The notes beneath the pieces were generated by a model. It did no database searches. It was not told the DNA's origin and worked only from the letters and a program-made list of their open reading frames with translations. Shown here in pieces: positions 1 to 34,022 of a stretch of DNA of 34,022 bases. The DNA comes from an uncultured Anaerotruncus sp. (lineage in GTDB: Bacteria; Bacillota; Clostridia; Oscillospirales; Ruminococcaceae): positions 1 through 34,022 of the forward strand of contig CALWZG010000027.1 of NCBI GenBank assembly GCA_944385965.1, in the 5' to 3' direction. Position 1 is the stretch's first letter. Every line of letters begins with the position of its first letter. A program made the position numbers and the translations under genes.

Positions 1-89
1 TGTGTTTTGCTGTGTAACTGGCAGGTCACACTTCTAATCTAACACATTAGGAGTTTTTTTATCTTTTTCACCGCTTAAGCTCTTTTGAA

Positions 90-115
90 CCACGCGACTA
101 TCGCGTGGTTTTCTT
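90..115 (+). terminator. Rho-independent terminator (plus strand)
   Basis: An 8-bp perfect stem CCACGCGA/TCGCGTGG with a 3-base loop is followed by a T-rich stretch. It would end a plus-strand transcript entering from left of the window. Confidence 0.65.
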
Positions 116-120
116 TATAC

Positions 121-158
121 AAAAAAGCGCAGCACACCCATGATGGGAGTACTGCGCT
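121..158 (-). terminator. Terminator facing the minus strand
   Basis: The stem AGCGCAG/CTGCGCT, with an inner CCCA/TGGG pairing, is preceded on the plus strand by six A, so a minus-strand transcript ends in six U. It probably serves the ATPase gene at 356-1555. The remaining bases up to 355 are AT-rich and I see no gene in them. Confidence 0.6.
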
Positions 159-355
159 GATAAATACATACAGCAGCAATGAAACTGCCAACCGGAGAAT
201 TCAACGAAGAATTCAAAAAACACTTCAAATACAGTATATAGCGTTATTTTAAAATTATCGACTTAATATTTTGTGTTTTATTTAATTTTATCTCATATAC
301 ATGATTATGAAAAGATATTTTTTACAGAATGGCCTCTTATAAAAGAAACCGGTGT

Positions 356-1555
356 CTACCACTGCTCAGAAAGTAGAAAATCCGCCAGATGTACAATACG
401 GATGCCATTCTCGTTACCCACATCCAGGCTGTTGGTGGTAACCACATATTTGGGGTAATGGTCCTGGACCTCCATCAGGTTGCCTACTTCCCGGTCAGAG
501 TTTTCCGGCAACTGGACACAGACCTGGACATAGATCTTCTCCTCCCGGCGGATGCCAATGAAGTCGATCTCCTTGGCTGCGTTCTTGCCGATATAGACCT
601 CATAGCCCCGGCGCTTCAACTCCAAAAACACGATATTCTCCAGCACCCCGTCCAACATCTTCCGGTCGTAACCCAGCAGACAGTATTTCAGGGTTGCGTC
701 GGCCAGATAGTACTTCTCCTGGGTAGCCAGAACCGCTTTGCCCTGGATATCGTATCGGTGGCAGGGATAGACGACAAAAGCCTGTTCCAGCCAGCGCAGG
801 TAGTTATAAACCGACTCCACCGAGACCGTGCGGTGCTCATTGCGCAGAAACTTGGTGATGGAACTGGCCGAAAAGGTCTTTCCCATGTTTTCCATCAGAT
901 ACTTCACAACCCGGTCAAACAGGTCCTGCTTATTGATCCGGTGCCGCTTGACAATATCCCGCGAGATAACAGTATGGTAGATACCGTTGACGATCTGATA
1001 CGCACTCTGTTCATCATAATTGCCAAGAGCAATGATGGGGAACCCGCCGAAGCGGATATAGTCCTCCAGCAGTTCTTTGGGCGGACGGGAATCCCCTGTT
1101 TTAAAGTCCAGAAACTCCCGGAAAGACAGGGGATAGACCGGAATGGATACGTAGCGGCCGGTAAGGTAGGTGGAGATCTCACTGGACATCAGCTTGGAGT
1201 TGGAACCAGTAACATAGATATCTACATTTTTGCCCTCAAGCAGGCTATTGACTGCCTTCTCCCAGCCTTTGACCTCCTGGATCTCATCCAGCAGTAGGTA
1301 GCAGCGGTCCTTTCCCTGAATGCGGGCCTTTAACTCGCCGTACATCTCCTTGGCAGAGATATCCGCCGGGATATCCATCTCGGTATAAGATTTCTGGATG
1401 ATCCGCTCCTCTGGTATTCCACGCTGGCGCAGCTCGTCGGCCAGCATGGAGAAGATCGTGGATTTCCCGCAGCGCCGCACTCCTGCCAGTATCTTCACCA
1501 GCGGCTGATCAATAAACGGTGTAATGGCCTTGATATAGGATGGTCTTAAAATCAC
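356..1555 (-). CDS. AAA ATPase with DUF4143 C-terminal domain
   Basis: A 399-residue protein of the common bacterial AAA_14/DUF4143 family, whose cellular role is not settled. The N-terminal half has a Walker A loop (GVRRCGKST, about residues 26-34) and a Walker B strand (YLLLDEIQEV, about 86-95). The C-terminal half has the DUF4143 region with an EIDFIG...YVQV segment resembling a PD-(D/E)XK nuclease fold. The start is GTG, with AAGGGGG about 8 bases upstream. A promoter TTGAAT-17-TATAAT lies at 1586-1614. These genes are often found in accessory DNA, which fits its place beside an integration scar. Length is normal for the family. Identity as DUF4143 ATPase is secure; function is not. Confidence 0.9.
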   Translation of the reverse strand: MILRPSYIKAITPFIDQPLVKILAGVRRCGKSTIFSMLADELRQRGIPEERIIQKSYTEMDIPADISAKEMYGELKARIQGKDRCYLLLDEIQEVKGWEKAVNSLLEGKNVDIYVTGSNSKLMSSEISTYLTGRYVSIPVYPLSFREFLDFKTGDSRPPKELLEDYIRFGGFPIIALGNYDEQSAYQIVNGIYHTVISRDIVKRHRINKQDLFDRVVKYLMENMGKTFSASSITKFLRNEHRTVSVESVYNYLRWLEQAFVVYPCHRYDIQGKAVLATQEKYYLADATLKYCLLGYDRKMLDGVLENIVFLELKRRGYEVYIGKNAAKEIDFIGIRREEKIYVQVCVQLPENSDREVGNLMEVQDHYPKYVVTTNSLDVGNENGIRIVHLADFLLSEQW

Positions 1556-1585
1556 AGGATCGCCCCCTTGTTATTTTCTAATCTT

Positions 1586-1614
1586 ATTATAGACGAATTA
1601 TTCAGTATATTCAA
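1586..1614 (-). promoter_or_regulatory. Sigma-A-type promoter of the DUF4143 ATPase
   Basis: On the minus strand TTGAAT (1609-1614) and TATAAT (1586-1591) are separated by 17 bases, about 30 bases upstream of the GTG start. Confidence 0.55.
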
Positions 1615-1725
1615 ATACTTTTTCGTGTCTAACAAGAAAAAGTTATGTAACAAAAGAACTTTTAAGGATTGTATTGGCATACTTGGATTTCCTACCGAAG
1701 CCTGCCTGCCAACGACAAGCCTCCA

Positions 1726-2955
1726 TCAATACACCAGGTTCCGAACAGACGCTGCCACATAGGCTTTTACATTGCGGATTTCATTCCATTGGTCTAAAAA
1801 TCCATCAAACATTTCGGAAAATGCCTGACCCTGCAGGGCTTTCAGAAGTGGAGCAGGATCTTCCACTCCATTGAGCAGCGTTGTCAGCTGAATCACCAAT
1901 TCCAGCAGGACAGCACCCATTGTCTGCCTGTAACGCCTTTCCTCATCAGTGGTGAGGATCCGCTTCAGCGTTGTTTTGAGCAGATTTCCCCATCCATCTA
2001 CATCTTTCACTAGCTGCTGATAACCAATCAGTTCCATCACATCCACTGCCGTATAGGGCCGACAAGACGCACCATCCCCTTTCGCCTGATGATTATGTAC
2101 CTGTTCTTTATCCAAAGAACTGTTTGTTATAAACTCTTTGTTTTTATTATTACATCCGATTTTTTGGTGTACCGTTTTTCCGGATATCACTTTTTCGGAC
2201 ATCGGTTCTTCGGACATGGGAAGAGAAGTTTTCAACTCTTTTCCACCGTGTTGCGATTTTTCGGACAAGGGTACATCTGAAGGCCCCTTGGGGTCAATGG
2301 GTGTATTTGTGTCCGCCAGTTCCAGCTCAATGGCTTCATGCAGACGGTAGATGCAGGGAGCAAAACGTCCCTCTTCCTTTTTCTGTTCCGCAGAAAGATA
2401 TCCATGCTCCACCAGTTGATTAAAGTGCCGGTAGTATGTCCCCACTGAGCCGATTCTCAGCTCTTTCATGATCGTGGAGCGTCTTGGAAAAGCAGTGGTG
2501 CCAGCTCCCGCAAAGGATGCAAAGTAAGCATAGATAGCTTTGGCCTGTGGTGACAGCCGATGATCTACCATCACCAGCTTGGGAACCGTTCCAAAACCAC
2601 GAGCAGCCGCACTTTCAAAAACCAGCAGATCAGTGTTTCCCAAATCGATTTGCACGGTAGAGTTATAAGCAGGAATTTTCGAGAGAATAGTAAATTGATT
2701 GCCGGTTGTGGTACGTTCCTTCACAAGGTATCCGCGGTTCACCAGGAAAGCAAGGTGTTTTGTATAGGTATCCTTGTTGACTCCCAGGTCCCGTATAATT
2801 TTATTCCTCTTTGGATAAGCCTGCCCTGCGCATCCAGCATAGGCACAGAAATAGGCATAGATTGCCTTTGCTAAAATGGGTAATTCCCGGTCACGCATGA
2901 CCGCTTTGTAGATTTTCCCATATCCTTTAGAATCAATGCTGACCAGGCTATACAT
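1726..2955 (-). CDS. Winged-helix (HTH_36-type) replication-initiator-like protein
   Basis: 409 residues from the ATG at 2955, chosen because AGGAGG sits 7 bases upstream. Two similar segments (about residues 10-80 and 120-190) share a pattern like 'LPILAKAIYAYF...YPKRNKIIRDLGVNKDTYTKHLAFLVNRGYL' and 'LSPQAKAIYAYF...FPRRSTIMKELRIGSVGTYYRHFNQLVEHGYL'. These read as tandem winged helix-turn-helix domains (known family type: HTH_36). Proteins of this build occur in Clostridia mobile elements, often in a replication-initiation or regulatory role. The C-terminal third is polar and I do not recognise it. With the tRNA scar at 3279-3322 it marks this end of the window as an integrated element. DNA binding is likely; the replication role is inference. 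Confidence 0.75.
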   Translation of the reverse strand: MYSLVSIDSKGYGKIYKAVMRDRELPILAKAIYAYFCAYAGCAGQAYPKRNKIIRDLGVNKDTYTKHLAFLVNRGYLVKERTTTGNQFTILSKIPAYNSTVQIDLGNTDLLVFESAAARGFGTVPKLVMVDHRLSPQAKAIYAYFASFAGAGTTAFPRRSTIMKELRIGSVGTYYRHFNQLVEHGYLSAEQKKEEGRFAPCIYRLHEAIELELADTNTPIDPKGPSDVPLSEKSQHGGKELKTSLPMSEEPMSEKVISGKTVHQKIGCNNKNKEFITNSSLDKEQVHNHQAKGDGASCRPYTAVDVMELIGYQQLVKDVDGWGNLLKTTLKRILTTDEERRYRQTMGAVLLELVIQLTTLLNGVEDPAPLLKALQGQAFSEMFDGFLDQWNEIRNVKAYVAASVRNLVY

Positions 2956-3278
2956 ACTTTCAACCTCCTTTAAAAAATGAAAAACCACCGCAGCTGCGAT
3001 GGCTTTTCATACAATGTTGTATATAAGAGAAAATGGACCGCTTTTTAGCTGCGGTCCATTAGAATGTTCGAATTCAATTTTGAACGCAAAGTAATCCCTT
3101 GACAACTTGCAATATCTTTGCTAATAATTTGCTAATAAGACTTGCAGACACCATTAAATATGAGCCAATACCATCAAGCACTACGAAACATAACGAAATC
3201 GAAAAAACCGCATAAAATCAGGGGTTTGCAAGTATTGTAGAGGACTATGCCACACCAGCATAGAATGAGATTGTCGAA
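2956..3278. other. Non-coding end of an integrated element
   Basis: I find no gene here. It contains a perfect 10-bp hairpin (AATGGACCGC 3032-3041 / GCGGTCCATT 3051-3060) and AT-rich sequence leading to the tRNA fragment. This fits the terminal region of an integrative element, but no integrase or second att copy is in view. Confidence 0.4.
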
Positions 3279-3322
3279 CTCCTAAGGGTTAGTTGTGAGT
3301 TCGATTCTCGCCGGGGGTGCCA
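3279..3322 (+). other. tRNA 3'-half remnant (probable att site, Arg-CCU-like)
   Basis: From an anticodon-loop-like CTCCTAA (3279-3285) onward the sequence has canonical tRNA spacing. There is a 3' anticodon strand GGGTT, a 4-base variable loop, a paired T-arm GTGAG/CTCGC around TTCGATT (3295-3311), an acceptor strand CGGGGGT, a discriminator G and a CCA end at 3322. The matching 5' half is absent: the bases before 3279 do not pair with GGGTT, and no ACCCCCG lies upstream. This is what site-specific integration into a tRNA 3' half leaves at one end. A terminator follows directly. Loss of the 5' half by deletion is the alternative. Confidence 0.65.
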
Positions 3323-3328
3323 AAACAC

Positions 3329-3368
3329 AACACCGCAATCCGCTTTTTAGTGGTTTGCGGTGTTTGAT
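3329..3368 (+). terminator. Terminator after the tRNA remnant
   Basis: AACACCGCAA (3329-3338) pairs with TTGCGGTGTT (3355-3364) and is followed by a short T-rich tail. It is probably the original terminator of the disrupted tRNA. Confidence 0.6.
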
Positions 3369-3427
3369 TTTCCACATTGACCCATTATCACCATTGATAG
3401 AAGCAAAGAAGAATGAGAGGTTTCAAC

Positions 3428-3954
3428 ATGAAGACTCTGTCCGCCACAGTTAATAAAGAAGAAATCAAAAATTTTGTAATTGTGAGTGGATTGAACTTTT
3501 GTCCCAGGAGAAATATGCGGAAGCTTTGGATTTTATTCTGTATGACAATACCCAAGAGATCGATGGAGAAATCTGGGTATGGACACCGGAAAGGTTGGAA
3601 GCGGCCATTTTTACATATGGCCAACCCTGGTACACAAAGGATGATATGAAGCAATTGTATGGAGAGGATTACCCTGTTAACAGTAAAGTGACCTCTGTTT
3701 TGAATCATCCTGATAAAGAGCGTTGGCTGGATGAGATGGAATCGTCCATCAGCTTTTTTGACTATGGGATTTCCCCTGAAATAGTTCAGACCTGGGGAAT
3801 CTCCAGACTGAATTATGAGAATATCATAGGTGAAGTGTTCTTTGATAGGGTGCCAATTGATGGAGAACCAAGTGATTTAACTGCTTTGTTTTGGATTCAG
3901 AAGGTCAGCGACAAAGAGATAACCTTAGTCTTTCGAGATTTGCATATGATGTAA
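3428..3954 (+). pseudogene. Frameshifted hypothetical protein gene
   Basis: The ATG at 3428 opens a frame reading MKTLSATVNKEEIKNF. The natural continuation (CEWIELLSQEKYAEALDF and onward, to the stop at 3954) lies in another frame. The change falls near 3465-3485, in A and T runs, and equals loss of one base. The downstream part has features such as WTPERLEAAIFTYGQPWYTKDDM and ends with FWIQKVSDKEITLVFRDLHMM, which looks like a small family of conserved hypothetical proteins. A TTG at 3499 could start a 151-residue shortened product. A real mutation and a base-calling error cannot be told apart here. Function unknown. Confidence 0.55.
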
Positions 3955-4041
3955 CAGTTTCATTTGGCTGAGCGGGGACTGCCGGGAAAGCTGTTTGCTG
4001 CTGGTAGAAAATTTTTATTCTTCAAAAAATGAAATTCCCTC

Positions 4042-4070
4042 TTGACAATTGGACTAAGTTAGTTTATGCT
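4042..4070 (+). promoter_or_regulatory. Sigma-A promoter of the feo operon
   Basis: TTGACA (4042-4047), a 17-base spacer and TATGCT (4065-4070). It overlaps the first of the feo inverted repeats, so a metal-responsive repressor could block it. Confidence 0.75.
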
Positions 4071-4098
4071 AATAACACACGGTTAGGATTCGCTAACC
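4058..4098 (+). promoter_or_regulatory. DtxR-like operator pair upstream of feoA
   Basis: Two dyads stand side by side: GTTAG...CTAA...TAAC over the -10 (4058-4076), and GGTTAG-6-CTAACC (4081-4098) just past the start point. The half-site resembles the TTAG/CTAA arms of DtxR/IdeR boxes. The second is followed by six T, so it could also act as a small attenuator. Repression by iron is inference. Confidence 0.5.
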
Positions 4099-4175
4099 TT
4101 TTTTCATGCATGTAGGTTGCTCATCGCTAACCTTCCTGCTTATTACAGTGTATCAAGAATGAAAAGGTGGATTTT

Positions 4176-4388
4176 ATGACTTTAATGGACGCTATGGAAG
4201 GAAAAGAGTATCTTGTTCAAGGCATTGCTACCGATGATGAGGAGCTGGACGCTTTTCTGTTTTCCCTCGGTTGCTATACTGGTGAACCTATTACCGTAGT
4301 ATCCCGGTTAAAAGGGGGCTGTGTTGTGTCTATTAAAGATGGCAGATATAATATCGACAATCAGTTGGCTGCCGCTATCCAAATTTAA
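4176..4388 (+). CDS. feoA: FeoA ferrous iron transport protein
   Basis: A 70-residue SH3-like cytoplasmic partner of FeoB. The ATG at 4176 is chosen over an in-frame GTG at 4167 because AAAGGTGG lies 5 bases before it. The sequence has the FeoA pattern of a short N-terminal region followed by 'LGCYTGEPITVVSRLKGGCVVSIKDGRYNIDNQLAAAI', the last part being the typical metal-regulator-like beta fold. It is first in the operon with feoB, 147 bases upstream of it. Length is normal for FeoA in Firmicutes. Confidence 0.9.
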   Translation: MTLMDAMEGKEYLVQGIATDDEELDAFLFSLGCYTGEPITVVSRLKGGCVVSIKDGRYNIDNQLAAAIQI

Positions 4389-4403
4389 CTGAGCCGGTGG
4401 TGA

Positions 4404-4426
4404 GCCTGGAGTATTCACCTCCAGGC
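4404..4426 (+). other. Intercistronic hairpin between feoA and feoB
   Basis: The perfect 8-bp stem GCCTGGAG/CTCCAGGC has a 7-base loop and no U run after it. It therefore looks more like an RNA stability or processing element than a terminator. Confidence 0.4.
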
Positions 4427-4460
4427 AGGTCTGTGTAAGTGTTGGTTTACTGCGCACCAG

Positions 4461-4478
4461 GGTTAGCATATGATAACC
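4461..4478 (+). promoter_or_regulatory. Third feo dyad, before feoB
   Basis: GGTTAGCATATGATAACC is palindromic at 8 of 9 base pairs and shares GGTTA/TAACC arms with the dyads upstream of feoA. It lies 58 bases before the feoB start, suggesting separate metal-dependent control of feoB. Confidence 0.45.
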
Positions 4479-4535
4479 TTCATGCGCTGTAATATATAGA
4501 CAGTTTATAGCTTGCGAAAAGAGGAGGAGTTATCT

Positions 4536-6539
4536 ATGCGTATTGCCTTAACCGGCAACCCCAACTCAGGAAAAACCACAATGTACAACGCCCTCTCAGG
4601 ACGAAACGAAAAAGTGGGAAACTGGGCTGGTGTTACCGTAGAAAAGAAAGAGCATCCTATTAAAAAGGCCTATTACAGCGGCACCGAGGATTTAATTGCG
4701 GTAGACCTTCCCGGAGCTTACTCCATGTCTCCGTTCACCTCAGAGGAGAGCATCACCAGTTCCTATGTGCGGCACGAGCATCCTGATGCCATCATCAATA
4801 TTGTAGACGCTACCAATCTTAGCCGCAGCCTGTTTTTTACCACTCAGCTTTTGGAGTTGGGCATACCAGTGGTGGTCGCATTGAATAAAAGTGATCTCAA
4901 CGCCAAAAAGGGGACTGTTATCAATGTACCTGAACTCTCCAGTAAGCTGGGGTGTCCGGTAGTGGAGACAATATCCACTTCGGCTGAGGGCTTGAAAACA
5001 GTGGTAGACACGGTTGTATCCCTGAAAGGAAGCAGACAAACCCCGCCCTATACCCAAGGTGACATTGATTTGACCGATAAAAAAGCGGTGGAAGATGCAG
5101 ACCGTAGGCGGTTTGTTTTTGTCAACGAGCTGGTTTCCCAAGTGGAGAACCGAAAGGTATTCACCAAGGACAAGGGAACTGGGGACGATATAGACGCGAT
5201 TCTCACCAATAAAATCGTGGGAATCCCTATCTTCGCGGCGGTCATGTTCCTGGTGTTCCAGATTTCCCAAGCTTGGGTCGGACCCTACATCGCCGATACC
5301 CTGGTAGCTTGGATTGAAACATTTCAGGGAACCGTTGCCGAAGCGCTGTCCAACGCCAATCCATTGCTGACAGCGCTTTTAGCAGATGGTATCATCGGTG
5401 GTGTTGGCGCTGTGGTAGGCTTCCTGCCCCTCGTTATGATTATGTACTTCCTCATCGCCCTGCTGGAGGACTGCGGCTATATGTCCCGTGTGGCCGTGGT
5501 ACTGGACCCTATCTTCAAGAAGGTAGGCCTGTCAGGTAAATCTGTTATCCCCTTTGTCATCGGCACCGGATGCGCTATCCCCGGTGTTATGGCCAGCCGC
5601 ACCATACGCAACGAGCGGGAACGCCGAGCCACCGCCATGCTGACCCCCTTTATGCCCTGCGGCGCCAAAATTCCTGTGATTGCCCTGTTTGCCGGCGCTT
5701 TCTTTGATGATGCCGGCTGGGTAAGCTTTATCATGTATTTTACCGGGATTATCCTGATTTTCCTGGGCGCTCTGCTGGTCAACAAAATCGCCGGTTACAA
5801 GAACCGGAAGTCCTTCTTCATCATTGAGCTTCCTGAGTATAAAATCCCTTCCCTGCTTTTTGCCTTAAAGGCGATGTGTGCCCGGGGCTGGTCCTACATC
5901 GTCAAAGCCGCTACCATTATCCTGCTGTGCAATACTGCTGTACAGATTATGCAGACCTTCAGTTGGAATCTCCAGGTGGCGGAAACCGCTGACAGTTCCA
6001 TCCTAGCTTCCATCGCTGGCCCCTTCGCCTATCTGCTGGTGCCTATCGTGGGTGTCCTGAGCTGGCAGCTGGCAGCCGCCGCTGTCACCGGCTTCATCGC
6101 TAAGGAAAATGTAGTTGGGACTTTGGCTGTCTGCTTTGTAGGTTTGGAAAATTTCATCAATACTGACGAGCTGGCTATGATTGAAGGCTCTGGCACCGAA
6201 GTGGCAGGCATCATCGCGATTACCAAGGTTGCCGCTCTGGCTTATCTGATGTTCAACCTGTATACACCGCCCTGCTTTGCCGCCATTGGCGCCATGAACT
6301 CTGAGATGAAGAGCGCCAAGTGGCTGTGGGCTGGTATTGGGTTGCAGCTGGGGACCGGTTATAGTGTGGGCTTCCTTGTTTATCAGATTGGTACGCTGGT
6401 TACAACTGGCGCTCTGGGTGCTGGGTTCTTGCTTGGATTCGTTATAGTGGCCGCTTTCGCCGCCATTCTGGTATATCTGTGCTTGAAATCGGAAAAAGAA
6501 TTGAAGCGTGAATACGCTTTGAATGGAGCGAGCGCTTGA
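4536..6539 (+). CDS. feoB: FeoB ferrous iron transporter
   Basis: A 667-residue GTPase-coupled membrane transporter for Fe2+. The cytoplasmic N-terminal G domain shows G1 GNPNSGKTT (residues 7-15), G3 DLPGAYS and G4 NKSD. The membrane domain begins near residue 230 and holds the conserved Gate region 'IPFVIGTGCAIPGVMASRTI' and the later 'TPFMPCGAKIPVIALFAGAFF', each with the Cys expected in the family. The start is the ATG with GAGGAGG 8 bases before; an upstream in-frame TTG at 4512 lacks such a site. The stop overlaps the start of the next small gene (TGATG). Full length, no missing motif seen. Confidence 0.97.
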   Translation: MRIALTGNPNSGKTTMYNALSGRNEKVGNWAGVTVEKKEHPIKKAYYSGTEDLIAVDLPGAYSMSPFTSEESITSSYVRHEHPDAIINIVDATNLSRSLFFTTQLLELGIPVVVALNKSDLNAKKGTVINVPELSSKLGCPVVETISTSAEGLKTVVDTVVSLKGSRQTPPYTQGDIDLTDKKAVEDADRRRFVFVNELVSQVENRKVFTKDKGTGDDIDAILTNKIVGIPIFAAVMFLVFQISQAWVGPYIADTLVAWIETFQGTVAEALSNANPLLTALLADGIIGGVGAVVGFLPLVMIMYFLIALLEDCGYMSRVAVVLDPIFKKVGLSGKSVIPFVIGTGCAIPGVMASRTIRNERERRATAMLTPFMPCGAKIPVIALFAGAFFDDAGWVSFIMYFTGIILIFLGALLVNKIAGYKNRKSFFIIELPEYKIPSLLFALKAMCARGWSYIVKAATIILLCNTAVQIMQTFSWNLQVAETADSSILASIAGPFAYLLVPIVGVLSWQLAAAAVTGFIAKENVVGTLAVCFVGLENFINTDELAMIEGSGTEVAGIIAITKVAALAYLMFNLYTPPCFAAIGAMNSEMKSAKWLWAGIGLQLGTGYSVGFLVYQIGTLVTTGALGAGFLLGFVIVAAFAAILVYLCLKSEKELKREYALNGASA

Positions 6540-6715
6540 TGATTGATTACATTGTGATTGCGATTCTGGTGGGGATTATCGCATCCGCGGGCTTCTATGT
6601 ATATAAAGCGAAAAAAAGCGGAAAAAAATGTATTGGATGTCCTGACGCCTGTTCCTGCCAATCAAGAAAAGAAAAAGACAGCCATTGCTGCGGCTGCCAT
6701 AAAACATCTATATAA
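6539..6715 (+). CDS. FeoB-associated Cys-rich membrane peptide
   Basis: This 58-residue gene was read directly from the bases. Its ATG overlaps the feoB stop. One N-terminal membrane helix (MIDYIVIAILVGIIASAGFY) is followed by a Lys-rich turn and a Cys/His-rich tail (CIGCPDACSC, then HCCGCH). This matches the known small 'FeoB-associated Cys-rich membrane protein' family, which follows feoB in many Firmicutes. The cysteines may hold or pass Fe2+ at the membrane. It ends just before the operon terminator. Confidence 0.85.
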   Translation: MIDYIVIAILVGIIASAGFYVYKAKKSGKKCIGCPDACSCQSRKEKDSHCCGCHKTSI

Positions 6716-6720
6716 GTTTG

Positions 6721-6760
6721 AAAAGGTGGGGTTCTTTATGAAAAGAACCCCACCTTTTTA
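6721..6760. terminator. Bidirectional terminator between feo and nifX-like genes
   Basis: A 17-bp perfect stem (6721-6737 with 6742-6758) has a 4-base loop and A/T runs on both sides, so it can end transcripts from both converging operons. Confidence 0.9.
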
Positions 6761-6801
6761 GCTGTATACGTCTTATAAAGATTCCAGCTTCATTTACGCC
6801 T

Positions 6802-7188
6802 TTAATGGGCGCCGCAGCTTCCATGGCCGTGGCAGCCGCCCTCGCCATGGCCATGCCCTTCATGGCTGCATCCCACACCGGAGGACTTCAGCTCCCCCTT
6901 GAGGAAACGCTCTACCGCTTCTTTCGGGTCGCCAGACGCGCCGGTAATCACCTCTACCGCCCGTCTTTCAAAGGCTTCCACAGCCCCAGCACCCATGCCT
7001 CCGCTGATGATGACCGAAGCTCCCTGGTCCGCCACAAAATCAGGCAGAACCCCGTGGCCATGTCCAGGGCTTGGCAAATCCTCCTGCCCTACAATCTGGC
7101 CATTCTCCGCCTGAAAGAACAGGAAATGGGCACAATGCCCAAAATGCCCGCTAATCTGCGCGCCATCACAGGCTACCGCAATTTTCAT
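6802..7188 (-). CDS. NifX/NifB-type dinitrogenase iron-molybdenum cofactor family protein
   Basis: 128 residues from MKIAVACDG, chosen because AGGAGG lies before this ATG. The fold pattern SGHFGHCAHF...GMGAGAVEAFERR is that of the NifX/NafY/NifB-C-terminal family, which binds iron-sulphur or FeMo-type clusters. The last 25 residues are a His/Gly/Cys-rich tail likely to bind metal. There are no nitrogenase genes here, so a general role in metal or cluster handling is more likely. The start overlaps the stop of the DUF134 gene (TTATGA), so the two are translationally coupled. Fe-S handling is family knowledge; the partner is unknown. Confidence 0.85.
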   Translation of the reverse strand: MKIAVACDGAQISGHFGHCAHFLFFQAENGQIVGQEDLPSPGHGHGVLPDFVADQGASVIISGGMGAGAVEAFERRAVEVITGASGDPKEAVERFLKGELKSSGVGCSHEGHGHGEGGCHGHGSCGAH

Positions 7189-7550
7189 AACAAATTCCTC
7201 CTGCCACAGCATTTTTTACACAATTGGGATTCTTTGGGACAGCCATCCTCCATGGTCCTGGAGCAGATTTGATAATGGCCCCCCTCAATCAAAAGGGTCT
7301 TGCCATTTACCAAACAATCAGCTACTTTCCTGCGGGCAGAATCATAAATGGCCTGCACCGTGGTTCGGGCCACCCCCATCATCTCCCCGCACTCCTGCTG
7401 GGTCAATCCTTCCCAGTCCATCAGCCGCAAGGTTTCATACTCCTCCACCAGGAGGCATACCTGGCTGGCGGATTCCAGGGGTTCCATGGGGCCAAAACGC
7501 CGACGTTTGGGAAGGCCGCATACCCTGCGGCACTTTTTTGGCCTTGGCAT
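7185..7550 (-). CDS. DUF134 family DNA-binding protein
   Basis: 121 residues from MPRPKKCRRV, with GGGGAGGG before the start. The middle has a sigma-region-4-like helix-turn-helix (LTQQECGEMMGVARTTVQAIYDSARRKVADCL). The C-terminus is Cys-rich (CSRTMEDGCPKESQLCKKCC), fitting metal or redox sensing. DUF134 genes commonly sit next to NifX-type genes, as here. The 26-bp palindrome over its own promoter is a good candidate for its binding site, making autoregulation likely but unproved. Confidence 0.88.
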   Translation of the reverse strand: MPRPKKCRRVCGLPKRRRFGPMEPLESASQVCLLVEEYETLRLMDWEGLTQQECGEMMGVARTTVQAIYDSARRKVADCLVNGKTLLIEGGHYQICSRTMEDGCPKESQLCKKCCGRRNLL

Positions 7551-7583
7551 CAGCTTCCCTCCCCTTCCCAATCCTTTGGTGTC

Positions 7584-7612
7584 ATCATAGCACAATTATT
7601 GACATATGTCAA
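7584..7612 (-). promoter_or_regulatory. Promoter of the DUF134-nifX operon
   Basis: On the minus strand TTGACA (7607-7612), a 17-base spacer and TATGAT (7584-7589): close to consensus, and 34 bases from the DUF134 start. Confidence 0.8.
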
Positions 7613-7618
7613 TAATTG
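7593..7618. promoter_or_regulatory. 26-bp perfect palindrome over the DUF134 promoter
   Basis: Arms CAATTATTGACAT and ATGTCAATAATTG meet with no spacer. One arm contains the -35 hexamer and the rest fills most of the spacer, so a protein dimer bound here would exclude polymerase. The nearest candidate regulator is the DUF134 protein itself. Confidence 0.65.
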
Positions 7619-7650
7619 CATTGCTTTTATATAGAACCCTCGTCTCATCA

Positions 7651-7684
7651 ATTGTAAACCTAATTTAAGTTTCTGATTGACAAT
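7651..7684 (+). promoter_or_regulatory. BirA operator of the biotin operon
   Basis: The left arm ATTGTAAACC (7651-7660), a 14-base spacer and the right arm GATTGACAAT (7675-7684, 8 of 10 to the mirror image) match the known Firmicutes BirA box TTGTAAACC-N14/15-GGTTTACAA. The right arm contains the -35 hexamer of the bio promoter, so biotinyl-AMP-loaded BirA would shut off its own operon. Confidence 0.85.
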
Positions 7685-7705
7685 TATTTTAGGGGCTGGT
7701 ATACT
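7677..7705 (+). promoter_or_regulatory. Promoter of the biotin operon
   Basis: TTGACA (7677-7682), a 17-base spacer and TATACT (7700-7705), 24 bases before the birA start and overlapped by the BirA box. Confidence 0.85.
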
Positions 7706-7728
7706 TTTTCTTGTTTGGAGGTGTCAAA

Positions 7729-8724
7729 ATGACCACCAAGGAAAAACTGCTGGCTCTTTTTGAGTCCGGCAAAGGTACATACTTTTCCGGAGAGGAAATC
7801 GCCAAACAGCTTCAAATATCCAGGGCCGCTGTCTGGAAAGGGGTGAAAACCCTGCGTTCGGAAGGATACCCCATCGACGCAGTTACCAACAAGGGCTACT
7901 GCCTCTCCACCGCCACAGATATTCTTTCCAACCAGGGCATCCAAAAATATCTGGCCCCCCAATGCGCTTGTTTGGACCTGGTTGTAGTGCCGGAAGTCTC
8001 CTGCACCAATCTATGGGTTCGGGAAAAGGCCCACCAGGGCGCCTTGGAAGGCTGCGCCATCATCGCCAATCACCAGCTCCAGGGCCGGGGCCGGCTAGGG
8101 CGCAGCTTCTTCTCTCCGCCGGAAACCGGCATTTATCTAAGCCTGCTGCTGCGTCCTCAGCAGTATTCCGCCCAGCAGGCGGTGAGAATCACCACCATGG
8201 CCGCTGTGGCTGTCTGCGAGGCCATTGAGGCGGTCTCCGGTCAGCCAGCCCAAATTAAATGGATTAACGACATCTATGTGGGAGGCAAAAAGGTCTGCGG
8301 CATCTTAACCGAAGCCTCCTTCGGGCTGGAGAACGGTTTGGTGGAATACGCCGTTTTGGGGGTGGGAATAAATGTGTATCCCCCTCGGCAGGGATTCCCA
8401 AAGGAACTGGAATCCATCGCTGGAGCGGTTTTCCAATCCCCCCAGGATGACGGAAAAAACCGTTTGGCGGCAGAATTCCTCAATCGCTTTATGGATGGTT
8501 ACACCCACTTGGAACAGGCCGACTATGTGGAAAAATACCGGGCCCGCAGTCTGGTTCTGGGCAGGGAGGTTTCTGTGTTGACAGGCGGACAGGCCAAACA
8601 GGCCACCGCTCTTGAGATTGACGACGCCTGCCGGCTGAGGGTCCGCTATCTGGATGGGCAGGAAGAATCTTTATCCTCTGGGGAGGTCAGCCTCAAACTT
8701 GAAAATAAGGAGGGCTTCCTTTGA
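7729..8724 (+). CDS. birA: BirA bifunctional biotin ligase / repressor
   Basis: 331 residues from the ATG at 7729 with GGAGGTG before it. The N-terminal winged HTH (EEIAKQLQISRAAVWKGVKTLRSEGYPI) marks the regulatory two-function class. The ligase domain has the GRGRLGRSFFSPP biotin/ATP loop and KWINDIYV, followed by the C-terminal SH3-like cap. It makes biotinyl-AMP, biotinylates carrier proteins and represses the operon when loaded. The stop overlaps the bioY start. The operator upstream supports its regulatory role. Confidence 0.95.
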   Translation: MTTKEKLLALFESGKGTYFSGEEIAKQLQISRAAVWKGVKTLRSEGYPIDAVTNKGYCLSTATDILSNQGIQKYLAPQCACLDLVVVPEVSCTNLWVREKAHQGALEGCAIIANHQLQGRGRLGRSFFSPPETGIYLSLLLRPQQYSAQQAVRITTMAAVAVCEAIEAVSGQPAQIKWINDIYVGGKKVCGILTEASFGLENGLVEYAVLGVGINVYPPRQGFPKELESIAGAVFQSPQDDGKNRLAAEFLNRFMDGYTHLEQADYVEKYRARSLVLGREVSVLTGGQAKQATALEIDDACRLRVRYLDGQEESLSSGEVSLKLENKEGFL

Positions 8725-9275
8725 GACAATCCAAAACCCGAACCATTACCCTGTGCGCCCTGATGGTGGCGCTCATCGCAGCGGGGGCCTTTCTTCGGAT
8801 TCCCATTCCGGTGGTTCCCTTCACCCTGCAATTTCTGTTTACCATGCTGGCGGGGCTTCTGCTGGGAGGCAAACTGGGATTCCTTTCGGTGATGGTTTAC
8901 ATCTGCATGGGGCTGATGGGACTGCCCATATTCGCTGAGGGGGGAGGTCCCGCCTATCTGCTGAAGCCCAGCTTTGGCTATATCATCGGATTCGCTATCG
9001 CCGCCTATGTGACCGGCTCCATCGCCAATCAGGTCTCCCATCCCAATTATCCCAGACTGCTGGCAGCCAATTTTATAGGTTTGGGAATCGTGTATCTTTT
9101 TGGTATGGGCTATTACTACCTGCTGAGCAATTTCTACCTGGGCACCCCCATCGGGCTGTGGGCTTTATTTCTCTATTGCTTTTTGCTGGCTGTCCCAGGG
9201 GATATTTTACTCTGCCTTTTAGGGGCAGTTCTGGCCAAACGTTTAATCCCTTTTATACAGAAGAACAGGATGTGA
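8721..9275 (+). CDS. bioY: BioY biotin transporter substrate-binding subunit
   Basis: 184 residues, starting at a TTG that overlaps the birA stop, with AAGGAGGG 6 bases before. The six or so hydrophobic helices and the motifs PFTLQFLFTMLAGLLLGGKLG and AEGGGPAYLLKPSFGYIIGF are those of BioY, the S component of an ECF transporter. The ATPase and EcfT subunits are not nearby and are presumably shared ones encoded elsewhere. It lets the cell use external biotin as an alternative to synthesis by the genes after it. Confidence 0.95.
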   Translation: MRQSKTRTITLCALMVALIAAGAFLRIPIPVVPFTLQFLFTMLAGLLLGGKLGFLSVMVYICMGLMGLPIFAEGGGPAYLLKPSFGYIIGFAIAAYVTGSIANQVSHPNYPRLLAANFIGLGIVYLFGMGYYYLLSNFYLGTPIGLWALFLYCFLLAVPGDILLCLLGAVLAKRLIPFIQKNRM

Positions 9276-9281
9276 ACTGCT

Positions 9282-10253
9282 ATGTCATACGTCAAGGAAT
9301 TTAGGGACAAGGTATTGTCCGGGGAGGCCCTCACAAAAGAGGAAGCCCTGCTTTTATATGACCAGGACTTGATGGAGCTGCGGGAAAAAGCGGATGAAAT
9401 CCGCCGGCATTTCTGCGCCAACCGGTTCGACCTTTGCACCATTGTCAACGGAAAAAGCGGCCGATGCTCGGAGAACTGCAAGTTCTGCGCCCAATCGGCC
9501 CACAACCATACAGGAGCCGCCTGCTATCCCCTGCTGCCGGAGGAGGAACTGGTGCGGCAGGCTCGAGTCAACTGGGAACAGGGGGTCCCCCGCTATTCCA
9601 TTGTCACCTCCGGAAAACGCCTCACTGACGGGGAGGTAGAGGAAATGTGCAAAGCCATCCAGCGGATTAGGCGGGAGGTTGGGATTTCGGTCTGTGTGTC
9701 CTTTGGTCTGCTGGATGAGGCTCAATACAGACGTTTGAAGGAAGCCGGGGTCACCAGGGTTCACAACAACCTGGAAACCTCCCGCCGCAATTTCCCCAAC
9801 ATCTGCACCACCCACACCTTTGAGGACAAAATTAAAGCCATCCGAGCAGCGCAAGCCGCTGGTTTATCGGTTTGCAGCGGCGGCATCATGGGGCTGGGGG
9901 AAACCCCCGAGGACCGGATTGATATGGCCCTGACCCTGCGGGAACTTGGGATTCAAAGCGTTCCCATCAACCTGCTGAACCCCATTCTCGGAACCCCTCT
10001 GGGAGAGCAGCCCAAGCTGCCCCGGCAGGAACTGGAACGGATTGTGGCGGTTTACCGGTTCCTGCTGCCAAAAGCATTCATCCGTTTGGCGGGGGGACGG
10101 GGGCTTTTAGGGGACCAGGGCAGAGGCTGTTTCCTGTCTGGAGCCAACGCCGCTATCTCTGGGGATATGCTGACCACAGCGGGCATCTCGGTGGAAACCG
10201 ACCACAAGATGCTCAAACAACTTGGATACGAGGTGGGGTTTTATCATGGCTAA
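9282..10253 (+). CDS. bioB: Biotin synthase BioB
   Basis: A 323-residue radical SAM enzyme that inserts sulphur into dethiobiotin. The CxxxCxxC cluster site is C62-C66-C69 (GRCSENCKFCAQ). Further family motifs are HNNLETSRRNFPNICTTHTFEDKI and CSGGIMGLGETPEDR. The ribosome site is weak (AGGATGTGA), so translation may depend on coupling with bioY, which ends 6 bases upstream. It overlaps bioD by 8 bases. Length is at the short end but normal. Confidence 0.96.
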   Translation: MSYVKEFRDKVLSGEALTKEEALLLYDQDLMELREKADEIRRHFCANRFDLCTIVNGKSGRCSENCKFCAQSAHNHTGAACYPLLPEEELVRQARVNWEQGVPRYSIVTSGKRLTDGEVEEMCKAIQRIRREVGISVCVSFGLLDEAQYRRLKEAGVTRVHNNLETSRRNFPNICTTHTFEDKIKAIRAAQAAGLSVCSGGIMGLGETPEDRIDMALTLRELGIQSVPINLLNPILGTPLGEQPKLPRQELERIVAVYRFLLPKAFIRLAGGRGLLGDQGRGCFLSGANAAISGDMLTTAGISVETDHKMLKQLGYEVGFYHG

Positions 10254-10950
10254 AGGATTATTTATCACCGGAACGGGAACAGATGTGGGGAAAACCTTTG
10301 TAACCGGCCTGATTCTAAAGGCCCTTCATCAGGGAGGCTATCAGGCCGCCTATTACAAGGCCGCCATGAGCGGCAACCAGAGAGGAGCGGATGGGGCTTT
10401 GATTCCAGGGGACGCCCTGTTTGTAAAATCCGTCTCTGGAATCGACCAACCGTTGGAAGAAATGTGTCCCTATGTGTACGAAAACGCTGTTTCCCCTCAC
10501 CTGGCGGCCCAGATGGAAGGGAACCCTGTTGAGATGGAAAAAGCCTTAGCAGGGTTCGACCAGCTGGCCCAGCGTTACCAGCTGATTACGGTGGAAGGGT
10601 CCGGGGGAATTCTTTGCCCTCTTCGTTTCGACCAGCAGAAAATTCAGCTTACCGATTTCATCAAGGCCAAGAATCTCAGCTGCCTGATTGTGGCGGACGC
10701 AGGCCTGGGAACCATCAACAGCGTGGGACTGACGGTGGCCTACATGAAAGGGGCAGGTATCCCTATCAAGGGACTCATTTTCAACCGGTTCCAGCCGGGG
10801 AATCCCATGCATGAGGACAATGTAAAGATGTGCGCCTGTCTGACCGGCCTGAAGGTCATCGCTCAGGTTCAGGAAGGGGCCTCCCAATTGGAGATTTCCC
10901 CCACCCAATTGGCAGAACTTTATGAGGAAGTGAATGGAGGCGGCTTATGA
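10246..10950 (+). CDS. bioD: Dethiobiotin synthetase BioD
   Basis: 234 residues from MAKGLFITGTGTDVGKTF; the ATG at 10246 follows GAGGTGGGG. The P-loop GTGTDVGKT and VEGSGGILCPL are diagnostic of this ATP-dependent carboxylase, which closes the ureido ring of diaminopelargonate. It overlaps bioB upstream and shares ATGA with bioA downstream. Confidence 0.95.
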   Translation: MAKGLFITGTGTDVGKTFVTGLILKALHQGGYQAAYYKAAMSGNQRGADGALIPGDALFVKSVSGIDQPLEEMCPYVYENAVSPHLAAQMEGNPVEMEKALAGFDQLAQRYQLITVEGSGGILCPLRFDQQKIQLTDFIKAKNLSCLIVADAGLGTINSVGLTVAYMKGAGIPIKGLIFNRFQPGNPMHEDNVKMCACLTGLKVIAQVQEGASQLEISPTQLAELYEEVNGGGL

Positions 10951-12152
10951 TTTGGTATCCCTATCAGCAGATGAAAACAATGGCTCCCCCTTATGAGATT
11001 GTGGACGCCCAAGGGGTTTACCTTTATACACGGGACCAGCGGCTGATTGACTCGGTGTCCTCCTGGTGGAGCGTGATTCACGGCTACAAACACCCCAGGC
11101 TGAATCAAGCCCTCATCTCCCAGGCCGAAAAATTCTCCCATGTGATGCTGGGCGGCCTGACCCATCAGCCAGCCCTGCGCCTGGCGGAAAAACTGGAAAA
11201 CTGGCTTCCGGGGACTTTAAACCACTGTTTCTTCTCCGATTCCGGCAGCGTGGCTGTGGAAGTGGCTTTGAAAATGGCCCTCCAATATTTCATGAATCAG
11301 GGGCAGGAACAGCGCACCATGGTTTTGGCGCTGGAACACGCCTATCATGGGGATACCTTCAAAACTATGGAGGTAGGAGATGATGAGGATTACCACTTTG
11401 TATTGAAAGCCTATGGGAAAAGTAAGCAGGTGGTTCACATCCCCACCCAGATTCCAGCTCTGGAACAGGCTTTCCAGCAGTACCATCCTTATCTGAACTG
11501 CCTGATTGTGGAGCCTCTCTTGCAGGGGGCCGGCGGTATGCGGATGTATGGCCTTCCCTTTTTGCAGCGGGCCAGAGAGCTGTGTGACCAGTACGGGGTC
11601 CTGCTGATTTTCGACGAGGTGGCCACTGGATTCGGCCGTACTGGTAACCGGTTCGTGGCGGATTTGGTGCAGCCGGATATTCTGGTGCTGGGCAAGGCCC
11701 TCACCGGAGGATATATTGGCCATGCTGTCACTGTGGCCAGCCAAAAGGTTTTTGAGGGCTTTTACGATGACAACCCCGAACACGCTTTGATGCACGGCCC
11801 CACCTTTATGGGAAATCCACTGGCTTGCAGCGTGGCCCTGGAATCCATCCATATTTTTGAGGAGGAGGACTACCTGTCCAAAATCCGCCGGATTGAGGAG
11901 ATTACCCGCCGGGAGATGGAAGGATTCTCCCACCCCAAGGTGAAAGAGGTACGCATCATGGGCGGATGTGTCTGTGTGGAGGTGGACCACCCCTCTACCC
12001 TGGCGGGATACCAAAAGTTTGCTTATCAGCGGGGGGTATTCAGCCGCCCCTTCTTGAACTATCTGTACGCCATGGTTCCCTATATCATTCAGGAGGACCA
12101 ATTGGTACAAGTTTTGGATACCATGAAGGCGTGGTTTCAACAGAATTTTTAG
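10947..12152 (+). CDS. bioA: BioA adenosylmethionine-8-amino-7-oxononanoate aminotransferase
   Basis: A 401-residue class III PLP aminotransferase that converts KAPA to DAPA using S-adenosylmethionine. Motifs seen are SVSSWWSVIHGYKHPRLNQA, LALEHAYHGDTFKTM, IFDEVATGFGRTG and the PLP lysine in LGKALTGGYIG. The start overlaps the bioD stop and has GGAGG 6 bases before. It is the last gene of the operon, and its stop overlaps the stop of the convergent histidine kinase gene; I see no terminator between them. No bioF is present in the operon. Confidence 0.95.
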   Translation: MIWYPYQQMKTMAPPYEIVDAQGVYLYTRDQRLIDSVSSWWSVIHGYKHPRLNQALISQAEKFSHVMLGGLTHQPALRLAEKLENWLPGTLNHCFFSDSGSVAVEVALKMALQYFMNQGQEQRTMVLALEHAYHGDTFKTMEVGDDEDYHFVLKAYGKSKQVVHIPTQIPALEQAFQQYHPYLNCLIVEPLLQGAGGMRMYGLPFLQRARELCDQYGVLLIFDEVATGFGRTGNRFVADLVQPDILVLGKALTGGYIGHAVTVASQKVFEGFYDDNPEHALMHGPTFMGNPLACSVALESIHIFEEEDYLSKIRRIEEITRREMEGFSHPKVKEVRIMGGCVCVEVDHPSTLAGYQKFAYQRGVFSRPFLNYLYAMVPYIIQEDQLVQVLDTMKAWFQQNF

Positions 12153-13597
12153 GGAAACACAAGGGTAAAGCTGGTTTCCCCACCGCCGCTTTGGACCTGA
12201 ATCTCAATCTGGTGCCGGTCAGCAATCTGTTTGGCGATGGCCAAGCCCAGTCCTGTGCCAGAACGATTGGCCCCGCTATGGGTTTTGTAAAAGCGGTCAA
12301 AGAGGCGGGGCAGCTCCTCTGCGGGGATATCTTCTCCCTGGTTTGTAACCGAGAGAAGGTATCCCTTTTCCTTTTCCTCCAAGGCCAAGGTGACCCTGCC
12401 CCCCTCCTTTGAAAACTTAACAGCGTTATCCAAAAAAATGAGAACCAGCTGCCGGAGCCGGCCATAATCCCCCCGCACCAGGCATTCTTCCTCCGGGAAC
12501 TGGGTGGAAAGTTCCAGCCCTTTGGACTGGATGGCCCTGCGGATAGACCGGGCTGTATCCCGGGTCAGGTCGCACAGGTTTACCTCCCCCATGTCCAGCT
12601 GGAACTGGGCGTCCTGCAAGCGGGACAGGTCCAGCAGGTCATTCACCAGTCGCTCCAGATGGCGGCTTTCCGCCAGCATCTGCTGATGGTACTCCTCCAC
12701 CTCTTGGGAATCGCTGACCGTTCCATCCACAAGAACCTCCAAAGACCCCCGAAGGACCGCTACTGGTGTGCGCAACTCATGGGATACGTTAGCCACAAAA
12801 TCTTGTTTCAGCTGGTCCAGGGCTGCCCGTTCCTGGTCCGCCTGGGCCAGCCGCCCCGACAGAAAATCCACCGCTTTCGCCAGCTGGCCAATCTCATCCC
12901 CTTGCACCACACCGGTCCGGGCGGAATAATCCCCTTCTGCCAACCTCAGAGCGGCGGTCTGAATGCCTCTCAGAGGAGCGGTCACACGGCAGGACAACCA
13001 GAAGGCCGCCGTCCCAGCCAGAAGCAGCGCTGCCAGAACCCCAACCCCAAAGGCGGACATTCCATGATATACCGCCTCATCTACCCCGCTGGCGGGAGAA
13101 TGGAGCAGCACCACCCCCAGTACCCCATCCGGCCCTTGGATGGGCGCACCCACTGTGATGGTAGGGGTGTCCAGCAAGCCGGAAAACTCCTCCCCATAGG
13201 TGATTTCCCCGTTGAAAACCCGTTTCACAATCTCCTCGGCGTTTTCAGGGAGTTCCCCATAGGAGGGGGACTGTCCATGGCCAGGGGTCAGCAGGTTGAG
13301 CTGCTCATCCACCACCCAAACCTCAGCCATGGCGATTTGATTCAAAAACCGCAGATAAGCTCCATAGCCTCCCATACCGCCCCGGCCATAACCCATACCC
13401 ATGCCTGTGCCAGCTCCCGTTTGAAAATCAGCCAAGGTCTCGGCGATGGAAACTGCTTTTTCTTCCATAGCAGCCCGGTTGATGGCAATGGTATGATGAC
13501 GGAACATATATACAAAGACCCCGCCCATCACAGTGGTAAAAAACAGCAGCACCGCCGCAAAACAAGCGGTCAGCTTCCAGACCATTTTATTTTTCAT
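12149..13597 (-). CDS. Membrane sensor histidine kinase
   Basis: 482 residues. A first membrane helix (about 8-31) and a second (about 181-203) bracket an external domain of about 150 residues. That domain opens with a Gly/Met-rich stretch (TGMGMGYGRGGMGGYG, about 64-79). Then come HAMP, an H-box with the phosphoacceptor His at about 273 (VSHELRTP), an N-box (IFLDNAVKFSK) and a G-box (GTGLGLAIAKQ). Its start overlaps the regulator stop by 4 bases, so the pair is coupled. The external Gly/Met motif resembles the tail of the secreted protein encoded at 14502-14981, which hints at a shared ligand such as a metal. Signal unknown. Confidence 0.92.
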   Translation of the reverse strand: MKNKMVWKLTACFAAVLLFFTTVMGGVFVYMFRHHTIAINRAAMEEKAVSIAETLADFQTGAGTGMGMGYGRGGMGGYGAYLRFLNQIAMAEVWVVDEQLNLLTPGHGQSPSYGELPENAEEIVKRVFNGEITYGEEFSGLLDTPTITVGAPIQGPDGVLGVVLLHSPASGVDEAVYHGMSAFGVGVLAALLLAGTAAFWLSCRVTAPLRGIQTAALRLAEGDYSARTGVVQGDEIGQLAKAVDFLSGRLAQADQERAALDQLKQDFVANVSHELRTPVAVLRGSLEVLVDGTVSDSQEVEEYHQQMLAESRHLERLVNDLLDLSRLQDAQFQLDMGEVNLCDLTRDTARSIRRAIQSKGLELSTQFPEEECLVRGDYGRLRQLVLIFLDNAVKFSKEGGRVTLALEEKEKGYLLSVTNQGEDIPAEELPRLFDRFYKTHSGANRSGTGLGLAIAKQIADRHQIEIQVQSGGGETSFTLVFP

Positions 13598-14280
13598 GGC
13601 TGCACCTCAAACTTATATCCTACATTGCGGATGGTGGCGATTTTCCAGGCGGGATGGGGCACCGCCTCCAGCTTAGCCCGCAGGCGCTTCATATGGGAAT
13701 CCACTGTGCGGGAATCCCCATAATAATCATACCCCCACAACAAATCCAGCAGCATCTCTCTGGTAAAAGCCCGGTTTCTTCCATTGGCCAGGGTCCAAAG
13801 CATATCTGTTTCCCGCTTGGTAAGCAGCACTGGGGTGCCTCCAATGGAAACTGTATAGTCTTCCAGATTGATGGTCAGGTTGTCGATGGTCAGAATCTTC
13901 GCCCCGTCCCCGGAGTTCCGGTCAATTCTCCGCAGCACCGCCCGGACCCGGGCCATCACCTCGCCTGGGGAAAAGGGCTTTACAATATAATCATCTGCCC
14001 CAATATCCAGCCCCATAATCTTCTCAAAATCTTCCCCTCGGGCTGTAATCATAATCACCGGTACATCCGAACTTTTGCGGATTTCACGGCACACCTGGAA
14101 TCCGTCCAGTTTTGGCATCATCACATCCAAAAGAATAATCTGGGGCTTGCTTGTCTGGAACGCTTCCAGGGCCTGTTCCCCGTCCTGAACCAGAATGGTG
14201 TCGAACCCCTCCTTCTGGGCAGCGCTTTTCAAAATATTCAGCAGCTGCGGATTGTCGTCCGCAATCAGCATGGTCGCCAT
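13594..14280 (-). CDS. OmpR/PhoB-type response regulator
   Basis: 228 residues. The receiver domain has the acidic pair DD (8-9), phosphoacceptor D52 (ILLDVMMPKLDG) and the lysine in IVKPFSPGE. The C-terminal winged helix (about 130-228) ends with the typical DSHMKRLRAKLE...TIRNVGYKF. GGGAGG lies before the ATG. Upstream, 11-bp-spaced direct repeats of the kind such regulators bind lie between it and the divergent secreted-protein gene. Confidence 0.94.
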   Translation of the reverse strand: MATMLIADDNPQLLNILKSAAQKEGFDTILVQDGEQALEAFQTSKPQIILLDVMMPKLDGFQVCREIRKSSDVPVIMITARGEDFEKIMGLDIGADDYIVKPFSPGEVMARVRAVLRRIDRNSGDGAKILTIDNLTINLEDYTVSIGGTPVLLTKRETDMLWTLANGRNRAFTREMLLDLLWGYDYYGDSRTVDSHMKRLRAKLEAVPHPAWKIATIRNVGYKFEVQP

Positions 14281-14369
14281 ACGAATTCCTCCCTCTTATT
14301 ATAAGTCAGCAGCTTTTGAGCCTGTTGAAAACAACTCATCCAACTTCCAATATCATAGCGCCTCTATAA

Positions 14370-14435
14370 GGCAGTTTTGTGGCAGGGACAAAAAAATGCC
14401 TGATAAATAACCTCTAACTGCCATCAAACTGCCAT
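14370..14435. promoter_or_regulatory. Paired 11-bp direct repeats, likely response-regulator sites
   Basis: AACTGCCAT occurs at 14416-14424 and 14427-14435, and its mirror form GGCAG at 14370-14374 and 14381-14385, each pair exactly 11 bases apart. OmpR/PhoB-type dimers bind tandem sites about one helical turn apart. A TAGGAT/GATAAA -10-like element follows at about 14446-14453, so the right pair would sit where an activator replaces the -35. The left pair faces the regulator gene. Confidence 0.65.
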
Positions 14436-14501
14436 ATAGGAGGGGTAGGATAAAAACACCGAAAGGAAATTACCCACAAACACAGAAAGGGAGTTGCCAA
14501 G

Positions 14502-14981
14502 ATGAAAAATATGAAGAAATTTGCTGTTGGATGTATCGCTGTTCTCACTTTGGTATCCGCCTCTGTTACTTCTTTCGCTGCCAGCGCTTATCAAACCCCA
14601 GCTGAGGCGGCGGCTGGTGTCACCGATCAATCCTTGAAAGATGTTATCGCCCAGCGCCAATCCGGCAAAAGCTACGGCTCCATCGCCGCTGATGCTGGAA
14701 AGCTTTCTGAATTCCAGCAGGCCACCAGAGAAATCCAGCAGGACCGCCTGAACGCAGGTGTGGCCAATGGAACCATCACTCAGGAGCAGGCGGACGCTTG
14801 GATTGCTGCTATGCAGGAGCGCCAGTCTGTTTGTGATGGAACCGGTATGGGAGCCGGCTGCGGTCTGGGCGCTGGCAACTGTGGACTGGGTGCTGGAATG
14901 GGCTTAGGTCAAGGTCAAGGCCGTGGTCAGGGCAGAGGTATGGGACTGGGCCTGCGGGATGGTTCCTGCCTGTATCAATAA
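14502..14981 (+). CDS. Secreted Gly/Met/Cys-rich small protein
   Basis: 159 residues with AAAGGGAG before the ATG. There is a clear signal peptide (MKNMKKFAVGCIAVLTLVSASVTSFAASA, cut near residue 29). A helical middle follows (TPAEAAAGVTDQSLKDVIAQRQSGKSYGSIAADAGKLSEFQQ...), reminiscent of DUF2680-like secreted proteins. The tail from about 108 is rich in Gly, with Met, Cys, Gln and Arg, in repeats such as GMGLGQGQGRGQGRGMGLG. It is divergent from the two-component genes and follows the direct repeats, so it is probably their target. Metal or envelope-stress binding is a guess. Confidence 0.75.
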   Translation: MKNMKKFAVGCIAVLTLVSASVTSFAASAYQTPAEAAAGVTDQSLKDVIAQRQSGKSYGSIAADAGKLSEFQQATREIQQDRLNAGVANGTITQEQADAWIAAMQERQSVCDGTGMGAGCGLGAGNCGLGAGMGLGQGQGRGQGRGMGLGLRDGSCLYQ

Positions 14982-15033
14982 GCCTGTCACTTTGAAAACC
15001 AGATGAAGTAACCCATAGCGCTTTTGGCGCAAA

Positions 15034-15074
15034 GGGCTGGAATTCTCATTGGAGAATTCCGGCCCTTCTGTTTG
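15034..15074 (+). terminator. Terminator after the secreted-protein gene
   Basis: GGGCTGGAATTCTC (15034-15047) pairs with GAGAATTCCGGCCC (15052-15065), with one imperfect pair, a 4-base loop and a T-rich tail. Confidence 0.7.
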
Positions 15075-15141
15075 TTGGGAAACCTCTGCGGTGCCTCCCC
15101 TGATTGGTCATTCCGCCCAAATACAGGGCCTCGAAAATATA

Positions 15142-16302
15142 TCAGTCAGCCATGTCCTGGGGCAGCTGCTCCCGCATGGAATTTTCCTCAAAGGTTTTGG
15201 CCACCGCCTTCAGCTGTTCAGAAATTTTGATGTGCTGTGGACAATGCTGTTCACATTTACGGCATCCAATACAGTCGGAGGCTTTTCCATAACGCTGATT
15301 CAGGTTCTGATAATATACAAACTGGCTGTAAAACTGATTAAAGACGGTATGCTGTCTCACATTGTTATACAGGGCGAAATATTCAGGAATAGGAATCTTT
15401 TTGGGGCAGCCATCTACGCAGTAACGGCAGGCGGTACAGGGAACCGCTATGGAGGCGTTAATTTCTGTTACTGCTTTTTGAATTACCTCCAATTCCTTCG
15501 ACCCCAGAGGCTCAAAGTGTTCCATATAGCCCATGTTGTCCAGAAGCTGTTCCATAGTGGTCATGCCGCTGAGTACCATCTCCACTTGGGGCTGGCTGGC
15601 CGCGAATCGAATGGCCCAGGACGGGCAGGACCAATCTGGATGACATTCCTCGAACATCTCCTTCACCTGAGGCGGCACCTTAGCCAAAACCCCTCCCTTC
15701 ACCGGCTCCATCACAATCACCGGCTTCCCATATTTGCAGGCGATTTCATAACATCTCCGGGACTGAATACTGGCGTTTTCCCAGTCCAGATAGTTCAGCT
15801 GAAGCTGCACAAACTCCATCTCCGGATGCTCGGTTAAAATCCGCTCCAAAAGTTCCGGGGTGTCGTGAAAAGAAAATCCCAACTTTCGGATTTTCCCTTG
15901 GGCTTTTTTCTCACTTAACAGGCGGAATGCGTCCTGCTCCTGGGCTTTTTGATAGGTTCTGGCACCTACATTGTGAATCAGGTAATAATCAAAGTAGTCC
16001 ACTCCACATTTTTCCAGCTGGTGGTCAAAGGTTTGGGCCGCCTGCTCAGGAGTATCCATAAATCCTACCGGAAGCTTGTCCGCCAATAAAAAGCTGTCCC
16101 GGGGATAACGCTTTACCAGCGCTTCCCGCACCGCCAGTTCACTTTGGTTTTGGTGGTAGATATAGGCGGTGTCAAAATATCGGAATCCCCGCTCCATAAA
16201 CACATCCACCATCTTTTTGAAAGCTTCCAGATCTATGCTGGTGGGGTCCTCTGAATCAATCAAAGGCAAGCGCATACATCCAAATCCCAATTTCTTTTCC
16301 AT
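15142..16302 (-). CDS. Aldo/keto reductase fused to a 2[4Fe-4S] ferredoxin domain
   Basis: A 386-residue cytoplasmic oxidoreductase common in anaerobic Clostridia. The aldo/keto barrel spans about residues 1-280, with [13 protein letters not shown] carrying the family Asp and Tyr. The C-terminal part has two clusters, [12 protein letters not shown] and [21 protein letters not shown] stands 7 bases before the ATG. The ferredoxin part suggests electron exchange with Fe-S partners rather than plain NADPH use. Substrate unknown. It is a single gene with a possible terminator role for the hairpin at 15034-15065, which faces it. Confidence 0.92.
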
Positions 16303-16403
16303 CTGTTTGTCTCCTCCTTGCTGCTTGCTTCCTCCAATGCTGCCATACTAACAGTCAATTAAAGCGGAGCTTTATCCGCAAATTATCTTGTCCAATACCA
16401 GCC

Positions 16404-16689
16404 TTGGACGGGAGTGGGTATCGTCCTGGCCATAAAAGGTATAATAACCGCTCTGCGGTTATTATACCATGAACACAAGGTGTGAATGGTATAATTGGCC
16501 ATTGGGACGGAAGTGGGCTCTGTCCACGTATCGTCCTGGCCATAAAAGGTATAATAGCCGCTCTGCGGTTATTATACCATGAACACAAGGTGTGAATGGT
16601 ATAATTGGCCATTGGGACGGAAGTGGGCTCTGTCCACGTATCGTCCTGGCCATAAAATGTATAATAGCTGCTCTGCGGTTATTATACCA
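16404..16689. repeat. 110-bp tandem repeat array with nested palindromes
   Basis: The unit beginning GTATCGTCCTGGCC starts at 16418, 16528 and 16638, an exact 110-base period. A degenerate partial unit lies before the first and the third copy stops at 16689. Each unit holds a stem, perfect in copy 1 over 14 bp (16438-16451 with 16455-16468, loop TCT). Copies 2 and 3 carry changes on one arm, some keeping a G-T pair. A second TATAATTGGCC element recurs in each unit. Open frames inside it are by-products of the repeat. It could be a decayed miniature transposon cluster or a protein- or RNA-binding array. Confidence 0.85.
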
Positions 16690-16792
16690 CATAAAGCTTC
16701 TTTTGGAACAGCATTTTTACAACCGTCCCGCCCAGAACTTTTCAGCCGGGGGCGAGGATATTTCCCCGCCCCCACATGTACTTACCTAACCA

Positions 16793-17590
16793 TTACATCT
16801 GTTCTACATCAGACAGTTTTGGAGGGAAGAACTGGCTTACAGGGAATTTAATCTTCTTGAAGATTTCACAGGGGTCATCCGCAGTGGTATTTGTGCTTTC
16901 CTTATCGGGAACCGCAAAGTCATAGGCAGGAATCATCATCTGAACACACCGTTCCAGCTGTACAATTGTAAAAAGCCCAATGGTAATCAAAACCGCTTTT
17001 TGAGGCTTGACACAATTGAAATCCCCATCAAATTTGCAGCAGACCGACGCGGGAATATTCACACCGCAGCAATCCCAAGCATTGTTGCAGGAACAATCCA
17101 CCAGCTTATTATCCAGGCACATGGGGTCTACCACATGGACACTGGCCTTAGGCATATTGGTGTTATCATGGTCACAGCAATTGCGGGCGTCGGTGGAACA
17201 GAACACCTTTACATTTCCATCGCTTCCAAAAAGAATTACCTTTTTGGAGAAGGCCGCCACACCCACCACCGTGGAAGCGGGAGATGCGGGGGAACAGTAA
17301 ACTCCTAAGGTCACCTTGAAGAAGAAGGTCAAATCCACCGAGTAAAATCCTTTATTGAAAGGAACCGGTTCCACATCCACATAAACAGTAATGATTTCCA
17401 CTTCTTTGCACTTTACGCTGATGGCGCTGTCAATGACGGGCTGGGCCCGATCGGTAAAATAAACCTGCAAATCTGTTAAACAATCTTTATCTGTACACGA
17501 GTCATAGATTCTTCCGGCGTCTATACAGACGGCTTCCTTAAAGCAATGTGCTCCTGTGGCGTTGACGGGAGCGTGTTTTTGTTCTGCCAT
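16793..17590 (-). CDS. Conserved Cys-rich hypothetical protein
   Basis: 265 residues from MAEQKHAPV, with AGGAGG before this ATG. There are about 17 cysteines, several paired (CC, CSC), in a beta-rich sequence without signal peptide or membrane helix. An early segment (CFKEAVCIDAGRIYDSCTDKDCLTDLQVYFTD) is a type I associate with an uncharacterised family in Clostridia. The C-terminal third is plain. A CATAAACTG element at 17629-17637 on the minus strand resembles the -10 of mother-cell sporulation sigma factors, so a spore-surface role is possible, but this is a guess. Function unknown. Confidence 0.75.
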   Translation of the reverse strand: MAEQKHAPVNATGAHCFKEAVCIDAGRIYDSCTDKDCLTDLQVYFTDRAQPVIDSAISVKCKEVEIITVYVDVEPVPFNKGFYSVDLTFFFKVTLGVYCSPASPASTVVGVAAFSKKVILFGSDGNVKVFCSTDARNCCDHDNTNMPKASVHVVDPMCLDNKLVDCSCNNAWDCCGVNIPASVCCKFDGDFNCVKPQKAVLITIGLFTIVQLERCVQMMIPAYDFAVPDKESTNTTADDPCEIFKKIKFPVSQFFPPKLSDVEQM

Positions 17591-17716
17591 ACGAATCCTC
17601 CTAACGCTGTTTTGAGCTATACTCAATACAGTTTATGAGAGGAAAGATTTTTTGTGCATTCACAGGGAGATTTCTTAAAAGATTTCCGCAAATTCCCTGG
17701 GTTCTGAATGGAACCC

Positions 17717-17745
17717 TTGCCAGTAGTTTTGGATTATGTTATGCT
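17717..17745 (+). promoter_or_regulatory. Promoter before a small gene
   Basis: TTGCCA (17717-17722), 17 bases, TATGCT (17740-17745). The start point would fall only about 10-20 bases before the small frame that follows. Confidence 0.5.
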
Positions 17746-17760
17746 AAAAACAGAAAGGGG

Positions 17761-17943
17761 GTGGCTGTTCTGCTGACAGAAGAACAAAGGGCCCACGACC
17801 TGGCGCTGATTTGCGTTTTGCAGAGTCTTCTAAAAAGCGACCAGGAAATTCTGCCCATCCGGGAGGATTTAGAGGACCTCTGCGAGAATTACCAGACCTT
17901 TTATCAGTCCTTTCTGGACCATCTGAACAAGCAATCCCCCTAA
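17761..17943 (+). CDS. Small hypothetical protein
   Basis: About 60 residues, helical and acidic (LLTEEQRAHDLALICVLQSLLKSDQEILPIREDLEDLCENYQTFYQSFLDHL). The frame is open further upstream, but a promoter at 17717-17745 makes a start near 17761 (GTG) or 17770 (CTG) more likely. The GGGGGTGG ribosome-site-like run overlaps the GTG, which favours the later codon. A strong terminator follows. Not recognised; a real product is likely but the start is uncertain. Confidence 0.5.
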   Translation: MAVLLTEEQRAHDLALICVLQSLLKSDQEILPIREDLEDLCENYQTFYQSFLDHLNKQSP

Positions 17944-17973
17944 TTTGATTGCCTATCCAAACCTTCCATATAT

Positions 17974-18026
17974 AAAACGGGGCTTTCAAAACCGCTTTAT
18001 TCCGGTTGAGAAAGCCCCGTTTTTTC
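17974..18026. terminator. Strong terminator, usable on both strands
   Basis: AAAACGGGGCTTTC (17974-17987) pairs with GAAAGCCCCGTTTT (18010-18023). An inner AACCG/CGGTT helix and six T follow the plus-strand stem. It ends the small plus-strand gene and may serve the minus-strand gene at 18111. Confidence 0.85.
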
Positions 18027-18110
18027 TGTATCCGCTTGGATTTTCCTGATTCAGAACAATTTCAATCTGTCCAAAAGAATCAATGTTTCTTTCATTCCCA
18101 TACCTTGGCC

Positions 18111-18317
18111 TCATTGCATAAGCTCATTCCATTGATTTTCCAGCTGGTGGAGTTCCTGAGCCAAACGAAAGTTCTGCTCATCCAATTCCACCAGCTTTGG
18201 GGAGGAATACGAGACTCCCTTTGACAGAAGGCGCTCCATCGCCTCTCGATTTTTCAGGATTTTTTTCCAAGCGTCATCTAACTTCAGTCCAATAGCTTGT
18301 ACTTCCTTGTTCTCCAT
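18111..18317 (-). CDS. Small helical protein, possibly Spo0E-like
   Basis: 68 residues forming two predicted helices around a turn (SKGVSYSSPKLVELDEQNFRLAQELHQLENQW). The layout recalls Spo0E-type aspartyl-phosphate phosphatases. However, the family's SQELD core is replaced by DEQNFRLA and the key Asp is not clearly present. GTGAGG precedes the ATG. Three Spo0A-box-like TGTCGAA sites lie just upstream, which would suit a sporulation-linked gene. It could equally be an unrelated coiled-coil protein. Confidence 0.55.
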   Translation of the reverse strand: MENKEVQAIGLKLDDAWKKILKNREAMERLLSKGVSYSSPKLVELDEQNFRLAQELHQLENQWNELMQ

Positions 18318-18330
18318 GTTCTCGCCTCAC

Positions 18331-18430
18331 TTTTCGACATAATCTGAATTCATCTTTATTATACAAAGACAATCCTTATTATTTTGTCGAAATGGGGGAT
18401 ATAAAAAAAGTTTTTCACATATTTTCGACA
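18331..18430. promoter_or_regulatory. Cluster of three Spo0A-box-like sites
   Basis: TGTCGAAA occurs at 18331-18339 (minus), 18382-18392 (plus, TTTTGTCGAAA) and 18422-18430 (minus), each matching the known 0A box TTTGTCRAA well. A TATAAT -10 on the minus strand (18358-18363) lies between the first two, so the second box falls where its -35 should be. The nearest gene is the small minus-strand protein, on one side; pcrA starts far away. Confidence 0.55.
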
Positions 18431-18495
18431 ACTTCTTGTGGAAAACAATCCCAAATCCTATCAATCGACTTTTATAATTCGACCCCTTCTTTTTC

Positions 18496-20880
18496 TTATG
18501 CCTTTTTCAATCTGGCAAATTTCGCCATAATCTTCTTGGTGCCTACCTTTTCAAAGGCCACCTCAACCAACTGGTCATTTCCCATAGGGGTTACCGAAAG
18601 CACCAAGCCCTTTCCAAACACCTTATGGGTCACTTGGTCCCCCGCCTGGAAAACAGTGGTGTCCTGCTGAGCAACAGCCTTTTCTCCCACCCCCAGTCGC
18701 TTGTCGTTGGCGGTAATCCATTGTTTTTTGGGCATAGCGGCGATGCGCTCCGCTACCATCTGCCGCCGGGCGATGGTCTCATCGCTGGTTTCACAAAGTT
18801 CCTGAGGAATCTCCCCCAAAAAGCGGGAGGGCCGGTTCCGCATGGTTTGGCCAAACAGCATCCGCTGAGCCGCATCGGTCAGGTAAAGCTGCTTCTTAGC
18901 CCGGGTGATGGACACATAGGCCAGTCTGCGTTCCTCCTCCACCTGGGCAGGGTCAAACATGGCCTGGGTACCTGGAAAAATTCCTTCCTCCATGCCTGCC
19001 ACAAACACATAAGGAAACTCCAATCCCTTGGCGGAATGCATGGTCATCAGAACCACCGCATCTGTGTCAGGGTCGTATTTATCAATGTCCGTATACAGGG
19101 AAATCTCCTCCAAAAATCCCGACAGGGTTGGCTCCTCATTGGACTCCTCATATCTGGCCATGGAGGATTTCAGCTCAATGATATTTTCCAGGCGGGTCTG
19201 CCCCTCCAAACCCTGTTCCCGCAGCATTTTCAGGTAGCCTGTCTTTTCCAACAGCTCATCCAGCAGCTCGTCCAACGGACATTCCCCCACCTGATCCATC
19301 AGTTCCCGCATCATCTTTCCAAAGGCCATCAAATCCGCTGCCTTCCTCCCCAAAATTGGGAAGTTTTCCGCGGTTTCAATCACTTGAAATACGGGGATCT
19401 GCTCTCCGATGGCAATTTCCATCACCTGATTGATGGTGCTTTCCCCAATCTTCCGTTTCGGCTCATTGATAATCCGCCGCAGACGCAGGGTATCTGCTGG
19501 GTTATCCAAAACACTGAGATAGGAAACCATATCCTTGATTTCCTTCCGCTCATAAAACCGCAGGCCCCCGATAATCCGATAGGGAATCGCCGCTTTCACC
19601 ATTCCCCGCTCCAGCATTTGGGACTGGGCGTTCAGCCGGTAAAGCACCACATGGTCTGAGTATTTGGCTCCATTGCGCACATTCTCCTGAATAGTATCGC
19701 AGATGAATTGAGCTTCCGCCCCCTCGTCCACCGTCCTGCGGACCTGGATTTTTTCTCCCTGGCCATTTTGAGTCCAAAGGTTTTTTCCTTTCCGCTCGGT
19801 GTTGTGGGAGATGACTCCATTGGCAGCATCCAAAATGGTGGAGGTGCTGCGGTAATTTTGCTCCAGGCGAACCACCTTTGCCCCTGGAAAAGTGTCCTCA
19901 AACTGAAGGATATTCTCGATGGTGGCCCCACGGAATTTATAAATGCTTTGGTCGTCATCTCCCACCACGCACAGGTTCCCTCTGCCCTGGGACAGAAGCC
20001 GCACCAGCTCAAATTGGGCGTGGTTGGTATCCTGATACTCGTCCACCATGATGTAGCGGAACCGATTTTGATAGTGGTCCAGCACTTCCGGGAACTGGCG
20101 GAACAGCTGCACAGTCAGCATGATAATATCATCAAAGTCCACCGCGTTGGCGGATTGGAGCCGCTGCTGGTAACGGGTATATACCTTGGAGATCATTTCC
20201 ATACGGAAATCTTCTCCCTTGGCAGCTTGAGCGGCGTAATCCTCCGGTGTCATCAGTTCATCCTTGGCCCGCCCGATGGCCGCCAAAATCCCTTTGGCTG
20301 GAAACCGCTTTTCTTCCAGGTTCAGCTCCTTGAGAATCCCCTTAATCACCCGCACCGAGTCGTCAGTGTCGTAAATGGTAAAGCTGCGGCCATATCCCAG
20401 ATGGTCAATCTCCCGGCGCAGAATCCGCACACAAGCGGAATGGAAGGTGGAGGCGTTCACATCATTTCCCTTTTCCCCAAGCATGGCGGTAAGACGCTGT
20501 TTCAGTTCTCCAGCGGCCTTATTGGTAAAGGTAATGGCCAGGATGTTCCAAGGCATAACCGTTTTCCCTCGAATGAGAGAGAACGCTTCCTCCATCTCCC
20601 AGTTATCTCCGTTTGCGTACTCCTCCAGAAACTCCACCTGCTCCCAGGTGATACCTTCTGGCATACGCTCACTGTGATAGGCGTCCCCAAATTGCACCAT
20701 ATTGGCAATACGGTTGATGATGACGGTGGTCTTTCCGCTGCCCGCTCCCGCCAAAATCAGCACCGGACCATCCATCGCGAAAACCGCCTCTTTCTGCATG
20801 GGATTCATCCGAGCGAAAAAATCATCAATGATTTTACGTCTTACTTGTAAATATCGCTCTTGCAGCTGATCTTCCGACAT
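18496..20880 (-). CDS. pcrA: PcrA/UvrD-type ATP-dependent DNA helicase
   Basis: A 794-residue superfamily 1A 3'-5' helicase for repair and fork restart. Motifs appear in order: I (AGAGSGKTT), Ia, II (DEYQDT), III (VGDDDQSIYKFRGA), IV (LEQNYRST), V (MTMHSAKGLEFPYVFVAGMEEGIFP) and VI (EERRLAYVSITRAKKQLYL). The C-terminal 60 residues form the Tudor-like end (GDQVTHKVFGKGLVLSVTPMGNDQLVEVAFEKVGTKKIMAKFARLKK). AAGGAGAAG lies before the ATG. It stands alone with no operon partner and is of normal length for Firmicutes. Confidence 0.96.
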   Translation of the reverse strand: MSEDQLQERYLQVRRKIIDDFFARMNPMQKEAVFAMDGPVLILAGAGSGKTTVIINRIANMVQFGDAYHSERMPEGITWEQVEFLEEYANGDNWEMEEAFSLIRGKTVMPWNILAITFTNKAAGELKQRLTAMLGEKGNDVNASTFHSACVRILRREIDHLGYGRSFTIYDTDDSVRVIKGILKELNLEEKRFPAKGILAAIGRAKDELMTPEDYAAQAAKGEDFRMEMISKVYTRYQQRLQSANAVDFDDIIMLTVQLFRQFPEVLDHYQNRFRYIMVDEYQDTNHAQFELVRLLSQGRGNLCVVGDDDQSIYKFRGATIENILQFEDTFPGAKVVRLEQNYRSTSTILDAANGVISHNTERKGKNLWTQNGQGEKIQVRRTVDEGAEAQFICDTIQENVRNGAKYSDHVVLYRLNAQSQMLERGMVKAAIPYRIIGGLRFYERKEIKDMVSYLSVLDNPADTLRLRRIINEPKRKIGESTINQVMEIAIGEQIPVFQVIETAENFPILGRKAADLMAFGKMMRELMDQVGECPLDELLDELLEKTGYLKMLREQGLEGQTRLENIIELKSSMARYEESNEEPTLSGFLEEISLYTDIDKYDPDTDAVVLMTMHSAKGLEFPYVFVAGMEEGIFPGTQAMFDPAQVEEERRLAYVSITRAKKQLYLTDAAQRMLFGQTMRNRPSRFLGEIPQELCETSDETIARRQMVAERIAAMPKKQWITANDKRLGVGEKAVAQQDTTVFQAGDQVTHKVFGKGLVLSVTPMGNDQLVEVAFEKVGTKKIMAKFARLKKA

Positions 20881-21015
20881 CTTTCTTCTCCTTTATCTAA
20901 TTACAATTTGTATTTTCATTAAATTATATTTTATTTTGTCAAATAATTTTTTATTAAAAATATAAATGACTTTCAATTGAGGTTTCTGCATTTCCCCTCC
21001 TTACAAGCGAGGAAC

Positions 21016-21048
21016 AAAAAAGCGGCTTCCATCGGAAGCCGCTTGAAG
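21016..21048 (-). terminator. Terminator of the oad genes
   Basis: AAGCGGCTTCC (21020-21030) pairs perfectly with GGAAGCCGCTT (21034-21044), with a run of T on the minus strand. It ends the oadG-oadB transcript 20 bases after its stop. Confidence 0.85.
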
Positions 21049-21064
21049 AAACCGAACAAAGAAC

Positions 21065-22255
21065 TTACGCGTGAGGCAGGATGGACAGCAGAACACCAGC
21101 CGCCACAGCGGAACCGATAACACCGGCTACGTTGGGACCCATAGCGTGCATCAGCAGGAAGTTGGTGGGGTTCTCCTTCTGACCAACCTTCTGGGAAACA
21201 CGGGCAGCCATCGGAACAGCGGATACACCAGCGGAACCAATCAGAGGATTGATCTTTCCGCCGGAAACCACATACATCAAGTCGCCCAGCAGAACGCCGC
21301 CAGCGGTACCAAAGGCGAAGGCACACAGACCCATAATAACGATCTTGATGGTGGCTGGGGTCAAGAAGTTAGCACCATTAGCAGTAGCTCCAACGGTTAC
21401 GCCCAGGAAGATAGTTACAATGTTCATCAGCTCGTTTTGAGCGGTCTTGCACAGACGCTCGGTCACGCCAGACTCTTTAAACAGGTTACCCAGCATCAGC
21501 ATACCAATCAGAGGAGTGGTATCAGGTACCAGGAAGGAAACCACCAAGGTAACCATGATGGGGAATACAATCTTCTCGGTCTGGGAAACAGGACGCAGCT
21601 GCTCCATACGAACCGCACGGGCCTTTTTGGTGGTCAGCAGCTTCATGATAGGAGGTTGGATAATGGGAACCAACGCCATGTAAGAATAGGCTGCAATAGC
21701 GATAGAACCAAGCAGGTGAGGAGCCAGCTGAGTAGTGGTAAAGATTGCGGTAGGGCCATCGGCTCCACCGATGATACCAATGGAACCCGCTTCGGAGGGG
21801 GTAAAGCCCAAAATCAAAGCGCCGATAAAGGCCAGGAAGATACCCAGCTGAGCCGCCGCGCCCATCAGGAAGCTCTTGGGGTTGGCGATCAGGGGACCAA
21901 AGTCGGTCATACAACCAACGCCCAAGAAAATCAAAGGCGGATAGATGCCCAGTTTAACGCCTAAATACAGGTAATCCAGCAAACCGCCTGTATTAGCCAG
22001 CATCTCCCAGTCAATATGAGCGGTCTCGTTGATAAAGATAGCGGAATGATACAGGTTCGCGTTGGGGATATTGGTGAGGAACATACCGAAAGCGATTGGG
22101 AGCAGAAGCAGCGGCTCAAATCCTCTGCCAATGGCTAAGTACATCAGAACAAAGGACACCAGAATCATTACAAGCTGGCGGGGGTCCTGGAAAATCGTCA
22201 CAAAGCCGCTCTTTTCCACCAGCGTTACGATTGCTTGGGTAAAGATTTCTAACAT
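21065..22255 (-). CDS. oadB: OadB-type Na+-translocating decarboxylase beta subunit
   Basis: 396 residues with about ten membrane helices. The family region [12 protein letters not shown] and the later [34 protein letters not shown] mark the subunit that couples decarboxylation of a biotin-bound carboxyl group to Na+ export. It is preceded by the gamma-like subunit in the same transcript. There is no alpha (carboxyltransferase) subunit and no biotin carrier in the window, so the substrate (oxaloacetate, methylmalonyl-CoA or other) cannot be told. Confidence 0.93.
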
Positions 22256-22286
22256 GATTTCAGCCCTTTCCTTTTTCGTTTACTGG

Positions 22287-22667
22287 TTAAAACGGTTGGG
22301 TGTTTTGCATCAGGCCAGCCTGCGCCCAGACGGGACGAGCTTCCCTAGCTCTACGGACACTGCGGATTGCCACAGGAGCACCGCCGCTCATAGCTGCTAT
22401 CGCCGCGGAAATCACAGCGATGACCTCGTCACCAATGCCATCCTCAACCTGCATAGCTGGTTTGATGGATGGGGCTGGCTGAGAAGCCGCCGGCTTAGGA
22501 GCTTCTTGTTTGGGCGCTTGAGGGGCTTTGGGTTTCTTCTGGGAGAAGAACATACCAAACAAGGCCACAATTGCCCACAGTCCGATCAGTGCCAGGAATA
22601 CAACCACCAGACCGGTTATGGTAACCGCCACTGAAATCGTTGCTGTGCTGAAACTGCTCAAATCCAT
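22287..22667 (-). CDS. OadG-type decarboxylase gamma/delta subunit
   Basis: 126 residues. One N-terminal membrane helix (about 10-40, ATISVAVTITGLVVVFLALIGLWAIVALFGMFF) is followed by a Lys/Pro/Ala-rich linker. A conserved short C-terminal part (GIGDEVIAVISAAIAAMSG...AIRSVRRA) is shared with MmdD/OadG proteins. It anchors and assembles the complex. It lies 31 bases before oadB in the same direction. Confidence 0.85.
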   Translation of the reverse strand: MDLSSFSTATISVAVTITGLVVVFLALIGLWAIVALFGMFFSQKKPKAPQAPKQEAPKPAASQPAPSIKPAMQVEDGIGDEVIAVISAAIAAMSGGAPVAIRSVRRAREARPVWAQAGLMQNTQPF

Positions 22668-22748
22668 AGTTTTTTCACCTTACCTTTATATATTTTGTAC
22701 AAGATATAGTATGTTTCTAGTTCCGACAAAAAATCGAAACCAGAATTA

Positions 22749-22777
22749 AGTATACTATATCTCCCCAAGTTTGGCAA
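22749..22777 (-). promoter_or_regulatory. Promoter of the oadG-oadB operon
   Basis: On the minus strand TTGCCA (22772-22777), 17 bases, TATACT (22749-22754), about 80 bases upstream of oadG. Confidence 0.65.
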
Positions 22778-22867
22778 TTCTTTTTCTAAGGTTTTTTAAA
22801 ATTTTTTTAATATTTGACATAGATTTTTTATAAATTGGCCCTCAACCCATTTTCATCGGCGCAAAAC

Positions 22868-22966
22868 AAAAAGGCACTGACAATTCAGTGCCTTTTGGAC
22901 ACACCGCACAGTTTCGAACCCTGGATACACGTTGAGCGAGACTTGCTCACACACCACGAGTTCTTC
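22868..22966 (-). other. Terminator and tRNA-like remnant at a probable element border
   Basis: AAAAGGCACTGA (22869-22880) pairs with TCAGTGCCTTTT (22885-22896), a strong terminator usable on both strands. On the minus strand it is preceded by a TTCGAA T-loop-like sequence (about 22911-22922), imperfectly paired. A TGAGC/GCTCA hairpin (22932-22950) precedes that in turn. This resembles the 3' end of a tRNA, but there is no CCA and only three of five T-stem pairs form. It lies exactly where the chromosomal oad genes give way to mobile cargo. Confidence 0.4.
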
Positions 22967-23812
22967 TTATCCGTCCACTGGAGACAGTTTGTCACTGGAA
23001 GCCTCCAGAGCTTCGATACGATGATCCTGCGTCAAGATCTCCATCTGGCTGATGGCAATGGCGTTGAGTTTTGCCAGCCGCTCAGTCTGAGGCATTCCTT
23101 CGTTGATGAACACCGCGTTCAGGTTCTCCAGATTGGACAGACAAACCAACTGAGAGACATTGGCGTAGTCACGAATGTTACCCTTCAAATCAGGGTGACA
23201 ATCCCGCCACTGCCTGGCGGTCATACCAAACAGCGCCATATTCAAGACATCGGCTTCGCTGGCGTATACCATGGATACCTGCTGTGCGGAAAGCTCTGGC
23301 GGAATCAGGTTCTCCTTGATGGCATCCGTATGGATACGGTAATTGATCTTGGCCAGGTTTCGCTTGATGTCCCAGCCAAGCTGCTTCATTTCCTCGGTCT
23401 TGAGTCGCTCAAACTCCTTGACGAGATAGAGCTTAAACTCCACGGAGATCCAGGAGGCGAACTCAAATGCAATTTCTTTATGTGCGTAAGTACCTCCGTA
23501 GCGTCCAGCCTTGGAAACGATGCCGATGGCATTAGTCGCATCCACCCATTTTTGTGGCGTCATCACAAAGCTGTTCAGGCCAGCCTGTGTTCTAAACGCA
23601 TCGAATTCGACACGGTTAAAATCAGGGTTATAGAGTGTTTCCCATACGCCAAGGAATTCAATGGTATTTCGATTTCGAAGCCAGTTTTGAATAATATAGC
23701 GAGGATTGTCACTATCCTTGATTTTCGCAATATCAGTCAGACTGAGAAAATCATCCCGTTTGAGATCCCATTGGACATTAATTTCTGTACCTCGAACAAC
23801 TAGCTTATCCAT
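22967..23812 (-). CDS. KilA-N domain protein
   Basis: 281 residues. The N-terminal part (about 1-110: RGTEINVQWDLKRDDFLSLTDIAKIKD...NTIEFLGVWETLYNPDFN...KWVDATNAIGIVSKAGRYGGTYAHKEIAFEFASWISVEFKLYLVKEFERL) is the KilA-N DNA-binding domain found in phages and mobile elements. The C-terminal half is helical and I do not recognise it. GAGGTGTC lies before the ATG. It is the last gene of the block and overlaps the end of a long spurious frame. A regulatory role on the element is likely. Confidence 0.85.
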   Translation of the reverse strand: MDKLVVRGTEINVQWDLKRDDFLSLTDIAKIKDSDNPRYIIQNWLRNRNTIEFLGVWETLYNPDFNRVEFDAFRTQAGLNSFVMTPQKWVDATNAIGIVSKAGRYGGTYAHKEIAFEFASWISVEFKLYLVKEFERLKTEEMKQLGWDIKRNLAKINYRIHTDAIKENLIPPELSAQQVSMVYASEADVLNMALFGMTARQWRDCHPDLKGNIRDYANVSQLVCLSNLENLNAVFINEGMPQTERLAKLNAIAISQMEILTQDHRIEALEASSDKLSPVDG

Positions 23813-23824
23813 TGACCTGACACC

Positions 23825-24280
23825 TCAACTCTCCATGAGTTCCTTCAGCAGTCCCTGACATCCTGCCAGCACATCCCGCCAGGTAGCCTCGAAGTCGCCG
23901 GTGTACCATGGGTCCGCCACATCGCCGGGGCGGTTTGTATGATCCAGCAGAAGGGACATCTTGTCGGAAAAATCGCCGCCGCAAATTTGGTACATACTCC
24001 GTAAGTTGGCCTGCTCCATGCCAATCAGGAGGTCGTACTCCTCGTAGTCGTCGTTCTGGAGCTGGCGGGCCGTTTTCCCCGAGCAGTCGATCCCATGCTC
24101 GGCCAGCTTCTGTCGGGCAGGGGGATACACCGGATTCCCAATCTCCTCCTGGCTGGTGGCTGCTGACTCGATGAAAAACTCCTTCTCGAGCCCCGCCTTT
24201 TTCACCAGATCCTTCATTACAAATTCGGCCATCGGGCTTCTGCAAATGTTGCCGTGGCACACAAAAAGTATCCTTGTCAT
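23825..24280 (-). CDS. Low-molecular-weight protein tyrosine phosphatase
   Basis: 151 residues from MTRILFVCHGNICRSPMAEF, the C(X)5R(S/T) active-site loop at the N-terminus; the general-acid Asp is in DPWYTGDFEATW. An upstream ATG in the same frame gives 20 extra residues before this loop and is less likely. It hydrolyses phosphotyrosine or phosphoarginine on proteins. Here it sits among mobile cargo. Its reading frame is overlapped by a long frame continuing the DUF1016-type gene, which I take as spurious in that part. Confidence 0.93.
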   Translation of the reverse strand: MTRILFVCHGNICRSPMAEFVMKDLVKKAGLEKEFFIESAATSQEEIGNPVYPPARQKLAEHGIDCSGKTARQLQNDDYEEYDLLIGMEQANLRSMYQICGGDFSDKMSLLLDHTNRPGDVADPWYTGDFEATWRDVLAGCQGLLKELMES

Positions 24281-24764
24281 TCTGATCCCCGCGCTCCTGA
24301 ATATCTTCTTTCTGTTCAGTATAGCATACCATAGTGACACCGTCGAGGGTAATTTCCAAGTGCGCGGACGATTTGATTTTCTCCGTCAATTCGCTTTTAG
24401 TCCAGTCAAAGTTCCCCGCGGCCAGCAGATACCATGTACGCTCCTCCTGGGTAAGTTCCGCCTCCAGAATCACGACATTCTGTGTCCAGCCAATCCGCAT
24501 GGCCATCGCTGTCTGCTCCGGATCAGCTCCATAAATACGGTAAAACTCCCGCATCCGACGCAGATTGCGCGGAGAGAAACCGGGAACATCCGGATATGCG
24601 GCACGCAAATATTCAGAGGCAGCCACAGCCGCGCCCTTTTCTTCTCTGGCACTGACCACCCGTCCAATCTCAAAATACAGCTTCACCTGCGGCAGATTTT
24701 CTGCCATGAGCTGATCCAGCTCCATATACATGGCACGGTAATCAACGTGCTTCCGAATGTTCAT
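24270..24764 (-). pseudogene. DUF1016 N-terminal (YhcG-like) fragment
   Basis: AGGAGGAAGCG precedes the ATG at 24764. The first 150 or so residues (MNIRKHVDYRAMYMELDQLM...GRVVSAREEKGAA...FSPRNLRRMREFYRIYG...WTQNVVILEAELTQEERTWYLLAAGNFDWTKSELTEKI) match the DUF1016 N-terminal domain. The frame stays open to 23805, but everything after about residue 165 lies across the phosphatase gene in another frame and looks like read-through. No YhcG-type nuclease half follows. Either the stop was lost by a frameshift, or the protein ends in this odd tail. The end given is approximate. Confidence 0.5.
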
Positions 24765-24803
24765 CGCTTCCTCCTTTCCGGCGCCGCGCGTCTGATGTTC
24801 TTA

Positions 24804-24854
24804 TCAAATACTGACGGGGACGCACCACCATGATGCGTCCCCGTCAGTATTTGA
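24804..24854. repeat. 21-bp perfect inverted repeat
   Basis: Arms 24804-24824 and 24834-24854 pair without mismatch around a 9-base loop, the core being CTGACGGGGACGCA. There is no U run on either side, so it is not a simple terminator, although it lies just past the YolD-like gene. It may be an RNA-stabilising end or a recombination or protein site. Confidence 0.8.
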
Positions 24855-25286
24855 TCATTCTATCTGCATCTTGCCATGAAAACAGCTGCTTTCCAAGCCG
24901 ACAATATCCCCCATGGGGATCTCAGTCCCGTCCTCCAGCACCAAGGTCCGTTCCAACTCCCTGTGCCTTTTCAGACAGCCCGTAGTGGTGCGGTACATAC
25001 CGCCCTCTTTCCGCTCGTCTGGTTGGAACCATATAACGGTGACTTCCGGCCGCTCCCGGATATGTTCCAGCAGCAGGCCCAGCCTCCGGTCCAGCTCCGC
25101 CCGGTCATCCTCCTCCAACTCCACGCGCCGGTCGGTGAGACGGGCCGTCTCCGCAATGGCGGCGCTGTGTCCGCTAAGTGCGGAGAACGGCGAGAACTGC
25201 GCCGCCCGGTCCGCCATGGGCATCCGGGGATGCTTGGCGGAGGTAGGGTGGGACAGATGGATGATGTCGTCGTATCGTCCGCTCAC
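24855..25286 (-). CDS. YolD-like family protein
   Basis: 143 residues. The start (MSGRYDDIIHLSHPTSAKHPRMPMADRAAQFSPFSALSGHSAAIAETARLTD) and the later VTVIWFQPDERKEGG..IPMGDIVGLE fit the YolD-like family, which is regularly paired with a Y-family polymerase on Firmicutes plasmids and integrative elements. Its start overlaps the polymerase stop by 4 bases, so the two are co-translated. A modulator of the polymerase is the usual guess; not proved. Confidence 0.85.
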   Translation of the reverse strand: MSGRYDDIIHLSHPTSAKHPRMPMADRAAQFSPFSALSGHSAAIAETARLTDRRVELEEDDRAELDRRLGLLLEHIRERPEVTVIWFQPDERKEGGMYRTTTGCLKRHRELERTLVLEDGTEIPMGDIVGLESSCFHGKMQIE

Positions 25287-26800
25287 TCGTGGTGCCCTCC
25301 GATCGTCTGGTTGCGTTCCCTGGCGGTAGCGCCGTCCTCCAAATTCATCCCCTTGAGGACAGCGTTCTTGCCGTACTTTTTCTTGATGCCCAGCATAGTC
25401 TCCTGGATCTTCCGCTTCCTGGCATGGGCGGCCTCGTCCGCCTGTGCCTGCTTTTCTCTGGCGGCGTAGTCGGTGAACAGGTCCAGCTGCTCCGCCTCCT
25501 GTTTCGGGGCCTTGCCCTCCTCCAGCAGACGGTTGGCGCTGATGGACAGCCGTCGGATGAGCAGGGCAGGGTCCACGATGCGGTCGTACAGCCCCGTCAC
25601 CGCCGTCAGCAATTTCTCACCAGAGGAGGTGTAGGACAGGTTTGCGGTGCCGTGGGCATGCTTGGGGATCTTCCGCCCGTAGCGGTCCACCTTTACCTCA
25701 CCACGGAACTGTCGCGCCCTGCCAGGGTCCGTGAGATTCTCAATGTCATAGCCCACTGTCAGGGTCAGCTGGTCGGTGACCAGCCTCTTGTCCACCAGCT
25801 CCAGAGCCAGGGCGTCCGCCATCTCACGAACCACCAGCCTGGCTTTCTGGAAGTCATAGGGGCACTGGAGGACCTGCCCGGAGACGATGCTCTTGTTCTC
25901 CGGCCGGTAGGCTTTCACGTCCTCCATGGTGCAGGGCTCCCAGCCCCAGGCGTGGTCGATGAGCAGCTCGGCGTTGACCCCGAACAGCTTGTAGAGCAGG
26001 TCCTCATTGCGGAAGTCCATGGGCTTGCCGATAGAACACCGTGCGATGTCGCCCATGGTGAAAAGGCCGTTAGCCTCCAGCTTCCTGGCGTAGCCGGGTC
26101 CCACCCGCCAGAAATCGGTGAGGGGGCGGTGGCTCCACAGTTTCTGCCGGTAGCCCATCTCGTCCAGCTCTGCGATGCGGACGCCGTACTCGTCCGCCGG
26201 GACATGCTTGGCCTCGATGTCCATGGCCACCTTGGCCAGATAGAGGTTGGTACCGATGCCCGCCGCCGCTGTGATGCCGGTGGTTTTGAGGATGTCCAGG
26301 ATAATGGTCCGGACCAGCTCCCGGCCGGTCATGTGGTACAGGTCCAGGTAGTTGGTGGCATCCATGAACACCTCGTCGATACTATATGGGAAGATGTCCT
26401 CCGGGGCGATGTATTTGAGATACACCTGATAGATCTTCGTGCTCCAGTCGATATAATGTGCCATGCGGGGCGGGGCCACCAGATAATCCAGCGCCAGCGC
26501 GGGGTTGGTCCGCACCTCCGGGTCTAGCACCGAGGAACCGCTGAGGGTGTGGCCGGGGGCGGCCCACTTTCGACGGGCGTTGACCTCCTTCACCTTCTGG
26601 ACCACCTCGAACAGCCGTGCCCGACCGGAGATTCCGTAGGCTTTCAGAGAGGGTGTCACGGCCAGGCAAATGGTCTTTTCCGTCCGCCGCTGGTCCGCCA
26701 CCACCAGATTGGTGGTCATGGGGTCCAGCCCCCGCTCCACGCATTCCACGGAAGCGTAAAACGATTTCAGGTCGCAACAGATGTAGGTGCGCTCCTTCAT
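25283..26800 (-). CDS. Y-family DNA polymerase (UmuC/DinB-like)
   Basis: 505 residues from MKERTYICCDLKSFYASVE, with GGAGG 10 bases before; the first catalytic Asp is D9 in this numbering. The second acidic pair is in FPYSIDEVFMDATNYL. A HhH-type region (WRVGPGYARKLEANGLFTMGDIARC) and little-finger domain follow. It copies across damaged DNA and raises mutation on damage. Co-transcribed with the YolD-like gene. The size and sequence fit the UvrX/UmuC type carried by mobile DNA. Confidence 0.93.
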   Translation of the reverse strand: MKERTYICCDLKSFYASVECVERGLDPMTTNLVVADQRRTEKTICLAVTPSLKAYGISGRARLFEVVQKVKEVNARRKWAAPGHTLSGSSVLDPEVRTNPALALDYLVAPPRMAHYIDWSTKIYQVYLKYIAPEDIFPYSIDEVFMDATNYLDLYHMTGRELVRTIILDILKTTGITAAAGIGTNLYLAKVAMDIEAKHVPADEYGVRIAELDEMGYRQKLWSHRPLTDFWRVGPGYARKLEANGLFTMGDIARCSIGKPMDFRNEDLLYKLFGVNAELLIDHAWGWEPCTMEDVKAYRPENKSIVSGQVLQCPYDFQKARLVVREMADALALELVDKRLVTDQLTLTVGYDIENLTDPGRARQFRGEVKVDRYGRKIPKHAHGTANLSYTSSGEKLLTAVTGLYDRIVDPALLIRRLSISANRLLEEGKAPKQEAEQLDLFTDYAAREKQAQADEAAHARKRKIQETMLGIKKKYGKNAVLKGMNLEDGATARERNQTIGGHHE

Positions 26801-26850
26801 GGCTTTCTCCCTCCTCTCAGTTTTCATAGTATCTCACAAACACTGTCCCA

Positions 26851-27582
26851 TTATCGGGTCCAGCCCAGGACTCCATCCAGTTCTTCCTGAGCGGCCTCCG
26901 GGAAATTCTTCCGCACCTGCTCATAGATCAGCTCTCTGGATTCGGCGGGAGCAATGGAATAGGCGGAAGAGATATGCTCATATCCCCATAAACTCTCCGG
27001 GGTGGTGTAGACGGAGATGGGCCAGCCATAGGGGAAGCCCTTCTTGTTGATCCGCTGCCGGAAGTCCCGGATCAGCAGATATCCACTCATCTGGAGGTCG
27101 GTGACTGTCCCCTCAAAGTTTTTCTCTCCGCCCCTGCCAAAGCCCGCCTGCTGTTTCAGCGCAAAGGAAAACCACTCGTCCCGCGTGGAGAAGCAGTCCA
27201 TGATCCGCTTCTGGCGGATGGAGGCCCGTTCGTCCTCCCACCGGCTGTCGAAGTCATAGCCGTCCCGCCGCCAGTTGGCGAAATGCGGAAACCACGCCCT
27301 GGAGATGAAGCCCGCCCTGCCGGCGAAGAATTTGCCGTAGGCCACCCTGCCACTCCGGGCGATCAGCTGACGCCACTCCCATGGGTCCCGCTCCTCATTG
27401 CCGGACCACCAATAGAGGTCGGAGGTGTTTTCCTCCACAGAAAAACCATCCGCCTCATTTTTGAACAGCGGCAGAAAACCGACTTCGTCGACCCATCCGA
27501 TGAGCTCTTCCCAATTCTGGATGCATGCGGGGTCTTCCGGGTCCATGCCCCGCATGATCCACTCGCCGTTCTCGATGGCCAT
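26851..27582 (-). CDS. Conserved protein, AlkZ-related type
   Basis: 243 residues with GGGAGG before the ATG. The sequence SGNEERDPWEWRQLIARSGRVAYGKFFAGRAGFISRAWFPHFANWRRDGYDFDSRW, then GEKNFEGTVTDLQMSGYLLIRDFRQRINKKGFPYGWPI, belongs to a conserved Clostridia family that I recall being annotated as AlkZ-related (alkylpurine or crosslink glycosylase superfamily). I am not certain of that link. Placed just upstream of the polymerase pair (50 bases), a DNA-damage role would be consistent. Confidence 0.65.
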   Translation of the reverse strand: MAIENGEWIMRGMDPEDPACIQNWEELIGWVDEVGFLPLFKNEADGFSVEENTSDLYWWSGNEERDPWEWRQLIARSGRVAYGKFFAGRAGFISRAWFPHFANWRRDGYDFDSRWEDERASIRQKRIMDCFSTRDEWFSFALKQQAGFGRGGEKNFEGTVTDLQMSGYLLIRDFRQRINKKGFPYGWPISVYTTPESLWGYEHISSAYSIAPAESRELIYEQVRKNFPEAAQEELDGVLGWTR

Positions 27583-27660
27583 TATGCCGCCTCCCTCTGT
27601 TTTTGAACTGATTATATCACATCGCGTTCAGGGATTCTATCATTCGCGGCTTGAAACAGG

Positions 27661-27699
27661 CAGAGCGGAACTTCCGCTTGCTGCGGCGGCTCCGCTCTG
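27661..27699 (-). terminator. Large hairpin after the metallophosphatase gene
   Basis: CAGAGCGGA pairs with TCCGCTCTG, with an inner CCGC/GCGG helix. On the minus strand it is followed by CCTGTTTC, a weak U tail. It probably ends or slows the recombinase-phosphatase transcript. Confidence 0.5.
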
Positions 27700-27712
27700 A
27701 CTGTTTGCCTGT

Positions 27713-28459
27713 TCACAGGATCTGCACGATCTGTTCCCAGAGCAGGATGTGTTTCTGATCGATTGCCCGGTTATCATGGAAGTGTCCGAAGAACCAGGTT
27801 TTATATTCCATCCGCTGGTCCAGCATCTCCAGGAAGTCGCTGAGTGCATCCGCTTCATTGTGGCGGCTCATGGACAGGGCGATTCCGGTGGGCGCGCAAT
27901 GGGTGACTACATAGTCCACTTTCCATGCCGTGCGTTCCAGTGTATCCAGCGCGGTAACATATTCCCCATCGGACGGCAGTTCTTCCGGCCACCAGGAGCG
28001 GCCCAGCACTCGGAAGCGGCACTTGCCGGCATGTTTCAGAGCCGCGTATTGGTCGCAAAAATCCGGCGCTTCTGGGTCCAGAATACCGTCCTCGATGTCG
28101 TGGCTCTTTGCTCCTCCCATGGTAAAGAAAAATCTGCCACCGATCTCATATCGCTGTCCACGCATCAGATGGAGCACATGGGGGCGGACATAGTGGACGC
28201 AGCCGCCGTGCCAGGTATGGACAGGAAAGGTGTTGAGTCTTTCAAAATTCTCATGATTACCATCTGTGAAAAGCGTTGTGAAAGAACGCTCCTCCAGCCA
28301 GTCCAGCCAGTAGGTTTCCTCCGGCGTATCACCCCACACACCTCCGAAATCTCCACATATGATCACATAGTCGTCTCGATCCATTGTTTCCTGTTCTGGA
28401 AAGTACCTGTGACCGAATCGCCGGAAGTTTCCATGACAGTCGCCTGTTATGAATACCAT
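27713..28459 (-). CDS. Calcineurin-like metallophosphoesterase
   Basis: 248 residues with the full set of metal-binding motifs: GDCHG (6-10), GDFGGVWGD (36-44), GNHEN (67-71), a later THCAP and GHFHDN. AGGAGG before the ATG lies inside the end of the recombinase gene, which it overlaps by 13 bases, so it is coupled cargo of the element. Substrate unknown: protein phosphate, nucleotides or RNA ends are possible. Confidence 0.9.
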   Translation of the reverse strand: MVFITGDCHGNFRRFGHRYFPEQETMDRDDYVIICGDFGGVWGDTPEETYWLDWLEERSFTTLFTDGNHENFERLNTFPVHTWHGGCVHYVRPHVLHLMRGQRYEIGGRFFFTMGGAKSHDIEDGILDPEAPDFCDQYAALKHAGKCRFRVLGRSWWPEELPSDGEYVTALDTLERTAWKVDYVVTHCAPTGIALSMSRHNEADALSDFLEMLDQRMEYKTWFFGHFHDNRAIDQKHILLWEQIVQIL

Positions 28460-30096
28460 TTTACCTCTGCCTCCTTAACTGTCTGTTCAATCTCTATCCC
28501 ACCCCGCAGGCAGACACAGATGAGATCCGCAGACAGCACTTTGACCGTGTCTACCAACTGGCGGATTACACTCTCATCCCACTCAGTGATCGCGGCTGTG
28601 TCGGAGTTCAGCAATTCCACCGCGTCCAAGATCCGCTGGCTGGCCCCAGAATCTGCATTCTGCTGTTCCAGAAGGGCACTTCTTTTCTCTTTCAGTGCTG
28701 CCACATCATCTGTGATCCGTTTGAAGTCATCAGCGTACTTCAGATACCCACCCTCCTCCCGTGAGGCGGCGAACAGCGCCCGGAACTCCCGTTCCAGTTC
28801 GTTGATCCGCTGGTCGATATCTGAGAGACACATGGACTCGCCTGGGATGGGCGCCAGTTCCGTCCGCATTGCGGCAGTGATCTGCCCTACCAATGTCTCC
28901 TTCCGGCTCATGGCCGAGTTGATCGCTGCGAGGATTGCCTCCTGCAGCGGCCCCTCATCCAGAGTGGGGGAATCATGGCAGTATCGGGAGCCGTAATCCA
29001 CTCGGCTGGCACACCGCCACACTACCCGTTTCTTGCCACGCTTCGTCCATGCGCACCGACGGTACGCTGTCCCGCACTCGCCGCAGATCAGCCGCCCTGT
29101 GAGGGCGTATTTGGCGCTGTAGCAGGATCGTCCGGTAGGCGCCTTATTCCGGCTGGGGGCTTGTCCGGCATTCCTACGGGCCAGTTCCACCCGCACCGCA
29201 TTGAAAGTATCCCGGCTGACGATCCCCTCATGATGATCCCGCGTCAGATACATGGGGAGCTGGCCGGTGTTGCGGATAGCCTTACGTTCAATGCAGTCAC
29301 TGGTGAAAGTCTTCTGCTGAAGCACATCCCCACAGTATTTCTCATTGCTCAGAATCCCCCGTATGACAGAGATAGACCACGCTGTACCGCCGCTGACATT
29401 GATGGTCCCCTCACGCTCCAGCCATTCCTTGATCATCCGCAGACTTTGGCCGGACAGGAAGGCGTTATAAATCCGGCGGACCACTTCTGCCTGTTCCGGG
29501 ATGATTTTGGGGTTGCCATCCTCGCCCTTTTCATAGGCGTACAGCCGTTCGTAGTGCATGTTGACCTTACCTTCGCGCATGGCCTGCCGCTTACCCCAGC
29601 GGATATTCTGGCTCATAGACTCGCTCTCCGCCTGGGCAAAGGCTCCCATCATGGTGATGATCATCTCACTGTCTGATTCCAGAGTATTGATGTTCTCCTT
29701 TTCGAATACCACCGCAATCCCCAGCTGTCGGAGTGCTCGGATGTAGTTGAGACAGTCCACCGTATTACGGGCGAACCGGGAGATGGACTTTACCAGCACC
29801 AGGTCGATCTTTTTCTGCCTGCACCTCCGGATCATTTTAAGGAACTCAGGCCGTTTCCTTGCCGACGTGCCTGTTATGCCCTCATCCGCGAAGATGCCGG
29901 CCATGGTCCAGTTTGGATTGGTCATGATCTTATCCGTATAGTAGTTTTTCTGCGCCTCGTAGCTGGTAAGCTGTTCTTCATCATCTGTGGACACCCGGCA
30001 GTAAGCCGCGACACGGAGTTGGCGTTGGATGGACTGATCACTGGCCAATTCCGGTTTGGCCGGGATTACGATGACATTCGGAGCCGTGACTGTCAT
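28447..30096 (-). CDS. Large serine recombinase (full length)
   Basis: 549 residues. The resolvase N-domain has YCRVSTDDEEQ with catalytic Ser36 and the arginine pair SISRFARN. The recombinase domain starts near 170. A zinc-ribbon (CGECGTAYRR...WRCASR...C, about 330-375) and a coiled-coil C-terminus follow. Such enzymes integrate and excise elements at short att sites. GGAGGG before the ATG; its start overlaps the stop of the truncated resolvase gene (ATGA). It is the last of four recombinase-family genes in one transcript. Confidence 0.95.
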   Translation of the reverse strand: MTVTAPNVIVIPAKPELASDQSIQRQLRVAAYCRVSTDDEEQLTSYEAQKNYYTDKIMTNPNWTMAGIFADEGITGTSARKRPEFLKMIRRCRQKKIDLVLVKSISRFARNTVDCLNYIRALRQLGIAVVFEKENINTLESDSEMIITMMGAFAQAESESMSQNIRWGKRQAMREGKVNMHYERLYAYEKGEDGNPKIIPEQAEVVRRIYNAFLSGQSLRMIKEWLEREGTINVSGGTAWSISVIRGILSNEKYCGDVLQQKTFTSDCIERKAIRNTGQLPMYLTRDHHEGIVSRDTFNAVRVELARRNAGQAPSRNKAPTGRSCYSAKYALTGRLICGECGTAYRRCAWTKRGKKRVVWRCASRVDYGSRYCHDSPTLDEGPLQEAILAAINSAMSRKETLVGQITAAMRTELAPIPGESMCLSDIDQRINELEREFRALFAASREEGGYLKYADDFKRITDDVAALKEKRSALLEQQNADSGASQRILDAVELLNSDTAAITEWDESVIRQLVDTVKVLSADLICVCLRGGIEIEQTVKEAEVKWYS

Positions 30097-30596
30097 GGGT
30101 ATTCCCTCCCTCTGTGAATGCTCCGCCTGCCGGCAGGCCAGCCGAATGATTTCCCACTCAGGTATCTGGCTTCTGACTCCGCGAGCAATTTCAGCAGTTC
30201 CATAGCGATATCCAGCGCCGGATCCTCTGTACCGAGATTCTCCTTCTCAAAGCGGATCTCGATCCCCTCCTCCCGAAGTTTCCGAACATATCGAAGACAT
30301 TCGGCTGTGTTCCTCGCAAGGCAGGAGATGGAACGTACCAGGACAAGGTCAACTTGCTTTGCCCTGCATTTTCGAAGCAGGTTTCGAAAGTCTGGCCGTC
30401 TGTCAGCCGGAAGGCTTGCGGGACATGTTTCCAAGAATATTCCCGCCATGCTCCACTCCGGTGTGCTCTGAATTAAGGTAGAATAATATTCGCTCAATAT
30501 CTCCAGCCCACCTTGACCATCCGCAATCCTCCCGTATACGGCAACACGCCGCTTATCCGGATTTTTCTGTGGACTTTTCCGCTTTTGTGTCATCAT
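30093..30596 (-). CDS. Resolvase N-domain only, catalytic residues lost
   Basis: 167 residues containing only the serine-recombinase catalytic domain. The fold is well kept (RRVAVYGRIADGQGGLEILSEYYSTLIQ...DRRPDFRNLLRKCRAKQVDLVLVRSISCLARNTAECLRYVRKLREEGIEIRFE). The catalytic Ser position is Ala25 (YGRIA against YCRVS in its neighbours), and the active-site Arg of SISR is Cys92. It ends as the long helix leading to the DNA-binding half would begin. GGAGTGA precedes the ATG, and start and stop are both tightly coupled to neighbours, so it appears to be expressed. A structural or regulatory partner is inferred. Confidence 0.85.
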   Translation of the reverse strand: MMTQKRKSPQKNPDKRRVAVYGRIADGQGGLEILSEYYSTLIQSTPEWSMAGIFLETCPASLPADRRPDFRNLLRKCRAKQVDLVLVRSISCLARNTAECLRYVRKLREEGIEIRFEKENLGTEDPALDIAMELLKLLAESEARYLSGKSFGWPAGRRSIHRGREYP

Positions 30597-30602
30597 TTTT
30601 CT

Positions 30603-31439
30603 TCACTCCTCATGTATCACTTGACCGTTTTTCAATTTTAGGCTGACGCTCCCGTCTGGGTGGATCAGGACTGCACTTGCGATCTGCCGCAGTAACACGG
30701 GAATCTCTGTATCAGCCGTGCTTTGCTCCAGGAGATATCGGATTCGCATGGTTTCGTAGTGCTGCCCACTGAGCACGGCAAACCGGGCCGCGGCAAGGTC
30801 GAACACCATCTGCCGTGCCAGCTTCTCATCAAAGCCGGGGGTATTCAGCAGCTCGCGGAACGCTGTTTCCTGCTCAATGACCGATCCCGCTTCGGCTCTG
30901 TCCAGCTCCGGTTCCTGTACGACACGTCCCGGTGAACGGAGCAACAGTTTAAGCAGGTTTGCCGTTCCCTGTCCCAGCCGCCGGTCAGTTGCCTTTGTGG
31001 AGATACCCTTACAGCAAGGACAGTACCATCGCTCTTTCCCATGTTGGTTTGGGTCCCGGCATACTATGGCCCCGCAGACTCCGCATACGGCAAGCGTTTG
31101 AATGGCTTCTGCGTTTTCACTCTTTTTTCGAACTGGCGCTCTGCTTGGAACAGTCCCGCGTGCTTCACGATACAGTTCCGGCGCAATCACCTGTGGGAAC
31201 TTTTCGGTCCCCATGTACCGTTTATCCGCCAGGATTCTGGCTACCATATTCTTGTTCCAGGGCTTTCCGGACAGGTAGGGGATGGGCTTCGCCTGCAGCT
31301 CCCGCGTCAGCCTCTCATACGAATCGCCGGCGATGTACTGCCGGTAGATCCAGCGGACCGTATCCGCCTCAGCTGCGCAGATCACGATAGCTCCGGATCT
31401 CATTTCGTAGCCAAAGGGCAGTTTTCTGTTCGCTGCCAT
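30603..31439 (-). CDS. Serine recombinase lacking the catalytic domain
   Basis: 278 residues from MAANRKLPFGYEMRSG. The ATG at 31439 sits 8-10 bases after AAAGGGAGAG; a GTG at 31445 is the alternative. It begins right where the recombinase DNA-binding domain starts in full-length relatives (KLPFGYEM...YERLTRELQAKPIPYLSGKPWNKNMVARILADKRYMGTEKFP). It then has a zinc ribbon (CGVCGAIVCRD...WYCPCC) and a helical tail. No catalytic domain is encoded upstream, as the previous gene is complete. It could bind DNA in a recombination complex but cannot cut. Confidence 0.85.
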   Translation of the reverse strand: MAANRKLPFGYEMRSGAIVICAAEADTVRWIYRQYIAGDSYERLTRELQAKPIPYLSGKPWNKNMVARILADKRYMGTEKFPQVIAPELYREARGTVPSRAPVRKKSENAEAIQTLAVCGVCGAIVCRDPNQHGKERWYCPCCKGISTKATDRRLGQGTANLLKLLLRSPGRVVQEPELDRAEAGSVIEQETAFRELLNTPGFDEKLARQMVFDLAAARFAVLSGQHYETMRIRYLLEQSTADTEIPVLLRQIASAVLIHPDGSVSLKLKNGQVIHEE

Positions 31440-31441
31440 GG

Positions 31442-33037
31442 TCACTCTCTCCCTTTCAGCGGCTCCGTCAGGCGGAGGCCGTTCTTTAGGTAGAATTGCA
31501 GCATTCCGCTGTATTCCACCGTGATTTTCTCTATTAGGTCGCTGAATATCTCACCATCGAACGCAGGCAGGAAGTCCGGCATGGAGTCCAGTTCCTCCAG
31601 CAACGCCCTGGTCTGGGCCGGGATTTTGTCATCTCGCGCACCGATCAGGCGTTCTTTCTCCCGTTTGGCCGCCTGGAGGCGGCTGGCAAGCTCGTTCCCC
31701 TGGGATATAAAAATATCAGGATCAACAAGGCCCGCCTGGTGCATGGAGGCAAGCATCCGATCCTGATCGTTTAAGTCCGATATTAGTTTGTTCAGCTCAA
31801 CCACATCTTCGTTCCAGAGCATCCGATGATCCCGAATCGCCTGGAGGTCAGAAAGCATCTGCGTCAGAATGCCTGTTTCCTGTGCTTTGAGCTTATGATA
31901 TAGCCGCAGAAAAGCGGCTTGGAGCTGTTCTTCCGGCACCTGCGTTACCGGGCAGAAGTCAGTTCCTTTTCGGTCATGTCCCATGCACGCCCAGTATACA
32001 ATGCCGTTTATCGTTTTCCTGCGAAATACCGTACCACATACACCGCAGGATATCTTCCTACGGAAAGGATAGGGGATGTTTTGGACCGGGGATAATAGTT
32101 CCCGGCGCATGGTCATCAATTTTTGTGCCGCTTCGAAGTCTTCCATGGACACAATGGGTTCATGGGTGTTCTCTGCGTAATAGGACTCCCGCTGTCCCTT
32201 ATTTCGAGGGTGCTTGTAGGGGAGAGTGTCTGTTGTGTAATATTTTTGCCACACTGAATTCCCAGTGTATTTTTCATTGGTCAGAATATAGCGGACTGCG
32301 GCGGCGTTCCAATTCACCCCGCCATACCGGCAGGGGATGCGCTCCCGCGTCAGCCGCACGGCGATGTCCTTTGAGCTCTGCCCTGCCAGGTAACTGGCGA
32401 AGATTCTGCGGATTACCACTGCTTGCTCTGGGTCGATTTTGATTTGGCCCGCTTCCCGTTTATAGCCGTATGGCAGGGTTGTCGGCACATAGGTGCCGCT
32501 CTCCATACGGCGTTTATAGCTCCAGCGCATATTGCCAGAGATGCTTTCGCTCTCTTTCTGTGCGATACCGGCGAACACCGCGGTCAGCAGTTCACCGCTC
32601 ATATTGGAGGTGTCGATATTCTGCTCCTCGAAGCAGACGCCCACGCCAATGGCTTTCAGTTCACGAATTGTTTTCAGGCAGTCGGTGGTGTTGCGTGCAA
32701 AGCGGGAGATGGATTTCACCAGGATCTTATCCACCAGCCCCTTTCGGCAATCCGCAAGCAGACGCTGGAGGTCGGGGCGCTTCTCCGCTGATGTGCCTGT
32801 GATGCCCTCATCAGCGTAAAGATCCACCAGTGTCCATGTGTCCCTGGTCCCGACCAGAGTCGTGTAGTAGTTGAGCTGGGCCATGAAGGAGTTGAGCTGA
32901 TCGCTGGAGTCGGTGCTGACACGGCAGTATGCGGCTACCCGCAGTTTTTGAGTCTCTGGCCGCTCTGACGCTTCGATCACAATGATTTGTTTCCTTTCCA
33001 GCGCAAGGTTCCCACTGACATTGCTCTTCTCTGCCAT
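31442..33037 (-). CDS. Large serine recombinase (full length), first of four
   Basis: 531 residues from MAEKSNVSGN, with AGGAGGTGAG before this ATG. It has the N-domain YCRVSTDSSDQ (Ser41) and SISRFARNTTDCL. Next is the recombinase domain (PYGYKREAGQIKIDPEQAVVIRRIFASYLAGQSSKDIAVRLTRERIP, written here only to show the linker to the DNA-binding fold). A zinc ribbon (CGVCGTVFRRKTINGIVYWACMGH...C) and coiled coil follow. It leads the recombinase transcript, with the 52-residue gene 114 bases upstream. Likely the main integrase of the block together with the 549-residue enzyme. Confidence 0.95.
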   Translation of the reverse strand: MAEKSNVSGNLALERKQIIVIEASERPETQKLRVAAYCRVSTDSSDQLNSFMAQLNYYTTLVGTRDTWTLVDLYADEGITGTSAEKRPDLQRLLADCRKGLVDKILVKSISRFARNTTDCLKTIRELKAIGVGVCFEEQNIDTSNMSGELLTAVFAGIAQKESESISGNMRWSYKRRMESGTYVPTTLPYGYKREAGQIKIDPEQAVVIRRIFASYLAGQSSKDIAVRLTRERIPCRYGGVNWNAAAVRYILTNEKYTGNSVWQKYYTTDTLPYKHPRNKGQRESYYAENTHEPIVSMEDFEAAQKLMTMRRELLSPVQNIPYPFRRKISCGVCGTVFRRKTINGIVYWACMGHDRKGTDFCPVTQVPEEQLQAAFLRLYHKLKAQETGILTQMLSDLQAIRDHRMLWNEDVVELNKLISDLNDQDRMLASMHQAGLVDPDIFISQGNELASRLQAAKREKERLIGARDDKIPAQTRALLEELDSMPDFLPAFDGEIFSDLIEKITVEYSGMLQFYLKNGLRLTEPLKGRE

Positions 33038-33150
33038 ATCGCTCACCTCCTGCCACACACAATACCATAACTATGTATTATTTTCTATTAAATAATGGGT
33101 GAAACTCCAACAAAAATTGCGATCCATTTTGCATTAGAAAGCACACCTTG

Positions 33151-33309
33151 TCAGGTGTTCCGCTCCATATCCAAAATGATGTCCGCACCCGTTTGGGCTG
33201 CGATCCTTGCCAGTACCTTTCGCAGTTCCTGTCTGCTGAAACCATGGTCCTCCAGCGGAGCAAGCAGGTTCCGGATCCCACAGAGGTCGATATTCGCGTT
33301 CCCGCTCAT
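33151..33309 (-). CDS. 52-residue protein ahead of the recombinases
   Basis: Read directly from the bases: MSGNANIDLCGIRNLLAPLE, then DHGFSRQELRKVLARIAAQT, then GADIILDMERNT. GAGGGGGGATG lies before the ATG. The middle looks like a helix-turn-helix or helical bundle (GFSRQELRKVLARIAAQTG). Small proteins beside large serine recombinases can be directionality factors or regulators, but I do not recognise this one. It is in the same orientation, with a 113-base gap before the first recombinase gene. Coding is supported by the ribosome site and a clean amphipathic sequence. Confidence 0.6.
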   Translation of the reverse strand: MSGNANIDLCGIRNLLAPLEDHGFSRQELRKVLARIAAQTGADIILDMERNT

Positions 33310-33339
33310 CCTAACATCCCCCCTCACTATATGCCATAT

Positions 33340-33960
33340 TAAAACCGCTGTTATAGAACACGGGGACCGCTCCAGACATTCCTCACTGGCAGCACAAAGC
33401 AGATATCAAAATCCCAATTACTCCAACATGAAGAATGGACCGTACAGAGCGGCCCCCGTTTGTTTTATTCCTTACTGGCTCTATTCGACACTACTCCCCG
33501 AGCCCTGGGCGGCTGAACTAACCTGCGGCTGGCGCCGCTCTCCGGGAATCGCACCCCTCCGAGGATCTCTCCGAGTCGCCCCCATTGCTTGCGTCTGTGG
33601 CTGGGCGAAGAGTACAGGCTGGTGGCATCATCGCAAAAGAGCTTGCCACAGCTCCTTTTGGATAGGCGGGAACCGCTCACTGCCTTGTTTGGCCGTCTTT
33701 GATGTGGGATCTTCCCACACAGGCAGGTCTTCGCGCACCTTCCGCATCGCTGCTCCCTCTCGTCAAGGGTCCACCAGCCGACGTTATTAGTCGCCGGATG
33801 TTAAATTTTCAAAGAGCACGAGGGACTTGCGGCCCTCTACTCTATTACCACAACCTCCAACACCCAAAACGGCACTTATTTTTTCAAAAAATCCAAAATA
33901 AACCTGAATTATTCACGACTTTGCCACGAATGTGGCTGAAAGCCACATAGTTACTGTATT
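33340..33960 (-). ncRNA. Hairpin-rich region, candidate leader or noncoding RNA
   Basis: No clear gene covers these 620 bases, yet they are full of short perfect stems. These are GCGGC/GCCGC (33525-33538), TGTGGGA/TCCCACA (33703-33719), GAGGG/CCCTC (33820-33837) and ATGTGGCT/AGCCACAT (33930-33948). On the minus strand GCTCTTTGAAAATTTAACA (near 33800-33816) resembles rRNA leader or spacer sequence. The GC content falls sharply past 33840. I do not recognise an Rfam family. The tiny frame at 33628-33747 may instead be a leader peptide. Strand is inferred from the genes downstream. Confidence 0.3.
33628..33747 (-). CDS. Possible 39-residue peptide
   Basis: ATG at 33747 with GAGGGAG 6 bases before. 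It reads MRKVREDLPVWEDPTSKTAK and then QGSERFPPIQKELWQALLR. Its stop overlaps (ATGA) the start of another 37-residue frame ending at 33518. It could be a leader peptide within the structured region, or a chance frame. Confidence 0.25.
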   Translation of the reverse strand: MRKVREDLPVWEDPTSKTAKQGSERFPPIQKELWQALLR

Positions 33961-34022
33961 TTAACTGAATATTGCTTTTCACCTATCAAGTGAATGAAAA
34001 AAGAGCATCCATTTGTGGTAAA

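Follow-up and report, generated by a model that had tools for sequence, protein, structure and literature searches.

Two catalysis-free members in a four-gene serine recombinase run of an uncultured Anaerotruncus sp.

Results

The window, a 34,022-nt stretch of DNA from an uncultured Anaerotruncus sp., carries four serine-recombinase genes in one minus-strand run, in the order F1 (full enzyme), DB, CD and F2 (full enzyme). These genes and the features around them are:

33456..33740, minus strand: leader region preceding F1, conserved, with an RNA structure that covaries in relatives
31442..33058, minus strand: F1, full large serine recombinase, 531 aa from ATG 33037, Ser41
30603..31445, minus strand: DB, recombinase without a catalytic domain (recombinase domain, zinc ribbon, helical, coiled-coil-like tail)
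30093..30596, minus strand: CD, catalytic domain only (PF00239 only), nucleophile Ser changed to Ala25 and SISR to SISC92
28447..30096, minus strand: F2, full large serine recombinase, 549 aa, Ser36
27713..28459, minus strand: metallophosphoesterase gene, overlapping the 3' end of F2
22967..23812, minus strand: KilA-N-domain gene, last gene before the right end of the element
22896..22924, minus strand: right end of the element, half-site CCAGGGTTCGAAACTGTGCGGTGTGTCCA, ending in CCA at 22898-22896
22864..22895, minus strand: host hairpin resembling an intrinsic terminator, directly abutting the element end

Gene calls, domains and junctions bear out a preliminary description of four overlapping or abutting recombinase genes, one of them a catalytically dead lone catalytic domain. 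F1 may start at GTG 33058 or ATG 33037 and ends at 31442; DB may start at GTG 31445, overlapping F1 by 4 nt, or at ATG 31439, leaving a 2-nt gap, and ends at 30603. A 6-nt gap separates DB from CD, and CD overlaps F2 by ATGA. F1 and F2 each have what defines a large serine recombinase, namely PF00239 with the catalytic Ser, PF07508 and a zinc ribbon, and the Ser was present in 180/180 full recombinases scored. DB contains PF07508 and lacks PF00239, the catalytic domain of the class, while CD lacks the nucleophilic Ser of an active serine recombinase. The four genes gave zero matches to a defence library. The same four-gene order, when sought in other genomes, was found in L035 (Oscillibacter sp. 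1-3), L036 (Colidextribacter sp. OB.20) and L101, where CD is very divergent (160 aa), and is thus more than chance. F1 matches in Anaerococcus, Corynebacterium and an Enterococcus plasmid were considered as further examples of the triplet described below and rejected as not being that triplet.

DB is a standalone gene, the middle one of an F1-DB-F2 triplet that occurs widely. The three genes were adjacent in 27/29 same-family loci retrieved (some genes being cut by locus ends), the triplet also occurred in 18 further families, and strict spacing gave complete triplets in 48/80 named loci; these loci were found via DB, and triplets without it would be missed. At E 0.001 the profile and fold matches of DB were large serine integrases without exception. 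Its structure model (pTM 0.52) is confident in the domains and not in their arrangement. A search of viral collections with DB returned no relative, and among the short catalytic-domain ORFs checked in viral-collection loci none lacked the Ser.

The recombinase-domain tree places DB in one clade (support 100/97) and F2 in another, with the F1 domains not forming a single clade; in the catalytic-domain tree it is F1 that forms one clade and F2 that does not. Judged from these sequence comparisons, the DB clade is old and sits within triplets that mostly lack CD. CD forms one group that joins the F2 catalytic domains. It was added later, and the simplest origin for it is a single derivation from the F2 catalytic domain. 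The preliminary description was right that the pair is not a frameshift of one gene, as DB precedes CD and each has its own start and relatives. Its term "split", however, suggests one broken gene, and it had proposed a tandem pair in which each copy lost the part that the other kept; the trees give DB and CD separate origins, and we reject two reciprocally broken copies.

To describe the CD family we used 124 rows (120 listed relatives, the window and three genomic copies). The nucleophile is missing in 123/124, and the two active-site arginines are kept in 118/124 and 121/124. Of the two substitutions whose uniqueness to the window had been raised, then, loss of the Ser is a family trait, whereas Cys92 is a local change at a position occupied by Arg in 118/124 rows. 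In the window CD the Ser, one Arg and a portion of a loop are gone. A basic tail is conserved in a 180-aa branch of the family and missing in the window CD, P0002 and L101. CD retains the early part of the long helix, and the later part of this connecting helix is in neither CD nor DB. CD accompanies only 3/80 triplet loci, with a few contigs ending inside or right after DB, and therefore the core system works without it.

The earlier claim that the partial genes are kept also stands, in that both are intact in relatives and neither is decaying. For DB the median dN/dS over 40 related pairs was 0.196 (maximum 0.335), compared with 0.182 for F1 and 0.071 for F2, so that DB resembles F1, and F2 is the most conserved member among relatives. 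DB distances track those of F1 and F2 (0.865 and 0.873). For CD a comparison between two genera gave 0.27 (95% 0.17-0.43); the dN/dS of the window's own CD is not measurable because its synonymous sites are saturated. CD relatives keep intact frames at 62% identity and fall into over 100 clusters.

Within one group of near-identical elements, the only one from which this is known, the DNA-recognition domains of F1 (RD+ZD, about residues 181-420) are exchanged as one block, while the ends of F1, DB and F2 stay constant. Across 16 between-type pairs from seven loci, F1 identity was 73-76% overall, 32-78% within the block and 92-100% outside it, with borders that are sharp at the DNA level. Since the swappable recognition module is carried by a full enzyme, F1 is a better candidate for choosing the target than the dead pieces are. 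A link between the swap and tRNA identity is suggested by very few loci.

At its right border, at about 22,896, the window element shows CCA and then the terminator. Two related elements sit between a tRNA-Leu 3' CCA and a terminator, and their ends make up an inverted repeat; G1196 and G1200 have CCA at both element ends. The right ends of L081, L040 and L282 have no terminator after them. Intrinsic terminators as a target in themselves were dropped, since the left ends show that, in the simplest reading, the terminator belongs to a tRNA gene. For the window element, a search through 1.29 of the 2.34 Mb of genome did not reveal the left end. When the flanks of the window, L069 and L054 were searched for within the genus, no relative had the same site without the element, and a like search with the L039 flanks gave no clean boundary. 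The window's own draft genome contained no match to relaxase PF03432 or TraG PF12696, and therefore the element may be unable to move or may depend on others for its mobilisation; one related triplet is carried by a conjugative plasmid, with mobC and a relaxase gene nearby.

The leader upstream of F1 contains a pemK-RNA-like core (33608-33544) scoring 29.9 bits, under the gathering score of 34.8. Single-strand folding of the window leader was no better than shuffles (z -1.19; 14/100 as good), so its structure is supported by the alignment only. Downstream, a metallophosphoesterase homologue occurs in 25/80 triplet loci, mostly just after F2.

Discussion

Most work on serine integrases has dealt with single proteins whose direction is set by a separate factor. 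The four genes here form a mobile-element integration module, and we consider it somewhat probable that they encode one heteromeric serine integrase, in which F1 and F2 cut and DB and CD do not. Because both kinds of half remain intact in related elements, DB and CD are likely non-cutting helper subunits, architectural or gating, that steer the site or direction of the element. F1 would read the target, on the tRNA side, and F2 the constant palindromic element ends. DB may bind a half-site as the C-terminal half of a recombinase does, its helical tail permitting or blocking synapsis and so replacing a separate directionality factor; in A118 integrase, according to the available text of PMC3783163, coiled coils gate synapsis. 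CD would pair with the F2 catalytic domain and keep one position of the complex from cutting.

The proposed role of DB is like that of the directionality factors phiC31 gp3 and Bxb1 gp47, the class of protein that switches integration to excision; these are described as acting on the zinc domain and the coiled coil, so that synapsis is either permitted or prevented (PMC3783163; see also PMC5814800). Those factors, however, are proteins unlike each other and unlike recombinases, whereas DB is itself a recombinase C-terminal half.

Could the two partial proteins instead act outside the recombining complex, as regulators that both lower recombination? DB on att or operator DNA would then be a dominant-negative competitor or repressor, and CD would titrate F2 into dead dimers. 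Both halves do keep folds that bind DNA or pair in full enzymes, and results available from PMC6868429 fit, in that the two halves of phiC31 integrase fail to complement each other when associated non-covalently, and TnpX, once split, showed some binding to DNA and zero recombination. We nevertheless regard this explanation as rather unlikely, as DB is found in the great majority of triplet loci (though the loci were found via DB) and the agreement of its distances with the F1 and F2 distances is stronger than expected of a dispensable brake. That DB and CD are complementary halves encoded by adjacent genes might also suggest assembly in trans into one whole, non-cutting third integrase subunit. 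This is improbable given the rarity of CD beside DB, the stretch of connecting helix that both lack, and the report in the same source that a split serine integrase does not reassemble without covalent joining.

CD as an independent DNA-bending or minor-groove factor, untied from F2 and acting through the basic tail, would account for tail conservation in the 180-aa branch; the tail-less CDs and a conservation lying mostly in the catalytic fold make it very improbable. Least probable, and largely refuted, is that the partial genes are leftovers heading for decay. The residues and loop missing from the window CD, the rarity of CD and truncations elsewhere (of F2 in L035 and F1 in L054) are what decay would give, but CD combines intact frames across many clusters with a conserved tail and dN/dS well below 1, and DB is conserved across many families.

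Returning to the heteromeric integrase, a more specific and tentative version, which we hold to be possible rather than probable, is a modular machine in which the swappable F1 block moves the element between tRNA genes, F2 is kept constant for the palindromic ends, and DB (with CD in one lineage) replaces the directionality factor and fixes which half-site is cut. If true, a common integrase family has conserved non-cutting subunits, and how direction is set becomes directly testable; the natural swap of a target-reading block would likewise make testable how specificity changes without breaking the enzyme. As far as our searches reach (the open-access literature, with subscription journals outside them), the catalysis-free triplet members, the recognition-block swap and the CCA site appear to be new.

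The staphylococcal cassette pair ccrA/ccrB resembles F1/F2, being two full serine recombinases encoded together, and we know of no catalysis-free partners for it. NCBIfam Ccr models were among the best matches, far below the cut-offs for CcrA, CcrB and CcrC (best 122 bits, against 900 for CcrB). Serine-integrase triplets are already known from streptococcal ICEs (Ambroset et al. 2016, PMC4701971), and those share with the window family three adjacent same-strand integrase genes that cluster by position and, at some loci, CDSs that separate the triplet from its target. Their very short direct repeats (2-8 bp) at the ends may have a counterpart in the CCA at both ends of G1196 and G1200. There, however, all 42/42 integrases counted are said to have a PF00239 Resolvase domain with the Ser, which the middle gene here lacks; the dead fourth gene is a feature of the present family and not of the triplets as described there; and the streptococcal targets are protein genes (mutT, hsdM, traG), compared with a tRNA 3' end in two relatives here. 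The gin element likewise carries several serine recombinase genes (three) on one non-phage element, although, in the text available from PMC5595907, girC lies apart from girAB, and GirC with GirX sufficed for rearrangement. An Enterococcus faecium plasmid (NZ_CP065778) has an operon of 165-aa, 138-aa and 522-aa recombinase-annotated genes, with a short gene that weakly matches PF07508 (19.9 bits, cut-off 21.1) ahead of a full enzyme; the short gene is much shorter than DB, and there is one full enzyme only.

The four-gene operon and the conservation of DB

A domain search confirmed the preliminary description of four minus-strand serine-recombinase genes in one run (window 28447..33058), each overlapping the next or at most 6 nt from it:

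F1, minus strand: full large serine recombinase (PF00239 + PF07508 + PF13408), Ser41
DB, minus strand: DNA-binding half only, sole domain match PF07508
CD, minus strand: catalytic domain only, sole domain match PF00239, nucleophile Ser replaced by Ala25 and Arg by Cys92
F2, minus strand: full large serine recombinase (PF00239 + PF07508 + PF13408), Ser36

DB as a protein query had 1152 matches, and the 120 listed were nearly all about 270-295 aa long. Within the same family, 36 of 297 genomes (the window's own included) carried a DB match at E 1e-20 or better. Of 29 loci fetched from relatives, 27 had F1, DB and F2 adjacent, some genes being cut by locus ends, and none of the 29 showed a CD. 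We also scanned named genomes with a DB motif, which yielded 172 relatives, and kept the best 80 loci, which are thus selected on DB; the F1-DB-F2 order (the triplet) recurs among them, with 48 complete triplets at strict spacing and 51 at looser spacing. Profile matches to DB in 26/245 genomes of the class and 14/299 of the phylum (own genome in both counts) include ordinary full recombinases, with frames of roughly 440-540 aa, as well as a few fragments; these scans placed a standalone DB beside full recombinases in 18 further families.

DB formed one clade (100/97) in a recombinase-domain tree of 113 rows thinned from the loci. It is under constraint, with a median dN/dS of 0.196, compared with 0.182 for F1 and 0.071 for F2; these values come from 40 related, non-independent pairs kept from 84 candidates, most of the others having been excluded because dS was extreme for one gene or another. 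At E 0.001 its predicted fold (pLDDT 87.9, pTM 0.52) matched 13 chains and its profile 4 sequences, all large serine integrases (SPbeta, A118, Bxb1). We regard DB as an old and conserved protein without catalytic function, probably a subunit of the integrase.

Several variants were seen in passing. The DB proteins of L024, L028 and L034 are about 250 aa long, having lost the zinc ribbon and kept both ends, and a single 817-aa open frame (L155 1486-3939) fuses F1-type and DB-type parts. On an Enterococcus faecium plasmid (L171 4076-6557), a gene of 165 aa and one of 138 aa with a weak recombinase-domain match precede a full serine recombinase. As cargo, the window's element carries a Y-family polymerase gene with its 143-aa partner ORF, and also an AlkZ-related gene (24855-27582), with relatives in 8, 7 and 1 of the 80 triplet loci, respectively.

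CD, a conserved but inactive catalytic domain

CD was seen in 3 of the 80 loci: at the same position as in the window in L035 and L036, and in very divergent form in L101. The window's CD as sole query returned 7 proteins, with only P0001 (99%) and P0002 (81%) close over their full length. Five CDs used together gave 6526 matches, the best 120 of which we listed and aligned with the window's CD and those of L035, L036 and L101 (124 rows, in which P0001 is nearly identical to the window's own CD). Among these, the nucleophile column held A in 100, V in 15, T in 4, D in 4 and S in 1, the sole Ser row (P0165) being an ordinary recombinase fragment; the SISR Arg was kept in 118 and the second Arg in 121. 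Loss of the Ser is therefore not peculiar to the window (123/124 rows), in contrast to the full recombinases scored, which kept it in 180/180.

The suggestion that both partial genes are maintained was borne out for CD as well, with a dN/dS of 0.27 (0.17-0.43; dN 0.27, dS 1.01) between L035 and L036, where F1 gave 0.20 and DB 0.23; dS between the window's CD and either was saturated. The CD structure model agrees with the catalytic domains of serine recombinases. A tree built on 157 catalytic domains, including 24 CDs (19 picked from the list), placed CD as one group (98/96) joined to five F2 sequences, the window's included (95/86), so that a single derivation from F2 would be the simplest origin; the L101 CD lies on a long branch and its placement is unsure.

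Block exchange within F1

Seven triplets are near-identical in F2 (97-100%) and DB (92-98%) and carry three types of F1 (L056/L063/L069; L057/L065; L059/L074), which are 73-76% identical between types (16 pairs). Scored in 60-residue blocks, identity between types is 92-100% for the first three blocks and the last two and 32-78% for the four in the middle, and at the DNA level about 575-650 bp is unalignable, flanked on both sides by 94-98% identity. We read this pattern as one block, comprising F1's recombinase and zinc domains, having been swapped among near-identical elements.

Element ends and the tRNA site

Comparison of near-identical elements placed the right end, downstream of F2, at GGCATCTATAGTGTTGCGATGTTCCA, with unrelated DNA beyond. 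Twelve loci each hold a single copy of the 21-base end motif (at most 4 substitutions), downstream of F2, with a terminator-like hairpin within 0-6 nt in 10 of the 12 and in the window, against 747 of 121,586 sampled background positions; of the remaining two loci, inspection by eye shows a bulged hairpin in L074, and L081 has none. In other groups, a terminator lies at the end in L038, L041, L037, L039 and L046 and not in L040, and of further copies within the same genomes L283 ends at a terminator and L282 does not. A looser motif, TC[TG]A[AT]A[CG]TG, which was built on a part of the loci counted, was followed by a terminator in 22/34 cases (19/60 loci) downstream on the same strand, and in 0/7, 1/6 and 0/2 in the other three region and strand sets. 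The window's element ends at a CCA-terminator boundary at about 22,896, beside host genes, of which the OAD beta-subunit region matched in 8/10 other genomes of the genus. Short tandem units of end half-site plus terminator, about 100-160 bp, reminiscent of minimal or captured cassettes set in an array, lie beside the right end in three loci:

L044 14177-14400: tandem end half-site and terminator units
L065 13206-13400: tandem end half-site and terminator units
L039 13739-13864: tandem end half-site and terminator units

The left end was located in two genomes, G1196 (element of 51.7 kb) and G1200 (10.4 kb), directly after the 3' CCA of tRNA-Leu(CAA). Its first bases, in reverse complement, are GGCATCTATACCGTTTCGCTATTA and repeat the right end in inverted orientation. 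Given these inverted-repeat ends and the junction at the tRNA CCA, crossover would most simply occur at the CCA, where the tRNA meets the terminator. G1197 has a left-end-like site after a CCA, some 5.9 kb from a tRNA-Leu(CAA), which we read as tandem accretion. In G1198, where the left end was not seen, a tRNA-Ala(CGC) lies 77 kb off with a terminator resembling that at the right end; the DNA fetched for G1199 and G1201 held no tRNA. Among 34 tRNA genes listed from the window's own genome, many have a terminal CCA that a terminator-like hairpin follows directly. The left end of the window's element was not found in 1.29 of the 2.34 Mb of that genome; one contig (G000:C7; L408 19908-20000) stops 16 nt past the CCA of tRNA-Arg(CCT), a possible candidate for that junction.

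Possible roles of the four proteins

The operon's composition and conservation, the F1 swap and the tRNA site in two relatives were observed directly, and around them we propose the following roles. F1 would read the tRNA half of the target and F2 the constant palindromic element ends. DB may hold a half-site and gate synapsis via its helical tail, as the coiled coils of A118 integrase are modelled to do (PMC3783163). CD could take the place of an F2 partner without cutting. A single subunit reassembled from CD and DB is a less likely alternative, because phiC31 integrase, when split, is reported to have required covalent joining (PMC6868429).

Serine-integrase triplets as such are known from streptococcal ICEs; there, all 42 integrases counted are described as having a catalytic domain with Ser (PMC4701971). 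The triplet is common to both systems, whereas catalysis-free members and a fourth gene are found here. In the open-access literature searched we found no account of these two features, nor of the F1 block exchange and the CCA site, and as far as that literature extends they are undescribed.

A conserved leader region upstream of F1

One further feature lies upstream of F1:

Window 33456-33740, minus strand: leader region with covarying RNA structure in relatives

The region recurred in 45/80 loci (blastn). All nine loci submitted to Rfam reached the gathering score of pemK RNA (RF02913), while the window's leader scored 29.9 bits, below the gathering score of 34.8, and its strand folded alone did no better than shuffles. 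RNAalifold on 26 leader sequences gave 41 pairs, 30 of them with changes on both sides. The covarying structure upstream of the integrase operons exceeds the Rfam model in size, and pemK RNA may be an integrase-module leader. In L036, L039, L040, L044, L050, L066, L078, L082 and L101 the structure lies about 400-1000 nt upstream of F1.
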